Assembly: GCF_021431925.1 (NCBI RefSeq) | Contig: NZ_CP090371.1 | Location: 434,001-498,000 of the forward strand | Reading direction: 5' to 3' | Length of the DNA: 64,000 nucleotides | Source of the DNA: Halobaculum sp. CBA1158 | GTDB lineage: Archaea > Halobacteriota > Halobacteria > Halobacteriales > Haloferacaceae | Shown here: positions 1 through 64,000 of the stretch, piece after piece | Position numbering within the stretch: the first letter of the stretch is position 1 | How the letters are laid out: every line of letters begins with the position of its first letter | Program-made: the position numbers and the translations under genes | Notes under the pieces: generated by a model | Databases searched by the model: none | The model's input: only the letters and a program-made list of their open reading frames with translations | What the model was told of the DNA's origin: nothing

Positions 1-837
1 CTCCGGTCTCGAGGGGTCACCGTCGCCGAGGCCGTGGCCGCACTCGGAGTCGATCCCGCCGATCCGCTCGCGACGGCAACGCCGGAGCCGCCGCCCCTGC
101 GACGGTCGCTCGCTGCAGCGGCCCGAGAACGGGGACACGACCACCCGGCGGACGCGGCGATCCGACGGACACAGCGAGCGCTCGCGTCGGCGACCGACGA
201 GGTCGAGCGACTGGGGGACGCGACGGCGGAACTGGCGGACGCGCGCGAGCGCGCCGCCGCGGCCGGCGCGGACGTCGAGCGCCTCCGCGAGCGCGCGGCC
301 ACGCTCCGAGGGAAACTGCAGGCGATGGACGAGACGGACATGACGATCGAGGTGAACGGGGAGAACGGAGCGAACACTGGCGTCGATCCGATCGAGGGCG
401 ACGCCAGGAGGGCGGATCTCGAGTCCGCGTTCGCGGACGCGACGCGGGCGTTGACGGTCGCCGAGACCGACCGGGTCGCGGCCGCGCAGGCGCTCGATCG
501 AGCCGAGGAGCGCGCGCGGGCCGTCCGAGACGCGCGCGAGCGACGCCTCAGCCTGCGGGACGCGCTCGCGAACCGGCGACGCGAGGCGAGACGGGACCTC
601 GCGGCCGCCCTCCAGCCGGCGTTTCCCGCGGCCCTCGACCGGATTCCCGGCGTCGACGCCGACGCGGCGGGGGAGGGACCCTCCGCGTTCGCCGGCGAGG
701 CCGTCGCCGGCCACCTGGCGGCGATCCGACTCGCGGACCGGACCGCGCCGGTCGTCGTCGCGCTCGACCGGTTCGAGGGGGCCGCGAGCGCGGCGACGCG
801 ACTCCGCGCGCCGGTCGTGCTCGTCCGGCCGGCGTGA
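1..837 (+). CDS. Haloarchaeal coiled-coil-like protein, 5' end outside window
   Basis: The frame is open from the first base, so the true start probably lies upstream; an internal GTG at 34 is possible but has no visible promoter. The protein is Ala/Arg/Glu rich with long heptad-like helical stretches (about residues 40-100 and 135-190), suggesting a coiled coil, then a globular C-terminal part ending in a short hydrophobic strand. No catalytic motif is visible. It precedes a second haloarchaeal protein and a MinD ATPase on the same strand. It resembles the haloarchaeal DUF7856 type (recollection, not checked). Function unknown; it could be a structural partner of the MinD protein. Confidence 0.75.
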   Translation, partial: LRSRGVTVAEAVAALGVDPADPLATATPEPPPLRRSLAAAARERGHDHPADAAIRRTQRALASATDEVERLGDATAELADARERAAAAGADVERLRERAATLRGKLQAMDETDMTIEVNGENGANTGVDPIEGDARRADLESAFADATRALTVAETDRVAAAQALDRAEERARAVRDARERRLSLRDALANRRREARRDLAAALQPAFPAALDRIPGVDADAAGEGPSAFAGEAVAGHLAAIRLADRTAPVVVALDRFEGAASAATRLRAPVVLVRPA

Positions 838-893
838 CCGACGCGCGCGCCGCCGGGCCGCCGGGCCGCGGGGCCGTCGATCCCGCACGGGAG

Positions 894-899
894 TTTATC
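894..899 (+). promoter_or_regulatory. TATA-like box, decides start at 925
   Basis: TTTATC lies about 28 nt before ATG 925 but only about 8 nt before the in-frame ATG 904. A leaderless transcript would therefore start at 925. Confidence 0.5.
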
Positions 900-924
900 C
901 GCGATGACGGCACCACTCCGGGCC

Positions 925-1701
925 ATGCCCGTCACGCTCGATGCGACCGCGACGACCGCCGAGGGCGTCGCGTTCGTCACCGTCCGGGTCAGCAACACCG
1001 AACCGGTCGCGCGCCGGGTTCGGCTCGCGAACCGACTCGACGGCGTCGTCCTCCCGCCGCGGCGACACGGCACTCCCGAACCCGGATGGTCCGACGACGG
1101 CTACGCCGGCGTCGTCGCCGGCGGCGACGACCTCGCCGTGGGATACGCCTGCGTCCCGAACAGAGACGGTCGGACGGCCGAGGCCACGGCGATCGACGCC
1201 GATCCGCCGGTCGAACTCGTCTCGGTCGGCGCGCCCGACGCGAGCGACGCGGACCACGTCGCCGACGCGGCGACGACGCTCGGTGCGGCTCGACCGCCCG
1301 CTGACGCGGTCGGCGGCGACGCCGACTTCGACGGGGACGGAGGCGGAGCACCACCGGACCCCTTCGGAACCGAGCCGGCTCCGGCGGCTCCTGCTCCGGC
1401 TCCGACTCCGACGGTTGCCGACGCGTCCGGGTCCCGGACGGATCCGGACGCGCCGCCGCCGGCAGTCGTCCGGTATCTGGACGCGGTCGAGACGCGTATC
1501 GAGCGCGCCGAGGCGCTCGAGGACGGAACCGTCGCCGAGGCGACCGCGTCGCTGTCGACCGGGATCGATCCCGGGGGGATCGAGGACCTCCTCGCGACCG
1601 ATGCGGAGGCGCTGTCGGCGGTCGCCGGTCGCGCGAGCGCTCTCGCGGACCGCGCGCGCGGCGTCGAGGTGCCCGCGGAGGCGATGGAGCGACTGGCGTG
1701 A
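925..1701 (+). CDS. Conserved haloarchaeal protein, DUF7857-like
   Basis: 258 residues. The N-terminal ~90 residues look like a beta-rich domain; the middle is a low-complexity Ala/Pro/Asp linker (about residues 115-175), followed by a helical C-terminal region. No enzymatic motif is visible. The stop overlaps the start of the following minD-like gene by 4 bp (GTGA), so the two are translationally coupled and probably act together. The start at 925 is chosen over ATG 904 because of the TATA-like box at 894. The DUF assignment is from memory; function is unknown. Confidence 0.75.
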   Translation: MPVTLDATATTAEGVAFVTVRVSNTEPVARRVRLANRLDGVVLPPRRHGTPEPGWSDDGYAGVVAGGDDLAVGYACVPNRDGRTAEATAIDADPPVELVSVGAPDASDADHVADAATTLGAARPPADAVGGDADFDGDGGGAPPDPFGTEPAPAAPAPAPTPTVADASGSRTDPDAPPPAVVRYLDAVETRIERAEALEDGTVAEATASLSTGIDPGGIEDLLATDAEALSAVAGRASALADRARGVEVPAEAMERLA

Positions 1702-2360
1702 TCCTCGCCGTCGCGGGCGGGAAGGGCGGCGTCGGGAAGTCGACGCTCGCGTACAACCTCGGGGCCGCGCTGGACGCGCTCGTCGTCGACGCCGACCTCG
1801 CGATGGCGAACCTCCCGGGCGGCCGCGAGCGCGGGCCGGACCTCCACGACGTGCTGGCCGGCCGCGCCGACCCGACGGAGGCGATCCGGCCCGGGCAGGT
1901 CGACCTGCTCCCGTGCGGTCGGTCGCTGTCCGGGGCGCGCCTCGCCGACGTGCGCCGTCTGCGCGAGGCGGTCGCGGTCCCCGGGTACGACCGCGTCGTG
2001 ATCGACTCGCCGGCCGGGCTTCGGGCGGACGCCGGGGTGCCGCTGGCGATCTCGGAGGCGTGCGTGCTCGCGGCGTCGCCGGCGCGGTGGGCGCTCGCCG
2101 ACGCGATGGCGGCGCGGGAGCTGGCGCGGGAACTGGACTGCGGGCTGGCTGCGGTGGCGCTCAACCGCGTCGTCGAGGAGCCCCCGACGCGCGCGGTCGG
2201 ACGGGCGCTCGGCGCGCAGGCGACCGCGGTTCCGGCGGATCCGCGGCTCGCGCGGTCGATACCGAGGGAAGAGCCGGTCGTCGACGCCGCGCCGTCGTCG
2301 TCGGCCGCGCGGGCGGTCGGGGCGCTCGCGAGGGCCGTGCGACGCTGCGGACTCGAGTAG
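1698..2360 (+). CDS. minD: MinD/ParA-family P-loop ATPase
   Basis: 220 residues starting at GTG 1698. The deviant Walker A motif GGKGGVGKST is intact near residues 7-16 with both lysines, and DADLAMANLPGG follows as the switch/A' region; a VVIDSPAG Walker B region lies mid-protein. The family forms ATP-dependent dimers that position cellular structures, and haloarchaea carry several paralogs. No amphipathic C-terminal membrane helix of the bacterial MinD type is obvious. It overlaps the upstream gene by 4 bp and converges on a TFB gene. Which numbered MinD paralog this is cannot be settled; the neighbourhood with TFB suggests the Haloferax MinD1 locus (recollection). Confidence 0.88.
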   Translation: MILAVAGGKGGVGKSTLAYNLGAALDALVVDADLAMANLPGGRERGPDLHDVLAGRADPTEAIRPGQVDLLPCGRSLSGARLADVRRLREAVAVPGYDRVVIDSPAGLRADAGVPLAISEACVLAASPARWALADAMAARELARELDCGLAAVALNRVVEEPPTRAVGRALGAQATAVPADPRLARSIPREEPVVDAAPSSSAARAVGALARAVRRCGLE

Positions 2361-2407
2361 CTGGCGGACCGTTCGATCGACGCGGGCGCTACCGTCTTCG
2401 GCGTCGC

Positions 2408-3277
2408 TTACTCCGTCCGGTTCTCCCGGAGATCGACGACCGACGACCGGAGGGTGACGGGCGTCACGTCGGCCACGTCGGCGGCGGCCGCCTGCGTGCA
2501 GTCGGCGTCGGCGTCGCGGGCGGCGAGATACAGACACGCGCCGGCGACGCCGCCGGGGTTGCGGCCGTTCGTGAGCCCCAGATCCGCGGCGAGGTCGAGG
2601 TACTCGCGGGCGTCGCGCTCCACGTCGATCGCCAGATCCAGCTCCGTGGCGAACCGCGGGAGGTACTCGGCGGGATCGATCGGCCCGACCGGGAGTCCCA
2701 ACTCGCGGTTCATCGCGTCGAAGGCGGCGCGCAGTTCGTCGGCGTCGGCCTTCGCGTCCGCGACGAGCTCTCCGCGGGTGCGCGAGACGCCGGTGACGCG
2801 GCAGGCGACGTACACGCAGGCGGCCGCGAACCCCTCCAGCGAGCGCCCGCGCAGGAGGTCGGCGTCCTGGGCCGACTCGAACAGCGTACACGCCTGATCC
2901 CTGAGCGACTCGGGCAGGCCCGCCGCCGAGACGAGCCGGCGGATCTCGGTGAAGCCGTACACGCGGTTGCGGTCGCGCTTGCTGGAGATCCGCGCCCGTG
3001 TGTGCTGGCGGCGCATGCGGGCCCACTGCCGGCGCTTGCGTCCCTTGACCCGGGTGCGCCCGATCTCCGTCGAGAGCCCGCGGTCGTGGCGCGAGCGGGT
3101 CAACGGTGCCCCCGTGCGTCGTGGGTCGCGGTCGTCGTCGGCGAAGCTCCGCCACTCTGGCCCGCGGTCGATCCGGTCCTCCGCGACGACGAGTCCGCAG
3201 TCTCGACACACGGTCTCGTCGCCGTCCGCGCGCACTCGTCCCTCGCACTCCGGACACGTCGCCGTGCTCGTTGCCAT
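2408..3277 (-). CDS. tfb: Transcription initiation factor TFB (TFIIB-like)
   Basis: 289 residues. An N-terminal zinc ribbon with C8, C11, C24 and C27 is followed by the B-reader/linker (RGPEWRSF, then GAPLTRSRHDRG) and two cyclin-like repeats (about 95-185 and 190-285). TFB binds TBP-TATA-BRE and recruits RNA polymerase. The C-terminal half is noticeably diverged from the housekeeping-type TFB at 34761, which suggests a specialised paralog. It is divergently transcribed from the gene at 3445; a TATA-like CTAAGTAT stretch on the minus strand lies about 27 nt upstream of ATG 3277. Confidence 0.93.
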   Translation of the reverse strand: MATSTATCPECEGRVRADGDETVCRDCGLVVAEDRIDRGPEWRSFADDDRDPRRTGAPLTRSRHDRGLSTEIGRTRVKGRKRRQWARMRRQHTRARISSKRDRNRVYGFTEIRRLVSAAGLPESLRDQACTLFESAQDADLLRGRSLEGFAAACVYVACRVTGVSRTRGELVADAKADADELRAAFDAMNRELGLPVGPIDPAEYLPRFATELDLAIDVERDAREYLDLAADLGLTNGRNPGGVAGACLYLAARDADADCTQAAAADVADVTPVTLRSSVVDLRENRTE

Positions 3278-3353
3278 ACTCGAACCTCGGTCCCGAAGCC
3301 ATACTTAGGTGTGGGGGAATCGCCCCCCGGCGGACCGAGGGAGCGACGCTAAG

Positions 3354-3372
3354 CGTACCGATAACCGGTACG
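3354..3372. promoter_or_regulatory. Perfect 7-5-7 inverted repeat in divergent promoter
   Basis: CGTACCG and CGGTACG arms are separated by ATAAC. The site lies between the TFB gene and the gene at 3445, upstream of both TATA-like boxes, a plausible place for a dimeric regulator. No known regulator is assigned. Confidence 0.4.
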
Positions 3373-3415
3373 TTCCCCGAACAGAACGCATTAGCTCATC
3401 GGCGAATGGCGAGAA

Positions 3416-3421
3416 TTTATA
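3416..3421 (+). promoter_or_regulatory. TATA box of the gene at 3445
   Basis: TTTATA is centred about 26 nt before ATG 3445, consistent with a leaderless transcript. This makes the ATG at 3445 the start, although the frame is open much further upstream. Confidence 0.65.
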
Positions 3422-3444
3422 TCGGGTGCCGGCGGAGTTCGCGC

Positions 3445-3960
3445 ATGGGCCTCTCGGAGATCGCCGCGGGGATCGAAGTGACCGCGCGCCAGGAGGAGCG
3501 TGGCGTCGCCGCCGTCGACGACACCGGCGACGGTCTCGTCGAGCGGTTGGCTCCCCACGCGGCGGCGTTGCCCTGTACCGCGGCGGCCGCGGCGGTCGTG
3601 CTCGAAACGCACGCTCGCGGGGTCACCGTCGGCGACAGCGCCCGCGAAGCGGGGATCGCGCCGATGACCGCGGCGAAGGCGCTCCACCGGTGCGGCGTCT
3701 CGGGCGTGTCGCCGCTGGGACCGACCGGACGGCGGGTGGTTCGCGACTGGCTCGCCGGCGACCTCTCGCGTGCGGACGCGCTCGAACTCGCCGGCGGCGA
3801 CGAGGCGGCGTTCGCGCTCGCGGGCTACGTCGAGGCGCACGAACCGATTCCGGAGCTGACCGACGCCGCCCGCGGCGGGGACGGGCGCGGCGGGAACGCG
3901 AGCGTCGAGAAGCGAGACGCGCTCGGGGAGACGATGAGTTCCGTCTCGGATCTGCGCTGA
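3445..3960 (+). CDS. Conserved haloarchaeal protein, DUF7858-like
   Basis: 171 residues. It is helical with a segment (about residues 65-110) that reads like a helix-turn-helix: a GVTVGDSAREAGI-like first helix pair and an MTAAKALHRCGV second pair. A DNA-binding or protein-binding role is therefore possible. It is divergent from the TFB at 3277 with a shared intergenic inverted repeat at 3354. The start is set by the TATA box at 3416. Family name from memory; function unknown. Confidence 0.75.
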   Translation: MGLSEIAAGIEVTARQEERGVAAVDDTGDGLVERLAPHAAALPCTAAAAAVVLETHARGVTVGDSAREAGIAPMTAAKALHRCGVSGVSPLGPTGRRVVRDWLAGDLSRADALELAGGDEAAFALAGYVEAHEPIPELTDAARGGDGRGGNASVEKRDALGETMSSVSDLR

Positions 3961-4026
3961 CACGGGTACGCATCCGGTGATTCCGTCACCGTGGTCGGCG
4001 TAATCGGCGGGGTGCCCTCGCTCCCG

Positions 4027-4800
4027 TCAGTCTCGACCGCCGCGGACGCGCTCGACGCCCGCCCGCACCCGGTCGGCGACGCCATCCCGTTCCGGATCGA
4101 GCCCCAGATCCCTCCCGAACAGCGTCTCGGTCGCGGCGACGACGCCGGCGGCGGCGCGGTCCTCGCCCAGCGCGGCCGGTCGGATCGCGGGTCCGCCGTC
4201 GGCCTCCGGGATCGTCGCGTCGGCCTCGGCGTCGCCGGCGGTCGCACCGACGGCGACGTCCAGGGGTTCGCCGTCGGGCGCGTCCACGTCATCGAGGGCG
4301 TCGCGCTGTCTGTTCCGCCCGGCCGCGCCGTGGTCGGTCGCGGGCGCGACGAGTGCGACCCGGTCGACGGCGTGGACGGCCGCGACCGCCTGATTCGACG
4401 CGATCGGCGGGGCGTCGACGATCGCGTACTCGAACTCGTCGACCGCCTCGCGGACGCGCTCCTCGAAGGCCCGTGCGGCCGCGGGCGCTTTCGCACGGGC
4501 GACGCGCTCGAACGGGGCGCGCGCCGGCGCGAGCGCGATCCGCCCCTCGACGCCGGGGTCGTGCGCGAGGTCGTACAGTCCGGTCGCGAGGGGTCGGTCG
4601 GGGTCGAGGCACAGTTCGGTCACGTCGGGGTCGATCCGTCCGGCGACGAACTCGCTCAGCCCCTGGGTCGCGTAGGCGGCGTCGAGCACGGCGACGTCGC
4701 GGCCGGCCCGCGCGAGCGCGGCGGCGCACTCCACGGCGGTTCGCGTCGTTCCCGCGCCGCCGACGCTCCCGACGAGCGCGAGCGTTCGAATCTCGGTCAT
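4027..4800 (-). CDS. MinD/ParA-like protein with degenerate P-loop
   Basis: 257 residues with overall ParA/MinD layout: an N-terminal strand, a glycine-rich loop at residues 11-20 (GSVGGAGTTR), VLDAAYATQG where the switch region should be, and AIVDAPP as a Walker B-like segment. The signature lysine and the Walker A lysine are replaced by V13 and T18, so ATP hydrolysis is doubtful. About 2.3 kb away lies an intact MinD (1698). A minus-strand TATA-like AAAGTATTT occurs about 30 nt upstream. It may be a regulatory pseudo-ATPase that pairs with the intact paralog (inference). Confidence 0.82.
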   Translation of the reverse strand: MTEIRTLALVGSVGGAGTTRTAVECAAALARAGRDVAVLDAAYATQGLSEFVAGRIDPDVTELCLDPDRPLATGLYDLAHDPGVEGRIALAPARAPFERVARAKAPAAARAFEERVREAVDEFEYAIVDAPPIASNQAVAAVHAVDRVALVAPATDHGAAGRNRQRDALDDVDAPDGEPLDVAVGATAGDAEADATIPEADGGPAIRPAALGEDRAAAGVVAATETLFGRDLGLDPERDGVADRVRAGVERVRGGRD

Positions 4801-4839
4801 ACCGCGGCTGCGTCGCGACCCGACAAATACTTTCGCGAT

Positions 4840-5262
4840 CTATTCCCCGGAAATAGACGAGGCGATCGCGTCGAGTTCGTCGTCCGAGAGGTCGGGGCGG
4901 GAGCCGGCGGCGACGTGGATCGGCCCGCCGTCGTCGTCGGCGAAGCGCGGGATGACGTGGACGTGCGCGTGCGGCACCTCCTGGCCGGCGTCGGGGCCGT
5001 CGTTGACGCCGATGGTGTGGGCGTCGGCGTCGACGGCGGCGGCTATCTCGGGCGCGAGTTCGTGGACGAGATCGAAGACCGCCCGGGACTCCTCGACGCT
5101 CAGGTCGGCGACCCGGCTTCGGTGTGCCTTCGGGATGACGAGCGTGTGGCCGGGGCTCATCGGGTTCGCGTCGAGGAACGCGAGCGCCTCGTCGGTCTCG
5201 GCGACGGTGCGGGCGGGGATGTCGCCCGCGACGATCGAACAGAAGATACAGTCGTCGGTCAT
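4840..5262 (-). CDS. HIT family hydrolase
   Basis: 140 residues. The histidine triad H98-A-H100-V-H102 near the C-terminal third, the N-terminal CIFC (C5, C8) and the segment SPGHTLVIPKAH are characteristic of Hint/Fhit-type nucleotide hydrolases acting on AMP-linked substrates such as adenosine phosphoramidates or ApnA. Length is normal. It sits downstream of udg and prs on the same strand and may belong to that transcription unit. Exact substrate is unknown. Confidence 0.93.
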   Translation of the reverse strand: MTDDCIFCSIVAGDIPARTVAETDEALAFLDANPMSPGHTLVIPKAHRSRVADLSVEESRAVFDLVHELAPEIAAAVDADAHTIGVNDGPDAGQEVPHAHVHVIPRFADDDGGPIHVAAGSRPDLSDDELDAIASSISGE

Positions 5263-5313
5263 GTCCGGTCGATCGCCTCGTGAGGGCTTGAATGTGGGGG
5301 CGGGGTCGACCGC

Positions 5314-5943
5314 TCACGGCAGGTGCGCCGTGATCCGCTCGCGGTACCGCTCCTCGCTCAGGTCCAATCGCGAGAGCCACACCTCCTGATAGCTCGGATG
5401 CAGGATCGGCAGACACGTCACCCCGAGCGTCGGACAGTCGACCGGGTCGCAGACGCGGTCGAGGAAGCCGTCGAGTTCGATCCCCTCGAACGCCAGCAGC
5501 GTCGCCGTCGCGTGTTTACCGGTGGTGACGACGACAGCGGGGTCGACGGCTTCCAGTTCGGCCGCGAGGTGACCGCGACAGTTCGCGAGTTCGCCGTCCG
5601 TCGGGTCGCGGTCCCCCTCGGGATGGCACTTCACGGCGTTCGTGTAGAAGCAGTCGTCGCTGTAGCCAACCTCGGCCATGAGCCGGCGGATCCGCCGCCC
5701 GGAGTGGCGCGACGTGTACGCACAGCCGGTGTGATTGCCGCCCTGCCACGCCTCGGCGTCGGGGTCGCCCGCGCCGGGTGCCTCGCCCACGACCGCGACG
5801 CTCGCGTCTCGGGGACCGTTCCCCCACGAGATGCGAGTCCTGGAGTCGACGAGTTCGGGGCACCGCACGCACCCGGGGTCGAGCACGAGGCGGTCGTCGG
5901 GGTCGGGGTGGTCGATATCGGGTCCCTCGAACTCACGCGTCAC
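5314..5943 (-). CDS. udg: Uracil-DNA glycosylase, Fe-S type (family 4-like)
   Basis: 209 residues from GTG 5943. Motif A GEAPG is at 53-57 and the C-terminal HPSY motif near 183. Four cysteines, C25, C28, C106 and C122 (the latter pair in NAVKC and ELANC), match the 4Fe-4S cluster ligands of family 4 enzymes. The segment after motif A is diverged from the usual PGxxEDxxGxPFVGxAG pattern, as if it were a haloarchaeal subfamily. The enzyme removes uracil from deaminated DNA. It starts 9 nt after the prs stop, so the two are probably co-transcribed. Confidence 0.88.
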   Translation of the reverse strand: MTREFEGPDIDHPDPDDRLVLDPGCVRCPELVDSRTRISWGNGPRDASVAVVGEAPGAGDPDAEAWQGGNHTGCAYTSRHSGRRIRRLMAEVGYSDDCFYTNAVKCHPEGDRDPTDGELANCRGHLAAELEAVDPAVVVTTGKHATATLLAFEGIELDGFLDRVCDPVDCPTLGVTCLPILHPSYQEVWLSRLDLSEERYRERITAHLP

Positions 5944-5952
5944 GGGTGTCGA

Positions 5953-6804
5953 TCACAGGACGTCGGCGACCGGCGGCGCGACCGACACCGCGCTCTCTGC
6001 GCGCTCTAAGGTGTCGGTCGCGACGACGCGCTCGACGCCCGCGGCGGCGAGCTTCGTCCGAGCGTTCCTCGCCAGCATCCCGTGGACGCAGGCGGCGTAC
6101 ACGTCGCCGGCGTCGCGCTCGCGAAGCGCCGCGACCGCCTCGCTCATCGTCGACCCGGTGGCGACGATGTCGTCGACGATGACCACGTCCCGGCCCGCGA
6201 CGCTCGCGTCGCTTGGCGTGACGGTCACGTCGCCGGTGTCGTAGTCGCGCTCCTTCTCGAAGAAGTCCGTCTCGCCGTCGCCGTAGGCGTCGCGGACGGC
6301 ACCCGCCAGCCCCTCCGCGGAGGCGTCGGGCCCGAGGAACAGCGGCTCGGTCAGGTCGGCGGGAAGCGGCTCCGCGAGCGCCGGCGCGGCCTCGACCACC
6401 TCGACGGGCGCGTCGAAGAACTCGGCCACGTCCGGCTCGTGGGGGGTCACGAGCACGACGCGGTCGGTGCCGGTCGAGACCGCGCGCGCGACCGCCCGGG
6501 CGGAGACGGGCTCCCCGGGCTCGAACGCGCGGTCCTGGCGGGCGTATCCCATGTACGGGAGGACGGTCGTGACCGCGCTCGCGCCGGCCTCGCGGACGGC
6601 GTCCTGCAGCTGGAGCAACTCCACGAGCGCGTCGTTGCCCTCGGTCGCGGCGACGACGACGGCCTCGCCGCCGTCGAAGCCGGGAACCGAGGCACACGTC
6701 TCGCCGTCGGGAAAGCGGTCGAATTCGGGTACTGCGAGCCGGTGCCCGGTCTCGTCGGCGAGCGCGGCCGAGAGCGCCTGTGAGGCGGACCCTGGAACGA
6801 TCAT
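5953..6804 (-). CDS. prs: Ribose-phosphate pyrophosphokinase
   Basis: 283 residues from ATG 6804. It makes PRPP from ribose 5-phosphate and ATP for nucleotide, histidine and tryptophan synthesis. The PRPP-binding loop VIVDDIVATGSTM is at 208-220; YMGYARQDRAF (84-94) contains the conserved ATP-side residues. The length fits the short archaeal class. The frame is open further upstream, but ATG 6804 gives the family N-terminus and leaves 35 nt to the preceding gene. Gene order prs-udg with 9 nt spacing implies an operon. Confidence 0.93.
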   Translation of the reverse strand: MIVPGSASQALSAALADETGHRLAVPEFDRFPDGETCASVPGFDGGEAVVVAATEGNDALVELLQLQDAVREAGASAVTTVLPYMGYARQDRAFEPGEPVSARAVARAVSTGTDRVVLVTPHEPDVAEFFDAPVEVVEAAPALAEPLPADLTEPLFLGPDASAEGLAGAVRDAYGDGETDFFEKERDYDTGDVTVTPSDASVAGRDVVIVDDIVATGSTMSEAVAALRERDAGDVYAACVHGMLARNARTKLAAAGVERVVATDTLERAESAVSVAPPVADVL

Positions 6805-6839
6805 ACCGGTTCGTCTCCCCGCCGGATACAAACGCGTTC

Positions 6840-7805
6840 CTACTCGGGCGACGGGTCGGCGGTCCCCGTCACGGTACCGGCTCCGGGCACGGCGACCGCG
6901 GCCACGTCGGGCAGGCCGAGCGTCCGCCCGCGCCAGTCGCCGTCGGCGTACACCCGGGCCTCGCCGTCGCCGGTCACCGCGACGAGGTGGCGACCCGCGA
7001 CCGCGGCGTCGACGACGCCCGACTCGGCGTGTGCGGTCCACTCGGTCGCCGTCGCGTCGGCGCGCTCGTACACCGCCGCGTCCGTGGCCGCGACCGCGCG
7101 TTCGCCCGCGGCGTCGGCGGTGACGCAGCGGAACTCGCCGTCGGCCCGGCCGTCACTCCCCGGGCCACCGCCGTCGTCCGTCATGCCACCGCCGTCTCTG
7201 CCGTCGCCGCCGGCGTCGAGGTCGCGCATCCAGCCGTTGCCGAGGGTGTACAGCGCCTCGTCGGTCACCGCCAGCGGGACGCCGCGGTCGCTCACGTCGC
7301 GAGCGTCGTCGAGGCCCGCGTACTCCAGGTCGCCGTCGGCGAGGCGGTGGATACCGTCGCCGGCGGCGACGAGTCGGCCGTCCATGCGATGCGGGTCCTC
7401 GACCGAGCCGACGGGCTCCCAGGCGTCGTCGGCGGGGACGGCGTCGCCCGCCAGTCGGGAGACTGTGCCGTCGGGGGCGGCGGCCAGCACGTCGCCGCCG
7501 ATTTCACTCGCGGGGTCACCGCTCGCGTCCGCGGCGCTTCGCACCTCGCCGACGACGCTCACGGCGACGGCGGGACCGTGTCCCGTGGGGGCGAAATCGC
7601 CGACGAGCACGTCCTCGTCGGTGGCGACGGCCACCGCGTCGCCGCGGGCGGCCACGTCGCGGGCGGTACAGCGGTGCTCGATCCCGAACTCCCCGACGAT
7701 GTCGCCGGAGACGGAGACGCTCGCGACGCCCAGCGAGGTGGCGACGAGCACCTGCACCACGTCGTCGGGGGTCGTGAACACGCGCTTCTCGGCGATGGTC
7801 GGCAT
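6840..7805 (-). CDS. Haloarchaeal beta-propeller-like protein (HVO_0234 type)
   Basis: 321 residues made of repeated beta-strand units of about 40 residues with alternating V/A and D/G turns (for example VLVATSLGVASVSV, VAVATDEDVLVGDF, LVAVTGDGEARVYA), consistent with a beta-propeller. A Gly/Asp-rich insertion lies about residues 196-218. No catalytic motif or signal peptide is seen, so it is probably cytoplasmic. It is 35 nt upstream of prs on the same strand. I recall the family being named after Haloferax HVO_0234; function is unknown. Confidence 0.75.
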   Translation of the reverse strand: MPTIAEKRVFTTPDDVVQVLVATSLGVASVSVSGDIVGEFGIEHRCTARDVAARGDAVAVATDEDVLVGDFAPTGHGPAVAVSVVGEVRSAADASGDPASEIGGDVLAAAPDGTVSRLAGDAVPADDAWEPVGSVEDPHRMDGRLVAAGDGIHRLADGDLEYAGLDDARDVSDRGVPLAVTDEALYTLGNGWMRDLDAGGDGRDGGGMTDDGGGPGSDGRADGEFRCVTADAAGERAVAATDAAVYERADATATEWTAHAESGVVDAAVAGRHLVAVTGDGEARVYADGDWRGRTLGLPDVAAVAVPGAGTVTGTADPSPE

Positions 7806-7939
7806 GCCCGGGCGTCCGGCGGCGGGGCGAATAAGCCCCGCGGAGCGCCGCCGCGTGGGACCCGCGGGCCACGGAAACGAGCGGCAGGGAAACGCGAGGC
7901 ATCGAAACGCTTAGTGTCGGAGTGCGCCAACGCCGGCGC

Positions 7940-8206
7940 ATGCAGAAGCTCATCGTCCACGGCGACCCCGGCGTCCGCAAGGACGGCGTCATCGAGTACG
8001 ACGGCGAGGAGATGCGCGTCTTCGCCGTCCAGCGCCAGGGCGACTTCCACGGCCCCGACGAGCCCCAGTTGTGGTGCACCATCGGTACCGACGACGAGCG
8101 CGAGGACTTCGAGCGACGGAACTACGTCCCCCACTGGCTCGAGGTCGACACCATCGAGGCGGAGGCGGTCGACGTCCTGGTCGCCGGCGGCGACCTCACG
8201 GTCTGA
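7940..8206 (+). CDS. Small haloarchaeal protein (HAH_0734 family)
   Basis: 88 residues. It begins MQKLIVHGDPGV and is beta-rich and acidic, without membrane segments or cysteine clusters other than a single Cys. ATG 7940 is preferred to the in-frame GTG 7922 because a TATA-like GCTTAGTG lies about 28 nt upstream of it. It is divergent from the beta-propeller gene. The family name is from memory; function unknown. Confidence 0.78.
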   Translation: MQKLIVHGDPGVRKDGVIEYDGEEMRVFAVQRQGDFHGPDEPQLWCTIGTDDEREDFERRNYVPHWLEVDTIEAEAVDVLVAGGDLTV

Positions 8207-8318
8207 TCGGCGTCCGGCGCTCGACTCCGCCTCCGTCTCACGACCCCCTCACCCGATCGCGACCGATACCCTCTCCTCTCGCGACACCGCGACACCCGCG
8301 ATACGCTCGGATCGTCGC

Positions 8319-10697
8319 TCAGTTCTCCTCGTCGCGAAGCTCCGCGGCCGCCGGCAGCGACGAGTGGTCCACCTCGTACACGGTCACCGTCGCCGTCGAG
8401 GCGGCGTCGACTCGGTCGATCCCCTCGATGGATCCGAAGTCGATCATGCCGAACTCCCGGTAGCGATCGCGCTCGGCGGGGCCGACCCAGACGTAGCGCA
8501 CGTCGTGCTCGCGCAGGACCTCGACGGCCCGCGCCCGCGAGGTGTACGCGTCGTCGGCCTGGCGAACCCGCGCGAAGTACGCCTCCGGCCCGCGGTAGCC
8601 GACCTCGTGGTGCCAGCCGGCGACCGTCGGGAGGCCGGTGAGGCTGGCGGCGGGGTTGGCCTCCCACTGGTACATCCCCGGCGAGTGCCCCCGGCGGGGA
8701 TCCGCGCCGGGGTACACCCGCGTCGCGGGAGCCGAGAGGATAGCGGGCTGGTCGGGCCGGTCGTCGAGCCACTCGATGGCCGGCGCGTCGCTCGGATGGG
8801 ACGCCCCGACGAAGTGGGTGCCGTCGAGCGTCGGGTCCTCGGGGTATCCCCCGCCGACGTGCGCCGGCAGCGCGAAGGCGGCGTACATCCCCGTCGTCGC
8901 GAGCAGGAGCGCGAGGAACACCGACCCGGCGACCTCGCGGGTGCCCGCACTCGGCCACAGCATCGACGCTTCGGGTCGAGGGGCGGCATCGAGCAGCCCC
9001 GCGAGCACGACGCCGGCGGCGGCGGCCCACAGCGGCCACACCTGCGCGTACGTCTTGAACACGGTGTTCATCCGCCCGGGCCCGGCCTGCTCGCGCAGGA
9101 ACACCACCTCGACGATCAGCGCCAGCCCGGCCCCGCCGACGATCAGCACGGTCTCGAATCCCGCGCGGTCGGTCCGAAGCGCGACCCACCCCGCCGCGAG
9201 CAGGACGCCGAACGGCCCCAGCGCGGGGAGGCCGACGGCGAGGCCGGCGACCCACAGCGCGGCGACGCTCGCCAGCACCGTCAGGGGGCGCTCGCGCCCG
9301 ACCGCGCCGAACAGGCCCACGAGGAACGTCGCGAGGAACGCGCCGTGGACGACGAGTAGCCCCCCCAGCGACGACCGCATCTCGACGGGCAACACGGCCA
9401 GCGCGCGCTCGCTCCCGCTGCCGCCGACCGCGCTCACGAGGAACGGCATCGCGACCAGCGCCGCCAGCGCGCCGGCGACGACGACGACCGGCCCGGCGAC
9501 GAGGGGTCGCGCGAGCTCGTCGGCGAGTCGGTCGTCGCGGACGGCGTCGTCGACCCGGTCCGCGAGGGCCTCCGGCAGCAGCGTCCGGGGCGCGGCGGGG
9601 GCGGCCGCCAGCGCGAGGAACGCGAGGCCGAAGACGCTCGGGAAGCTCCAGGTGTCGAGTACCGCTTGGAAGCCGCCGAGGAGGGGGATCGCCCCGAACA
9701 GGAGGAGCCGTCGCCGGCGCGTCTCGACGGCGGGCGTCCGGTAGAGCGCGTACGCAAGCGCCGCCGCAAGCACGAGGAACGGCGTCATCGTCATGTGCGC
9801 GTGGAGGTCGCCGTTGAGCCACCCGAACAGCGGGAACTCGTTGATCGTCCCCGGGATGATCCGGCTGGCCGTCCAGTAGGAGAACTCCTCGGCGGCGACG
9901 CTTCCGGCGTCGATCCCGACGGCGTCGCCGACGCGTCCCCGGAGGTCCGCCGGGAGCGCCCGCAACAGCGCCCACCCGCCCGTGTGGAGGTTGCCGGCGA
10001 CGCCGACGAGGAACGCCGCGAGCAGGCCGGCGGCGCGTCGCGAGCGCCCGCGCTCGGCGGCGACCGCGCCCGCGAGGTCGTAGACGGCGGCGACGAGCGC
10101 CCCGAAGAACCCCGCGAGCGCGAGGTTGTAGCCGAACCGCGCCGGCGTCGCCGTCAGCGTCGACCACAGGGCCGCGACCAGGTGGCCGCCGTAGTAGTAG
10201 CGGACGCCCTCGCCGGCGAACCACATGTCCTCGGGGGGGAGCGCGTCCGCGCGCAACAGCGACTTGAGGATGCCGTAATCGAGGAACTTCTCGCCGGCGA
10301 TCGGGTCGACCGCCGGGTCGTACCCGCGGATCACGACGATCAGACAGACGGCGGCGACGAACACCACGGCGGTGTCGGCGACGACGTCCAACTCGGGAAG
10401 CCGTTCGCGGGCGTCTTCGTCGACGGCGACGTCGCCCGCGCGGAGGGCGTCGCGGTCGAGGAGCGCCAGCGCCGACGCCGCCAACAGGACGAGCAGTCCG
10501 GCCGCGAGCGCCACCGGACCGAACGCGACTCGGCCGACCCAGAAGGCGACGACGCCGACGACGAGCGTCGACACGGGGAGGGCGAACCCGACGCCGCGGG
10601 TGGCGAACCGGGGGAACAGGCGGGCGGCGAGGGGGATCCCGACGGCACCCAGCGCCAGCAGCGCGAGGAGCCACCGGAGGACGAGGGCGTACTCCAT
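8319..10697 (-). CDS. DUF2298 polytopic membrane protein, GT-C-like
   Basis: 792 residues from ATG 10697. It has many hydrophobic segments throughout, plus the motifs GVRYYYGGHL (about residue 170) and FGWLNGDLHAHM (about 290), which typify the YYY/DUF2298 family. These proteins resemble GT-C glycosyltransferases that use lipid-linked sugars. The C-terminal ~180 residues form an extracytoplasmic soluble domain with a GASHPSDAPAIEWL region. Divergent neighbours encode a small membrane protein, a GT2 transferase and GtrA, so a role in surface glycan assembly is likely but inferred. Confidence 0.85.
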   Translation of the reverse strand: MEYALVLRWLLALLALGAVGIPLAARLFPRFATRGVGFALPVSTLVVGVVAFWVGRVAFGPVALAAGLLVLLAASALALLDRDALRAGDVAVDEDARERLPELDVVADTAVVFVAAVCLIVVIRGYDPAVDPIAGEKFLDYGILKSLLRADALPPEDMWFAGEGVRYYYGGHLVAALWSTLTATPARFGYNLALAGFFGALVAAVYDLAGAVAAERGRSRRAAGLLAAFLVGVAGNLHTGGWALLRALPADLRGRVGDAVGIDAGSVAAEEFSYWTASRIIPGTINEFPLFGWLNGDLHAHMTMTPFLVLAAALAYALYRTPAVETRRRRLLLFGAIPLLGGFQAVLDTWSFPSVFGLAFLALAAAPAAPRTLLPEALADRVDDAVRDDRLADELARPLVAGPVVVVAGALAALVAMPFLVSAVGGSGSERALAVLPVEMRSSLGGLLVVHGAFLATFLVGLFGAVGRERPLTVLASVAALWVAGLAVGLPALGPFGVLLAAGWVALRTDRAGFETVLIVGGAGLALIVEVVFLREQAGPGRMNTVFKTYAQVWPLWAAAAGVVLAGLLDAAPRPEASMLWPSAGTREVAGSVFLALLLATTGMYAAFALPAHVGGGYPEDPTLDGTHFVGASHPSDAPAIEWLDDRPDQPAILSAPATRVYPGADPRRGHSPGMYQWEANPAASLTGLPTVAGWHHEVGYRGPEAYFARVRQADDAYTSRARAVEVLREHDVRYVWVGPAERDRYREFGMIDFGSIEGIDRVDAASTATVTVYEVDHSSLPAAAELRDEEN

Positions 10698-10817
10698 CTG
10701 GTGTTCAGGGGTCGCCGCCGGGGTAAGTTCCTTTCCCTCCGTCACGACGCACGTCCCCGGACCGTGACCGATCGCGTCGACACCAACCACTAAGCATCGA
10801 CGGCCCCGATCGCCCGT

Positions 10818-11039
10818 GTGCCTCAGCAGGACGACTCGGAGGGGGAACCGTTCGGCGGAAGCAAACTGCTGATCGCCGGCGGACTCGTGCTGGTCGCCGC
10901 GATCGCGGGCAACCTCGTCGTCCAGGCGCTGGTCGCGGGCGGGACGCTCCCGGGGGGGACCGACGCGACGATGCTCCCCGTCTTCGGGGTGATCGCCCTG
11001 ATCGGACTGCTCGTGTTGATCGGCTCGTTCCTCCGCTGA
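10818..11039 (+). CDS. Small two-helix membrane protein
   Basis: 73 residues from GTG 10818. A short polar N-terminus is followed by two hydrophobic helices (about 16-37 and 50-70) separated by a GGTLPGGTDATM loop. A TATA-like CACTAAGC lies about 27 nt upstream, supporting GTG as start. It is divergent from the DUF2298 gene. I recall a haloarchaeal DUF of this size but have no function for it. Confidence 0.7.
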   Translation: MPQQDDSEGEPFGGSKLLIAGGLVLVAAIAGNLVVQALVAGGTLPGGTDATMLPVFGVIALIGLLVLIGSFLR

Positions 11040-11080
11040 TAGCCGGTTCCGGCGGATGGCCGCCGGCCGACGATGCGGAC

Positions 11081-11159
11081 GCCGACCGCTGACTGCCGAT
11101 TGCCGACTGCGGGCTGCCGATTGCCGACCGCTGACTGTCGACCGCGGACCGTCGACCGC
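11081..11159 (+). repeat. Short degenerate direct repeats before the GT2 gene
   Basis: GCCGACCGCTGACT occurs at 11081-11094 and 11123-11136, and CTGCCGATTGCCGAC at 11093-11107 and 11114-11128, followed by related GTCGACCGC units. These are nested imperfect repeats in an intergenic stretch. Confidence 0.6.
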
Positions 11160-11190
11160 CGACTACGAATCGCTGGACGCGTTCGCACCG

Positions 11191-11197
11191 TTTTTAC
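11191..11197 (+). promoter_or_regulatory. TATA-like box of the GT2 gene
   Basis: TTTTTAC is centred 27 nt before ATG 11221, supporting that start over the longer open frame. Confidence 0.55.
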
Positions 11198-11220
11198 CCG
11201 GGCACGCGGAAGCCGATGGT

Positions 11221-12087
11221 ATGCAGCCGACCGTCGGGATCGTCGTCCCCGCGTATCGGCCGGATCCGGGTCGGCTCCGGACGTACCTCGCCGCGCTTCG
11301 GGAGACGATCGACCCCGACGAGCTCCGCGTCGAACTCGACGCTCCGGGGCGCGCGACCGGCTCGGCGACGGCCCCCGACTCGACGACCGTCCGCGAGTCA
11401 CTCGAGTTGCCCGACTGGGTCGACTGTCGGGTGGTCCGGCGTCGCCGGGGGAAAGGCGCGGCCGTCACCGCAGGGTTCGAGGCGCTCTCGACGGACGTGT
11501 ACGCCTTCGCCGACGCCGACGGGGCCACCCCCGCGGCGTCGCTTTCGGACGTGATCGACCCCGTCGCCGGCGACGAGGCGGACCTCGCCGCCGGCTCCCG
11601 CCGGCACCCCGCCGCGGACGTGCGGTCACACCAGACGATCGCGAGGCGCTTGCTCGGCGACGGCTTCGCGTGGACCGCGCGCCGGCTGCTCGATGCGGAC
11701 CTCCACGACTATCAATGCGGCGCGAAGGCGCTGTCGGCGGCGACGTGGGACGCCGTCCGCGACCACCTGTACGAGCCGGGGTTCGCGTGGGACATCGAGC
11801 TGATCGCCGTGGCGGCCGCGCTGGACCACCGGATCGTCGAGGTGCCCGTGACGTGGGAGGACCAGCCCGGATCGACCGTCTCGCCGGTCGGCGACACCCT
11901 CGACATGGGACGGGGGCTGCTCGTCGCGCGCCACCGCGCGCGACTCATCCGCGACGACCGCCTGCACCGCCTGCTCGACCGCGAGGAGGGCGTCGCGCTG
12001 GTGAACCGCCCGGGCGAGGACGACGCCTCGGCCGCGTCCGGCGGCGACGGCGGCGTGACGGACGCCTCCGGGAGCGACGCGCGATGA
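11221..12087 (+). CDS. Family 2 glycosyltransferase (dolichyl-phosphate sugar transferase type)
   Basis: 288 residues. The N-terminal strand VGIVVPAYRPDPGRL, the GKGAAVTAGF motif and the metal-binding FADADG (DxD) are those of GT2 enzymes such as dolichyl-phosphate hexose synthases. YQCGAKAL and the GFAWDIELI segment are also typical. No transmembrane helix is present. It overlaps the gtrA-like gene by 4 bp (ATGA), a common pairing in which the GtrA protein may help move or use the lipid-linked sugar. A role in protein or lipid glycosylation is inferred. Confidence 0.88.
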   Translation: MQPTVGIVVPAYRPDPGRLRTYLAALRETIDPDELRVELDAPGRATGSATAPDSTTVRESLELPDWVDCRVVRRRRGKGAAVTAGFEALSTDVYAFADADGATPAASLSDVIDPVAGDEADLAAGSRRHPAADVRSHQTIARRLLGDGFAWTARRLLDADLHDYQCGAKALSAATWDAVRDHLYEPGFAWDIELIAVAAALDHRIVEVPVTWEDQPGSTVSPVGDTLDMGRGLLVARHRARLIRDDRLHRLLDREEGVALVNRPGEDDASAASGGDGGVTDASGSDAR

Positions 12088-12536
12088 GTCGGGACCGCGG
12101 CACAGTCGAGACGCTGGCGTCGGGGACGCGCATCGGCCAGTTCGTCTCCGTCGGCGTCGTCGGCGCGACCGTCGACATCGCCTCCTCGACGGCGCTCAGC
12201 GAACTCGGCGTGTTCCCCGAACTGGCCGCGCTGATCGGCATCGAGACGGCGATCGTCGTCATGTTCCTGCTCAACGACCGCGTCACGTTCGCGGGCGAGG
12301 GGGCCGCCGGCGTCGTCCCGGCGCTCCGTCGACTCGTCCGGTCGAACGTCGTCCGCGCCGGCGGGACCGCGGTACAGCTCGTCGTGTTCACGCTGCTGTT
12401 TCGCGTCGTCGCGATCCCCGTCTCGGCGGCGGGGATCGACCTGTGGTTCGTCGCCTCCCGCGTCGGCGGCATCGGCGCGGGGATGGTCGTCAACTACGTC
12501 GCCGAGAGCCTGTTCACCTGGCGCGTTGGCGAGTAA
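12084..12536 (+). CDS. GtrA family membrane protein
   Basis: 150 residues with four hydrophobic helices (about 18-38, 48-66, 90-110, 120-142) and the GtrA pattern: IGQFVSVGVVGATVD at the start and VVNYVAESLFTWR at the end. GtrA proteins are thought to flip or assist use of polyprenyl-linked sugars in cell-surface glycosylation. It is translationally coupled to the GT2 gene by a 4 bp overlap. Confidence 0.88.
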   Translation: MSRDRGTVETLASGTRIGQFVSVGVVGATVDIASSTALSELGVFPELAALIGIETAIVVMFLLNDRVTFAGEGAAGVVPALRRLVRSNVVRAGGTAVQLVVFTLLFRVVAIPVSAAGIDLWFVASRVGGIGAGMVVNYVAESLFTWRVGE

Positions 12537-12580
12537 CGTGGTGAGAAACCGCATACGGCGACGGGATCGGAAACACAACC

Positions 12581-12587
12581 CTTACAA
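12581..12587 (+). promoter_or_regulatory. Promoter box of the initiator tRNA gene
   Basis: CTTACAA lies 24-30 nt upstream of the mature tRNA 5' end, matching archaeal TATA spacing. Confidence 0.5.
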
Positions 12588-12610
12588 GTGCAGGTCGTTT
12601 TGTCTCCGGT

Positions 12611-12685
12611 AGCGGGATGGGATAGCCAGGAGATTCCGCCGGGCTCATAACCCGGAGATCGGTAGTTCAAATCTACCTCCCGCTA
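12611..12685 (+). tRNA. Initiator tRNA-Met (CAT)
   Basis: 75 nt. The acceptor stem AGCGGGA pairs with TCCCGCT; the anticodon stem CCGGG/CCCGG surrounds loop CTCATAA with anticodon CAT at 12646-12648; the T-arm is GGTAG-TTCAAAT-CTACC. The A1-T72 pair and three consecutive G-C pairs at the base of the anticodon stem identify the archaeal initiator rather than the elongator. There is no intron and the CCA end is not encoded. Two partial copies of its 3' end follow downstream. Confidence 0.96.
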
Positions 12686-12755
12686 TGTTCTGCGCGCGCA
12701 CCGCGAGTGACGAACGGATGTGAGTCACGAGCCGCGCGCGGTCACTCGTTCCGGA

Positions 12756-12816
12756 GTAGATTTGAGCAGGGAGAGAAGCGAGCGTCAGCGAGCGAAACGA
12801 CTGTGTTCAAATCTAC
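12756..12816. repeat. Hairpin with anti-T-arm, repeat unit 1
   Basis: GTAGATTTGA at 12756-12765 is the exact reverse complement of TCAAATCTAC at 12807-12816 in the second tRNA-tail copy, with a 41 nt loop. Confidence 0.7.
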
Positions 12817-12890
12817 CTCCCGCTACTTCTCGCCGCACACCGCGAACGACGAACGGAGTGACTCGTGAACCGTGCGGCGGACTTCGTCTT

Positions 12891-12962
12891 GAGGTGGATT
12901 TGAAGTGGACCGGACGCACGCAGCGCCAGTGAGCACGTCCGGGCGTGGTTCAAATCTACCTC
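12891..12962. repeat. Hairpin with anti-T-arm, repeat unit 2
   Basis: GAGGTGGATTTGAA at 12891-12904 pairs along all 14 positions with TTCAAATCTACCTC at 12949-12962, allowing one G-U pair in RNA; the loop is 44 nt. Confidence 0.7.
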
Positions 12963-13084
12963 TCGCTATGTTCTGTCGCCGAGGCAACGCGAGAAGCGGC
13001 GCGAACCGCGAGCCGACCGACGACCCATCCGCCCCGCCGCCACGACCGATGTTGTTTTCACACGTCTGCGTTAGTATTCGCCGT

Positions 13085-13537
13085 ATGGCCGACAGCGACG
13101 ACGTCGTCTCGTTCGACGTGAACGCGGTTCGGGGGGCGATCGACGCCGCGATCGACGACGAGCACGCGCTCCACGTCGTCGCGGCGTTCACCGCCGACGC
13201 GTACGAGATCGCCTACTGCGACGAGTTCACGCGGTCGTTCTACGCCGACGAGGAGGAGATGACCGATCACTTCGACCAGATCCACCAGTACACCGGGATC
13301 GACTTCTCGGAGATCGGGCTGTTCGTCGACGAGCTGTTCCCGGTCGCCGGCGGCGTCGAGTACGTCTCCACCGGGATGGAGCACCTCACCGTCGTCAGAC
13401 TGTACACCGGGAACGAGGGGCTGCTGCTCACCCTCGATCCCGACGCCGAGGTGACGACGGCCGTCGAGGCCGTCCGCGACGCGATCGACGTCGACCTCGG
13501 CGCGACGGGAACCGCCGCCTCCACGTCGGAGTTCTGA
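13085..13537 (+). CDS. Conserved haloarchaeal hypothetical protein
   Basis: 150 residues, strongly acidic. Alternating strands and helices (ALHVVAAFTADAYEIAYCDEF, then EYVSTGMEHLTVVRLYTG) suggest a compact alpha/beta fold; it resembles haloarchaeal DUF7522-type proteins (recollection). No membrane segment or metal site is visible. ATG 13085 is the first plausible start after the tRNA-tail repeats; the frame is open upstream through the repeats, which should not be coding. It converges on the Rieske gene. Confidence 0.72.
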   Translation: MADSDDVVSFDVNAVRGAIDAAIDDEHALHVVAAFTADAYEIAYCDEFTRSFYADEEEMTDHFDQIHQYTGIDFSEIGLFVDELFPVAGGVEYVSTGMEHLTVVRLYTGNEGLLLTLDPDAEVTTAVEAVRDAIDVDLGATGTAASTSEF

Positions 13538-13555
13538 CGGGCGTTCGAGGGACGT

Positions 13556-13993
13556 TCAGGAGCCGGTGAAGTCGATCCGCCCACCGCCGTCGCTTCCACC
13601 CTCCTCGTCGCCCTCCCCCTCGTGTTCGCCGAGGTGGTCGAAGGTGTACCCGTCGTCGTCGAGGAACACGCCGCCGTCGGCGACGACCACGTCCACCGAC
13701 TCCATCACCGACCCTTCGCAGGGGCCGAAGTCACAGTAGCCGGTATCGAGTTGGAACGTCGCGCCGTGTCGCTGACACCACACCTCGCCGTTCGTGACGC
13801 GCGCCCCGTCGCCCTTGTCGAGGCGCACGTCCGTCCAATGCTGGCAGTAGTTGCGGTACGCGACGATAGCGCCGTCGGACAGCCGGGTGCAGAACGCCTC
13901 CGCGGGCTCTCCCTCGTCGTCGCGCAGCGTGAACAACAGCGTCTCGCCCTCCGCGACCTCGTCGGCGTCGACGATCCGCGCGGCCTCGTCCAT
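13556..13993 (-). CDS. Rieske [2Fe-2S] protein
   Basis: 145 residues. The ligand motifs C50-Q-H52 and C73-Q-R-H76 lie 20 residues apart, as in soluble Rieske ferredoxins. No transmembrane anchor is present, so it is likely a cytoplasmic electron carrier or dioxygenase-type ferredoxin, not the bc1 subunit. The C-terminal ~30 residues are an acidic Gly/Glu tail. The next gene on the strand (14029-15339) ends 35 nt upstream of its start. Partner enzyme unknown. Confidence 0.88.
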   Translation of the reverse strand: MDEAARIVDADEVAEGETLLFTLRDDEGEPAEAFCTRLSDGAIVAYRNYCQHWTDVRLDKGDGARVTNGEVWCQRHGATFQLDTGYCDFGPCEGSVMESVDVVVADGGVFLDDDGYTFDHLGEHEGEGDEEGGSDGGGRIDFTGS

Positions 13994-14028
13994 GTGACGA
14001 CGGAGGGGTCGCGGGCTTGTATGACTCC

Positions 14029-15339
14029 CTATTCGCCCCGACGGCCGCCGTCGGCGTCGCGGTCGCGGTCGTCGGTGGCGGTGTCGCGGTCGTCGGTGGC
14101 GGTGTCGCGGTCGTCGGTAGCGGTGTCGCGGTCGCGGTCGCCGGTGGCGGTGGCGGTGTCACGGTCGCCGGTCCGGTCCTCGCGGTCACCGTCGCGTTCG
14201 CCGTCCGCCACGCCGTCACCGTAACACTCGCGCTCGATGCGGTCGTCGTACAGTCGGCTCAGCAGTTCCGTCACCGGTCCCCCGCCGACGTCGACGCCGT
14301 CGTACGTGCCGACGGGTCGGATCTCTCGGAGCGAGGAGGCGACGAACGCCTCGTCGGCGTCGCGCACGTCGTCGGGCGTGTACCGCCCCTCCTCGACGGG
14401 AAAGCCCTCCCCGCGGGCGATGTCCAGCACCTCGGCGCGAGCGACCCCCGGGAACACCGGCCCGTCGAGCGACGGGGTCCGGATGGCGTCGTCGGCCACG
14501 AGGAACAGGGAGGCGGTGGCGCACTCGGCGACGTGTCCCTCGGCGTCGAGCAACACGGCCTCGTCGGCCCCGGTCACCCGCGTCTCGACGCGGGCCAGGA
14601 CGTTGTTGAGGTAGCTGTGCGTCCTCGCGTCGCTCGGGATCGCGCGGTCGGGAACCCGACGGGTCTTCACGGTCTGGAGCGTCGCCGCCCCGGTCCACGT
14701 TGACTCCCCGCCGGCATCGCGGCGGCCGCCCCGCGGAAGCGGGTCGACCGTGATCACGACCGTCGGGTCGGTGTCGGCGGCGGCCGGCGGGGCGAATCCG
14801 GCCGTCTCCCCGCGAGTGACCGACAGCCGGACGGCGGCGTCGGCGAGGTCGTTCGCGCGGAGGGTGTCGCGGACGCGGGCCTCCAGCCCCAGCGCCGAGA
14901 GGTCGAGGTCGTCCGCGGGCATCCCCAGCGCCTCCAGCGAGCCGAACAGGCGGTCGACGTGGGCGTCCCACCGCCAGAGCGTCCCGCCGTACGCCCGGAT
15001 CGTCTCGACGGCGGCGTCGCCGTACCGGAACCCGCGATCGCGCACGGAGACGGTCGCCTCGTCGGCGGCGACGAGGTCGCCGTCGACGTGATACAGGCGG
15101 TCGCTGTCGGCGTGCTCGCCGCCGCCGTTGCGGCCGGCGGTCCGGTCGCCGTTCGCGACGCCGTCGGTGTCGCTCGTCCGGTCGCCCGTCCCGTCGTCGC
15201 CTGCGCGGTCGCCCGTTCCGTCGTCGCCTGTGCGGTCGCCCGTTCCGTCGTCGCCTGTGCGGTCGCCCGTTCCGTCGTCGCCTGTGCGGTCGCCCGTCCC
15301 GTCGTTGCCTGCGCGGTCGCCCGTCCCGTCGTCGCTCAT
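14029..15339 (-). CDS. Fold-type IV PLP aminotransferase-like protein lacking catalytic lysine
   Basis: 436 residues. The core (about 80-365) matches branched-chain aminotransferase/aminodeoxychorismate lyase: DRGFRYGDAAVETIR, SYLNNVLARVE, GADEAVLLDAEGHVAE. The lysine expected before T-x-N-Y-L is Arg239 (AGG, 14623-14625). The usual TSN after the conserved Glu reads TAS, and the phosphate-binding PGxTR reads PGVAR. The core is flanked by an N-terminal run of DDGTGDR(T/A)G repeats and a C-terminal run of DRDTATD repeats, both tandem at DNA level. It may be an inactive or repurposed homolog of PabC. ATG 15339 is chosen; GTG 15360 is possible. Confidence 0.82.
   Translation of the reverse strand: MSDDGTGDRAGNDGTGDRTGDDGTGDRTGDDGTGDRTGDDGTGDRAGDDGTGDRTSDTDGVANGDRTAGRNGGGEHADSDRLYHVDGDLVAADEATVSVRDRGFRYGDAAVETIRAYGGTLWRWDAHVDRLFGSLEALGMPADDLDLSALGLEARVRDTLRANDLADAAVRLSVTRGETAGFAPPAAADTDPTVVITVDPLPRGGRRDAGGESTWTGAATLQTVKTRRVPDRAIPSDARTHSYLNNVLARVETRVTGADEAVLLDAEGHVAECATASLFLVADDAIRTPSLDGPVFPGVARAEVLDIARGEGFPVEEGRYTPDDVRDADEAFVASSLREIRPVGTYDGVDVGGGPVTELLSRLYDDRIERECYGDGVADGERDGDREDRTGDRDTATATGDRDRDTATDDRDTATDDRDTATDDRDRDADGGRRGE
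14062..14124. repeat. 21 bp tandem repeat, 3 units, C-terminal coding
   Basis: Three nearly identical 21 bp units at 14062, 14083 and 14104, with degenerate continuation to about 14190. On the minus strand they encode repeated DRDTATD. Confidence 0.85.
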
Positions 15340-15342
15340 CGC
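15181..15342. repeat. 27 bp tandem repeat, 6 units, N-terminal coding
   Basis: Units start at 15181, 15208, 15235, 15262, 15289 and 15316 (last one partial); the three inner units 15208-15288 are identical. On the minus strand they encode GDDGTGDRT-type nonapeptides at the start of the aminotransferase-like protein. Confidence 0.9.
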
Positions 15343-15457
15343 TCCCCGCCTCGCTCGCACATGATCGGGGAGTCGCGGACCATCGCCTTGCCGGTGTCGG
15401 TGAGGGCGCTCTCGAGGGCGGAGTTTGAGAGAGGTACCGGAGCGTCGATTGCGGCGC
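15336..15457 (-). other. Possible 3' remnant of a gene upstream of the aminotransferase
   Basis: A minus-strand frame ending TDTGKAMVRDSPIM... stops at 15336 and overlaps ATG 15339 by 4 bp (ATGA), as coupled genes do. Its upstream part runs into the HhH gene in another frame, so at most a 15-residue ORF (from ATG 15383) or a truncated gene end remains. This is weak evidence. Confidence 0.25.
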
Positions 15458-16272
15458 TACGCCTCGTGTTCGGCGGCGCGATCGATCCAGCGGGAGACGC
15501 GCTTCTCGGAGACGGTCGTGCGCTCGGCCACCTCCGCGGGGTCGGCGGCGACGAGGTCGGCGACCGTGTCGATGCCGATCTCTCCCAGTCGCTCGGCGTA
15601 CGCCGGGCCGATCCCCTTGATCTCGTCGACCGGAACGCCGTCGTCCGTCGATTCCCCGTCGCTCTCCTCATCCCCGTCGCTCGCTTCGTCCCCGTCGGTT
15701 CCCTCACTCCCGTCGCCCTCGGTCGGATCCACGTCGTCCACGTCCGTCGTCACGTCCTCGGACTCCGGGCCCGCGGCCTCGGCCGGCTCGGCGGCCGCGG
15801 CCGCCTCCTCGTTGGCCGCCTCCTCGTCGACGAGCGCCTCCGTGGAGGCGTCGGCGTCGGTGCCGGCGGCGACCGGGTCGTCGCCCTCGCTCTCGGCGTC
15901 GACCGCGTCGCCGTCGTCCTCGCCGGGTTCGTCGCCTCCGGCGTCGACTCCGTCGTCCCCGCTTTCTTCGTCGCCGGGTGTCGCGGCGGCCTCGGCAGGC
16001 TCGGCCGCGCCCTCGGCGTCCGCGTCGACGGCCGACCCGGTTGAGGCGACGGCGTCGGTGTCGGCGGCCGCCGGCTCGTCGCCCTCGTCGTCCGGGTCGG
16101 CGTCGCTGATCTCGGCGTCGTCGGTTCCCTTCACCGCCGCTTCGGTCCCGGCGTCGGCCTCCGGCTCCTCGCGCTCGCGCTCGACGGTTACCGAGGCCTC
16201 GCTCGCCCGCTCGTTCGACTCGCTCGCGCCCCCGATACCCAGCAGGCGTTTGATCGTCCGAAGGATGGCCAT
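15457..16272 (-). CDS. Helix-hairpin-helix protein with long acidic linker
   Basis: 271 residues. A short basic N-terminus (MAILRTIKRLLGIG) is followed by about 175 residues of Asp/Glu/Ala low-complexity sequence and a C-terminal HhH domain (about 212-268) with the motif IKGIGPAYAERLGEIGI. HhH domains bind DNA non-specifically. The basic amphipathic N-terminus joined by a flexible tether to a DNA-binding head might anchor DNA to another structure (inference). The minus-strand TATA box at 16294-16305 supports the start. Confidence 0.83.
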   Translation of the reverse strand: MAILRTIKRLLGIGGASESNERASEASVTVEREREEPEADAGTEAAVKGTDDAEISDADPDDEGDEPAAADTDAVASTGSAVDADAEGAAEPAEAAATPGDEESGDDGVDAGGDEPGEDDGDAVDAESEGDDPVAAGTDADASTEALVDEEAANEEAAAAAEPAEAAGPESEDVTTDVDDVDPTEGDGSEGTDGDEASDGDEESDGESTDDGVPVDEIKGIGPAYAERLGEIGIDTVADLVAADPAEVAERTTVSEKRVSRWIDRAAEHEA

Positions 16273-16293
16273 GTCGTCGGAACCACGCCGTCG

Positions 16294-16305
16294 CCTTTTA
16301 AAAAA
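16294..16305 (-). promoter_or_regulatory. TATA box of the HhH gene
   Basis: TTTTTTAAAAGG on the minus strand is centred about 27 nt upstream of ATG 16272. Confidence 0.6.
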
Positions 16306-16366
16306 CCAGCGGCGGACGGCGAGAAAACTGCCCGGAGCGGCGGCGATACCCGATCGGAGGGGACGG

Positions 16367-17257
16367 TCACTCCGACCGGTCGAGCGCGTCGCGAAGCGCG
16401 CCGTTCATCGCCCCGACGGGGGCGTCGCGATCGGTCCATCGCTCGAACGCCTCGACGCCCTGGTACAGCAGCATCCACGCGCCGTCGACGGCGGTCGCGC
16501 CCGCCGCCCGCGCCTCCCGAAGCAGTCGGGTGTCGAGCGGGGCGTACACCGCGTCCAGCACCGCCATGTCCCCGTGGAGGTGCTCGGCGGGCACGGGCGT
16601 CTCGTCGGACTCCATCCCGACGGTCGTCGCGTTGACGAGCAGATCGGCCGACGGCACCGTCCCCGCGAGCGTGTCGAGGCCGCCGGCGGTCACGCGCGTC
16701 GGGGGCGTCGCCGCGGGGTCGGCGTCCGCGTCCCCCGCGTCGTCAGCGCCGCCCGCGCGGGTGGCTCCCAGCGCCTCGCGAACCTCGCCGGCCAGTTCCT
16801 CGGCCCGGGCCGCCGTCCGGTTGGCGACGTGCAGGGCGTCGACGTCCTCTGCCAACGCGAACGCGGCCGCACGACCGGCCCCGCCAGCCCCGACGACGAC
16901 GGCGGCACCCTCGCGTTCGACGCCGTGGTGCCCGAACGCCCGTCGGACCCCGGACACGTCGGTGTTGTACCCCCGCGGCGGGTCGTACGCGAAGTCGACG
17001 GTGTTGACCGCGCCGACCGCCGCCGCGAGGTCGCTCGGCTCGACGGCCGCGAGCACGTCCCGCTTGAACGGCACCGTGACGTTCAGTCCACTCATCCCGA
17101 GCGTCGCCGCCGCCTCCACGGCCGCCGCGCCCTCGTCTGCGTCCGGTTCGAGGGCGACGTACCGCGCGTCCACGTCGAGCGCGTCGTAGGCCGCCTCGTG
17201 CATCGGCGGCGACAGCGAGTGCCCGACCGGATTCCCGATCAGTCCGTACACGTCCAT
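16367..17257 (-). CDS. aroE: Shikimate dehydrogenase
   Basis: 296 residues. It reduces 3-dehydroshikimate with NADPH in aromatic amino acid synthesis. [10 protein letters not shown] (8-17) binds shikimate; K65 in NVTVPFK is the catalytic lysine; NTD near residue 98 supplies the conserved aspartate; [14 protein letters not shown] is the nucleotide-binding loop; [10 protein letters not shown] is the C-terminal signature. A short Ala/Asp-rich insertion lies near residues 170-190. A GTTTTATTC box is about 27 nt upstream. It stands alone, divergent from the exchanger gene. Confidence 0.95.
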
Positions 17258-17416
17258 GGAGGCGACGACGACGCGACGGGGAATAAAACGCCGTGTACCG
17301 CGGCGTGCGTGGCGTTGCCGTCGAGATACGGCTTCCGCTTCGATCGAGCCACCCAGATATCGGTTCTGGTATTTCGAGGGTGGGATTCAAATAGCGGAGG
17401 CGGAACCGGCCGAACA

Positions 17417-18421
17417 ATGCTGCTTCAGTTGGCTGACGTACTCCTGACGGAGCACGGCCTGTTCTTGCTCTTGGGGGTCGTGTTCCTCTATCTCGGCGCG
17501 GAGGCGCTCGTGAGGGGGGCCGCCGGGCTCGCCCTCGGGGTCGGGATTCACGCGGCGCTCGTCGGCGTGACCGTCGTGGCGTTCGCGACGACGGCTCCGG
17601 AACTGTTCATCGGCGTCATCGCGGGCGTCGACGGCGACGCACAGCTCGGGCTCGGCGCGGTCATCGGCTCGAACATCGCCAACATCGGGCTGGTGCTCGG
17701 CGTCTCGGCGCTGCTGCGTCCCCTGTCGGTGTCGCGGAACGTGGTCCGCAGGCACCTGCCGTTCATGGCGCTCGCGGCGCTGTTGGTCGTCGTCTTCGGG
17801 CTCGACGGGACGATCGGTCGCATCGAGGGCGGGGTGTTCCTGCTCGTGCTCGCCGCGTTCACGGTCGTGCTGTACCGGGGTGCCACGGACGCGGCCGAGG
17901 CCGTCGACGAGTCCGGCGCGGTCGCCGACGGCGGCGCGGTCGTCGAGGAGGTGCCCGAGGTCGACGCGGACGCCGGCGTCCAGCCCCGGCACGTCGCGTT
18001 CCTCGTCGTCGGCCTCGCGCTGCTGTTCTTCGGCTCGCGGTGGCTCATCGACAGCGGGCGGTCGATGCTGTACCAGCTCGGATTCACCCAGCGGCTCATC
18101 GGGCTGACGGTGCTGGCGTTCGGCACGTCGCTGCCGGAGTTCGCCGCCAGCGTCGTCGCCGCGGTCCGCGGGGAGGCGGACTTCTCCGTGGGCAACGTCG
18201 TCGGCTCCAACATCTACAACGTGCTCGCGGTGCTGGGCCTGCTGGCGATCATCGCCCCCGTGTTCGTCTCCTCGGGCGTCTCCTCGTTCGACTTCCCGGC
18301 GCTCATCGCGTTCACCGCCGCGGCGGCGGTGGTGATGCTCCGCGGCGGCGAGGTCGGCCGACTCGACGGGACCGTCCTGCTGGGCGGGTACCTCGTGTTC
18401 TTCTACCTGCTGCTCCCGTAG
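17417..18421 (+). CDS. Sodium/calcium exchanger family antiporter (CaCA)
   Basis: 334 residues with about ten membrane helices in two homologous halves. The alpha repeats are visible: VAFATTAPELF...GAVIGSNIANIGLVLG in the N half and LAFGTSLPEFAAS...VGNVVGSNIYNVLAVLG in the C half, with the acidic cation-binding residues intact. A charged loop (about 158-190) separates the halves. The family exchanges Ca2+ for Na+ or H+. ATG 17417 has a TTCAAATA box 29 nt upstream. The next gene is a second, diverged exchanger on the same strand. Confidence 0.92.
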   Translation: MLLQLADVLLTEHGLFLLLGVVFLYLGAEALVRGAAGLALGVGIHAALVGVTVVAFATTAPELFIGVIAGVDGDAQLGLGAVIGSNIANIGLVLGVSALLRPLSVSRNVVRRHLPFMALAALLVVVFGLDGTIGRIEGGVFLLVLAAFTVVLYRGATDAAEAVDESGAVADGGAVVEEVPEVDADAGVQPRHVAFLVVGLALLFFGSRWLIDSGRSMLYQLGFTQRLIGLTVLAFGTSLPEFAASVVAAVRGEADFSVGNVVGSNIYNVLAVLGLLAIIAPVFVSSGVSSFDFPALIAFTAAAAVVMLRGGEVGRLDGTVLLGGYLVFFYLLLP

Positions 18422-18519
18422 GAGCGGACCGCGCGTACCCGAGCCTCGGTCGGCCGAGTCGCCGTCGGCGGATCGTCGAAACGCAAGAGTAAGGGGAAGC
18501 CGCCGGCTCCGTGGCGGTA

Positions 18520-19848
18520 ATGAGTTCACGACTCCGTCATCCCCTCACCGCGCTGTTCGGGGGGATCGCGCTGACCCTCCCGTGGATCCTGTCGTGGCTG
18601 ACCGGCGTGAACGAGGGCTTCTCGACGCTGACGACCGTCGGCGTCGCCGGCGTCGCCGTGCTGGGGGCGTCGTTCCTGCTCGCGTGGGGGGCCGAGACCG
18701 CGGAGAAGGACGTGCCGCGGGCGTTCGCCATCGCGGTGCTGGCGGTGCTGGCGGTCGCGCCCGAGTACGCCGTCGACGCGCTGTACGCCTGGCAGGCCGG
18801 CCAGGGCGACGCGGCCGCGTCGAACCTCGCGGTCGCGAACATGACCGGCGCGAACCGGATCCTCATCGGCATCGGCTGGTCCGGGATCGCGCTGTTCTCC
18901 GTCTATCGGGCGTACAGCGGCGGCGGCGCGGACCCCAACGTCGTCAAGCGCGACGGCTTCCTGCGAGACTACGTCGACCTCGACCGCGACATCTCCCTGG
19001 AGATCGCCTTCCTGTTTCTCGCGACCGTCTTCGCCTTCTTCGTGCCGCTGGGGGGCGGGATCGGCGCTATCGACACCATCGTCCTCGTCGGCCTGTACCT
19101 CGCGTACATCCTCGTGATCATCCGCGGCGACGTGGAGGAAGTCGAGGAACAGGTCGGCGTTCCCGCCTATTTCCAGGCGAGGGCGCGCTCGATACGGATC
19201 CCGGTCGTGCTCGGCCTGTTCACCTACTCCGGGCTGCTCATCTTCACCGCCGTCGAGCCGTTCGCCCACGGGCTGGAGGCGCTGGGCCTCCAGTTCGGCA
19301 TCCCCGAGTTCTTCATGATCCAGTGGATCGCGCCGCTGGCCTCCGAGAGCCCGGAGCTGATCGTCACCGCCTACCTCGTCAACAAGGCGCGGTCGACGGC
19401 GGCGTTCAACGCCCTCATCTCCTCGAAGCTGAACCAGTGGACGCTGCTCATCGGGACGCTCGTCGTCGTGTACAGCATCTCGCTGGGGCAGTACGGCGTG
19501 CTCATGTTCGACGAGAAGCAGGCCTCTGAGATCTGGATCACCGCCGCACAGAGCCTCTTCGCGCTCGCGATACTCATCAACTTCCAGATCTCCGTGCGCG
19601 AGTCGCTGCTGCTGCTCGTGTTGTTCCTCTCGCAGGTGATCACGGAGTTCTACTTCATCCGGACGATGTCGGAGGCGGCCGCCGAGGCCAACTCCATCCT
19701 CCTGCTCGACGCGTTCACCGTCTTCTATCTCGTCATCTCCGTCGGACTGCTCGCGGCCCGCCGCGATCAGATCCGCGAGGTGGCGACGCTGACGGGCGCG
19801 ACCGTCCGCGACGCTGTCGACGGCGACGCCGAACAGCCGGCCGACTGA
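18520..19848 (+). CDS. Second cation exchanger-like membrane protein
   Basis: 442 residues with about eleven hydrophobic helices. Alpha-repeat-like segments are present but diverged: VAPEYAVDALYAW...NLAVANMTGANRILIG and IAPLASESPELIV...STAAFNALISSKLNQWT. It is therefore a distant member of the Na+/Ca2+ exchanger superfamily and the ion is uncertain. ATG 18520 is preferred over the in-frame GTG 18511 because an AAGAGTAAG box lies about 29 nt upstream. It follows the first exchanger by about 100 bp; the two may cooperate or serve different ions. Confidence 0.85.
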   Translation: MSSRLRHPLTALFGGIALTLPWILSWLTGVNEGFSTLTTVGVAGVAVLGASFLLAWGAETAEKDVPRAFAIAVLAVLAVAPEYAVDALYAWQAGQGDAAASNLAVANMTGANRILIGIGWSGIALFSVYRAYSGGGADPNVVKRDGFLRDYVDLDRDISLEIAFLFLATVFAFFVPLGGGIGAIDTIVLVGLYLAYILVIIRGDVEEVEEQVGVPAYFQARARSIRIPVVLGLFTYSGLLIFTAVEPFAHGLEALGLQFGIPEFFMIQWIAPLASESPELIVTAYLVNKARSTAAFNALISSKLNQWTLLIGTLVVVYSISLGQYGVLMFDEKQASEIWITAAQSLFALAILINFQISVRESLLLLVLFLSQVITEFYFIRTMSEAAAEANSILLLDAFTVFYLVISVGLLAARRDQIREVATLTGATVRDAVDGDAEQPAD

Positions 19849-19933
19849 CGCCGCGCCCCCGTCTCACGACTCGCTCCGTCCCGCTCCGCCGGAACCGACG
19901 CGTATTCGAGTCACCGACCGCTATCCGTCGGTA

Positions 19934-21496
19934 GTGATCGGTATCGTCGTCTCCCGCGCGGACCGCGCCTCGACCCACATCGCCGAGCGCCTGCTCGCGC
20001 TCGCCGACTGGACCGAACGGACCGACGACGACCGCGCCGACGCCGACGGCGGCGGGACGTACCACACGCTCGACCCCGCGACTGCGACCGAAGCCGTCGC
20101 CGACGCGGACCGGGACGGCGCGGTCGCGGTCGACACCGGCGACTGCCCCACCCGCTTCGAACTCCGCGTCTTCGACGAACTGCACATCCGCCTCGGCGAC
20201 CCCACGCCCGCGTTCTCCGAGCGCCCCGACTACCTCGTGTTCGTCTCGCGCCACGCAGGCGACACCGGCCCCCTCCTGACGTGTCACTTCACGGGCAACC
20301 TCGGCGAGGCGGAGTACGGCGGCGAGTCGCGCTCGCTGGCCCCGACGTGTCCGGGGGTCCAGCGCGCGCTCGTCGCCGGCTTCGACGACCACGCCCCCGA
20401 GGGGTACGAGGTGGCGATCGAGGGGACCCATCACGGCCCGACCGACCTCGCGACGCCCGCTGTGTTCGCTGAACTCGGCAGCGACGACGAGCAGTGGGAC
20501 GACCCGGCGGGCGCAACCGCCGTCGCTCGCGCCGTGCTCGATCTCCCCGCCCGGGACGCGAGCGTCGCCGTCGGCGACCCCGACCGACCGCGTCACCTCG
20601 TCGGCTTCGGCGGCGGTCACTACGCCCCGCGGTTCGAGCGAGTGATTCGCGAGACCCCCTGGGGGGTCGGCCACGTCGCCGTCGACTGGCAACTCGAGGA
20701 ACTGGGTCACCCCGAGGAACACGGCGACGTGCTCGAGGCCGCGGTCGCCGCCAGCGACGCGGACCACACGCTCGTCGAGGGCGAGCGCCCCGCCCTCCGG
20801 GACGCGCTGGCCGACCGCGACGTGCGAGTGGTGAGCGAGACGTGGGTCCGCGCGGTCGGCGACCGGCCGCTGGGGCTGGTGGCGTCCCTGGAGTCGGATC
20901 TGTGTCCGGTCGAGGACGGCCTCCGGTTCGGCGACCGCGCGCCCACCGGAAACTCCGGGGACGCCGGGAATACTGGGAACGCTGGGGACGCCGGGGATTC
21001 CGCCACGGCGGACGACGCGGTCGCCGGCGAGGCGGCCGCCGACGGCTACCGCATCGTCGACCTCCCGGCCGAATTGCTCGCGGCGGCGCAGGGCGTCGAC
21101 GCCGAGGCGGCCAGGACCGCGGTCGACGCCCACGTGGTCGCCGTCGAGACCGAGCAGTCAGGGAGCCGCCCCGCGGGACGCGCGGCGGTCCCCGCGCACG
21201 GCGACGATACGGTCGCCGACGCCGCGGACACAGACGCCGCCGGTCCCGACGCGTACGACGCGCTCGTCGACGATCTCGCGGCGATACTACGCGGGACGTA
21301 CGACGAGGTCGTCCGCGAGGACGGCGCGGTGGTCGCGCGCGTGGAGTCGTTCGACCCCGAGCTGGCGGCGACGCTCGGCGTGCCCGAGGGGCCGAAGTTC
21401 GGCGCGCTCTCGGCCGGCGAGCCGGTCGAGGTCGACGGCGAGACGGTCCCGCCCGAGGCGGTCAGCAGGGAACGAGAGGAGCGCTTCCCCGTCTGA
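19934..21496 (+). CDS. dtdA: D-aminoacyl-tRNA deacylase, archaeal type (DTD2)
   Basis: 520 residues from GTG 19934, longer than usual for the family. It hydrolyses D-amino acids from mischarged tRNA. The family motif EGTHHGPTDL is near residues 158-167, and GFGGGHYAPRFE near 228-239. Two low-complexity insertions enlarge it: a Gly/Asn/Asp/Ala repeat stretch near residues 337-360 and an acidic stretch near 420-440. A GCGTATTCG box about 29 nt upstream supports the GTG start. Confidence 0.92.
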   Translation: MIGIVVSRADRASTHIAERLLALADWTERTDDDRADADGGGTYHTLDPATATEAVADADRDGAVAVDTGDCPTRFELRVFDELHIRLGDPTPAFSERPDYLVFVSRHAGDTGPLLTCHFTGNLGEAEYGGESRSLAPTCPGVQRALVAGFDDHAPEGYEVAIEGTHHGPTDLATPAVFAELGSDDEQWDDPAGATAVARAVLDLPARDASVAVGDPDRPRHLVGFGGGHYAPRFERVIRETPWGVGHVAVDWQLEELGHPEEHGDVLEAAVAASDADHTLVEGERPALRDALADRDVRVVSETWVRAVGDRPLGLVASLESDLCPVEDGLRFGDRAPTGNSGDAGNTGNAGDAGDSATADDAVAGEAAADGYRIVDLPAELLAAAQGVDAEAARTAVDAHVVAVETEQSGSRPAGRAAVPAHGDDTVADAADTDAAGPDAYDALVDDLAAILRGTYDEVVREDGAVVARVESFDPELAATLGVPEGPKFGALSAGEPVEVDGETVPPEAVSREREERFPV

Positions 21497-21665
21497 GCAC
21501 TCACCCCTCCGCCCGGATCCGTTCGGGTCCGGTCCGGTCGGTCCGTTATCGCCGGCCGGGTCCGCCGGCCGAGTTCCGACGAGACGACGACGGGACGGCG
21601 TCTGACACGTGCACGACGCGAGGGGAAGGATAATAACTCTCCGTCGGCAACGCACCCGCATACCT

Positions 21666-22859
21666 ATGGATTCCATCGTCGAGGACGCGATTAACGAGGC
21701 CGAGGAGGAGGCCGGGGAGCCGGGGGACGACGGCGCTCCCGCGGGCTCCGACTCCGCTGGGGGAACCGCCCCCGACGCCGGCGGCTCGCCGGACGCCGAC
21801 GGCGACGCCCCCCGGACGGGGAAGATGACCGACGAGGAACTGCAGGACGTCCTCAAAGACCTCCAGACCAACATCACGGTCGTCGGCTGCGGGGGGGCCG
21901 GCGGCAACACGGTTAATCGGATGTTCGAGGAGGGGATCCACGGCGCGGACCTGGTCGCGGCCAACACCGACGTGCAGCACCTCGTCAACATCGAGGCCGA
22001 CACGAAGATCCTGATGGGCCAGGAGAAGACCCAGGGTCGCGGCGCTGGCTCGCTCCCGCAGGTCGGCGAGGAGGCCGCCATCGAGTCGCAAAACGAGATC
22101 CGCGAGTCGCTCGAGGGCTCGGACATGGTGTTCGTCACCGCCGGCCTCGGCGGCGGCACCGGCACGGGCTCGGCCCCGGTCGTCGCGAAGGCGGCCCGCG
22201 AGATCGGCGCGCTCACCATCGCCATCGTCACCACCCCCTTCACCGCCGAGGGCGAGGTGCGACGGACGAACGCCGAGGCGGGGCTCGAACGCCTCCGCGA
22301 CGTGGCCGACACCGTGATCGTCGTCCCCAACGACCGCCTCCTCGACGCCGTCGGGAAGCTCCCCGTCCGCCAGGCGTTCAAGATCTCCGACGAGGTGCTG
22401 ATGCGCAGCGTCAAGGGCATCACCGAGCTGATCACCAAGCCCGGCCTCGTCAACCTCGACTTCGCCGACGTCCGCACCGTCATGGAGAAGGGCGGCGTCG
22501 CGATGATAGGCCTCGGCGAGTCCGACTCCGACACGAAGGCCCAGGAGTCCGTCCAGTCGGCGTTGCGCTCGCCGCTGCTCGACGTGGACATCTCCGGGGC
22601 GAACTCCGCACTGGTGAACGTCACCGGCGGCTCGGACATGTCCATCGAGGAGGCCGAGGGCGTCGTCGAGGAGATCTACGACCGGATCGACCCCGACGCG
22701 CGGATCATCTGGGGCACCTCGATCGACGAGGAACTCGAGGGGCAGATGCGGACGATGATCGTCGTCACGGGCGTCGACTCTCCCCAGATTTACGGCCGCA
22801 ACGAGGCCGCACAGGTCGCCGCCGGCGACAACCTCGAGGACATCGACTACGTCGAGTAA
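21666..22859 (+). CDS. ftsZ1: Cell division protein FtsZ1
   Basis: 397 residues. An acidic N-terminal tail (about 1-55) precedes the tubulin-like GTPase: [13 protein letters not shown] (75-86), signature GGGTGTGS (162-169) and T7 loop NLDFAD (263-268). Haloarchaea have two FtsZs; the position directly before secE and spt5 and the MDSIVEDAI start match FtsZ1, which stabilises the division ring. A GATAATAAC box lies about 33 nt upstream of ATG 21666; the frame is open further upstream but this start matches the family. Confidence 0.95.
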
Positions 22860-22980
22860 CCCGGCCTCCACCCCCGTCCGCCTCGGAGTCGACGGGTCGG
22901 CCGGGCGGGACGCCCCGTCGCCCCGCCGTTCCAGTTCTCCTCTTCGGCTCGCACCCGCCACGCACCGCCCCGGAGCAACA

Positions 22981-22988
22981 GATATAGA
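22981..22988 (+). promoter_or_regulatory. TATA-like box of secE
   Basis: GATATAGA is centred about 31 nt before ATG 23016, suggesting secE-spt5 has its own promoter in addition to any read-through from ftsZ1. Confidence 0.5.
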
Positions 22989-23015
22989 AGGAGCCGCGGA
23001 GTACGACCGATCAAC

Positions 23016-23189
23016 ATGGATGTCAAGTACGACCTGACAAGCTACGTCAGGGTGCTCAAGCTGGCGAGCACGCCCTCTTGGGAGGAGTTCTCCCAGATCT
23101 CCAAGATCGCCGGCGCGGGCATCTTCCTCGTGGGCTTTCTCGGGTTCGTCATCTTCGCGATCATGACGACGCTCACCGGAGGGATCTGA
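23016..23189 (+). CDS. secE: Protein translocase subunit SecE (Sec61 gamma)
   Basis: 57 residues. A short amphipathic N-terminal helix with YVRVLKLASTPSWEEF is followed by a single transmembrane helix (GAGIFLVGFLGFVIFAIM), the standard layout of archaeal SecE, which clamps the SecY channel. The gene is small but is clearly placed between ftsZ1 and spt5. It ends 2 nt before the spt5 start. Confidence 0.93.
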   Translation: MDVKYDLTSYVRVLKLASTPSWEEFSQISKIAGAGIFLVGFLGFVIFAIMTTLTGGI

Positions 23190-23191
23190 GC

Positions 23192-23647
23192 GTGCCCATC
23201 TACTCGGTGAAGACGACGGCCAGCCAGGAGCGCACCGTCGCGGACATGATCGCCAGCAAGGAGATGGCCGGGATCTACGCCGTGCTCGCGCCCGATCAGC
23301 TCACCAGCTACGTGATGGTCGAGGCCGAGGACGACGCGGTCATCCGGCGCGTGTTGGAGGAGGTGCCTCACGCCCAGGGGCTCGTCGAAGGACCCGGCGG
23401 CGAGGCCGGCCAGTCGTCGATGTCGGAGGTCGAGCACTTCCTCTCGCCGACTCCCGACGTGGAGGGGATCGCCGAGGGCGACATCGTCGAACTCATCGCC
23501 GGCCCGTTCAAGGGAGAGAAGGCGCAGGTCCAGCGCATCGACGAGGGCAAAGATCAGGTGACCGTCGAACTGTACGAGGCGACGGTTCCCATCCCGGTGA
23601 CGGTTCGCGGCGACCAGATCCGCGTGCTCGACAGCGAGGAACGATAG
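23192..23647 (+). CDS. spt5: Transcription elongation factor Spt5 (NusG)
   Basis: 151 residues from GTG 23192. The NGN domain comes first (PIYSVKTTASQERTVADMIA, then a VMVEAEDD strand), followed by a KOW domain (GDIVELIAGPFKGEKAQVQRID). Spt5 with Spt4 clamps RNA polymerase and raises processivity. GTG is chosen because it yields the family N-terminus and directly follows the secE stop; the frame is open upstream through secE. Confidence 0.94.
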   Translation: MPIYSVKTTASQERTVADMIASKEMAGIYAVLAPDQLTSYVMVEAEDDAVIRRVLEEVPHAQGLVEGPGGEAGQSSMSEVEHFLSPTPDVEGIAEGDIVELIAGPFKGEKAQVQRIDEGKDQVTVELYEATVPIPVTVRGDQIRVLDSEER

Positions 23648-23664
23648 CGCCCTCGCCGTCGACA

Positions 23665-23724
23665 GCGACCGATCGGACTGCCTTCGACCGGATCGCGACC
23701 GATCGGACTGCCTTCGACCCGACC
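23665..23724. repeat. 30 bp tandem duplication after spt5
   Basis: Two adjacent 30 bp units (23665-23694 and 23695-23724) differ only in their last few bases, each with GATCGGACTGCCTTCGACC. It is noncoding between the convergent spt5 and zinc-finger genes. Confidence 0.85.
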
Positions 23725-23761
23725 GGTCCCGAGCGGATCGCCCGGAACGGCACCAACCGGA

Positions 23762-24058
23762 TCAGACCGTGTCGTCGATCCGCTCCACGACGCTCTCGAT
23801 GTCGGCTCGGTCCTCGATCTCGGCTTTGATCGACTCGCGCTCGCGGATCGCGTCGGCGTCGGCGTCGTACGCCCGGACGAACTCCGCGCGCGTGTGCTCG
23901 TCGAACGCGTGGCGGATAGCGAAGTACCCCTCCGGGACGACCGTCCCGCAGACCCGGCACTCGTGACGGGCGTGGGCGGTCGTCTGGTGGACGATCGCGT
24001 CCTCGACGCCGTCGAACGCGGCGTCGCAGCCCTCGATCCCGCAGGCCCACCGTGGCAT
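23762..24058 (-). CDS. Small zinc-finger protein
   Basis: 98 residues. C5/C10 (CGIEGC) with a following His pair (VHQTTAH), and CRVCG with IRHAFDEH, form two C2H2-like fingers in the first 60 residues; the rest is an acidic helix. A nucleic-acid or protein interaction role is likely. ATG 24058 is chosen over ATG 24085 because a GCTTATGCG box is centred about 28 nt upstream of 24058. It converges on spt5 and is divergent from the PHP-associated gene. Confidence 0.75.
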   Translation of the reverse strand: MPRWACGIEGCDAAFDGVEDAIVHQTTAHARHECRVCGTVVPEGYFAIRHAFDEHTRAEFVRAYDADADAIRERESIKAEIEDRADIESVVERIDDTV

Positions 24059-24122
24059 ATCCGATTCCAGTTCAGGGGCCCGCATAAGCGTTCCCGTGAC
24101 CCGCCGGTCGCCCGGAAACGCA

Positions 24123-24130
24123 ATTCCTAA
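24123..24130 (+). promoter_or_regulatory. TATA-like box supporting GTG 24156
   Basis: ATTCCTAA is centred about 29 nt upstream of GTG 24156; the alternative start at 24096 lies before this box. Confidence 0.5.
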
Positions 24131-24155
24131 CGGTGATCCGGGCGACGACAGCGGT

Positions 24156-24917
24156 GTGAGCGACCGACGGACGCGGGTGGACCCGCACGTGAAGATCCTC
24201 GACGAGCGCGTCGTCGAGCGCGCCCGCGAGTCGGGGATCGAGACGCTGGTGTACGCTCCGCACTTCGTTCGACTCCCCGAAATCCGCGCCCGTGCCGAGC
24301 GGTTCTCGACCGACGCGGTGACCGTCGTCCCCGCCCGCGAGGTGTTCACCGGCGACTGGGGGAACCGGCGACACCTGCTCGCGATCGGGCTCGACGAGCC
24401 GGTGCCCGACTTCATCACCTTCGAGGCGGCGCTGGCGGAGTTCGACCGACAGGGTGCGGCCGTGCTCGTCCCCCACCCGGGATTCATGAACGTGAGTCTC
24501 ATCCGCGCGGAGGTGGGCGCGTACCGCGACCGGATCGACGCCGTCGAGACGCACAACGCGAAGCTGTTCGACCGGCACAACCGACGGGGCGTTCGCACGG
24601 CCGAAGCGTTCGACATCCCGGGGTTCGGCTCGTCGTACGCGCACCTCCGCGGAACCGTCGGCTCCGCGTGGACGGAGTTCGAGGGCGACGTGACCGACGA
24701 GGAGTCGCTCGTGACGGCGTTTCGAGAGCGGACGCCCCGGTCGGTGGTGAACCGTCGCGACCCGGCGACGCGACTGCGTCGGCTGGCGGAGTTCGCCCAC
24801 CTCGGCTACGAGAACTCCTGGGGGAAACTCGACCGACTGTTCCTCTCGGGGATGGAGGCGACCCATCCGCGCCACATCGCATACGACGGCCGATTCGACG
24901 ACGTGGCGGTGTACTGA
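24156..24917 (+). CDS. PHP-associated domain protein
   Basis: 253 residues from GTG 24156. It resembles the PHP phosphoesterase superfamily: VDPHVKILDERVVERARESGI at the start, PAREVFTGDWGNRRHLLAIGL, then VPHPGFMN (about 108) and ETHNAKLF (about 132). The usual N-terminal HxH metal ligands are reduced to a single H, so it belongs to the PHP-associated rather than the full PHP group. It is probably a metal-dependent hydrolase or a DNA-repair related fold; substrate unknown. Confidence 0.8.
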   Translation: MSDRRTRVDPHVKILDERVVERARESGIETLVYAPHFVRLPEIRARAERFSTDAVTVVPAREVFTGDWGNRRHLLAIGLDEPVPDFITFEAALAEFDRQGAAVLVPHPGFMNVSLIRAEVGAYRDRIDAVETHNAKLFDRHNRRGVRTAEAFDIPGFGSSYAHLRGTVGSAWTEFEGDVTDEESLVTAFRERTPRSVVNRRDPATRLRRLAEFAHLGYENSWGKLDRLFLSGMEATHPRHIAYDGRFDDVAVY

Positions 24918-24947
24918 TACCGACGGCGCGATCCGGTTCGCTTCCCG

Positions 24948-25475
24948 TCAGACCGGTAGCCCGGTGAGCATGGCCGCGACGGCCTCGCGCGGGGTCCCGG
25001 TGTTCAGGTCGACGACGAAGAACTGGAGGAGCGCCAGCGCCGCTAACTCCGCGAGCGTGATGACGACGGTGAACGCGTCCGCCCACTTGCTGGAGGTCGT
25101 CACGCCGATCGGAAGCCCGTACTCCGTCGACGACAGCGGGTAGAACAGCGCGATCCCGCGCTTGCTCCCGACCACGTCGAGCAGGTAGTGCGTGGCGACG
25201 CCGATCCAGACGAACTGGAGGTTGCCGAAGTAGATCGGGTACGCGACGATCACCGCCAACACCGGGAGGTTGTGCAGGGTCTTGCGGTGCTTGCCGAAGG
25301 CGGTGTCCACGTCCGGGAACAGCGCGCCGAGCACCAGCGGGACGAACAGCTCCGCGATGGTGACGAACGTCTCCACGTCGCCGGCGGGTTGGAGAATGTA
25401 CGCCAGTCCGATCGCCAACAGGATCGCGTTCAGCACGTGGCCCTTCTTGTTCACGCTCCGCCGTGCCGTCTCCAT
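24948..25475 (-). CDS. Membrane metal-dependent hydrolase (YdjM/LexA-binding type)
   Basis: 175 residues with about four membrane helices. Conserved His/Asp residues are in LFPDVDTAFGKHRKTLHNL and a second ATHYLLD segment, the signature of the inner-membrane DUF457/YdjM family. The family is annotated as metal-dependent hydrolase, but the reaction is not established. It follows the cinA-like gene on the same strand by 57 nt, so co-transcription is possible. Confidence 0.85.
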   Translation of the reverse strand: METARRSVNKKGHVLNAILLAIGLAYILQPAGDVETFVTIAELFVPLVLGALFPDVDTAFGKHRKTLHNLPVLAVIVAYPIYFGNLQFVWIGVATHYLLDVVGSKRGIALFYPLSSTEYGLPIGVTTSSKWADAFTVVITLAELAALALLQFFVVDLNTGTPREAVAAMLTGLPV

Positions 25476-25532
25476 CGACCAAACCGTTTCGGGTCTCGGA
25501 CCCGAGCGCGCCGAGGGCTCGTGACGAGTCCG

Positions 25533-26051
25533 TTACTCGTGGTCCGCGACGGCGTCGAGTAGGTCCCGCAGCGCCCGCCGCGCGATCTGAGCTTTGATCT
25601 CGGCCCGCGTTCCGTCGAACTCGTACCGTTCGACGGCCGCTCCGCTCTCGCCGGTTCCCCACTCGCCGCGGCGGGCGACTCCGACGTAGACGGTGCCGAC
25701 GGGCTTCTCCTCGCTTCCCCCGGCCGGTCCGGCGATCCCCGTCGTCGAGACGCCCCAGTCGACGCCGGCGGTGTCGCGGACGCCGCGAGCCATCGCGAGC
25801 GCGACCGGCTCGGAGACGGCTCCCTCGCGATCGAGGTGTTCACGGGGGACGGCTAGCTCCTCCAACTTCGCGTCGTAGCTGTAGGTGACGATCGAGCGAT
25901 CGAAGTAGTCGCTGGAGCCGGGCACGTCCGTCAGCAGCGACCCGATCAGGCCGCCCGTACACGACTCGGCGGTCGCGACCGTCGCGTCGGCCTCGCGGAG
26001 GGCGTCGCCGACGCGCTCCTCGACGGTCGGGTCGGATGCGAACTCGCGCAT
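25533..26051 (-). CDS. CinA C-terminal family, nicotinamide-nucleotide amidase
   Basis: 172 residues. The entire protein is the CinA C-terminal domain: TVATAESCTGGLIGSLLTDVPGSSDYF (about 24-50), GVSTTGIAGPAGGSEEKPVGTVYVG (about 104-128). PncC-type enzymes deamidate NMN to NaMN in pyridine nucleotide salvage. There is no N-terminal molybdopterin-binding-like domain. Divergent from the aminotransferase gene. Confidence 0.92.
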   Translation of the reverse strand: MREFASDPTVEERVGDALREADATVATAESCTGGLIGSLLTDVPGSSDYFDRSIVTYSYDAKLEELAVPREHLDREGAVSEPVALAMARGVRDTAGVDWGVSTTGIAGPAGGSEEKPVGTVYVGVARRGEWGTGESGAAVERYEFDGTRAEIKAQIARRALRDLLDAVADHE

Positions 26052-26126
26052 ACCGGCGGCTCGCTCGCCGTCGGCTTAACACCGCGGGAGTGAAGGAGCG
26101 ACGGCTCCCAGTACCGCCGACAAGCC

Positions 26127-27227
26127 GTGAACTACGAGCGCCCGAAGTTCTTTCACGTGATGGAGTACGCCCGGTCGGCCGACCGCGACGTGGTGGATAT
26201 GGTGTCGGGTAACCCCGACTGGGAGCCGCCCGCGCCGCTGCGCGAGGGCCTCCGCGAGTACGCAGACGCCGACTCCGAGGCGTTCCAGTATCCACCCAGC
26301 GAGGGGCTGGTGGAACTGCGCGAGGAGATCGCCGCTCGCCGCAACGTCGACTCCGACCGGATCGTCGTCACCAACGGCACCGGCGAGGCGAACTACCTCG
26401 CGATGGCGGCGGCGCTCGATCGCGACGCCGGATCGGAGGTGCTGCTCACCGACCCCGTCTACCCGTACTACCCCGGGAAGACGGAACTGCTCGACGCGGA
26501 GGCGACGCTCGTGCCCGCCGAGCGCGACGGCTCGCTTGACCCCGAACGCTTCCGCGCGGCCGCGAGCGAGGACACGGCCCTGATCCTCGTGAACACGCCG
26601 AACAATCCCACGGGAGCCGTCTACTCGCGTGAGACGATGGCGGAGCTCGCGGCGATCGCCGCGGATGTGGACGCGACGCTCGTCGCCGACGAGGTGTACG
26701 ATCACTTCGATTTCACGGGTGCGTTCGAGTCGGCGCTGACGCTCGACTCCGACCGGGTGATCGTCACCAGCGGCTTCTCGAAATCGCTCGCGATCACCGG
26801 GTTCAGAGTGGGATACGCGGTGCTTCCCGACCGGTTCGTCGACGCCGCGAAGACGCGCCACATGCTGGTGAACGTCGCGACCTCCCGCCCGCCGCAAGTG
26901 GCCGTGCTTCGGGCGCTGCGAGAGACGGGCCCCGACTACTACGCCGACGTTCGGGCGATGCTGCGCGAGCGCGTCGAGACGTTCACGGACGCGCTCGAGG
27001 CCGCCGGTGCGGAGTACTCACGTCCCGACGGGGCGTTCTACGTCCTCGCGCGCTTCGACGGCTTCCCGGGCACCATGGAGAACGCGAAGCGCCTCGTCGA
27101 CGAGGCGGGCGTCGCGGGGATGCCCGGCGAGACCTTCGGCTCGGCGCGCGACGAGTGGCTCCGATTCGCCCTGGTGACCCCCCGCGTCGAGGAGGCGGCG
27201 ACGCGGCTGACCGACTACTTCGCGTAA
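26127..27227 (+). CDS. PLP-dependent aminotransferase, class I/II
   Basis: 366 residues from GTG 26127. The class I motifs are intact: SGNPDWEPP, NTPNNPTGAVYS, ADEVYDHF, and the Schiff-base lysine in SGFSKSLAITGFRVGY, with the C-terminal Arg in EWLRFAL. It transfers the amino group between an amino acid and a 2-oxoacid; the substrate (aspartate, alanine, aromatic or branched chain) cannot be told. It is monocistronic, divergent from cinA-like. Confidence 0.92.
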   Translation: MNYERPKFFHVMEYARSADRDVVDMVSGNPDWEPPAPLREGLREYADADSEAFQYPPSEGLVELREEIAARRNVDSDRIVVTNGTGEANYLAMAAALDRDAGSEVLLTDPVYPYYPGKTELLDAEATLVPAERDGSLDPERFRAAASEDTALILVNTPNNPTGAVYSRETMAELAAIAADVDATLVADEVYDHFDFTGAFESALTLDSDRVIVTSGFSKSLAITGFRVGYAVLPDRFVDAAKTRHMLVNVATSRPPQVAVLRALRETGPDYYADVRAMLRERVETFTDALEAAGAEYSRPDGAFYVLARFDGFPGTMENAKRLVDEAGVAGMPGETFGSARDEWLRFALVTPRVEEAATRLTDYFA

Positions 27228-27455
27228 CGGGTAGACGGACGCGACGACCGACGGACGTGGCGGTCGCCCGACTCGGTGCTCGGCCCCGGGCGCTCCGACT
27301 GCACGCGAGGGACTACGCGGACTGTGGGTCGTCGGCGGCGACCCGAGGCGTCCGACGGTGCTGGCCTCGGTATCGTACTTCAACCTTCGTCGTCCGCGTC
27401 GCGTCGGGAGACCGGGACCAACGGATAGACAAGCGTCCGAACCGCACCTCCGCCA

Positions 27456-28661
27456 ATGAGCGACATCGACGTGGAGGCCGTCGACGAGATCGACGACGGG
27501 GACGACGGAGACGACGGGGTCGACGACTCGGGTGCGGACGGCGACGCGCCCGTCTCCGACCCGTCACGGATGGGCGCGGAGATCGACATGACCGGCGCGT
27601 CCGACCTCGCCGATCCCGACGCCCCGGAGTACGTCCTCTACGGCGGGAAGGGGGGTGTCGGGAAGACGACGTGTGCGGCCGCGACCGCGCTCGCGAGCGC
27701 GGCCGACGGCGCGGCCACGCTCGTCGTCTCGACGGACCCGGCTCACTCGCTGTCGGACACGCTCGACGCCGAGATCCCCGCCCGTCCCTCGCGCATCCGC
27801 GAGGACGTGCCGCTGTACGCCGCCGAGATCGACCCCGACGCCGCGATGGAGGAGGGGATGTTCGGCGCGGGGATGGCCACCGGAGCGGGGGAGGACGGCG
27901 GCGTCGGTGGCGAGGGGGCACCGGGCGACGCGAACCCCCTCGGCGGCCTCGGGGGAATGGGGGAGGCGATGGGCGACTCGCCGCTGGGCGGGATGCTCGG
28001 AGGCACCATGCCCGGGGCCGACGAGGCGGCCGCGATGCGGCAACTGCTCGAACATCTCGACGACCCGCGATTCGACCGGGTCGTCGTCGACACTGCGCCC
28101 ACGGGCCACACCCTCCGGCTCCTCCAGTTGCCGGAGATGCTCGACTCGATGGTCGGCCGGATGATGAAGCTCAAACAGCAGTTCTCCGGGATGATGGAGG
28201 GGATGAAGGGGATGTTCGGAATGGGGGACGGGTCCCCGGAGGAACCGGACCTGGACGAGCTCCGCGAGCGGATCACCCGACTGCGCGAGACGCTGCAGGA
28301 CCCCTCGAAGACCGATTTCCGGGTGGTGATGGTGCCCGAGGAGATGAGCGTCGTCGAGTCCGAGCGGCTCGTCGAGCGTCTGGGAGAGTTCTCCATTCCG
28401 GTCAACACGCTCGTCGTCAACCGCGTGATGGAGGACCCGCGGGAGGTCGCGGAGTTCGACGAGGGCGTGGACCCGTCGTGGATCGTCACGCCGAACCTGG
28501 AGGACTGCGAGTTCTGTCAGCGCCGGTGGGAGGTCCAGCAGAACAGCCTCGCGAGGGCGAGCGACCTCTACCGCGGCCGCGACGTGAAGCGCGTCCCGCT
28601 GCTCGCCGACGAGGTGCGCGGGGAAGACGCCCTCGGCGTCGTCGCCGCCTGTCTGGCCTGA
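27456..28661 (+). CDS. Get3/ArsA-family ATPase with Met/Gly-rich insertions
   Basis: 401 residues. An acidic N-terminal tail (1-55) leads to YGGKGGVGKTT (62-72), VVSTDPAHSLSDT, VVVDTAPTGHTLRLLQLP and a C-terminal CEFC zinc motif. Get3 homologs target tail-anchored proteins. Two unusual regions are a Gly/Met-rich stretch (about 129-190) and a Met-rich helix region MMKLKQQFSGMMEGMKGMFGM (235-256), which may form the hydrophobic client groove. No arsenic genes are nearby, so Get3 is favoured over ArsA. TATA-like GGATAGACA about 29 nt upstream. Confidence 0.88.
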   Translation: MSDIDVEAVDEIDDGDDGDDGVDDSGADGDAPVSDPSRMGAEIDMTGASDLADPDAPEYVLYGGKGGVGKTTCAAATALASAADGAATLVVSTDPAHSLSDTLDAEIPARPSRIREDVPLYAAEIDPDAAMEEGMFGAGMATGAGEDGGVGGEGAPGDANPLGGLGGMGEAMGDSPLGGMLGGTMPGADEAAAMRQLLEHLDDPRFDRVVVDTAPTGHTLRLLQLPEMLDSMVGRMMKLKQQFSGMMEGMKGMFGMGDGSPEEPDLDELRERITRLRETLQDPSKTDFRVVMVPEEMSVVESERLVERLGEFSIPVNTLVVNRVMEDPREVAEFDEGVDPSWIVTPNLEDCEFCQRRWEVQQNSLARASDLYRGRDVKRVPLLADEVRGEDALGVVAACLA

Positions 28662-28670
28662 CAGGGACGA

Positions 28671-28976
28671 TTATGAGTCGTCGCGCTCGGGCTCGTCGGC
28701 CAATTCCCTCGCGAGTTCGAGCGCCGCGGCGACGTGCTCGTCGGCGGTCTCGTCCTCGGTCTCGCCGGCCTCGCGGAGCAGCCGGACCACGTGACCGGCG
28801 CGCTCGCGGACGGTGTCCGGGTCGGCGGGTCGCTCCGCGAGGTCGCGTGCGACGGCCTCGGCCTCGCCGAGGCGGGCGCTCGCGGCGCGGGCGACCGGGC
28901 GTTCGGCGGTCGCGGCGAGGTGCTCGTACAGCGCGTCGAGGCGGTCGTCGCCGTCGTCGGAGTCGGCGTCCGTCAC
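28671..28976 (-). CDS. Small acidic helical haloarchaeal protein
   Basis: 101 residues, almost entirely alpha-helical with heptad-like Leu/Ala spacing and acidic termini (DADSDDGDD, DEPERDDS). It is consistent with a short coiled-coil bundle; I recall a haloarchaeal DUF of this type but no function. It starts 5 nt after the stop of the SDR gene at 28981, so the two are co-transcribed, and it converges on the Get3 gene. Confidence 0.72.
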   Translation of the reverse strand: MTDADSDDGDDRLDALYEHLAATAERPVARAASARLGEAEAVARDLAERPADPDTVRERAGHVVRLLREAGETEDETADEHVAAALELARELADEPERDDS

Positions 28977-28980
28977 GGGC

Positions 28981-29808
28981 TCACGACAGCCTCGACGCGA
29001 ACGACCACATCGCGTCGGCGATCCGCGTCGGGACGAGTCGGCCGACCTCGGCGACCGTCGCGAGCGGTCCGACCGGGTAGCGCGCGGGCGGCTTCGTCGA
29101 ACTCGCGGCGTCGACGACGTCCTCGGCGACGCGCTCGGGCGTGACCGAGACGAACCCGCCGTCGCCGCCGATCGCGTCGTAGTCGTCGAGCATCTCGTAG
29201 AACGACTCGTACGCCCCCGAACGGTCGAGCCCCTCGACCTCCGAGGCGACGCGGTCCTCGAAGCCGGTGTCGACGGGACCGGGCTCGATCAGCGAGACGG
29301 AGATCCCGTACTCGCGGACCTCGTTGCGGAGGGCGTCGCTCATCGCCTCCAGCGCGTACTTCGAGCCGCAGTAGACGCCGCCGCCGGGGAACGAGACCCG
29401 CCCCGCCGCCGACGAGACGTTCACGATCGCGCCGTCCTCGCGGCGACGCATCGCGGGCAACACCTCGCGGATCAGTCGGTGGGGGCCGTACACGTTCACC
29501 TCGAACTGGTCGCGGACGGCCTCGGTCGGCACGTCCTCGACCGGGCCCATCTGGCCGTAGCCGGCGTTGTTGACGAGCGCGTCGATGCGCCCCTCCTCGT
29601 CGAGCATCCGGTCGACGACGCGCTCGATGTCCGCCTCGTCGGTCACGTCGAGCGTCGCGATCCGGCAGTCGTCGCGCTCGCCCAGCGTCTGGATGTCTGC
29701 GGGGTTGCGCGCCGTCGCGTACACGGTCCACTCCTCGTCGAGGAACGCCTCGGCGCTCGCTCGGCCGATCCCCGAGGAGCACCCCGTGATGAGCACGGTT
29801 CTCGTCAT
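28981..29808 (-). CDS. Short-chain dehydrogenase/reductase
   Basis: 275 residues, classical SDR. The cofactor motif TGCSSGIG (8-15), NNAGYG, the catalytic Ser in NVSSAAG and the YCGSK catalytic Tyr/Lys are intact. A glycine-rich NAD(P) site with Arg in YATARNP suggests NADP(H) preference. Substrate unknown. It heads a two-gene unit with the small helical protein downstream. Confidence 0.93.
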   Translation of the reverse strand: MTRTVLITGCSSGIGRASAEAFLDEEWTVYATARNPADIQTLGERDDCRIATLDVTDEADIERVVDRMLDEEGRIDALVNNAGYGQMGPVEDVPTEAVRDQFEVNVYGPHRLIREVLPAMRRREDGAIVNVSSAAGRVSFPGGGVYCGSKYALEAMSDALRNEVREYGISVSLIEPGPVDTGFEDRVASEVEGLDRSGAYESFYEMLDDYDAIGGDGGFVSVTPERVAEDVVDAASSTKPPARYPVGPLATVAEVGRLVPTRIADAMWSFASRLS

Positions 29809-29949
29809 GTCGGTGGCCTCGGCGGCCCCGCAGTTAACTCCCGCCGTCTCGTCGCCGAGCGACCCGGTAGCCGTCGCGGGTCGGTCACCGTCCTCGTCGC
29901 CGTCGGCGGTCCGGTGCGGCCGCCGTCACTCCGTGGCCGTCACTCCGTG

Positions 29950-30837
29950 TCACTCGCGGTCGTCGCCGGCGACCTCGCGCTTCGCCTCCTCGGCGTACGC
30001 GTCGGCGAGCCGGGTCGGCTCCGGGAGTTTGTACTCGCCGCCCAGGGACGCCACGATGTCGGTCGCGGTGTCGGCGCTCACGCGGTGGCCCGGACTCACG
30101 TACAGCGGATTGATCACCGGCGAGGAGTCGTACTGTCGCGACTGGTAGGCGTGGCCGATGACGGTGCCTGCGGGCGCGTCGACCCGGTCGTCCGCCCGGA
30201 TAGGCGTCCGCCAGCCCGCGGGTCTGCCGTCCACGTCGCCGTCCGGCGTCCCACACAGCAGCGACTTCGCGACCCCGACCGCGGGCGCGTCGAACAGCAC
30301 CCCGACGTGGGTGGCGATCCCGGCCTGCCGAAAGTGGATCCGGCCGCTTCCGTCGAGGACGTACAGGTCCGGGTCGGTCGCAAGCGTCGCCAGCGCGTCC
30401 ACGATCGGACCGCCCTCGCGGAAGGCGAGCAGTCCCGGAACGTACGGGACCGAGAGGTCCGTCACCGCGTACGTCCGCTCGACCACCTCGCCGCCTCGCA
30501 GGACGACGACGGCGGAGACGGCGCGGTCGTCGAGAAACGCCTGGTCGACGCCGGCGACCAGCGGCGGTTCCGGTGCGGGATCGCTTCCGGACCCGTTGCC
30601 GGTGGACGAACTGAGTCCGGAACCGTCGCCGGAATCGTCGCTGCCGGCGTCGAAGTCGTCGAGGGCGACGGGATCGTCGCGACCGGCGGTGTCGTCACCG
30701 ACTCTCACGGTCGACGGATCGATCGGGAGGTCGTCCGAGAAGCGGGCGGCCTCGGCGATGTCGCGCTGGAGCGACTCCATCCCGTCGCGGTCGAGCGCCG
30801 GGTCGGGAAGGAACTCGGGCCGGACCGGATCGGGCAT
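29950..30837 (-). CDS. nfi: Endonuclease V with low-complexity insertion
   Basis: 295 residues versus about 220-250 usual. It cuts DNA next to deaminated bases such as hypoxanthine. Catalytic Asp in VAGVDQAF, YVPGLLAFREGG, LDGSGRIHF and GVAKSLL are recognisable. The usual DGHG..HPR motif reads DGSG..HFR here. A Ser/Gly/Asp insertion of about 40 residues (about 50-90) separates the N-terminal helix from the first catalytic strand. It lies 3 nt downstream of the rhomboid gene, forming an operon. Confidence 0.9.
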   Translation of the reverse strand: MPDPVRPEFLPDPALDRDGMESLQRDIAEAARFSDDLPIDPSTVRVGDDTAGRDDPVALDDFDAGSDDSGDGSGLSSSTGNGSGSDPAPEPPLVAGVDQAFLDDRAVSAVVVLRGGEVVERTYAVTDLSVPYVPGLLAFREGGPIVDALATLATDPDLYVLDGSGRIHFRQAGIATHVGVLFDAPAVGVAKSLLCGTPDGDVDGRPAGWRTPIRADDRVDAPAGTVIGHAYQSRQYDSSPVINPLYVSPGHRVSADTATDIVASLGGEYKLPEPTRLADAYAEEAKREVAGDDRE

Positions 30838-30840
30838 CGG

Positions 30841-31809
30841 TCAGAACCGCCCGCGCCCGGGACCCCCGGGACCGCCGAGGCCGCCGCCTCCGCCCCCGCC
30901 GCCGATCTGGTTGGGGACGCTCCGACGGCCGTCGGCGACGTTCGCGTAGACGACGCCGAGCACGAGCCCCGAGAGGTGCGCCGCGTGGGCGATGCCGCCC
31001 GCGCCGCCCAGGATGCTCCCGGTCGAGACGACGCCGAACAGCGAGAAGCCGGCGTACAGCAGCGTCATCGTTCGGATCTTCAGCGGGATCGGCGGGATGA
31101 GCAGCATCACGCGCAGGTCGGGGTTCACGATCGTCAGAAAGCCCATCACGGCCATGATCGCGCCCGACGCGCCGAGCACGCCGCCCGACGGGGGCGCGCC
31201 CAGCAGCACGCCGACGAGGATCTGCGACAGCCCGGCGACCGCGCCGGTGACGAGGAACATCCCGGCGAACCGCTTCGAGCCCAGGTAGCGCTCCACCAGC
31301 GGGCCGAAGAAGTACAACGCGATCGAGTTGCCCGCGATGTGAAAGAAGCCTCCGGGGTCGTGTGAGAACACCGACGTGAGGATCGTCCAGACGTACCCCT
31401 GCCGGAGCGCGCTCTCGCTGAGGACGAAGACGTCGGAGAACGCGCCGCTACCGAGCGTGAACAGCACCGCGAACTCGGCGGCGAACGTCACCCAGATGAC
31501 CGCGAGGAACACGTACGTCATGTTCCCGCGGAACGCGCCGAGCAGACCGCCGGTCCCCCGCTCCTGGTCGATCCGCGACCGGACGCGCGAGCCGATTCCG
31601 CCGCCGGAGCCGCCGGATCCGCCGGATACGCCGCCGTCGACGGAGTCCTCGAAGCCGGAGTCGAACACCCCGCCGGGGTCGTCCCACTCGTTCAGCCCCG
31701 GACACTCGTGATTCTCGGGGAGGCGGTGCTCCGCACAGAACGACTGGCCGCACCGGTGGCACTGGTACGGGAGGTTCTCGTACTCACCACACTCCGAACA
31801 CTGCGCCAT
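30841..31809 (-). CDS. Rhomboid intramembrane protease with AN1 zinc finger
   Basis: 322 residues. An N-terminal AN1-type finger uses C4, C7, C17, C20, C25, H28, H34 and C36; a Gly/Ser linker (about 60-75) follows; then about six membrane helices carry H157/N161, catalytic S215 in GASG and H278 in AHLSG. The protease cuts membrane proteins inside the bilayer. The AN1 fusion and the nfi neighbour match haloarchaeal RhoII (recollection). The C-terminus is a Gly-rich tail. A GCATTTAAGC box lies about 28 nt upstream. Confidence 0.93.
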   Translation of the reverse strand: MAQCSECGEYENLPYQCHRCGQSFCAEHRLPENHECPGLNEWDDPGGVFDSGFEDSVDGGVSGGSGGSGGGIGSRVRSRIDQERGTGGLLGAFRGNMTYVFLAVIWVTFAAEFAVLFTLGSGAFSDVFVLSESALRQGYVWTILTSVFSHDPGGFFHIAGNSIALYFFGPLVERYLGSKRFAGMFLVTGAVAGLSQILVGVLLGAPPSGGVLGASGAIMAVMGFLTIVNPDLRVMLLIPPIPLKIRTMTLLYAGFSLFGVVSTGSILGGAGGIAHAAHLSGLVLGVVYANVADGRRSVPNQIGGGGGGGGLGGPGGPGRGRF

Positions 31810-31914
31810 TGCCCGCTCTTACTGTGGACGGCTTAAATGCCTGCCCCTCACGGCGTTTCGGGGGGACCGATCTCCGGGCGATCGGGGGGTCGCGACGCTC
31901 GACAGACCGGGGCC

Positions 31915-32085
31915 TCAGGCGTCGCGACCGGCGTCCTCGTCGTGCTCCCCGTCGGCCGCTTCGTCGCGGTCGGCGTCGGAGTCGTCGGAGCGAGCGTCGT
32001 CGCGGTCGGCGTCGGAGTCGGGGACGAAGTTCGTCGGGACCACGGTGGTGTGGTCGATACCGACGGTCGGCTGTTTCGCGGCCAT
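31915..32085 (-). CDS. Small acidic protein with conserved N-terminus
   Basis: 56 residues, MAAKQPTVGIDHTTVVPTNF followed by an Asp/Glu/Arg-rich tail. The first 22 residues are non-repetitive and look conserved; the tail comes from a 24 bp direct repeat (31961-31984 and 31997-32020). No promoter is certain, but TAATCTTTA on the minus strand lies about 33-40 nt upstream. Function unknown; the N-terminus could be a short peptide motif for binding a partner. Confidence 0.62.
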   Translation of the reverse strand: MAAKQPTVGIDHTTVVPTNFVPDSDADRDDARSDDSDADRDEAADGEHDEDAGRDA

Positions 32086-32209
32086 GTTCAGTCACTACTT
32101 GCCGGTTCTCTCACTAAAGATTACCCATGCTCATAACTAATGCGAGATCGCGGGGCGATACCCGGGGCTAATGCGGGGCGATGAACGCGGAGAAATCGGA
32201 CGGTGGCCG

Positions 32210-32743
32210 TTACGCGATCTGCTCGTCGTAGAGGTCCTGCGCGTGCTCGATGGCGTCCATCGCGGCCTGCTTGTCCTCCCAGCCCAGGGTCTCGACCTCT
32301 TTGCCCTCCTCGAGGTTCTTGTAGGTCTGGAAGAACTCGTCGATCTCGTCGAGTTGCTGCTGCGGGACGTCTTCCAGGTCCTCGATGTGATCGTAGCGGG
32401 GATCCTCACTCGGGACGGCGATGACCTTGTCGTCCTGCTCGCCGTCGTCGTCCATCTTCATGAGCGCGACCGGGCGGGCCTCGATGACGCAGCCGGGGAA
32501 CGTCTGATCTTCGACGAGCACGAGCACGTCGAAGGGGTCCTCGTCGTCGTAGTACGACTGCGGGATGAAGCCGTAGTCCGACGGGTAGTGGACGTTCGAG
32601 TGGAGGACGCGGTCGAGCATCACGCCCGGGATGTCCTTGTCGTACTCGTACTTGTTGCGCTCGCCCTTCAGGCACTCCACGACGGCGTAGATCTCCTCGG
32701 GGGCGTTCGGCCCCGTCTCGAGGTCTTCCCAGAGGTTCGTCAT
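32210..32743 (-). CDS. ppa: Inorganic pyrophosphatase, family I
   Basis: 177 residues, typical length. It hydrolyses PPi to phosphate. Signature residues are in ERNKYEYDKD, SDYGFIPQSYYDDEDPFDVLVLV (the D-D-P-D-V metal site) and KVIAVPSEDPRYDHIEDLED. ATG 32743 gives the family N-terminus; the open frame continues upstream but is not supported. Confidence 0.95.
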   Translation of the reverse strand: MTNLWEDLETGPNAPEEIYAVVECLKGERNKYEYDKDIPGVMLDRVLHSNVHYPSDYGFIPQSYYDDEDPFDVLVLVEDQTFPGCVIEARPVALMKMDDDGEQDDKVIAVPSEDPRYDHIEDLEDVPQQQLDEIDEFFQTYKNLEEGKEVETLGWEDKQAAMDAIEHAQDLYDEQIA

Positions 32744-33006
32744 GCGCCTGCGGGTTCCGTCAACGCGAGCAAAGGCCTTTCGGCACGCGACGACGCCCCC
32801 CCCCCGTTCGCGCATTGGGTGCGGACATCGACCGCACGCGAACACGCCGCGCACGACGCCGAATAGTGCCGGCCAAGGTTTTATTTCTGCTACTAGCGTT
32901 CGCCCGGTGGGACGCGGTACGCCAGTCTGGGGGGCGGTCACAATTCGCCCGAATAGTCCCGTCTCAAGCGCTTTCGAGCCGATATCCGTCTCCTGCTTGG
33001 CAACTA

Positions 33007-33013
33007 TTATATA
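33007..33013 (+). promoter_or_regulatory. TATA box of the padR gene
   Basis: TTATATA is centred about 30 nt before ATG 33040 and 24 nt before ATG 33034, so the transcript start falls at or next to the start codon. Confidence 0.6.
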
Positions 33014-33039
33014 CTCCCGTGACCTCTCACTTGATGACC

Positions 33040-33405
33040 ATGTCAGAGGCACAAGCGGAGGCCGAACAGACGAACGTCGCGCGGGATCTCACCGCGTTCC
33101 AACAGAACATCCTCGTCATCCTCTCGGAGGAGGCGATGTACGGGCTCGCGATCAAGCGCGAGCTGGAGAGCTACTACGACGCCGAGGTCAACCACGGTCG
33201 GCTGTACCCCAACCTCGACGAACTCGTCGACCTGGGGCTCGTCGAGAAGAGCGAACTCGACAAGCGGACGAACCAGTACGAGCTGACCGAGGCGGGCCGC
33301 GAGGCCGTACTCGACCGCCTGAACTGGGTCCTCGGCAAGTACGTCACCGACGACGACCGCGCGTCGGACGTCCGCGAACTCGTCGACGGCACGACCGAGG
33401 CGTAA
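33040..33405 (+). CDS. PadR-family winged-helix regulator
   Basis: 121 residues. The core NILVILSEEAMYGLAIKRELE...GRLYPNLDELVDLGLVEKSE...NQYELTEAGREAV is a PadR DNA-binding domain with the usual wing. PadR proteins are dimeric regulators; ligand and targets are unknown. ATG 33040 and ATG 33034 are both possible; the TATA position allows either. It stands alone between ppa (divergent) and the rnhA operon (convergent). Confidence 0.9.
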   Translation: MSEAQAEAEQTNVARDLTAFQQNILVILSEEAMYGLAIKRELESYYDAEVNHGRLYPNLDELVDLGLVEKSELDKRTNQYELTEAGREAVLDRLNWVLGKYVTDDDRASDVRELVDGTTEA

Positions 33406-33465
33406 GCGACCGCCGGTACCGACACCGGTCGGATCGAACGGAGATACGTCGCGGCCCCGACGGAC

Positions 33466-34083
33466 CTACATGGGAGTCCGTTCGTCGGCGGCCTCGAAGA
33501 CGTACCGCACCGACGCCCGGACGGTGTCGCGCTGTTTCTCGGAGGGCCAGGTGTTTCGCGGGTAGTACTCCTCGAGGAACTCCTGCACCTCGTCGGCGCT
33601 CGCCGACTCTACTGGTCGCGCGTAGTGGTTACCCATGAAGTCCGCGAACGCGCGAGCGTTCGCGCGATGGGGGTCGCCGTGCTCCTCGGCGACGCGCTCG
33701 ACGATCGCGGCGTTGTGTTCCTCGATCGCCGTCCAGTCGTCCGGGTCGCCGGCACCCGACAGCGACACCTCGACCGCCCGGTCGGTGTCCTCGATCCGGT
33801 CGATCTGAACGGTCCCGTCCTCGACCCACTCCTCGGGGTAGAGGACGAGCGTGTCGTCCTCGTCGCGAACGCGGGGGGTGAAGCCGTGCTCGCCGACTCG
33901 CCGGTCGCGGTCCTCGCGGTAGGCGTCGGCCTCCGCGTCGTCGACGGCCTCCCTGGCGAGTCGCGTGAGGCGTTCGGCGGCCTCGACGGCCGAACGCGGC
34001 AGTTCCTCCTCCCAGTCGTCCCCGTCTGATCCGTCGCCCGTCTGCTCCCGTGTCGCCTCGCTCGTGTACTCGGTGTTGTCCAT
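33466..34083 (-). CDS. rnhA operon protein, haloarchaeal
   Basis: 205 residues, acidic. The N-terminal ~40 residues are disordered; the rest contains a beta segment EDDTLVLYPEEWVEDGTVQIDRI and a helical C-terminus DFMGNHYARPVES...EYYPRNTWPSEKQ. I recall this family being named for its place beside rnhA. It starts 2 nt after the rnhA stop, so the two are co-translated. No catalytic motif is seen. Confidence 0.82.
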   Translation of the reverse strand: MDNTEYTSEATREQTGDGSDGDDWEEELPRSAVEAAERLTRLAREAVDDAEADAYREDRDRRVGEHGFTPRVRDEDDTLVLYPEEWVEDGTVQIDRIEDTDRAVEVSLSGAGDPDDWTAIEEHNAAIVERVAEEHGDPHRANARAFADFMGNHYARPVESASADEVQEFLEEYYPRNTWPSEKQRDTVRASVRYVFEAADERTPM

Positions 34084-34085
34084 GT

Positions 34086-34676
34086 TCAACCCTCGAACGC
34101 CTCGTTCGCCAGATCGTCCGCCCGTTCGTTTAGCTCTCTCGGGACGTGATCGATGCTCCAGCGGTCGAACCGCTCCAGCAGTTCCCGCGCGCGGACCCGT
34201 CGCTCCCTGAGGTCGGGATCGTTGGCGTTCCACTCGCCGCGCACCTGCTTGACGACGAGCTGTGAGTCGCCGCGCACGTCCGCCTCCGCCAGCCCGTAGT
34301 CGACGGCCGCCTCCAGCGCACGAATCAGCGCCTCGTACTCGGCGCGGTTGTTGGTCGCGTCGCCGATGCGCTCGCCCCCCTCGGAGACGATGCCGTCGCC
34401 TGTGACGATCGCCCAGCCGATCGCGGCCGGCCCGGGGTTACCTCGAGAGGCCCCGTCGAAGTAGACGTGCCCGCGACCGCCGCCGTCGCGCACGAGCGCC
34501 GCGAGCCGCTCGGGGTCCGAGCCCTGTACCACGACCTTGTCGTCGTAGGCGACCGCGATCGCGCCCTCGCGCTCGGCGCGCCAGCGCTCGTGGTCGGTGT
34601 TGCCCGCGACCGCGTCGACGCCCGCGTCCGTCAGTCGGTCGCGGGCCGCCTCCGGGTCGCACTCGATGACCGGCAT
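34086..34676 (-). CDS. rnhA: Ribonuclease HI
   Basis: 196 residues. The RNase H core carries D74 (YFDGASRGNPG), E113 (NNRAEYEAL), D137 (RGDSQLVVKQ) and D187 (NERADDLA). An N-terminal ~65 residue domain precedes it, as in haloarchaeal RnhA. It degrades RNA in RNA-DNA hybrids. ATG 34676 is chosen over a longer frame. It is divergent from the TFB gene 84 bp away. Confidence 0.94.
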   Translation of the reverse strand: MPVIECDPEAARDRLTDAGVDAVAGNTDHERWRAEREGAIAVAYDDKVVVQGSDPERLAALVRDGGGRGHVYFDGASRGNPGPAAIGWAIVTGDGIVSEGGERIGDATNNRAEYEALIRALEAAVDYGLAEADVRGDSQLVVKQVRGEWNANDPDLRERRVRARELLERFDRWSIDHVPRELNERADDLANEAFEG

Positions 34677-34760
34677 ACCATCGATCGGGGGTGGCGCGGC
34701 GAAAGGGTTGTCATCGGCACGAACGCTTAACCGTCTCCCGAAGCACACGTATTAAATACG

Positions 34761-35780
34761 ATGACAGGTCCCACCCGCCAGCGCGAGAATCGCGAGCGAC
34801 GCCAGTGGACGGGGAGCACCGAATCGGGGGAGGAGACACGATCGGAACGGACCGAAGAGAACGCCGACGAGGAGACCGACGGCGACGCGGTCGACCTCGA
34901 GGACATCGACGAGGAGGACCTCGTCCGTACGGCCGACGGCGAACTGATGCACGAGCCGACCGGGCTCATCGTCGAGGAGGACAACGTCGATCGAGGACCG
35001 GAGTGGCGGGCATTCAACCACTCCGAGCGCCAGTCGAAGTCCCGCGTCGGGGCACCCGTCACCGAGACGATGCACGACAAGGGCCTGACGACCACCATCG
35101 ACTGGAAGGACAAGGACGCCTACGGGCGGTCACTCTCCTCGGAGAAGCGCTCGCAGATGCACCGCCTCCGCAAGTGGCAAGAGCGCATCCGCACCAAGGA
35201 CGCCGGCGAGCGCAACCTTCAGTTCGCCCTCTCGGAGACCGATCGGATGGCGAGCGCGCTGGGCGTCCCGCGCTCGGTTCGGGAGGTCGCCTCCGTGATC
35301 TACCGCCGCGCGCTCGACGAGGACCTCATCCGCGGGCGCTCCATCGAGGGCGTCGCCACGGCGACGCTGTACGCCGCCTGTCGAAAGGAGGGCATCCCCC
35401 GGTCGCTCGAGGAGATATCGGAGGTATCGCGGGTCGAACGCAAAGAGATCGGCCGCACCTACCGCTACGTCTCCCAGGAACTCGGCCTGGAGATGAAGCC
35501 CGTCGACCCGAAGAAGTACGTCCCGCGGTTCGGCTCGGAACTGGAGCTCAGCGAGGAGGTGAAGTCGAAGGCCAACGAGATCATCGAGACGACCGCCGAG
35601 CAGGGACTGCTCTCGGGTAAGTCCCCGACTGGGTTCGCGGCCGCCGCCATCTACGCGGCCTCCCTGCTGTGCAACGAAAAGAAAACCCAGCGCGAGGTCG
35701 CCGACGTCGCCCAAGTCACCGAAGTCACCATCCGAAACCGCTATCAAGAGCAGATCGAAGCCATGGGCATTCACAGCTGA
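34761..35780 (+). CDS. tfb: TFB paralog lacking zinc-ribbon cysteines
   Basis: 339 residues. From [16 protein letters not shown] (about 75) onward it is a near-canonical TFB with B-reader, linker and two cyclin repeats, closely resembling housekeeping haloarchaeal TFBs. In the zinc-ribbon region (about 42-70) all four expected cysteines are replaced: L46, I49, H64 and T67. The ribbon normally contacts the RNA polymerase dock, so polymerase recruitment may differ. The N-terminal 40 residues are Glu/Arg rich. It is divergent from rnhA. Confidence 0.92.
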
Positions 35781-36148
35781 GGCGCGTCTCGACTCGACGG
35801 CGGTCGGTCCCCTGTCCGCACCGCCGCACCGCCGCACCGCCGCACCGTCGCACCGCCGCGTCGCCGCGAACGTTTTTGTCGGATCACGGGACCACGCTCG
35901 CCGTGACGTGAGCACCGTCGCGCGACGGTCAGCGGGTGTGGGGTCCACCGAGAGGTGACCTCGGCGCGCACGGCGCGAGCCGTGCGCGTGTGCGGTCGTC
36001 CGTCGCGCGTCGCGTCCCGCTGCCGGCCCCCGCCGCGAGCCGCCTCGGCGACGCACCGACCGCCTGTCAGCCATCCGCCGAGCGTCGCGGCCCTCGACGC
36101 CGACGGCCGCGCGGGGAACGTTCATAGTCGCCGAGCGGCTACGTCGGC
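35781..36148. other. Intergenic region with 8 bp repeats
   Basis: Between tfb and nreA. It contains about five copies of an 8 bp GCACCGCC-type unit (35818-35859) and, at 36121-36128, TTCATAGT about 25 nt upstream of GTG 36149 as a likely TATA box. I see no gene or RNA in the rest. Confidence 0.6.
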
Positions 36149-37447
36149 GTGAGCGTGAACCTGGACGAGTACGTCGAGTTCGAGGAGAACGAGCGCGCCG
36201 AGCGGCGGCGGCTCGCCCAGGAGAAGTCCTACGAGCTGATGGATCACCTCGAGTCGTTCGAACACCGCTTCGAGGAGGCGACCGACGGCGACTCCGTCTT
36301 CGGGTCCGTCTCGCCGTCGATCTTCGTGGGCTCGTCGAACTACCCGAACCTCTCGACCGGGCTGCTCTCGCCCGTCGGCCACGAGGAGGACGCCGCGGCC
36401 TACGAGACCAGCGGCGCGTGGTACGAGGAGGACGTCTCCATCTCGGACGTGTTCGAGCGGCGCACCTCGTTGTTGAACTCCGCCCAGGGGGTCGACGCCC
36501 GCGACGCCGGTACCGGCGGTGCCGGCGGCGGCGTCCACGACGCGTGGGACGGCTTCCTCGGCGTCCAGCGCGAGGTCGCCATCGCGGACCGACCGGTCGA
36601 CGTGGAGGTGTTCCTCGACGATGGGCCGGACATCGACTACGACGTGTCGCCCGACGACGTGGCGACGCCGACGGGTCCGCGTGCCCGCGCGGCCGACGCC
36701 GACCTGACGGAGAATCCGCACGTTCCGCGTCCCGTGAAGAAGACGCTGGAGGACGACGACTGGCGCGCCGAGGGCGCGATGAACTACCTCTATCGGCGCG
36801 GCTTCGACGTGTACGACATCAACACCGTGCTCTCGGCGGGGGCGCTCGGACGCGGCGAGAACCGTCGGCTGGTCCCGACACGCTGGTCGATCACCGCCGT
36901 CGACGACACGATCGGGACGTACCTCCGCGGCACCGTCCGCGACCGCCGGAGCGTCGACACCGTGCAGGTGTGGCGAAACGAGTACCTCGGCAACGCCTTC
37001 TGGGTGATCCTCGCGCCCGGCGACTGGGAGTTCGAACTGGTCGAGATCAAGTCGCCGGGGAGCATCTGGCACCCAGACCCCGAGGGCGACACCTACCTCT
37101 CGTCGGCCCACGAGAACCGCGAGGGCCGCACCCGGTACGTCGACGAGACGGCCGGCGCGTACTACGCCGCCCGGTTCGGGGTGCTCGAACACCTCTCCGA
37201 GCGCGGCCGGCAGGCGAAGGTGCTCGTCCTCCGGCACGTCTCCGACGACTACTGGGGTCCGGTCGGCGTCTGGCAGGTGCGCGAGAGCGTGCGCAACGCC
37301 TTTGAGGGCGAACACGGCGAGGCCGAGACGTTCGAGGAGGCCGTCCGCGGCGTGAGCGACCAGCTTCCGGTGTCGCTGGCGCGTCTGCAGAGGAAGTCGA
37401 CGATGGCCGCGGGTCTCCAGTCGAGCCTCGCGGACTGGACGGGGTAG
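36149..37447 (+). CDS. nreA: DNA repair protein NreA
   Basis: 432 residues from GTG 36149. The family pattern is clear: VFGSVSPSIFVGSSNYPNLSTGLLSP near residue 51, LGVQREVAIADRPVDVEVFLD, VLSAGALGRGENRRLVPTRWSITAVDDTIG, and GVWQVRESVR near the end. The final residues GLQSSLADWTG resemble a PCNA-interacting peptide (Q-x-x-L-x-x-W), as reported for archaeal NreA. NreA acts in repair of DNA damage such as mitomycin C adducts. A TTCATAGT box lies about 25 nt upstream. Confidence 0.93.
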   Translation: MSVNLDEYVEFEENERAERRRLAQEKSYELMDHLESFEHRFEEATDGDSVFGSVSPSIFVGSSNYPNLSTGLLSPVGHEEDAAAYETSGAWYEEDVSISDVFERRTSLLNSAQGVDARDAGTGGAGGGVHDAWDGFLGVQREVAIADRPVDVEVFLDDGPDIDYDVSPDDVATPTGPRARAADADLTENPHVPRPVKKTLEDDDWRAEGAMNYLYRRGFDVYDINTVLSAGALGRGENRRLVPTRWSITAVDDTIGTYLRGTVRDRRSVDTVQVWRNEYLGNAFWVILAPGDWEFELVEIKSPGSIWHPDPEGDTYLSSAHENREGRTRYVDETAGAYYAARFGVLEHLSERGRQAKVLVLRHVSDDYWGPVGVWQVRESVRNAFEGEHGEAETFEEAVRGVSDQLPVSLARLQRKSTMAAGLQSSLADWTG

Positions 37448-37550
37448 GCGTCGCGGTCATCGTCGCCGCCGCGGTCACCCTCGAGATGGCCGTCGCGGTC
37501 GGCGGCCGGCCGCCCGAAGAGTTACCTCGCCCGGTGGCGACGCGTCGGAT

Positions 37551-37865
37551 ATGGCCCTCCTGTTCGGCGCGGTCCCCGGCGGTCCGGAGCTGTTGATCAT
37601 CCTCCTCGTGCTTCTGCTGCTGTTCGGCGGAACCGCGGTACTGCTGGCGGTCGTCGGCGTCGGCGGCCTGCGGCTCCTCGGCGGTGCGAGCGACGCCGAC
37701 GCGGGTGCAGACGAAGCGCGAATCGCCGAACTCGAACGCGACCTCTCCGAGACGCGCGCGGAGTTGGCCGAGCTTCGCTCCGAACGCGAGGACGACGCCG
37801 GGTCCGCCGGCGACCGTGGTGGTACCGACGACGCCGACGACTACGAGGAGTCGAGGTCGTCGTAG
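37551..37865 (+). CDS. Small single-pass membrane protein with coiled coil
   Basis: 104 residues. One hydrophobic helix at the N-terminus (GPELLIILLVLLLLFGG) resembles TatA/TatB, but the amphipathic helix with KLPE-type motif is missing; instead there is a Glu/Ala/Arg coiled coil (about 52-80) and an acidic tail. GTTACCTC lies about 27 nt upstream of ATG 37551. It overlaps the 3' end of the convergent DUF302 gene by 25 bp. Function unknown. Confidence 0.68.
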   Translation: MALLFGAVPGGPELLIILLVLLLLFGGTAVLLAVVGVGGLRLLGGASDADAGADEARIAELERDLSETRAELAELRSEREDDAGSAGDRGGTDDADDYEESRSS

Positions 37866-38290
37866 GCCGCGTCGACCATCTCCCCGGTGTCGGCGATGAT
37901 CGCGTCCATCTCCTCTCGGTCGGTATCGAGACCGAGCAGGCGGGCGATCCGCATGATAGAGACGTGATAGACCGTCTGGACGCCGGGAGCTTCCTCCCAG
38001 ACCACGACGTTGCACGGGAACAGCGCGCCCATCCGGCGGTCGGTCGCGTCGAGCGCGCGGTCGGCCACCGCCGGGTTGCACGCGCCGAGCACGTAGTACG
38101 GGTCGCGGTCGGCCTGGACTTTCTCGTTGAGGAGATCCGACGGCGAGAACTCCACCGGGATCCCGAAGCCGTGCTCGGTGAACACCTCGCGGACGTGTTC
38201 GATCGCCTCCTCGTGGCTCATCTCCAGGGTGGCTCGCTTCTCGCCGATATCGCCGCCTTCCACCGCGGCCGGATCGATCGGTAGCGTCAC
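37841..38290 (-). CDS. DUF302 domain protein
   Basis: 149 residues from GTG 38290. The DUF302 pattern is visible: MSHEEAIEHVREVFTEHGFGIPVEF, YYVLGACNPAVADRALDA, LFPCNVVVWEEAPG, then a helical C-terminus. The family adopts a small alpha/beta fold often linked to redox or stress genes, but the function is not established. Tail-to-tail overlap with the membrane protein gene. Confidence 0.88.
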   Translation of the reverse strand: MTLPIDPAAVEGGDIGEKRATLEMSHEEAIEHVREVFTEHGFGIPVEFSPSDLLNEKVQADRDPYYVLGACNPAVADRALDATDRRMGALFPCNVVVWEEAPGVQTVYHVSIMRIARLLGLDTDREEMDAIIADTGEMVDAAYDDLDSS

Positions 38291-38429
38291 GACTTCGGGT
38301 TCGATCGGATCGCTCGAAAAGGCAGCGACGGTGCGCGCGTCGCGTCAAGCCGCTCTCCGATGCTCGAAGTCGGGACCGGACCGATCGACCGCTCGCGGTC
38401 CAGATCCCGCTCGGGCCCGTTCTCGGACG

Positions 38430-38720
38430 TTACTCGGCGGTCTGTACGGGACCGCGACCGACCTCGTCCTCGACCGTCTCGACGAACGTCTGTCGGCGGT
38501 CGAAGTACGTGGTGTCGACCGCCGCCAGCACGTCCGCGAGGTCGCGCGGCCCGTCGGGCGTCCGGATCGTCGCGTCGCCCTCCTTCTCGAGCACGCGGGA
38601 CTTCTCCTGGGGCCAGGTGAGCCGCGAGGCGACGCGCGCGAGCGGTGCGCCCTCCACGGCGGGTCCGTCGCCGAGTTCGACGGCGGGTTCCTCTTCCTCC
38701 TCGGGTACGTCGTCGCTCAT
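38430..38720 (-). CDS. Small haloarchaeal protein, DUF5789-like
   Basis: 96 residues from ATG 38720. An acidic N-terminus (EEEEEP) precedes a compact part with PLARVASRLTWPQEKSRVLE and LADVLAAVDTTYFDRRQTF, a pattern I associate with DUF5789. No catalytic or metal motif. Divergent from the membrane gene at 38905. Function unknown. Confidence 0.68.
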   Translation of the reverse strand: MSDDVPEEEEEPAVELGDGPAVEGAPLARVASRLTWPQEKSRVLEKEGDATIRTPDGPRDLADVLAAVDTTYFDRRQTFVETVEDEVGRGPVQTAE

Positions 38721-38874
38721 ACGCGCCAGGTTCGCCGACGCGGCGTGTAACACTTTCGGAGCGACGCGGCCGTCACGCGCCGAGACGACCTCCCGGCTTC
38801 GGATGTTCCTCGGAGGGCCGTCGCGTGTCCGTCGGGCGTATGTGAGACCACGTCATGCCGATGTCTGACGTATG

Positions 38875-38883
38875 CTTTTAATT
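38875..38883 (+). promoter_or_regulatory. TATA-like box of the gene at 38905
   Basis: CTTTTAATT is centred about 26 nt before ATG 38905, so the upstream in-frame ATG 38872 is unlikely to be used. Confidence 0.6.
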
Positions 38884-38904
38884 GATGACGGTATAATACG
38901 GTGT

Positions 38905-39987
38905 ATGAGCAGTCTCGCCGAGGTGTACGAGGGCCGTGTCGGCGAGTACGCCAGTCTCCGCCGGCTGTACCTCGGCGTCGGCGCGTTCTCGCTGGGGGCG
39001 CTCCTCGTCGTCGCCGGCATCGTGATCGCGGCGACGGACGTGACCGCGGTCGCGCTCGGGTGGAATCTCGCACAGGCGCGCGAGGCCGCCGGCGTTCTCG
39101 CCGGGCTCGGACTCCCGGCGACGTTCCTCGGCGTCCTCGCGATAATGCCGGCGAGCCGCCGGACGCAGGCGGCCGCGGTCGTCGGCGCGGGCGTCGCGGT
39201 GCTCGGCGTCGCGCTGTTCACCCACGCGTACCCGTGTCGCTGGTCGGGCGCGCGCTGCGCCGGCGAGTTCGCCGACCTCACGCTGCCGACCGCGGGCGTC
39301 TACTTCCTCGGCGCGTTCACGACGTTCTGGTGTCTGTTCACCGGCGTCGCGAATTTCAAGGCGCGGAACAACCCCGGCGGCACGGTCTCACTCGAGATCA
39401 CTCGCGAGGGAGAGACCAAGGTGATCGAGGTGCCGAAGGCCGCCGCCGAGGAGATCCGCGGCGCGAAGGCGTCCTCGGGGTCGGTGGGGGGCGTCGGCCT
39501 CCTCGGCGTCACGCCCGACGGCGACGTCGAGACTCAGACGAACCGTCCGGAGGCCCGTCGCGACCCCGGCGATCGCGGCGATCGTTCCGCCGGCGGGTCG
39601 TCCGGCGGTCTCGGTTCCGGCGGGTCGTCCAGCGGTCCCGGGACCGTGAGCGACGGCGGCGCGGCCGCCAACGACATCACCTCCCTCCGAGAGGGGTCTC
39701 CCGGTTCCGACGGAGAGGCGTCGGCCCGGTCGTCGCCGTCGCGGCCGCAGTCTCCCTCCGAGCCGCAGTCCTCCTCAGGGTCGCAGTCGCCGCAGTCGCC
39801 GCAGTCGCCAGACGACTCGGCCGCCGGTTCCCCGACCGAGCGGTCGCGATCGACCGGCGACACCTACTGCGGCTCCTGCGGTCACTTCCAGTACGTCCGG
39901 ACGGAGAACGGGATGCAGCCGTATTGCGGGCTCCACGACGACCTCATGGACGACATGGACGCCTGCGACGACTGGAACCCACGCTGA
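38905..39987 (+). CDS. Four-helix membrane protein with C-terminal zinc-binding tail
   Basis: 360 residues. Four hydrophobic segments lie in the first 150 residues (about 20-42, 58-75, 83-103, 132-150), followed by a short beta-rich stretch (TVSLEITREGETKVIEVPK), about 130 residues of Ser/Pro/Gln/Gly low complexity, and a Cys-rich end (YCGSCGHFQY...YCGLH...ACDDW) that could bind zinc. It resembles a haloarchaeal DUF7139-type protein (recollection). The SPSRPQSPSEPQSSSGSQ region repeats at DNA level. Function unknown. Confidence 0.75.
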   Translation: MSSLAEVYEGRVGEYASLRRLYLGVGAFSLGALLVVAGIVIAATDVTAVALGWNLAQAREAAGVLAGLGLPATFLGVLAIMPASRRTQAAAVVGAGVAVLGVALFTHAYPCRWSGARCAGEFADLTLPTAGVYFLGAFTTFWCLFTGVANFKARNNPGGTVSLEITREGETKVIEVPKAAAEEIRGAKASSGSVGGVGLLGVTPDGDVETQTNRPEARRDPGDRGDRSAGGSSGGLGSGGSSSGPGTVSDGGAAANDITSLREGSPGSDGEASARSSPSRPQSPSEPQSSSGSQSPQSPQSPDDSAAGSPTERSRSTGDTYCGSCGHFQYVRTENGMQPYCGLHDDLMDDMDACDDWNPR

Positions 39988-40050
39988 GATCGGGGACAGC
40001 GGGGACGCCTCTTGGTCTTCGGTTAGAGTCCATCTCTCTGCTCTCGCCTC

Positions 40051-41796
40051 TCACCCCTCGAGGAACGACCGGAGGCCGTCGGCGTCGCGGGCGTTCAGCA
40101 CGTCCGCCGTCTCGGCCCACCCTCGCCGGGCCGTGTGGACGCCGTAACGGACGTTGTCGAACTCGGCAGGCGAGTGGGCGTCGGTGTTCACGGCGATCGT
40201 CGCGCCGGCGTCGACGGCCGCGCGAACGCCCCCGCCGTCGAGGTCGAGGCGGGCGGGGTTGGCGTTCACCTCCAGCGCGGTGCCGGCGTCGGCGGCGGCC
40301 GCCGCGAGGCGCTCGAAGTCCACGCCCAGGCCGGATCGTCGGTTGATGAGTCGGCCGGTCGGGTGGCCGAGGACGTCGACGTGGGGGTGTTCGACCGCGC
40401 GGATCAGCCGTTCGGTGGCGTCGTCGCGGTCAAGCGCGGCGTGCGGCGAGGCGATCACGATGTCGAGCTCCGCGAGCAGGTCGTCGCTCGTGGTCACGTC
40501 GCCGTCGGCGTCGACGTTCGCCTCCACGCCGTGGAGCACGTCGATGTCGGCGTCCTCGCGGACGGCGGCGACCGCCTCGGCCTGCTCGCGCACGTCCCCC
40601 GCCGAGAGCCCGGTGTCGCCGAAGACGCCCGGACCCTCGGCGTGGTCGGTGACACAGTAGTACTCGTAGCCGCGGTCGGACGCCGCCTCGACCAACTCGG
40701 CGATCGCGTTGCCGCCGTCGGACCACTCGGTGTGGGTGTGGAGGTCGCCGCGGATCTCGTCTTCAGCGAGGAGATCGGGGAGGTCGCCGTCGAGCGCCGC
40801 TTGGACCTCCCCGGTGTCCTCTCTGAGTTCGGGCGGGATCACCGGCAGGTCGAGCGCGCCGTACATCTCCGACTCCGTCCGACCGCCGAGTCGCTCCCCG
40901 ACGCGCTGGCCAGCGTCGGGGTCGTCGACCGCACTCACGTCGAAGACGCCGTACTCGTTGAGCTTCAGGCCCCGGTCGATAGCGAGGTTTCGGAGCCGGA
41001 CGTTGTGGTCCTTCGATCCGGTGAAGTACTGGAGCGCCGCCCCGAACTCCTCGGGCACCACGACCCGGAGGTCGACCCGGACGCCGTCGGCGCGGACGCT
41101 GGCCTTCTGGTCGCCCGCCTCGATGACCTCGTCGGCCGGGCTCCAGTCGGTGAACGCCGAGACGACGGCGTCGGCGTCGTCGCCGGCGACGAGCACGTCC
41201 ACGTCGCCGATGGTGTCCTTCCATCGGCGGATCGACCCCGCCACGTCGATCCGCTCGACGGCCGACTCGCCGCCGAGGTAGTCGACCACGCGGTCGGCGA
41301 GCGGGCGCGCGTCGCCGAGTCGCTGGCGCTGACCCGCCTCCCTGGCAAACCCGACGTTGTCGAGGATGTTCTGCTCGGTCTTCGCCCCGAACCCCGTGAC
41401 CTCTCGAATCCGCCCCTCCTCGGCGGCCGTCTCCAGTTCGTCGAGGGTGGCGATCCCAAGCTCCTCGTACAGCGTGCCGACCGTCTTCGGGCCGACGCCC
41501 TCGACGCGTGTCAGCGCCTCCATGTCGACCGGAAGCTCGTCGCAAAGCTCCTCCAACTCCTCGATCTCGCCGGTCTCGAGGTACTCGACCACCTTCGCGG
41601 CGATCGCGTCGCCGACGCGGTCGATCTCGGCGACGGCGTCCTCCCCGCCCTCGCTCGCGAGGTCCTCGATCGCGCGGGGGTGTTCGCGGATGTTCTCGGC
41701 GGCGCGGCGGTAGGCGTTGGGCTTGTACTCGACGCCCTTCGCCGCCAGCAGGTCGGCGAACTCCTCGAACCGGGCGGCGACCTCGGCGTTTCGCAT
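40051..41796 (-). CDS. polX: DNA polymerase X with PHP exonuclease
   Basis: 581 residues, normal for bacterial/archaeal PolX. HhH motifs occur near 55-70 and 95-105 (VEGVGPKTVG); the palm has GDVDVLV with D198/D200 and VDLRVVV; the C-terminal PHP domain is intact (GDLHTHTEWSDGG, VTDHAEGP, HGVEANVD, ASPHAAL, GHPTGRL, NTDAHSP). It combines gap-filling polymerase with 3'-5' exonuclease or AP-site processing in base excision repair. Monocistronic. Confidence 0.95.
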   Translation of the reverse strand: MRNAEVAARFEEFADLLAAKGVEYKPNAYRRAAENIREHPRAIEDLASEGGEDAVAEIDRVGDAIAAKVVEYLETGEIEELEELCDELPVDMEALTRVEGVGPKTVGTLYEELGIATLDELETAAEEGRIREVTGFGAKTEQNILDNVGFAREAGQRQRLGDARPLADRVVDYLGGESAVERIDVAGSIRRWKDTIGDVDVLVAGDDADAVVSAFTDWSPADEVIEAGDQKASVRADGVRVDLRVVVPEEFGAALQYFTGSKDHNVRLRNLAIDRGLKLNEYGVFDVSAVDDPDAGQRVGERLGGRTESEMYGALDLPVIPPELREDTGEVQAALDGDLPDLLAEDEIRGDLHTHTEWSDGGNAIAELVEAASDRGYEYYCVTDHAEGPGVFGDTGLSAGDVREQAEAVAAVREDADIDVLHGVEANVDADGDVTTSDDLLAELDIVIASPHAALDRDDATERLIRAVEHPHVDVLGHPTGRLINRRSGLGVDFERLAAAAADAGTALEVNANPARLDLDGGGVRAAVDAGATIAVNTDAHSPAEFDNVRYGVHTARRGWAETADVLNARDADGLRSFLEG

Positions 41797-42217
41797 ACGT
41801 GGACGTCGGAGTGGCTGGGACTTAGAACGACGGGCCGGGATCAGTTCGGGGCGTAGAAGACGGGTCCGTGATCGGCGTATCCGTCGTCGTGATCACGGGG
41901 AACGCGACCGCGAACGCTACGGCCGCTCTCGGGGAACGACCGCGTGTGCCGCCGCGAGTCGTCGGGGATCGTGTCGTCGGTGCTGACCCGGTTCCTGCGC
42001 TCGGTGGCTACCTACCAGTCGGCGCGCGCCGCCGCGACTCCGTTCGCGGCGGGAGCGCGCGAGGGGCGAGCGAGCGAACGGGGTGAGCGAGCGAGTCGGC
42101 TGGGGAGGGTGAGGCCCCGATGCTGTCGGGTCGGGCTTTCGCGGACGCCTCGCACGACCCTCGCAACCGAGGCGGTCGATACGGAGCTCGAAGCGACCGA
42201 TCCGACCCGGTACAGTC
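41797..42217. other. 421 bp intergenic region with GC-rich hairpin
   Basis: Between polX and the DUF5788 gene. A strong potential hairpin spans about 42024-42060, with inner arms CGCCGCGA/TCGCGGCG and outer GCGCGC pairs. GAGCGAGCGA repeats follow at about 42066-42100. No tRNA or credible ORF is seen. Confidence 0.5.
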
Positions 42218-42661
42218 CTAGTACCCGCCGCGCTTGCCGCCGCTGGCGTCCTCCCGTCCGAGCGCCTTCTTCAGGAAGCTCATCCAGCGCTTCTGGTCCA
42301 TCGCCTCCTGGCGTTCGGCCTCCGTGTTCACGTCGGCGGGACGGAGGGTGTCGAGCGCCTCCAGCGCGCGGTCGATGCCGATGATGCTGGCGGCCAGTTC
42401 CTCGCCGGTCTCGAAGTCGACGCGGTTCTCCTCGATCTCCTCCAGGCGTTCGAGGCGCTCGCGGCGGAGATTTCGCTTCGCCCGCTCGACGCGCTCGCGC
42501 TCGCCCTCGGGGATCGTCTCGCGGCGTTTGATCTCGAAGACGAACGTCCGGAGGTCGATCTCCTCGCCCTGCACCTCGATGCGGTCGGGGATGTCCGCGC
42601 CGATGGTCGCGCTCTCCTTGTTGACGCGTTCGAGGAGCTGTTTTCGCTGGTACTCCTGCAC
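42218..42661 (-). CDS. DUF5788 family protein
   Basis: 147 residues from GTG 42661. A Lys/Arg/Glu-rich helical protein: QEYQRKQLLERVNKE, IEVQGEEIDLRTFVFEIKRRETIP, ERERVERAKRNLRRERLERLE, and a basic C-terminus ending in KRGGY. The match to haloarchaeal DUF5788 is from memory. GTG 42661 gives the usual N-terminus; the longer frame would run into the divergent promoter of the mutase gene. Function unknown. Confidence 0.78.
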   Translation of the reverse strand: MQEYQRKQLLERVNKESATIGADIPDRIEVQGEEIDLRTFVFEIKRRETIPEGERERVERAKRNLRRERLERLEEIEENRVDFETGEELAASIIGIDRALEALDTLRPADVNTEAERQEAMDQKRWMSFLKKALGREDASGGKRGGY

Positions 42662-42775
42662 GGTCTGTCGTCGGTCGTTGGGCCGCCGTGGTGTTTCGTG
42701 TTTCGCTCGGCACGGGTCGGATCGGCCGGACCGTGCGGACCGACGCCGGTTCGCGAGGATCCCCGCCACCCGAAT

Positions 42776-42783
42776 CGTTAATG
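42776..42783 (+). promoter_or_regulatory. TATA-like box of the mutase gene
   Basis: CGTTAATG is centred about 28 nt before ATG 42808, selecting that start over the upstream in-frame ATGs. Confidence 0.55.
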
Positions 42784-42807
42784 TTCCTTCCGGCAGTTGT
42801 TGCACTC

Positions 42808-44511
<1,704 letters not shown>

Positions 44512-44665
44512 GTCGCGGGCGCGGTCCGGTACGACGGGTCGCGGGCGCGGTCTACTGCGGCGGGTCGCGGACGCGGTCCGGGGCCGTCGTCGTCGACCCC
44601 GGCGCGTCCGATGCGGTTCTCTGCTTCGGTGGACTTACTTTCATGGTGGGCGTGAACTGAACACG

Positions 44666-44941
44666 ATGGACGGCGTTCTGTGGTACGTGCTCACCGGAAC
44701 CCGGGGGGGAGAAAACCGGGTACGGATACTCAGAACGCTGGACGAGCGACCGCGAAACGCCAACAAGCTCGCCGAGACGCTCGATCTCGACTACACGACC
44801 GTCAGACACCACCTCGACGTGTTGTGCGACAACGACGTGCTGGAGAAACAGGGCGACGACTACGGCGCGGTGTATCTCCCGACCGACCGCGCCCGCAACA
44901 ACTGGGACACGATCGAACAGATCATGGAGCAGGTAGAATGA
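44666..44941 (+). CDS. Winged-helix (ArsR-like) regulator
   Basis: 91 residues. RVRILRTLDERPRNANKLAETLDLDYTTVRHHLDVLCDNDVLEKQGDDYGAVYLPT is a complete wHTH; the N-terminal WYVLTGTRGGENR is the haloarchaeal variant. No metal-binding cysteines of ArsR type. GACTTACTTTC lies about 28 nt upstream. It precedes a four-helix membrane protein by 70 bp; such pairs recur in haloarchaea and may form a regulator/sensor unit (inference). Confidence 0.85.
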   Translation: MDGVLWYVLTGTRGGENRVRILRTLDERPRNANKLAETLDLDYTTVRHHLDVLCDNDVLEKQGDDYGAVYLPTDRARNNWDTIEQIMEQVE

Positions 44942-45011
44942 CCGAGGGCGCATTCGGGTCGAAGTTTGGAAAGAGTATAAACGCGCAACCGCGCTACTGG
45001 GGACTGAGCCG

Positions 45012-45314
45012 ATGAGTCTCTGGTTGCAGGTGATCTGGGTCGCCGCCGGCCTCAACGTCGTCCTCCTGTTGGGCCTGAGCTACGTCTGGGGGCGAAACTA
45101 CGGTCGATTCCGGTCGAAACACACTCTCGGCCTGGCGGCGTTCGGCCTCATCCTGCTCGCGGAGAACGCGCTCGCGCTCTACCTCTTTTACGTCCACGCC
45201 GACCTCAGCGCCTGGATCGCCGCGCAGGCACCGATCGCCCACCGGGCGATGGGCGGACTCCGCGTGCTCGAACTCGTCGCCATCGCGTTCCTCGCGTGGA
45301 TCACCTGGGACTGA
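45012..45314 (+). CDS. Small membrane protein paired with the wHTH gene
   Basis: 100 residues, three to four hydrophobic helices (about 4-26, 38-62, 80-98) joined by short polar loops with RNYGRFRSKHTLGL between the first two. No catalytic motif. A TATA-like AGTATAAAC lies about 33 nt upstream, so it can be transcribed separately from the regulator. Resembles haloarchaeal DUF7521 (recollection). Function unknown. Confidence 0.72.
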   Translation: MSLWLQVIWVAAGLNVVLLLGLSYVWGRNYGRFRSKHTLGLAAFGLILLAENALALYLFYVHADLSAWIAAQAPIAHRAMGGLRVLELVAIAFLAWITWD

Positions 45315-45641
45315 CCCCCGTGGACCGATCCGGCGTCGACGCGGTCGCCGACCCCCTCACTCGTGGTCGTCCCGGCCGGAAGCCCGTTCTGCCCCGTCTC
45401 GTCTCCGCTCCTCGCTTTCTCTCCATCCTGGCTCCCCGCATCACCGCGCCGTTTCTCCCCCCGCCCCGGCGACGTCTCGGTGCAGCACGGTCGCACGCCC
45501 CGTTCGGGTTCCCCGACACGGTACAGGGTTCTCCGCCCCTCGCGCGCGAACGATCCACATGGATGAAACCGAGTGACGGAGCGGCGAATTCGACGGAGTG
45601 AGGCAGTTTTATCACGGTCGATTCCGACGTATCGCGTGACC
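45315..45641. other. Pyrimidine-rich intergenic region
   Basis: 327 bp with a C/T-rich plus strand from about 45390 to 45470. The acs promoter box AGTTTTATC is at 45605-45613, about 32 nt before ATG 45642. No gene is seen. Confidence 0.5.
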
Positions 45642-47636
<1,995 letters not shown>

Positions 47637-47679
47637 GCGCGCCGGCTCCGAGCGCCTCCGACCCGACCGCGTTCTTTGG

Positions 47680-47922
47680 CTACCCGTCCGCCAGCCACGC
47701 GTCCACGCACCGCTCGTCGCAGAGGTGGCGGCGTTCGTCGCCGCCGACCGGTCGCGAGAGCGTGACGAGTACGTGACGTTCGGACAGCGTCAGCTCTGCA
47801 CCGCAGGACGGACACGCTTCCAGACTTCGCTCGCCGGGGGTCCACCGGTAGTGGGTCGACGCGCGCACGACTGTCGCGTCCCCGTCCGGATGCGGCTGAC
47901 CGAGATACTGCTTGAGCGTCAT
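47680..47922 (-). CDS. Small Cys-rich zinc-ribbon protein
   Basis: 80 residues. CPSCG and a later CDERC form a four-cysteine site with a strand-rich middle (ELTLSERHVLVTLSRP), like a treble-clef zinc ribbon; the C-terminus ends DAWLADG. It lies between two acyl-CoA synthetase genes but on the opposite strand. Function unknown; a protein-interaction or regulator role is possible. Confidence 0.72.
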   Translation of the reverse strand: MTLKQYLGQPHPDGDATVVRASTHYRWTPGERSLEACPSCGAELTLSERHVLVTLSRPVGGDERRHLCDERCVDAWLADG

Positions 47923-48112
47923 GCCCGTGGGACCGTGCGCCGATCACTTATCAACTGGCTGTATAGTTTTGGGGTGTGCTCACCCCTCCCCACGACTGAT
48001 CCGGAGCGGTCGAGAGCGCTCGGGAGCAGTCGCAGTCGCCGTCGCGGTTGCGGTTGCAATCGCGGTCGCGGTTGCGGTCGTGTCCGCATCAGGTGATACC
48101 GCCCCCGCAACG

Positions 48113-48118
48113 ATTATC
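48113..48118 (+). promoter_or_regulatory. TATA-like box selecting ATG 48146
   Basis: ATTATC is centred about 30 nt before ATG 48146 but only about 10 nt before the in-frame GTG 48125. Confidence 0.5.
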
Positions 48119-48145
48119 ACGAACGTGCCTGAACTTCCCCTGTCT

Positions 48146-49756
48146 ATGGAAAAACCGCTGCTGGTGACCGACTTCCTCGACCGGGCGCGCCGGAACTACG
48201 GGGACCACGAGGCGGTCCTCGGAGTCGACGGCGACCGGTTCACGTACGACGAACTGGGAGAGCGCGCCGACGGCTTCGCGGCCGCGTTGCAGGCGCGCGG
48301 CATCGAGAAGGGCGACCGAGTCGCGGTGTTGGACCCGAACACGCACTACCACCTGGCGGCCGCCTACGGGAGCTTCCAGGCCGGCGCGGTCCACACGCCG
48401 CTGAACTACCGGCTCGTCGAGTCGGACTTCGAGTACATCCTGAACGACGCCGGCGTCGACGCCATCTACGCGGACCACGCCTACGCCGACAAGGTCGAGG
48501 CGGTCCGCGACGACGTGCCCACGGAGACGTTCATCACGAACGACGCGGACGCCGTCGAGGGCGACTGGGAGGAGTTCGACGACGTGATCGCCGAGTCCAC
48601 CGACTACGACCGCCCCGAGATGAGCGAGGACGAGGTGATCACGATCAACTACACCTCGGGGACGACCGGCGATCCGAAGGGCGTGTGCCGAACCCACCGG
48701 ACGGAGACGCTGCACGCGTACATCATCACGATCCACCAGGAGCTCAGCGACGACGACACGTACCTGTGGACGCTCCCGATGTTCCACGTGAACGGGTGGG
48801 GACACATCTACGCGGTCACGGGGATGGGCGCACGCCACGTGTGCACCCGGGGCGTCGACGCCGAGTACGTCTTCGACAAGCTCCGAAACGAGGACGTGAC
48901 GTACTTCTGTGCGGCCCCGACGGTCGTCAAGATGCTCGGCGACCACCTCGCAGAGCACGGCGGCGAGCCCGACGCCGGGCAGGACGTGCGCGTCGCCACC
49001 GCGGGCGCGGCACCGCCGGAGGCGACGATCCGTACGGCCGAAGACGAGTTCGGCTGGTACATCAAGCACGTGTACGGTGCGACCGAGACCGGGCCGCTCA
49101 TCACCACAAGCGACGCGCGCCGGTTCTTCGACGACGACTCCGAGGACCGCTTCGCGGTGAAGAAGACCCAGGGGATCGGCTACCTCGGCACGGAGATCCG
49201 CGTCGTCGACGAGGACGGAAACGACGTGCCCGAGGACGGCGAGACGATCGGCGAGGTCGTCGTGCGCGGCAACCAGGTGATGGATCGGTACTGGAACAAG
49301 CCCGAGGTGACCGAGGAAGCGTTTACCGACCGCATCGAGGGGTACTACCACATGGGCGACCTCGCGGTCGTCGACGACAACGGGATGATCTCGATCCAGG
49401 ACCGCAAGAAGGACATCATCATCTCCGGCGGCGAGAACATCTCGTCGATCGAGGTCGAAGACACCCTGTTCAGCCACGAGAAGGTCGACGACGTGGCCGT
49501 CATTCCCTCGCCCCACGACGACTGGGGAGAGACGCCGAAGGCGTTCGTCGTCCCCGTCGGCGGCGACCCGAACGAACCGGGACTCACCGCCGACGACCTG
49601 ATCCAGTACGCCCGCGACAACATGGCCCACTACAAGGCCCCCACGCGGATCGAGTTCGTGAAGCAGCTTCCCAAGACCTCCACCGGGAAGGTGCAGAAGT
49701 ACGAACTCCGGCAGGACGAGTGGGAGGAGGAAGAGCGGATGGTCGGCGAGGGATAG
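48146..49756 (+). CDS. Fatty acyl-CoA synthetase (AMP-forming ligase)
   Basis: 536 residues. The adenylate-forming motifs are intact: YTSGTTGDPKGVCRTHR, HVYGATETGP, YHMGDLAVVDDNGMISIQDRKKDIIISGGENIS and the C-terminal lysine in PKTSTGKVQK. The sequence without long insertions fits the medium/long-chain acyl-CoA synthetase group used for fatty acid activation. Start chosen by the TATA-like box at 48113. The upstream 100 bp hold GTCGCG hexamer runs. Confidence 0.9.
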   Translation: MEKPLLVTDFLDRARRNYGDHEAVLGVDGDRFTYDELGERADGFAAALQARGIEKGDRVAVLDPNTHYHLAAAYGSFQAGAVHTPLNYRLVESDFEYILNDAGVDAIYADHAYADKVEAVRDDVPTETFITNDADAVEGDWEEFDDVIAESTDYDRPEMSEDEVITINYTSGTTGDPKGVCRTHRTETLHAYIITIHQELSDDDTYLWTLPMFHVNGWGHIYAVTGMGARHVCTRGVDAEYVFDKLRNEDVTYFCAAPTVVKMLGDHLAEHGGEPDAGQDVRVATAGAAPPEATIRTAEDEFGWYIKHVYGATETGPLITTSDARRFFDDDSEDRFAVKKTQGIGYLGTEIRVVDEDGNDVPEDGETIGEVVVRGNQVMDRYWNKPEVTEEAFTDRIEGYYHMGDLAVVDDNGMISIQDRKKDIIISGGENISSIEVEDTLFSHEKVDDVAVIPSPHDDWGETPKAFVVPVGGDPNEPGLTADDLIQYARDNMAHYKAPTRIEFVKQLPKTSTGKVQKYELRQDEWEEEERMVGEG

Positions 49757-49878
49757 TCGGGACGTAGCCGAGCGACGGTCAGACCGTCGTCGTCGCGGTC
49801 GCGGTGGCTGTCGCGGTCGAACCGCGTCGCACGCGCGTCGTTCCTCGCGTCCGTCGTCGTCGTCGAGCGCCTCGCTCC

Positions 49879-50730
49879 TCACCCGAACGGGTTCGTGAAC
49901 CCGTCGTCACGGCCGCCGCGGCCGTCGTCGCCGCCGTCGGCGAACGCGTCCGTTCCGTCGTCGCCGTCGCCGAAGCGGAAGCCGCCGGTGTTCGTCGTCA
50001 CCGTCATCCCGAGCATGTCGGGACGCTTGCGGAGGGCCGCCGCCACCTCGCGGTAGGCGGTCGCCGACTCGCTGTGCGGGCGATACGAGACCGCGGGCTG
50101 GCCGGCGTCCTGGGCCTTCGGGATCGTCTCGTCGTGGGGAACGTGTCCCAGCAGTTCGGTGTCGAGGAAGTCGGCGATTCGGTCCGCGGGCGGGGAGCGG
50201 CCGGTTCCGGACTTCGTGAGCACGACGCCGCCGACGGGCGCGTCGGCGCGCTCGGCGACGGTCATCGTCTTGTCGGCGTCGCGGATGGAGGCCACCCGCG
50301 GCGTCGACACGAGCACGGAGGCGTCCGCGCCCGACATCGGCACGACCGTCTCGCGGCTGACGCCGGCGGCTGTGTCGACGAGCACGGCGTCGTAGCGCGC
50401 CTTCAGCGCCTCCATCGCGGAGGGGAACCGGTCCAGGTCCGAGGCGACGAAGCCGTCGAGGTCGACGCCGCTTGGCACCACGTCGAAGCCGCCCGGTGCG
50501 GGGTAGGTCGCGTCGCCGACGCCCGCGCCGCCGGCGAGCACGTCGTGGAGGGTTCGCCCGCCGTTGACGCGGATGTCGAGGAAGTCGACCGCGTTCGCCA
50601 TCGCCAGGTCGGCCTCGACGACCGCGACGGCGCGGCCGTCCTCCGCGAGCGCGGCCGCGAGGTTGAGGCTCGTCGTCGTCTTGCCGACGCCTCCCTTCGC
50701 GCCGACGACGGCGAGCACGCGTCCGTCCAT
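49879..50730 (-). CDS. minD: MinD/ParA-family ATPase with disordered tail
   Basis: 283 residues. Canonical deviant Walker A GAKGGVGKTTTSLN (10-23), switch region VEADLAMANAVDFLDI and Walker B VLVDTAAGV are intact. The C-terminal ~35 residues (from about 248) are Gly/Asp/Phe rich and end in GFTNPFG, an uncommon tail that may be an interaction motif. Haloarchaeal MinD homologs influence archaellum, chemoreceptor and division-site placement; which paralog this is cannot be settled. A GCAGTTAAGTC box lies about 28 nt upstream. Confidence 0.9.
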   Translation of the reverse strand: MDGRVLAVVGAKGGVGKTTTSLNLAAALAEDGRAVAVVEADLAMANAVDFLDIRVNGGRTLHDVLAGGAGVGDATYPAPGGFDVVPSGVDLDGFVASDLDRFPSAMEALKARYDAVLVDTAAGVSRETVVPMSGADASVLVSTPRVASIRDADKTMTVAERADAPVGGVVLTKSGTGRSPPADRIADFLDTELLGHVPHDETIPKAQDAGQPAVSYRPHSESATAYREVAAALRKRPDMLGMTVTTNTGGFRFGDGDDGTDAFADGGDDGRGGRDDGFTNPFG

Positions 50731-50805
50731 GCGAGGAGTGGACGGTCCGCCCGACTTAACTGCCGCCCCGAAAGTATCGCACCTGAGACTCGCGCGGCGA
50801 ATCGC

Positions 50806-51561
50806 TCATAGGTACGCCGCGTCCCAGCGGCTCGCCTTCCGCTTGTTGCCGCAGTCGGAACACTCCACGCGGTCCATCGTGTCGACGGTCACGTCGTGGC
50901 TCTCGCAGTTGCCACAGACGTAGCCGACGCGCTCCTCGCGCTCGCGGTCGGCGTACGTGGCGTAGAACGGGGCCATCGAGGCGCGGTCGGCCTCGTCGTA
51001 GGCGACGTAGAGCTGATCGCCGTCGTCGGTGACCCGCGCCTCGGTGAGCACCTGCTCGCCGGTCCCCTCGGGGAAGCGGGCGTACACGCGTTCGAGGAAC
51101 GATTCCCCGCCGATGTCGACCGTGCGCTCGCCCACCTCGGAGAACCCCTCGCCCTCGTAGAACTCCGCGCCCGCCTCGTTGGCCGCGAGCACGCGCCCCT
51201 CGATGCGCTCGGCCCCGCGCTCCAACAGCTCCGTCTCCGCGCGCCGAAGCAGATCGTCGCCGATCCCCTTCCCGCGGTGGTCCGGGTGGACGTGGAGCCA
51301 GTCCAGTTCGCCGACGGGCTCGCGACGCTCGACGAGGTAACTCTGGACGAATCCGACCACGTCGCCGTCGTCGACGGCGACCACGAACACCGCGTCGTCG
51401 TCCGTGAGCGTCTCGGTTACCTCCCCGGCGTCGTACCACGCCTCCACCGCCCCGTCGATTAGATCCGCCGACAGCGCGTGCCCGTACGACGCGGACAGCG
51501 ACGCACGCGCGGTCTCGCGGATGCCCTCCACGTCCTCGGTCGTGGCGTTTCGAAGATCCAT
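50806..51561 (-). CDS. GNAT acetyltransferase fused to a zinc ribbon
   Basis: 251 residues. The GNAT domain (about 1-150) shows VGFVQSYLV, LDWLHVHPDHRGKGIGDDLLRRAE (acetyl-CoA loop) and EFYEGEGFSEVGERTV. The C-terminal ~90 residues end in a four-cysteine ribbon (CGNCE...CSDCG). The fusion suggests a nucleic-acid or protein target; substrate unknown. A GGTTAAGTGG box lies about 28 nt upstream of ATG 51561. It is divergent from the ABC operon. Confidence 0.88.
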   Translation of the reverse strand: MDLRNATTEDVEGIRETARASLSASYGHALSADLIDGAVEAWYDAGEVTETLTDDDAVFVVAVDDGDVVGFVQSYLVERREPVGELDWLHVHPDHRGKGIGDDLLRRAETELLERGAERIEGRVLAANEAGAEFYEGEGFSEVGERTVDIGGESFLERVYARFPEGTGEQVLTEARVTDDGDQLYVAYDEADRASMAPFYATYADREREERVGYVCGNCESHDVTVDTMDRVECSDCGNKRKASRWDAAYL

Positions 51562-51878
51562 GATAGCACGTACCGCGCCGATCCACTTAACCACGCTGAC
51601 GAGTCCGGGGCGCTCGCTCGGGCTCGTCGGTCCCGTCGGCGGCCGATCCGTTCGCACGAGCTGTTGGCGCACCGAACTGTTTCGGTCTCGACTCGTCGGG
51701 CTATCGTTCCGGCCAACGAAACTACCATTCTGTTTATTCCCGTGACCGCAGGACTGAAACGCCTAAAGTATGATAATAATTATCATGGGTAAGCAATCGG
51801 GAACATATTATCAATATTAACATAGTCTAAGGGAATATAGGCGGAACGTTCATTAAGGTAGCTTCCACGGTTAGGTGC
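51562..51878. other. AT-rich divergent control region
   Basis: 317 bp between the GNAT gene and the ABC operon. From 51720 to 51860 it is much more AT-rich than its surroundings. It holds the 17 bp palindrome at 51770, another ATTATCA half-site at 51807-51813, and a TTCATTAAG box about 26 nt upstream of ATG 51879. Confidence 0.6.
51770..51786. promoter_or_regulatory. 17 bp palindrome, candidate operator
   Basis: ATGATAATAATTATCAT has two perfect 8 bp arms around one central base. It lies about 70 bp upstream of the operon TATA-like box. An additional ATTATCA half-site lies 28 bp downstream. The bases resemble iron- or metal-regulator boxes, but the operon looks like amino acid uptake, so the regulator is open. 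Confidence 0.55.
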
Positions 51879-53231
51879 ATGGCACGAGATACCACCACAC
51901 TCAGCCGACGTGACGTGCTAAAGACGTCCGGGGCCGCGGGGGCCGCCGGACTTACCGGCCTGGCCGGATGTGCAGGAATCGGCGGCGGCGGCGGCGACTC
52001 AGAGTACCCCGCGCTCGGGAACTACCCGGTCGAGGGCGACGAGGTCGTGTTCGGACTGAACGTCCCGCAGTCGGGATCGTACTCCCAGGAGGGGGAGGAC
52101 GAACTGCGCGGCTACGACCTCGCGGTCGACCACCTGAACAACGGCGGCGGCTGGGTCGACAACTGGGACGGACTCTCGGGCGAGGGCGTGCTCGACAAGA
52201 CGGTCACCACCGTCGAGGGTGACACCGCGACGGACCCCGACACGGCCCGACAGTCCGCCTCACGGATGATCAGCCGCGACAACGCGATCATGGTCACCGG
52301 GGGCTCGTCCTCCGGCGTCGCCATCGCGGTGCAGGGGCTGTGTCAGGAAGAGAACGTCATCTTCCAGTGTTGTATCACCCACTCCAACGACACCACCGGA
52401 AGCGAGTGCGTCCGCTACTCCTTCCGTGAGATGTTCAACGCGTACATGACTGGGCAGGCGCTCGCGCCCGTCCTCGCCGAGGAGTACGGGGAGGACCTGA
52501 ACTTCTACCAGCTGTACGCCGACTACTCGTGGGGACAGACGCAGCAGGCCTCGATGGAGCAGTTCTTCACCGATGTCGGCGGTTGGAACCAGATCGAGTC
52601 GGTGCCGACGCCGCTGGGTACCTCCGACTACTCGTCGTACCTCTCGGACGTGCCCCGCGACGAGACGGACGTGCTCGTCCTCAACCACTACGGGCTGGAC
52701 GCGGCGAACTCCCTCCCGCAGGCGATCGAGGCCGGGCTCGACGAGGACATGGAGATCGTCGTCCCGCTGTACAACCGGCTGATGGCCGAGGCGGCCAGCG
52801 GCTCCATCGGCGGCATCTTCGGGACGGCCGACTGGAACTGGCAGCTCGAGGACGACGCCACACAGTCGTTCGTCGAGGTGTACCGCGAGGAGTACGACCG
52901 CGCACCCAGCTACGGCGCGCGGATCGCGTACACGCAGACGCTCCAGTACGCCGCCGCCGTCGAGCGGGCGGAGACGTTCTACCCGCCGGAGGTCATCCGG
53001 GAGATGGAGGGCGTCGAGTACGACGGTGCGGGCCTCGGCGCGGAGACGATGCGCGCCTGCGACCACCAGGCCCAGCGTGACGTGCTCGTCATGCAGGGCG
53101 CGACCCCGGAGGAACAGACGGAGGACAAGCTGCTCAACATCGTCTCGCAGACCTCGCGAGACGACATGGGGTACGCGTGCGACGCGGGCCCGGCGGCCGA
53201 GTGTGAGCTGGGCGAGTACGGCGACGAGTAA
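51879..53231 (+). CDS. Branched-chain amino acid/urea-type ABC substrate-binding lipoprotein
   Basis: 450 residues. A Tat signal with RRDVLK (residues 10-15) and a lipobox LAGC (about 28-31) mark an exported lipid-anchored protein. The mature part is a LivJ-type periplasmic-binding fold (VVFGLNVPQSGSYSQEGEDELRGYDLAVDHLN...). Ligand could be branched-chain amino acids, amides or urea; the CQEENVIFQCC segment is unusual in having adjacent cysteines. It heads the operon 51879-57829, with a 127 bp gap before the first permease. Confidence 0.92.
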   Translation: MARDTTTLSRRDVLKTSGAAGAAGLTGLAGCAGIGGGGGDSEYPALGNYPVEGDEVVFGLNVPQSGSYSQEGEDELRGYDLAVDHLNNGGGWVDNWDGLSGEGVLDKTVTTVEGDTATDPDTARQSASRMISRDNAIMVTGGSSSGVAIAVQGLCQEENVIFQCCITHSNDTTGSECVRYSFREMFNAYMTGQALAPVLAEEYGEDLNFYQLYADYSWGQTQQASMEQFFTDVGGWNQIESVPTPLGTSDYSSYLSDVPRDETDVLVLNHYGLDAANSLPQAIEAGLDEDMEIVVPLYNRLMAEAASGSIGGIFGTADWNWQLEDDATQSFVEVYREEYDRAPSYGARIAYTQTLQYAAAVERAETFYPPEVIREMEGVEYDGAGLGAETMRACDHQAQRDVLVMQGATPEEQTEDKLLNIVSQTSRDDMGYACDAGPAAECELGEYGDE

Positions 53232-53358
53232 CTGACGCCGTCACCGTCCTCGTCGTCCCGTACCGGCACGTTCTTATTCGATCGCCTGAACCGCGTCAAC
53301 GAATGCCAACACCGACAACTACTACCAAGCGGACCACACCGCACCTACACGAACGATA

Positions 53359-54315
53359 ATGTTGCTCCTACAGTCCGAGATCGCATCGATACTCCTCAAC
53401 GGCCTCCAGCAGGGCGCGATCTACGCGCTGCTCGGGATCGGCCTCACGATCATCCTCGGGACGATGGAGTTCCTGAACCTCGCGCACGGCGCGCTCTATC
53501 TCGTCGGCGCGTACACGGGCCTCATCGTCTTCCAGGAGACCACCCTCTCGAACGGGTTCTTGTACAGCCAAGGGATCACGACGATCGGCTTCGGGGGTGG
53601 GTTCATCGCGGCGCTGATACTCGTTCCGCTCGTCGGGTTCGTCGTCGGCCTCCTCATGGAGCGGTACGTCGCCGAACCGTTCTACGACCGACCCGAGACG
53701 GACCAACTCCTCGTGACGTTCGGACTCGCGCTGATCGTCCAGGAGATCGTCAGGAACGTCATCGGCGGGAACACGTTCCAGTCGATCGCGCCTTCGACGA
53801 TGTTCGGCGTCAACGTCTCTCAGCCGATCAGCCTCCCGCTCGTCGGCCTGTTCCCGTCCTGGCGGCTGTTTATCATCGCCATCGCGTTCGTCGTCATCGG
53901 CCTGACGTACCTCGCGATCGAGCGGACCGACTTCGGGCTCGTGGTCCAGGCGGGGACGCGTGACTCCGAGATGGTCCGGCTGCTGGGCATCAAGATCAAC
54001 CGCTCGTACAGCCTCGTGTTCGCGCTCGGGGCGGCGCTGGCGGCGTTCGCCGGACTCATCGGGGCGTCGATCCAGACGATCAGTCCCCAGATAGGGACCG
54101 AACGGGCGCTGCTGCCGGCGTTCCTCACCATCGTCGTCGGCGGGGCCGGCTCCGTTCGCGGGGCCATCGCCGGCGGACTGGTGCTCGGCGTGATCATCTC
54201 GGCGATGACGCAGACGTACAGCCAATGGGCGCAGATCGTCCTCTACCTGTTCGTCGCGCTCATGCTCATCGTCAAGCCGGAGGGCCTGTTCGGAAGCATG
54301 GAGGTGGGCGAATGA
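53359..54315 (+). CDS. livH: ABC permease LivH type
   Basis: 318 residues, eight to nine membrane helices. The start LLQSEIASILLNGLQQGAIYALLGIGLTIILGTMEFLNLAHGALYLVGAY is diagnostic for LivH, as is the EAA-like loop near TDFGLVVQAGTRDSEMVRLLGIKINR. It pairs with LivM to form the transmembrane channel. ATG 53359 follows a separate short leader; stop overlaps livM by 4 bp. Confidence 0.94.
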   Translation: MLLLQSEIASILLNGLQQGAIYALLGIGLTIILGTMEFLNLAHGALYLVGAYTGLIVFQETTLSNGFLYSQGITTIGFGGGFIAALILVPLVGFVVGLLMERYVAEPFYDRPETDQLLVTFGLALIVQEIVRNVIGGNTFQSIAPSTMFGVNVSQPISLPLVGLFPSWRLFIIAIAFVVIGLTYLAIERTDFGLVVQAGTRDSEMVRLLGIKINRSYSLVFALGAALAAFAGLIGASIQTISPQIGTERALLPAFLTIVVGGAGSVRGAIAGGLVLGVIISAMTQTYSQWAQIVLYLFVALMLIVKPEGLFGSMEVGE

Positions 54316-55502
54316 GTCGCGAAGACCGGGTCGCAGGCGACGAACCCGTCACCGACGGGGGGACGGTCGCCGACGAGAGCACAGGCACCGGTTCGGGCGG
54401 CTCGGCGCTCGCGCGCCTTCGCGACCGAGAGGACTTCGTCGTCATCGCCTCGGCGGCCGCGCTGGTCGTGTTCCCGTTCTTGCTCATCGACGTGCTCGGC
54501 GCGATCGGGGACGTCATCGGCACCAGCATCGGCGGCTACGCGGGGCTGCCCTCGCTGGTGCTCATCTACGGCATCATCGTCATCGGGTTCAATCTCCTGC
54601 TCGGCTACACAGGGCTGTTGTCGTTCGGTCACGCCGCGTTCTTCGGATCGGCGGCGTACTCGGCGGCGCTGTTCAGTCAGGTCGTTCCCAGCCCGATCCT
54701 GATGATCGTGGCCGGGACGGTCGTCGCGACGCTGCTCGCGTGGCCGATCGGCTTCGTGTCGATCCGCCGCTCGGGCGTGTACTTCGCCGTGTTGACGCTC
54801 ACGTTCGGGCAGGCGCTGTACTTCTGGGCGCTCGGTCCCGGATCGTGGCTCACCAACGGGGACAACGGCTTCTCCGGTATCGAGGCGCACGGGCTGTTCG
54901 TCGGCGCGCTCCCGCTGGACGCCCAGTTGATCCCGGTGTTCGATTCCTACACCGTGATGTACGCGTTCGCCTCGATCGTGATGCTCATCGCTATCTGGGT
55001 CGGCAACCGAATCATCAACTCGCCGTACGGTCTCATCTTCGAGGCGCTGGGCGAGAACGAGGAGCGCGTGGAGTTCGTCGGCCTGAACGTCTTCCGGTAC
55101 AAGCTGATGGCGTTCGTCATCTCGGCCGTCTTCGCCGGCGTGGGCGGCGCGATGTTCACCATCCACGAGCAGTACATCCACCCGACGACGGCGCTGTACT
55201 GGATCCAGTCCGGCGACTTCGTCATCATGACGGTCCTCGGCGGCACCGGGAGCCTCGTGGGACCGGTGTTCGGCGCGCTCGTCTTCGAGTACGTCGCGAA
55301 CGTCGTCTCCGGCGTGAGTCTCCCCGTCATCGGCTCGATCGGGTCGCTCTGGCGGTTCGTGCTCGGCGCGGTGTTCGTATTCATCGTGTGGGTGTTCCCG
55401 CGCGGCATCTACGGCGCGTTCGCCGACCTCGGCGCGCGGATCACCGGCGGCGGCGGCGACGGCGAGGAGCCGGCCGCGGCCGACGGAGGTGAGGCCGAAT
55501 GA
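54312..55502 (+). CDS. livM: ABC permease LivM type
   Basis: 396 residues. A 60-residue hydrophilic N-terminal extension rich in Asp/Gly/Thr precedes about nine membrane helices, with YGIIVIGFNLLLGYTGLLSFGHAAFFG and FRYKLMAFVISAVFAGVGGAMF typical of LivM. The C-terminus is an acidic Gly tail. ATGA overlaps on both sides couple it to livH and livG. Confidence 0.94.
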   Translation: MSREDRVAGDEPVTDGGTVADESTGTGSGGSALARLRDREDFVVIASAAALVVFPFLLIDVLGAIGDVIGTSIGGYAGLPSLVLIYGIIVIGFNLLLGYTGLLSFGHAAFFGSAAYSAALFSQVVPSPILMIVAGTVVATLLAWPIGFVSIRRSGVYFAVLTLTFGQALYFWALGPGSWLTNGDNGFSGIEAHGLFVGALPLDAQLIPVFDSYTVMYAFASIVMLIAIWVGNRIINSPYGLIFEALGENEERVEFVGLNVFRYKLMAFVISAVFAGVGGAMFTIHEQYIHPTTALYWIQSGDFVIMTVLGGTGSLVGPVFGALVFEYVANVVSGVSLPVIGSIGSLWRFVLGAVFVFIVWVFPRGIYGAFADLGARITGGGGDGEEPAAADGGEAE

Positions 55503-56257
55503 CCCTCCTGCAGACCGACGGGCTCACGAAGCAGTTCGGCGGCCTCGTCGCCGTCGACGACGTGAGCTTCGAGGTCGAATCGGGCGAGACGCGCGCGGTC
55601 ATCGGGCCCAACGGGGCCGGCAAGTCGACGCTCATCAACTGCATCACGGGCGCGCTCGAACCCACCGCCGGCAGGGTGGAGTTCGACGGCGAGGACATCA
55701 CGGACCTCGAGCCCCACGAGACGGTGCAGGCCGGCGTCTCCAAGTCGTTCCAGACGGCGTCGATCTTCCCGAGCATGACCGTTCGCGAGAACGTCGAGAT
55801 CGCGGCGGTCGCGGCCGCACACGGCTCCTTCAGCGTCGACTTCCTCAAGCGGCTCGCCGGGTTCGACGAGGTGCACGACATCACCGATCGGATGCTCGAT
55901 TCGGTCGATCTCCTCGGCGACGCCGAGATGGAGGCGGCGAGTCTCCCGTACGGTGACAAGCGCCGCCTGGAGATCGCGATCGCGCTCGCTTCCGAGCCCG
56001 ATCTGCTGCTCATGGACGAACCGACCGCCGGCATGTCGCCGGACGAGACCGCGGCCACCGTGGACCTCGTGGAACAGCTCCAGGAGGACCTCGGACTCAC
56101 CATCCTCATCGTTGAACACGACATGGAGATCATCTTCCAGATAGCCGACCGCATCCTCGTGCTGAACCGCGGACAGGTCATCGCGGACGGCACTCCCGAA
56201 CAGGTACAGGAAAGCGAGGAGGTTCAAGAGGCGTACCTCGGCGGGGTGGAGCTGTGA
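55499..56257 (+). CDS. livG: ABC ATPase LivG type
   Basis: 252 residues. Walker A GPNGAGKST (about 37-45), LivG insertion with ASIFPSMTVRENVEIAA, signature YGDKRRLEIAIALASEPDLLLMDEPTAGMSP and the switch His in IVEHDM are present. The signature reads LPYGDKRRLE, as is common in LivG proteins. It overlaps livM and livF by 4 bp each. Confidence 0.95.
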   Translation: MTLLQTDGLTKQFGGLVAVDDVSFEVESGETRAVIGPNGAGKSTLINCITGALEPTAGRVEFDGEDITDLEPHETVQAGVSKSFQTASIFPSMTVRENVEIAAVAAAHGSFSVDFLKRLAGFDEVHDITDRMLDSVDLLGDAEMEAASLPYGDKRRLEIAIALASEPDLLLMDEPTAGMSPDETAATVDLVEQLQEDLGLTILIVEHDMEIIFQIADRILVLNRGQVIADGTPEQVQESEEVQEAYLGGVEL

Positions 56258-57108
56258 GCTCCGATCCCGCGGAGACGACCGACGCCGAGGCAGAGGCGAA
56301 CGAGACCGCCCGGGAGGTCGCCACGGCCCACGCCGCGGACGCGACAGCGGCCGCCGCCGAGGGCGACCACCTCCTGTCGGTCGAGGACGTCGACGCCTAC
56401 TACGGGGAGAGCCACATCCTGCGCGACCTCTCGATGCACGTCGAGGAGGGCGAGGTGTGTGCCCTGCTCGGCCGCAACGGCGCGGGCAAGACGACGACGC
56501 TGCGCTCGATCGCCGGTGCCCGTCCGCCCGAGGTACGCGACGGGGCCGTCCGGTTCAAGGACCAGGAGATCACCGGGCAGTCGACGGAGGACGTCTCCTC
56601 GCTCGGCATCTCGCTGGTCCCCGAGGAGCGGCGGGTGTTCCCCAACCTCTCGGTCGAGGAGAACCTCCACCTCTCGGACGTGGCGCGCAACTGGTCGAAC
56701 GTGATCGGCCGCGAGGTGTCGATGGAGCACCCCGGCATGTCCACCGAGGAGGTGTACGAGGTGTTCCCACGGCTGGAGGAGCGTGCCACGCAGAAGGCCG
56801 GGACGCTCTCGGGCGGCGAACAGCAGATGCTCGCCATCGCTCGCTCGCTCAAGCAGGACACCGACCTGCTGATGCTCGATGAGCCGTACGAGGGGCTGGC
56901 CCCGCAGATCATCGAGACGGTCGCGGATGCGATCGAACAGATCGCCGACGCGGGGACGACGATCCTGCTGGTCGAGCAGAACGCCGTGGCCGCGATGGAC
57001 ATCGCCGACCGGGCGTACGTCATCGACCAGGGCGCTGTGGTGTTCGCCGGCGACTCCGAGGAACTTCGCGCCGACGAACAGACCCGCGAGCGGTACCTGG
57101 GTGTCTGA
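56254..57108 (+). CDS. livF: ABC ATPase LivF type
   Basis: 284 residues from GTG 56254. A 45-residue Glu/Ala/Asp N-terminal extension precedes the ATPase: GRNGAGKTTTLRS, LVPEERRVFPNLSVEENL, LSGGEQQMLAIARSL and MLDEPYEGLAPQ. These are characteristic of LivF. The extension is absent from most homologs. The following thioredoxin-like gene starts 2 nt after its stop. Confidence 0.94.
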   Translation: MSSDPAETTDAEAEANETAREVATAHAADATAAAAEGDHLLSVEDVDAYYGESHILRDLSMHVEEGEVCALLGRNGAGKTTTLRSIAGARPPEVRDGAVRFKDQEITGQSTEDVSSLGISLVPEERRVFPNLSVEENLHLSDVARNWSNVIGREVSMEHPGMSTEEVYEVFPRLEERATQKAGTLSGGEQQMLAIARSLKQDTDLLMLDEPYEGLAPQIIETVADAIEQIADAGTTILLVEQNAVAAMDIADRAYVIDQGAVVFAGDSEELRADEQTRERYLGV

Positions 57109-57109
57109 G

Positions 57110-57829
57110 ATGGCGGCCGATCCCACCGCCGGTCCGCCGTCTGACCCCCCCGACCCCGAGGCGATGCTCGATCGGCTCATCGAGGTCGGGGCCGTCCGAG
57201 AGGACGCCGACGGCACGCTGCGCGTGTCGGCGGCGCTCGACGACGCTCTCGACGTGTACGAGCAGAGCTACGGCGACGTGCCCGACCAGCAGTTCACCGA
57301 AGCGGTCGCCGACGCGTTCGGCCTCTCGTACTCGGAGGCCGTGCGCCGAATCGACGAGGAGGGCGTGACCCGCGAGGAGTTCGTCGCCTACCTCGCGTTG
57401 CGGTCGCACTTCGAGCACGTGGACGAGCCCGTGCCCGACTCGCTGGAGCGCGCGTCGATGGCCGCGATCGTCACCGAGATCGCGCCCGCGACGCCGGTTC
57501 CGCAGGGGATGCGCGAGATCACCGACGACGACCTCGACGCGTTCCTCGCGGACAACGAGTCGGCTGTCGTGTTCGTCTGGCGACTCCGGTGTGACCCCTG
57601 TGAATCGATGAAGGCCGAACTCGAGGAGACGCTCGATGCGATTCCCGACGGCGTCGCCGTCGCGGGCGTCGACGGCGAGGCGTGTCCCGAGTTCCGCCGC
57701 CGGTTCGACGTGGACGTCGCGCCCGCCGTGGCGTGCGTCCACGACGGCGAGGCCGTCGCCGTCGAGACGAGTTATGTGTCGCCCGCGGAGATCGCAGACC
57801 TCGTCGAACGGGCGTTCGACTCAGAGTAA
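57110..57829 (+). CDS. Thioredoxin-fold protein at the end of the ABC operon
   Basis: 239 residues. The N-terminal ~120 residues are helical and acidic without a clear family; the C-terminal part (about 140-239) is thioredoxin-like with VVFVWRLRCDPCESMKAELEE (CxxC), DVDVAPAVACVHDG (cis-Pro-like) and a terminal helix. No signal peptide, so it is cytoplasmic. Its place, 1 bp after livF, suggests co-expression with the transporter; whether it reduces a transported disulfide substrate is unknown. Confidence 0.82.
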   Translation: MAADPTAGPPSDPPDPEAMLDRLIEVGAVREDADGTLRVSAALDDALDVYEQSYGDVPDQQFTEAVADAFGLSYSEAVRRIDEEGVTREEFVAYLALRSHFEHVDEPVPDSLERASMAAIVTEIAPATPVPQGMREITDDDLDAFLADNESAVVFVWRLRCDPCESMKAELEETLDAIPDGVAVAGVDGEACPEFRRRFDVDVAPAVACVHDGEAVAVETSYVSPAEIADLVERAFDSE

Positions 57830-58038
57830 AGCCGACGCCGACCTCGCGTCGTCTCGTCGGTACGCACCGTCTCGTCGGCACCGTCATCGGTCACGGCGGT
57901 CGCCGTCCGGCCGCTTCTACTTCCCGTGTCGACCGTCGCCGTCAGCCGCGGGTCCCGCCGCGTGGCCCCTCTCCGTCGGTCCCTTCGCTGCTCGTTCGCT
58001 CGGCGTCGGCCGCCGCCTCGCCGGCGTCGTCGGTTCAC

Positions 58039-58887
58039 TCACCGGTGTCCGTCGGTTCCGTCGGTTCCACCACCGTCGTCGCCGTCGCGGTTACGGTACG
58101 TCTCGTAGCGCTCGGCGGCGAGGACGCTCCCGGCCGCTAGCACGGTGCCGAACACCACGTCGGTCGCCCAGTGGATCCCGAGGTACATCGTGGAGACGGC
58201 GATCGACGCCCCGAGTCCGACGGCGATCGGCGTCCACCGGGGGTAGCGCCGTCGGGTACGAACGGCGAGCATCGCGACGGTCGCCGCCAGCGACGTGTGC
58301 AGCGACGGGAAGACGTTCGTGTTCTCGTTCACCTGGCTCGTGAGCAGTTGCGACCGGGGCCAGCTCTCGAACAGGAGCGAGCCGACGAGGTCGGGCATGA
58401 AGTTCCGCGGGCCGTACGCGACGATCAGCACGTAACAGACAACGCCGACCCCGTAGTTGATCCCGTAGGCGACGATCAGGGTACGGAGGGCGCGCGTGTC
58501 CTCACACAGCGCGTACGCCACCACGGGGAAGGTGAGGAGGTAGACGTAGCCGAACACGTACACGAACGAGAAGTACGCGGTCGCGGCGGGGGTGGCGAAC
58601 GACTGGATCCACGCGACGAACGTCCCCTCGATCGCGTAGATCGCGGTCGTGGCGTTCACGCCGATCACCCACGACAGCTCGACGCCGACGCGACGGACGA
58701 CGCCGTTGACCGCCAGCACCGCGACGAGCGCAGCGAGCGGTCGCGAGACCCGTCGCGACATTCGGGAGAGCGCCGGCCCGACCGTCCGGGGGTCGAGAAA
58801 CGATCGCCCGAGCACGACGGCGATCGACGCGACGTGCATGAGGGCGACGACGGCCGCGACCTCCCCGACGAGTTCGAGCAGGCTCAT
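58039..58887 (-). CDS. PAP2-family membrane phosphatase
   Basis: 282 residues with about six membrane helices. The PAP2 phosphatase motifs are NVFPSLHTSLAA (about 207) and GIHWATDVVFG (about 246), which supply the catalytic histidines. Family members remove phosphate from lipid or polyprenyl phosphates; the inositol-phosphorylceramide-synthase-like subgroup is possible. The start overlaps the stop of the upstream binding-protein gene by 4 bp. Confidence 0.88.
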   Translation of the reverse strand: MSLLELVGEVAAVVALMHVASIAVVLGRSFLDPRTVGPALSRMSRRVSRPLAALVAVLAVNGVVRRVGVELSWVIGVNATTAIYAIEGTFVAWIQSFATPAATAYFSFVYVFGYVYLLTFPVVAYALCEDTRALRTLIVAYGINYGVGVVCYVLIVAYGPRNFMPDLVGSLLFESWPRSQLLTSQVNENTNVFPSLHTSLAATVAMLAVRTRRRYPRWTPIAVGLGASIAVSTMYLGIHWATDVVFGTVLAAGSVLAAERYETYRNRDGDDGGGTDGTDGHR

Positions 58888-60788
58888 CGGATCTCCCGTC
58901 GAACGAGCCGGCCGTCGTCGTAGCTGTACCCGGCCGCCCGGAAGGCCTCTCGCGCGCCGGGCACGTCGAGTTCCCCCTCGCTCCCGATGAACGGCGTCAC
59001 GGGGTCCTCGCCGTCCCATCTGAGGTCCTCCGGGATCCACTCGGTGTCCGAAAGCGGCGTCACCGACGGCGTGGCGTACCCGTCGAACACCTCGTCCACG
59101 AGCGCCGTCCGGTCGATCAGCCGCGCGAGCGTGTTGCGGAACTGCGGGTTCGTCAGCGGCGGCGACGACGCGTTGTACCCGAGCAGGTACGGCACGGTCC
59201 TGCCGTCGACGACGAGGTCGGTGTCGTCGGTTCGCCCGATCCGTCGGATCGTGTCCGCCCCCACGGAGGTCAGCGTCACGTCGGCGTCGCCGTCGGTGAC
59301 GACGCCGACCGCGCTCACGTCCGAGCCGACCACGCGCACCTCCAGGCGCTCGAACGGCGGTCCGTCGGCGTTCGCTCCGGGGACATCCGACCCTTCGGTC
59401 CCGAGGAAGTGATCCGGGTTCGACTCCAGTATCAGCGACTCGCGTCGCGTGTTCTCGACGAACCGCATCGGGCCGCTGCCCACCGGCGGGACGTTGTCGG
59501 TGACGAGCGCCTCCGTCGCCGGACCGAACTCGATGCCGGCGACCGAGACGGGCGCGGTCCTGTCGACCCAGACGTGTTCGGGCAACACCGGGACCGTGAA
59601 CGCGCGGACGGCGACGGCCGGGTCGCACTCGACGAACGTCACCTCGAGGACGCGGTCGTCGACCGCGGTAACGTCTTCGACGAGGCTGCTCCGGCCCTGG
59701 AACCGCGGTGCAGGCAGCGGGCCGTCGTCCCTCGGCGTCGTCGACGTTCCTCCGCCCTCGTCGCGGTCGTCGGGCGCGCTCGCCTCCCCGCCCAGCGAGG
59801 TGTCCGCGAGCAGGCGATAGGTGAACGCCGCGTCCTCGGCGGTGACCGGCTCGCCGTCGTGCCAGGTCACCCCCTCGCGCAGTCGGACCCGCGCGGCCGG
59901 CCGGCCGGCCGTCTCCGAGAGCGACCACGACTCGGCGAGCCACGGCCGAACCTCCCCGCCGTCGTCGAGACGGCCGAGGGTGTCGTACAACAGCCCGGTC
60001 AACACGCCGGTCCGACGGAACTCGACGGCGAGCGGATTGAGGTTCGTCGTCGCCCGACGGTCGGTCGTGACCGCTCGCAACGTCACGCTGCCGTCGTCGC
60101 TCTCGGGCGTCGCCGTCGCCTCCGCCTCCTCGGCTCGCCCTCCGGCCCCGCCGGGCGTTCCGACTCGGTCGAGCCCGAGGTACCCGGTGGACGACGCGAG
60201 GTCGGCCGTCCGCCAGCCGGTGAAGCGGTCCGTCCGGGCCGCCCGGACGTCGTCCGGAAACGCCAGCACCGTGAACGGCTGGGACCGCGCGATCGAGCGC
60301 TGGAGGTCGGCGACGGCCTCCCGGCGCTGTTCCCCGCTCGTGCGTCGCTGCGTCTCGAGCAGTTCGTTCACGTCGAGGTCGGCGTAGCCGAACGGGTTCT
60401 GCCACCCCGGCGTCTCGACGTACCGCGAGTGCAACAGCGCGTACAGGGAGTCCGGCGAGCGGAACCGACCCGACGCGCGCGCGAGGAACACGTCGAAATC
60501 GCGGTTGAGAAGCACCTGTCGGTACAGTTCCTGCTCGGAGACGGGCCTCACCCGGGCGTCGATGCCGGCGGCCGTGAGCCAATTGACGATCTGGCGGGCC
60601 GCACGGAGGGCGTAGGGGTCGGCGTCGGCGGGAACGGTCTTGATCTCGAGTCGGACCTGTGACTGCGATTCCCACCCGGAGAGCGCCCGGAGGCGACCAA
60701 CGCATCCCGCGGTGGCGACGCTCGCGCCGCTGGCGAGCGCGGCGAGCGCGCGGCGGCGTGGGATCGAGTCATCCGACGATCGACGCAT
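58884..60788 (-). CDS. Family 5 substrate-binding protein in circularly permuted order
   Basis: 634 residues from ATG 60788. RRRALAALAS (11-20) and TAGC (lipobox Cys29) mark an exported lipoprotein, probably Tat. Residues about 45-195 match the normally C-terminal part of SBP family 5 (PYALRAARQIVNWLTAAGI, DFDVFLARASGR, then a NELLETQRR...AVADLQR run). After a linker (about 205-235), residues 236-634 match the normally N-terminal part (LNPLAVEFR, YDTLGRLD, PWLAESWSL, GVTWHDGEPVTAEDAAFTYR) and end at FRAAGYSYDDGRLVR. No permease or ATPase gene is adjacent. Minus-strand GAGATATTGG lies about 29 nt upstream. Confidence 0.9.
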   Translation of the reverse strand: MRRSSDDSIPRRRALAALASGASVATAGCVGRLRALSGWESQSQVRLEIKTVPADADPYALRAARQIVNWLTAAGIDARVRPVSEQELYRQVLLNRDFDVFLARASGRFRSPDSLYALLHSRYVETPGWQNPFGYADLDVNELLETQRRTSGEQRREAVADLQRSIARSQPFTVLAFPDDVRAARTDRFTGWRTADLASSTGYLGLDRVGTPGGAGGRAEEAEATATPESDDGSVTLRAVTTDRRATTNLNPLAVEFRRTGVLTGLLYDTLGRLDDGGEVRPWLAESWSLSETAGRPAARVRLREGVTWHDGEPVTAEDAAFTYRLLADTSLGGEASAPDDRDEGGGTSTTPRDDGPLPAPRFQGRSSLVEDVTAVDDRVLEVTFVECDPAVAVRAFTVPVLPEHVWVDRTAPVSVAGIEFGPATEALVTDNVPPVGSGPMRFVENTRRESLILESNPDHFLGTEGSDVPGANADGPPFERLEVRVVGSDVSAVGVVTDGDADVTLTSVGADTIRRIGRTDDTDLVVDGRTVPYLLGYNASSPPLTNPQFRNTLARLIDRTALVDEVFDGYATPSVTPLSDTEWIPEDLRWDGEDPVTPFIGSEGELDVPGAREAFRAAGYSYDDGRLVRREIR

Positions 60789-60903
60789 CTCACGGAGATT
60801 GGACGAGCCACTCCAATATCTCTTCGGACTTTCGATCCTCGCGGGATTCCGTCCTTCCGGTTTCATCTCAGCAAGCGAGTCGACCGCCGCCGGTCGATAG
60901 CGG

Positions 60904-60911
60904 AGTATTTG
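60904..60911 (+). promoter_or_regulatory. TATA-like box for the arylsulfotransferase-like gene
   Basis: AGTATTTG is centred about 28 nt before ATG 60936, supporting that start over the upstream in-frame GTG 60909. Confidence 0.55.
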
Positions 60912-60935
60912 TGTGGGCGCGTCCCACGCGGCAGT

Positions 60936-62330
60936 ATGTTCCCGAAGCGGCTCTCGGCCAGGGCCACCCTCGCGCTGTTGGTCGTCCTCGCGGCCGGGAC
61001 GCTGGTCGTCGGCTACGTCCAGGCCGAGCGCGCCGGCGAGGACGTGACCGGCGACCCGGCCGTCGAGCAGGCGCTTCGCACCGGCGACGACTCGGCCGTC
61101 GTCGGCACTCGAGACGAGATCACGGTCGTCGCGACCGACTCGAACGCCTTCGTCGCCGACGAGAACGACGGTCCCCGCGCGCAGGCGGAGTTGGTCGCGT
61201 TCGCGCCCGACGGGAGCGTCTACTATCACCAGAACGAACACACCCGATACTGGGACGTCGACCCGGTGGCGGGGACCGACGCCACCGTCGAGTTCGTCTA
61301 CGCCGACCACCTCGACGCGGACGAGTGCGGGGGGAGCGTCTGCACGCGCAACGGCGTCGAGCGCGTGAACCTCACCACCGGCGAGTCGACCGACGTGTTC
61401 AGCCGGATCACGCCCGGAAAACACTCCACCCGCTGGCACGACGTCGACCGGATCGACGACGAGCGCCTGCTCGTGGCCGACATCTACCGCGACCGCGCGT
61501 TCGTCGTGAACACGACGACCGGGCTGACCGAGTGGGAGTGGGACGCCCAGACCGACTTCGATCCGACCGACAGCGGCGGACCGTTCCCCGAGGACTGGAC
61601 CCACATCAACGACGTGGAGTACGTCGAGATCGACGGACGGGAGACGGTCATGGTGAGCGTCCGCAACCACGACCAGGTCGTCTTCGTCGACATGGAGCGG
61701 GGTCTCCGGGAAGACTGGACGCTCGGGAGCGACGGCGACCACGACACCCTCTACGAGCAGCACAACCCCGACTACATCCCGCCCGAGCGAGGCGGTCCCG
61801 CCCTCCTCGTGGCCGACTCCGAGAACGGCCGGGTGATCGAGTACCAGCGCGAGGACGGCGACTGGGAGCGGTCGTGGACCTGGGAGGACGACCGCGTCCA
61901 ATGGCCCCGCGACGCCGACCGCCTCCCGAACGGCCACACGCTGATCACCGACTCCAACGGCGACCGCGTCGTCGAGGTCGACACCGACGGGGAGGTCGTC
62001 TGGTCGGCCGACGTCGGCTTCCCGTACGAGTCAGAGCGCCTCGGCACGGGCGACGAGAGCGCCGGCGGCGAGTCGGCCGCCTCGCTCGGGCTGGAGTCGC
62101 GGACGTTCGACCCCGACCGCGAGGGCTCCGCGCTCGACCGCGTCGTCGCGCTCGCGCCGCCGACGGTCGTCAACGGCGTCGCGTACGTCCTCCCCCGGTG
62201 GGTGGGCGCGCTCGAGGCGGTCGCGGTCGTCGTGCTCGTCGGGTCGCTCGCCGGCCTGGCGCGGGTGCAGTACCGTCGGCTGGACGGCTCCGTGTCGCTC
62301 CGGTGGCCGGTGGTGTTCGAGCGAAAATGA
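60936..62330 (+). CDS. Arylsulfotransferase (ASST)-like protein
   Basis: 464 residues. An N-terminal membrane helix (about 10-27) and a C-terminal helix (about 410-435) flank a beta-propeller of repeated SVYYHQNEHTRYWDVDPV, HSTRWHDVDRIDDERLLVADI, TWEDDRVQWPRDADRLPNGHTLITDSNGDRVVEVD type blades. The His-containing DWTHINDVEYVE matches the ASST substrate pocket region. Whether it transfers sulfate or only shares the fold is not known. It overlaps the next gene by 4 bp. Confidence 0.82.
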   Translation: MFPKRLSARATLALLVVLAAGTLVVGYVQAERAGEDVTGDPAVEQALRTGDDSAVVGTRDEITVVATDSNAFVADENDGPRAQAELVAFAPDGSVYYHQNEHTRYWDVDPVAGTDATVEFVYADHLDADECGGSVCTRNGVERVNLTTGESTDVFSRITPGKHSTRWHDVDRIDDERLLVADIYRDRAFVVNTTTGLTEWEWDAQTDFDPTDSGGPFPEDWTHINDVEYVEIDGRETVMVSVRNHDQVVFVDMERGLREDWTLGSDGDHDTLYEQHNPDYIPPERGGPALLVADSENGRVIEYQREDGDWERSWTWEDDRVQWPRDADRLPNGHTLITDSNGDRVVEVDTDGEVVWSADVGFPYESERLGTGDESAGGESAASLGLESRTFDPDREGSALDRVVALAPPTVVNGVAYVLPRWVGALEAVAVVVLVGSLAGLARVQYRRLDGSVSLRWPVVFERK

Positions 62331-63943
62331 CGGGACGCGTGCGCGAGGCGATCCCGGTCGAGGAGGCCGACGGGCCGTGGCTCGCGCTCGGGGTCGCAGC
62401 CGCCTGCGTCGCCGTCGGCGTCTACCTCGCGACGAACGCCTACCCGGCGTACGGGGCCGGGCTGTACGCCCAGATCGCCGCCGAGATCGCGGCCAACGGC
62501 TACCGCCCGCCGGCGACGATCCCCGGATACACCGCCGAGGGCGTTCCCTTCGCGTACCCGCCGTTGCAGTTCTACGTGTTCGCCGTCCTCCTCGACGCCG
62601 GCGCGGACCCCGTCGCCGTCGCGCGGCTGCTCCCGAGCGTCGCCGTCGTCGCGGTCGCGGTGCCGGCGTACCTCTTGGGCCGGGATGTCGTCGGGTCGCG
62701 TCCGGCGGGCGCGGCGGCCGCGGCGCTGCTCGCGGTGAACCCGCAGGTGCTGGAGTGGCACGTCTCCGCCGGCGGCGTCGTCCGGGCGTTCGCGTTCCTG
62801 TACGCGATGTGTTCGGTGTACGCGGGCTACCGGGCGTACACGACGAGCTCGCGACGCGCGGTCGTCGCCTCGGCGGTCGCGTTCGGGCTGACGGCGCTGT
62901 CGCACCCGACGTACGCGCTGTTCGTCGTCGTGAGCCACGTCGTCGCGTGGGCGACGCTCGACCGCTCACCGTCGGGATTCCTCCGGGGGCTGGCGGTCGG
63001 CCTCGCCGGGACGGCGATCGCCGCGCCGTGGCTCGCGTGGGCCGCCGCGACGCACGGTCCGGGGGTGTTCGCGGCCGCCGCCGGCACCCACGGGGGCGTC
63101 GGCGGAGGCGGCGCGGCCGCGCTGGCCGGCGAGATCTCGCCGTTCACGCTCGTCCCGCTGGCCGCGGCGGCGTACCTCCTCGCCCGCGGCGACCGGTTCC
63201 TGCCCGCGTGGGTCGTCGCCGCCGAACTCGTGTTCGCCCAGCCGCGGTTCGCGTACACCGTCGGCACGCTCGCGGTCGTCGCCGTCGCCGTCGACCTCGG
63301 CGACCGGGTCGACGACCGCTCGCTGGCGTCGGTTGCGGGGTCGCTCCCGCGGTCGCTCGCGACGGCGACACCGACCCGAGCGGAGTCGATGGGATCGTCG
63401 CGCTCGCGGTCGTCACCGTCGGTTCGCGCGGCGCTGGCGGCGGCGCTCGTCGTCTGCGCGACGGTCGGCGGGGCCGCCGCGCTCGGCTACGAGATGACGC
63501 TCGAGGGCGACCCCTCCTCGCCGGCGTTCGTCGACGGCGACGACCGCGAGGCGATGGCGTGGATCGCCAGCGAGACGCCGCCCGAGGCGACGTTCGTCGC
63601 CGTCGGCGACGCCGCCGAGTGGCTCCCCGCGCTGACCGACCGGACGCTGTTGGTCGGGCCGTGGGGCGTCGAGTGGCGCAGCCCCGACGACTACGAGCGC
63701 CACTTCGACGCCTACGAGGCGCTCTCGACGTGTCACAGCGCCGCCTGCGTCGAGGCGGCCGCGGCCACGGTCGACGCCTCCCCGACCCACGTGTACCTCC
63801 CGAAGCGCCGGTACACCGTCCGCGGCGAGTCGACCGTCACCTTCGGGACGCTCGCCCGGTCGTTCGAGCGCGCCGACGGCTGGACGCGCGCCTACGAGAA
63901 CGACGGCGTCGTCGTCTATCGAGTCGCCGACGACGAGGAGTGA
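62327..63943 (+). CDS. GT-C-like polytopic membrane protein
   Basis: 538 residues. About nine to ten membrane helices (GPWLALGVAAACVAVGVYL, ..., VRAALAAALVVCATVGGAAAL) with an early extracytoplasmic loop (NAYPAYGAGLYAQIAAEIAANGYRPP) resemble the GT39/STT3-type glycosyltransferases that use dolichyl-phosphate sugars. The C-terminal ~150 residues form a soluble domain after the last helix. Coupling to the ASST-like gene (ATGA overlap) suggests a joint role in modifying a surface glycan. Catalytic residues are not assigned. Confidence 0.8.
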   Translation: MTGRVREAIPVEEADGPWLALGVAAACVAVGVYLATNAYPAYGAGLYAQIAAEIAANGYRPPATIPGYTAEGVPFAYPPLQFYVFAVLLDAGADPVAVARLLPSVAVVAVAVPAYLLGRDVVGSRPAGAAAAALLAVNPQVLEWHVSAGGVVRAFAFLYAMCSVYAGYRAYTTSSRRAVVASAVAFGLTALSHPTYALFVVVSHVVAWATLDRSPSGFLRGLAVGLAGTAIAAPWLAWAAATHGPGVFAAAAGTHGGVGGGGAAALAGEISPFTLVPLAAAAYLLARGDRFLPAWVVAAELVFAQPRFAYTVGTLAVVAVAVDLGDRVDDRSLASVAGSLPRSLATATPTRAESMGSSRSRSSPSVRAALAAALVVCATVGGAAALGYEMTLEGDPSSPAFVDGDDREAMAWIASETPPEATFVAVGDAAEWLPALTDRTLLVGPWGVEWRSPDDYERHFDAYEALSTCHSAACVEAAAATVDASPTHVYLPKRRYTVRGESTVTFGTLARSFERADGWTRAYENDGVVVYRVADDEE

Positions 63944-63969
63944 CTCGGGCCGGCGTCCGCGACGCGAGG

Positions 63970-64000
63970 TCATACGTAGCCCGCAAGCGGCGCGACCAGC
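63970..64000 (-). CDS. Possible 3' end of a gene leaving the window
   Basis: On the minus strand the last bases read LVAPLAGYV followed by a stop at 63970-63972. It could be the C-terminus of a gene beyond the edge, but only nine codons are visible. Confidence 0.25.
   Translation of the reverse strand, partial: LVAPLAGYV

Follow-up and report, generated by a model that had tools for sequence, protein, structure and literature searches.

Host-matched antisense arms in tRNA-tail hairpin arrays downstream of haloarchaeal tRNA genes

The repeats behind the initiator tRNA gene of Halobaculum sp. CBA1158 are no local oddity but belong to a large set of haloarchaeal tRNA-tail hairpin arrays. The arrays are real, widespread and tied to tRNAs. 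Their units are built in the following order: a tail (T-loop to 3′ end), a U-rich trailer, a hairpin (H1), an antisense arm, a core hairpin and the next tail. The best of several readings, to which we give a probability of about 0.4, is that they are palindromic cassettes without genes, specialised on tRNA 3′ ends, which would be added beside the tRNA and recombine where copies of the T-arm lie.

The window, i.e., the whole 64-kb stretch of DNA that was analysed, contains the following features at the initiator tRNA locus.

12610–12685, plus strand: initiator tRNA-Met(CAT) (ARAGORN, which gives 12610–12686; Rfam RF00005, 12611–12685, 60.5 bits)
12665–12685, plus strand: tail of the initiator tRNA (last 21 nt), part of tRNA-Met(CAT)
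12686–12754, plus strand: U-rich trailer (TGTTCTG) and GC-rich hairpin H1 of unit 1 (sequence; RNA folding)
12755–12766, minus strand: antisense arm of unit 1, AGTAGATTTGAG, against the T-loop and T-stem 3′ strand of the tRNA (sequence; RNA folding)
12767–12804, plus strand: class A core hairpin of unit 1 (CAGGGAG..CGACTGTG) (sequence comparison)
12805–12825, plus strand: tail copy 2, exact (direct-repeat search)
12826–12890, plus strand: trailer (CTTCTCG) and hairpin H1 of unit 2 (sequence; RNA folding)
12891–12904, minus strand: antisense arm of unit 2, GAGGTGGATTTGAA (sequence; RNA folding)
12905–12947, plus strand: class B core hairpin of unit 2 (GTGGACCGGACG..CGTCCGGGCGTGG) (sequence comparison)
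12948–12968, plus strand: tail copy 3, one mismatch (direct-repeat search)

The original prediction held that the 21-nt tail of the initiator tRNA recurs twice and that each unit carries an inverted copy of the T-arm side, on which it can fold back. The tail repeats at 12805–12825 and 12948–12968 were confirmed, with spacings of 140 and 143, and the inverted copies lie where they had been placed (GTAGATTTGA at 12756–12765 and GAGGTGGATTTGAA at 12891–12904). RNA folding agrees with the fold-back as well, each arm pairing mainly with the start tail of the unit it belongs to (7 and 9 of 9 arm bases). No further match of at least 15/21 to the 21 nt of the tail was found on either strand of the whole window, and Rfam reported nothing above the gathering score between 12500 and 13100 except the tRNA itself. 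A weak, sub-threshold Rfam match to Plastid-ycf2 (22.7 of 65.7 bits), which runs antisense to the tRNA at 12611–12686 on the minus strand, was taken as chance. The genes adjoining the array (GtrA-type, PF04138; an unknown ORF; Rieske, PF00355) are all ordinary, and no integrase is among them. In a comparison of the locus in 11 genomes, 10 of which were read, the A-then-B order was seen only in the window; one congener has A only, one has B only and seven genomes show no unit.

The original prediction had suggested looking for further copies after other tRNAs, and a search with 431 bp found six more places in the same genome; these places and the matches in ten congeners are mostly downstream of other tRNAs. 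When 700 bp downstream of all 44 tRNAs of the genome were scanned, tail copies were found at 17. A survey of five haloarchaeal genomes, covering the 178 tRNA loci that passed the script, gave downstream tail copies at 90/178 tRNAs and at 1/178 in the upstream control. By genome, the counts were 17/44 (G000), 21/39 (G206), 20/36 (G414), 20/38 (G024) and 12/21 (G334, covered only in part). Two looser controls also scored: the tail of an unrelated tRNA at 31/178, because tRNA tails have the T-loop in common, and an antisense scan at 47/178, because the arms themselves are picked up. A generic antisense arm was present within 200 bp of 80/90 tRNAs with tail copies versus 33/88 without them, and upstream of 25/178. 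The median length of the survey units is 126 bp, and every tail copy has a pyrimidine-rich trailer behind it, of the kind seen after tRNAs.

The pattern GATTTGAA-N25..55-TTCAAATC occurs in 125 of the 148 genomes of the family, representing 24 of 28 genera; the reversed control gave 0/148. Across the phylum, this generic arm/tail pattern was found in 46 of the 53 sampled genomes of the strain's own order and in 15/241 elsewhere. The latter 15 genomes have a single match each, those listed look unrelated, and the control gave one match. Out of 120 stretches fetched, 80 loci with the class B core were examined. Since 78 of the 80 listed carry haloarchaeal names, the order with arrays is probably Halobacteriales. 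Of these 80 loci, 73 have a same-strand tRNA within the preceding 400 bp. The seven others comprise two with partial tRNAs (L113, L114), four near the locus edge (L119, L140, L163, L176) and an unrelated one in an alphaproteobacterial MAG, not at a tRNA (L123). By eye, the arrays of L113 (2993) and L114 (6515) follow partial tRNAs that resemble the attR ends of other elements; possibly, an integrated element separated the tRNA from the array. One locus (L145) comes from a MAG named Bacteroidetes with a haloarchaeal-looking tRNA-Val array, which is probably a binning error. The viral collections gave one match, to a GC repeat away from a tRNA, and matches in the plasmid and phage collections were mostly to the tRNA gene itself. 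Initiator-tRNA-like sequences were observed on haloarchaeal plasmids (Natronorubrum, Haloferax, Halococcus, Halorussus and others; plasmid-search matches numbered H1–H13).

The arms were first picked as the best match to their own tails (survey through folding), and the key counts were redone with a tail-neutral pick, by which an arm is present in 115/163 survey units. With the latter, arm and tail agree at base 57 in 112 of 113 A/G cases (79 A/A and 33 G/G, with 1 mismatch), and the tails of two further units carry C. The identity of arm and own tail at base 57 was 0.97 (115 units) versus a shuffled mean of 0.57, the highest of 500 shuffles reaching 0.69. Agreement was above all 500 shuffles at bases 59, 62, 63 and 64 as well, and no general agreement was found beyond base 65. 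The arm is thus the antisense of the T-loop and the T-stem 3′ strand. A general reach of the arm into the acceptor strand was rejected (mean longest exact match 2.87 versus 2.75 shuffled); single units with such an arm are L260 and one at tRNA-Gly-CCC. Tail copies with one extra T-loop base (TTCACAATCC type) were seen behind various tRNAs (L120, L170, L207, L215, L223, L266, L307, L318, L336, L337, L356). Antisense arms had been flagged as unexpected for plain attachment sites; they are kept order-wide and track the host tRNA sequence, which makes array after array more than such sites, and relatives did not turn out to have simple attachment sites devoid of conserved arms.

Along the arrays, the identity of tails to the tRNA falls with copy order (0.924, 0.900, 0.887 and 0.850), and it is 0.873 for the last copy versus 0.940 for the others. 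Units behind different tRNAs of one genome are up to 80–89% alike across most of their length. The Leu-tag and Val-gac units of G206 are 86% alike over 115 bp and the Arg-cct and Arg-tct units 89% over 85 bp, with arm and tails fitting each host. At tRNA-Leu(taa) of five Halorubrum genomes, shared H1 and core modules are combined differently: core A1 (0.91–1.00 identity) is found together with three types of H1, and three different cores accompany H1 type a. This exchange could be ordinary homologous recombination.

In the cassette reading that we prefer, gene-less miniature cassettes would insert at the tRNA-proximal T-arm and thereby restore the tRNA end, newer cassettes pushing older units outward. 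Hairpin modules may be swapped at plus and minus T-arm copies by site-specific or hairpin-based recombination in trans. The arm would be the part that has to fit the tail of its own unit, as it would if the unit were a circle. Several results speak against this reading. The searches turned up no recombinase: the integron integrase (TIGR02249) was over the cut-off in 0/22 genomes, and the Y1 transposase (PF01797) showed no link to the arrays, being absent from the array-rich G334 while several genomes that lack pattern matches have it. Neither a circular unit nor a clean empty site nor strain-level gain or loss was seen.

The fit of the arm to its own tail can be examined in units with different bases at position 57 of the start and end tails. 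In these, the arm has the base of the start tail 12 times and that of the end tail 2 times by the tail-neutral pick (14 and 1 by the first pick); since the start tail mostly has the tRNA's base at this position, decay of the end tail also explains the excess. In only three loci (L118, L260, L275), which alternate along the array, does the arm of a later unit follow a start tail unlike the tRNA, and two cases (L029, L137) are opposite. A preference for the start tail, judged from this small number of sequences, agrees with units in which arm and own tail were formerly adjacent, as in a circle. Patterns for alternating arrays were found in 0/372 and 4/372 genomes. Four extra alternating loci, viewed by eye and uncounted, look start-matched (L359, L360), ambiguous (L361) and end-matched (L362). 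RNA folding of 298 units gave arm pairing to the end tail in 174 cases and to the start tail in 113, so folding alone gives start-tail pairing no preference. Units with at least three differences in the first six bases (X-type) were left out of the start/end counts. In such units (L051, L023, L094, L097, L101, L188; e.g., end tail CGTGACTCCCG), the end tail is kept only from about base 59–60, which would suit a joint placed more to the right within the T-loop.

It is possible, although doubtful, that the arrays are mutational palindromes. Fold-back and template-switch synthesis at the 3′ ends of highly transcribed tRNAs would produce direct as well as inverted tail copies, and quasi-palindrome correction and gene conversion would keep arm and tail matched to the tRNA, with no mobility and no function. 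This would explain both the host-matching arms, without a recombinase, and the decay of units with distance from the tRNA. L260 has two compensating changes in tail and arm that accompany an identical H1 loop, and own tails stabilise the start hairpin by a mean of 5.95 kcal/mol over random tRNA tails. However, core junction sequences are common to different tRNAs and genera, and unit similarities are strongly same-strand (995 versus 23), neither of which such a process explains.

A reading in which the units act as transcribed structures is rather doubtful. In a read-through RNA, the arm would pair with a T-arm, either the tRNA's or that of a tail copy, and might serve in termination, in 3′ processing or as a small-RNA source; in the original prediction, RNase Z might cut each tail and so make small RNAs. 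The tRNA-like trailers point in this direction, as do the inner stems, which covary with alternative G-A pairs: core stem pairs (5,2), (6,1) and (7,0) are Watson–Crick in 0.73, 0.73 and 0.94 of 49 distinct core ends (55/79 loci, with fixed length, were used) versus 0.43, 0.42 and 0.62 after shuffling. In the pooled set, T-loop arm changes that keep a wobble pair (T>C, 23/609) exceed those of A-C type (A>G, 9/795). However, the first test showed no excess (40/372 versus 42/432; 70/80 loci measured, 9 having no recognised tail start and one being lost at a locus edge), and the survey alone was too small to call (8/245 and 0/35 versus 4/317 and 4/243). Wobble asymmetry was thus inconsistent across three tests and was rejected as proof of RNA pairing; a count of 84 to 23 mixes neutral decay with pairing and is no such proof either. 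About half of the tRNAs have no array, which also speaks against this reading. The core tips are C-GNA-G triloops, which suit DNA hairpins, in 77/110 survey cores versus 32 in mononucleotide shuffles; the count was taken from the survey only, as the wider set included loci picked by a pattern with the same tip.

A more far-reaching version of the cassette reading, which we consider unlikely, is an integron-like system on the tRNA genes, whose gene-less hairpin cassettes would be taken up at the T-loop in folded, single-stranded form. The arm would then be a guide rewritten for each host tRNA, and the arrays would log insertions in order, perhaps as decoys against integrating viruses.

Plain attachment-site footprints of serial virus or plasmid integration and excision at tRNA genes are quite improbable: although L113 and L114 lie behind partial tRNAs and the tail duplication is typical of integrase elements, antisense arms and shared cores recur array after array, the single viral-contig match is away from a tRNA, and the units are too short for genes and have a regular order and polarity. 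Repeated integration and excision, as envisaged in the original prediction, would account for a part of the arrays at most, given the unit length on one side and two of 80 class B core loci on the other.

If the cassette reading is true, a whole archaeal order has a tRNA-bound repeat system with arms rewritten for each host gene. This would bear on the survival of tRNA genes as integration targets, on the movement of gene-less palindromes and on the annotation of tRNA fragments. No description of haloarchaeal tRNA-tail arrays was found in the literature searched, including the available portions of PMC3119063, PMC9897764, PMC8371274, PMC7237163, PMC7923331 and PMC9668308; individual cases may be on record in older papers or in subscription journals.

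Several known systems resemble the arrays in part. Integrase elements leave behind a second copy of the tail, spanning T-loop to 3′ end, according to the available text of PMC9897764 and PMC8371274. Tyrosine recombinase-borne integrative elements of archaea are alike in target and in this duplication, but the arrays have antisense arms and no element body. The direct tail repeat of plain attachment sites is present, whereas a flanked element with integrase genes is not, and units with a median of 126 bp are too short for an integrase gene. Casposons have target-site duplications at tRNA 3′ ends around an element with terminal inverted repeats.

IS200/IS605-type PATEs use a Y1 transposase supplied by the genome, whereas G334 has arrays without PF01797; guide pairing at a cleavage site beside a hairpin resembles the arm, hairpin and tail in layout only. 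PATEs and SMRs of Haloquadratum are likewise short non-coding palindromic haloarchaeal repeats (PMC3119063, available part); SMRs are described there as mainly targeting other mobile elements, and that part does not mention tRNA tails.

Arrays of intergenic palindromes are also formed by REP/BIME elements. To our knowledge, these are not tied to tRNAs, and their arms hold no copy of a neighbouring gene. The 178-bp repeats of E. coli tyrT (rtT RNA region) are reportedly tandem units after a tRNA, each with its last 19 bp; we know of no further locus and of no antisense arm following the tRNA there. Tandem tail-bearing units behind a tRNA are shared with the haloarchaeal case, which is order-wide and, in the survey, involves roughly every second tRNA.

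Integron cassette arrays and CALINs differ in that the haloarchaeal units have no cassette genes, are anchored at tRNAs and occur without an integrase over the cut-off (22 genomes). The R′ box of attC has the consensus GTTRRRY; by eye, the units show GTTCRAN at that place, which does not fit it. Both systems have an ordered array, a folded inverted-repeat site with a variable hairpin and an arm that fits the unit's own start, and the polarity from a fixed anchor, typical of integrons, is seen here in the fall of tail identity from 0.924 to 0.850.

Follow-up and report, generated by a model that had tools for sequence, protein, structure and literature searches.

Natural circular permutation of an ABC binding protein has been described in Treponema pallidum, where the 'Cluster Bc' glucose-binding protein TpMglB-2 (Tp0684) is permuted and membrane-tethered and still binds its ligand (PMC4990184). 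Homologues occur in treponemes and Gram-positive bacteria, and the authors put forward tethering as a possible reason for the permutation (PMC4990184). In our search of open-licence papers TpMglB-2 was the sole described permuted ABC binding protein found, and no earlier report of a permuted family 5 binding protein turned up. The haloarchaeal substrate-binding protein (SBP) described here resembles TpMglB-2 in being a naturally permuted ABC-type binding protein tethered to the membrane but differs from it in fold and breakpoint: TpMglB-2 has the cluster B sugar-binding fold with N-lobe strands moved to the C-terminus, whereas the listed structural and sequence matches of our protein are to family 5 (cluster C). 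With the family 5/cluster C proteins DppA, OppA, AppA and NikA it shares the same fold segments, significant profile matches in both halves and lipoprotein character, and most of its permuted relatives likewise have dppBCDF partners. It departs from them in its permuted chain order, in a predicted anchor on lobe II and, for its own branch, in the lack of an adjacent transporter. The partner gene encodes a member of the PAP2_3 superfamily (PF14378) with its catalytic motifs kept that forms a conserved pair with a family 5 binding protein, a dedicated partner of a kind that no other PAP2 enzyme is known to us to have.

Chain order and predicted fold

The SBP gene lies near the end of the window (the whole 64,000-nucleotide stretch of Halobaculum sp. 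CBA1158 DNA analyzed; Table 1). Its open reading frame of 634 aa runs on the minus strand from an ATG at 60788 to a stop at 58884-58886, and is real, with 77 full-length protein records of the same order (some redundant; identity mostly 35-67%). The N-terminus is a twin-arginine signal with a lipobox, RRRALAALASGASVATAGC, and both arginines and the lipobox Cys29 are invariant in 40 of 40 aligned members, which places the protein among the Tat lipoproteins. Haloarchaeal Tat lipoproteins have been described (PMC2945643).

Table 1. Features of the SBP/PAP2 locus, in window coordinates.
Feature	Position	Strand	Evidence
Permuted family 5 substrate-binding lipoprotein gene, 634 aa	58884..60788	-	SBP_bac_5 E 3.6e-47, two pieces in swapped order
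Tat signal peptide and lipobox (residues 1-28; Cys29 predicted to be lipidated)	60702..60788	-	IPRRRALAALASGASVATAGC
Relocated segment, residues 43-206, C-terminal in canonical proteins (end of lobe II and back into lobe I)	60171..60662	-	Profile match to DppA 354-487
Linker, residues 207-233, old C-terminus to old N-terminus	60090..60170	-	Low pLDDT at 215-221
Residues 234-634, from the usual N-terminal start to the lobe II AGY helix and new C-terminus	58887..60089	-	Profile match to AppA 26-347; SBP_bac_5 profile 1-285
PAP2_3 membrane phosphatase/phosphotransferase gene	58039..58887	-	PF14378 E 2.5e-16; 4-nt overlap (ATGA) with SBP gene
Arylsulfotransferase (ASST)-like protein, divergent neighbor	60936..62330	+	PF05935 E 2.6e-10
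PMT-like multi-pass membrane protein	62327..63943	+	PMT_2 E 3.6e-5, weak, under curated cut-off

In a Pfam search, positions 1-299 of the SBP_bac_5 profile matched the C-terminal part of the protein and positions 277-360 the N-terminal part, upstream of it. The score of 161.7 bits (curated cut-off 32.4) makes the protein a family member, but the canonical order, N-lobe part and then C-terminal part, was not found; because the order is swapped, we assign it to a permuted subclass of SBP_bac_5 rather than to the ordinary members. A phmmer comparison with AppA (1xoc) aligned residues 71-187 with chain positions 384-497, 263-335 with 48-118, and 433-589 with 180-323. Two profiles built from the N-terminal and C-terminal segments of permuted proteins were each run against all PDB chains. 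The first (about residues 43-206 here) matched DppA 354-487 (E 1.8e-19) and also AppA 366-498, and the second (residues 234-634 here) matched AppA 26-347 (E 3.2e-63) and also DppA 32-339. Together they cover the canonical chain but for ~15 residues between them, which sets the break near DppA 340-354. Domain II of DppA spans about residues 261-478, so the break falls in lobe II and the lipid anchor should sit on the other lobe than in canonical proteins.

A preliminary description of this DNA had read the order as inverted relative to family 5, with residues about 45-195 as the usual C-terminal segment, residues 236-634 as the usual N-terminal start, and the anchor moved to the other lobe. The swapped Pfam pieces, the segment profiles and the lobe II breakpoint bear out each of these readings. 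A linker is present as well, at 27 residues (207-233) rather than the 30 given; across the 40 aligned members it spans 2-65 residues (median 10), lengths consistent with old termini lying near each other.

AlphaFold2 modeling of the whole protein without ligand, from 40 sequences, gave a single compact fold (pLDDT 82, pTM 0.81) in which pLDDT dropped below 50 only in the signal, the linker and loop 331-363. With the profiles covering DppA 32-339 and 354-487, all segments of the two-lobed fold are thus present in one compact protein. Modeled by itself, the N-terminal segment, which is confident in the whole protein, reached a pLDDT of 75 and a pTM of 0.57, was weak from about segment residue 60 onward, and lacked strands 172-178 and 180-185 of the whole-protein model, a comparison that is indicative since the two alignments differ slightly. 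Being much weaker alone, the segment is better seen as completing the rest of the fold than as a tandem domain. The two full tandem folds that the preliminary description had named as the contrary outcome were not seen, and where it had required the N-terminal 150 residues to complete the lobe, the N-terminal 165 do complete the fold. Foldseek matched family 5 proteins in the PDB over 420 columns only (best 1xoc, TMq 0.43), a partial match because the aligner is sequential. Sequence, profiles against solved structures and structure prediction together support the protein as a circular permutant.

Distribution and origin of the permuted order

The window SBP family was found in its own genome and in 29 of 60 related genomes, and is conserved across many haloarchaeal genera. 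One copy, in Halolamina pelagica CDK2 (L074:6001-7781), is split into three frames, through either pseudogenization or sequencing error; the copy in Halolamina pelagica CGMCC 1.10329, unlike that in CDK2, is open. A second permuted family (L082 type) was present in 36 of 195 Halobacteria genomes at ≥50% identity, and a third group with the permuted order comprises L149-L167. Nearly all genes of the L082 type and of L149-L167 are flanked by dppB, dppC and ATPase genes where the flanks are readable; L157 and L202 are the exceptions among the permuted relatives. At one locus in Halorussus salinisoli (L093:7456-9574), the permuted SBP is separated from its permeases by genes for a class III CoA-transferase and an HpcH/HpaI lyase, which hints that an organic acid may be what this branch handles.

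Among 103 SBP_bac_5 genes in 24 Halobacteria genomes, 66 were canonical, at least 34 permuted and 3 left unassigned; the 34 calls rest on two Pfam pieces in 20 cases, full-length matches in 13 and a separate check in one. Elsewhere in the same phylum we found one permuted gene, its order verified, in one genome (G376). This gene (L201:6230-7996, minus strand) stands beside dppBCDF, and its product has no evident lipobox but a C-terminal PGF-CTERM archaeosortase signal, which would put the anchor on lobe II too. Full-length permuted forms also occurred, as single genes, in 9 of 349 Bacillota genomes (one of them Oceanobacillus halotolerans) and 2 of 247 Actinomycetota genomes. None was found in 299 Pseudomonadota genomes, in each of which the best few candidates were scored, a strong hint, if not proof, of true absence. 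In other archaea and bacteria, matches covered the N-lobe part only, as for canonical proteins. Occurrence in haloarchaea and Gram-positive phyla, with none seen in Pseudomonadota, fits the tethering idea.

The order therefore runs through a sizeable share of haloarchaeal family 5 genes, as the archaeal search suggested in the preliminary description brought out, and the earlier view of it as unlike all known family 5 proteins gives way to a picture of one large clade and probable repeat events, spread across haloarchaea, a single archaeon outside them and some Gram-positive bacteria. In trees built on alignments with the halves restored to canonical order, one main clade held most permuted proteins (93/77 in the first tree; UFboot/SH-aLRT 96/92, or 95/86 with bacterial members added), and the branch of the window SBP had support of 100/100. 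Five permuted proteins (L201, L206, L207, L217 and L218) were placed among canonical ones. An AU test rejected all permuted rows as one clade (p 0.0006), and holding these five together gave p 0.03; an earlier test that forced one outlier row into the permuted clade had given p 0.08. A single permutation event is thus rejected, though some long branches and the earlier p value of 0.08 call for caution. Chains of the main clade end just past the AKxLLxEAGY helix-hairpin; in the others the C-terminus falls at this hairpin or a little ahead of it, furthest ahead in L206. Because the AU test rejects one clade, repeated permutation at almost one and the same site is probable, a conclusion made less certain by the long branches. 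Slightly different break points were seen in L207:5995-8583 (minus strand), L206:4633-6303 (plus strand), L217 and L218, all permuted and grouped with canonical proteins; these four are probable independent permutations.

PAP2 linkage and the lack of an adjacent transporter

A PAP2_3 gene directly follows the SBP gene on the same strand in 39 of 47 cases among the named loci, often with an overlap of 1-4 nt. In Haloferax gibbonsii the pair is carried on plasmids. Seven of the eight remaining genes are second copies in SBP-PAP2-SBP arrays, and the eighth is L046. Such arrays, with two tandem permuted SBPs, PAP2 between them and in some cases a second PAP2, were seen in Natrinema and Natronococcus (L056, L057, L059-L063, L066 and L090); the second paralogues could act differently from the copies that PAP2 follows. 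Of 61 genomes, 30 carry the SBP, and the PAP2 subfamily was present in 29 of these and in none of the rest (Fisher p 1.4e-16, which overstates independence because the genomes are related; the count leaves out a lone PAP2 match of E 1.8e-13 in G051). Both genes are kept in G056 and G059, where they lie far from each other. The PAP2 active-site motifs are kept (PSxH in 40 of 40, GxHxxxD in 39 of 40). Gene linkage of this kind shows a shared process, not direct contact. Recurrent neighbors of the pair are the ASST-like protein (13 compared loci), the PMT-like membrane protein (18 loci) and an unassigned membrane protein. Just upstream of the pair, the window also carries an apparently complete ABC cassette of branched-chain amino acid type (51879-57108, plus strand), with an SBP, two permeases and two ATPases.

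The preliminary description had remarked that the gene lacks adjacent permeases and is coupled to PAP2, and the ATGA overlap and the lack of any nearby family 5 permease agree with it. No DppB or DppC homologue was found in any of the 40 loci of the window SBP branch, which thus lacks the cognate permease and ATPase genes that mark an ABC importer and that most other permuted branches have. This weighs against a scattered importer, in which family 5 permeases from other loci would receive the ligand of the SBP. A binding protein can work with permeases encoded far away, most other permuted relatives adjoin dpp permeases, and one of the six OppC_N-bearing permeases in the organism's own genome (C1:795282) has no SBP5 gene nearby. 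That SBP-less permease, however, is present in four genomes without the window SBP family (G001, G003, G008 and G028) and missing from G010, which has the family, and PAP2 tracks the SBP far better. We therefore rejected the SBP-less cluster (G000:C1:787000-804000) as the partner, and a scattered transporter, which the preliminary description had suggested, now appears unlikely. The cluster itself (L148:6722-11802) has no SBP gene; it consists of dpp-type permease and ATPase genes, among which the DppB-like gene runs divergently to those for DppC and the ATPases.

An orphan SBP with a conserved membrane partner would also suit a solute sensor, that is, an anchored receptor signaling the presence of ligand through that partner. 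In the compared loci, however, no recurrent histidine kinase, chemoreceptor or regulator stands beside the SBP, and PAP2 proteins are enzymes, here with their active-site motifs kept, so that we consider this reading improbable. Two ordinary tandem domains, a gene fusion or a misassembly mimicking permutation, to which the presence of Pfam profile end 277-299 in both pieces, as a past duplication would leave, might point, can be dismissed from the AlphaFold2 fold, the segment profiles, the lone-segment folding and the homologues, given an N-terminal part of ~165 aa that matches the C-terminal third of the fold only and is not confidently folded alone, and the same order in dozens of genomes.

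Proposed role and wider meaning

We favor, at a probability of roughly three in four, a natural cluster C permutant that is anchored by lobe II, has lost its transporter and is tied to PAP2_3, with capture of a ligand at the surface for PAP2 as its most likely function. The linker would fuse the old termini, both in lobe I, and the new ends of the chain would lie in lobe II, after the AGY helix-hairpin and before the strand that follows it. Lobe II would then be the part that the Tat signal and lipid anchor hold at the membrane, and the permuted flytrap presumably still binds ligand. In its other branches, the permuted clade consists of binding proteins that belong to complete dpp-type ABC importers, and since these relatives sit in dpp operons, the permuted fold evidently can serve transport. 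The window branch would have lost the transporter and become genetically tied to the PAP2_3 membrane enzyme, for which the SBP may capture ligand at the cell surface, either to offer it a substrate or head group or to regulate its activity. In the DppA structure, Asp408 binds the peptide amino group. Aligned to DppA, the permuted profile does not have Asp at this position, and the ligand is therefore probably not an ordinary peptide.

The permuted proteins carry the plain annotation "ABC transporter substrate-binding protein," yet about a third of a major haloarchaeal binding-protein family has the swapped order, of which a sequential structure search shows only a part. In the PAP2-linked orphan branch, the binding protein seems to have departed from transport. 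More tentatively, and with considerable doubt, family 5 SBPs may have been permuted more than once near one lobe II site in organisms that tether them to the membrane, and one haloarchaeal branch may have left the ABC transporter and now serve a PAP2 membrane phosphotransferase as its dedicated binding subunit, which would make the pair an undescribed two-part surface system.
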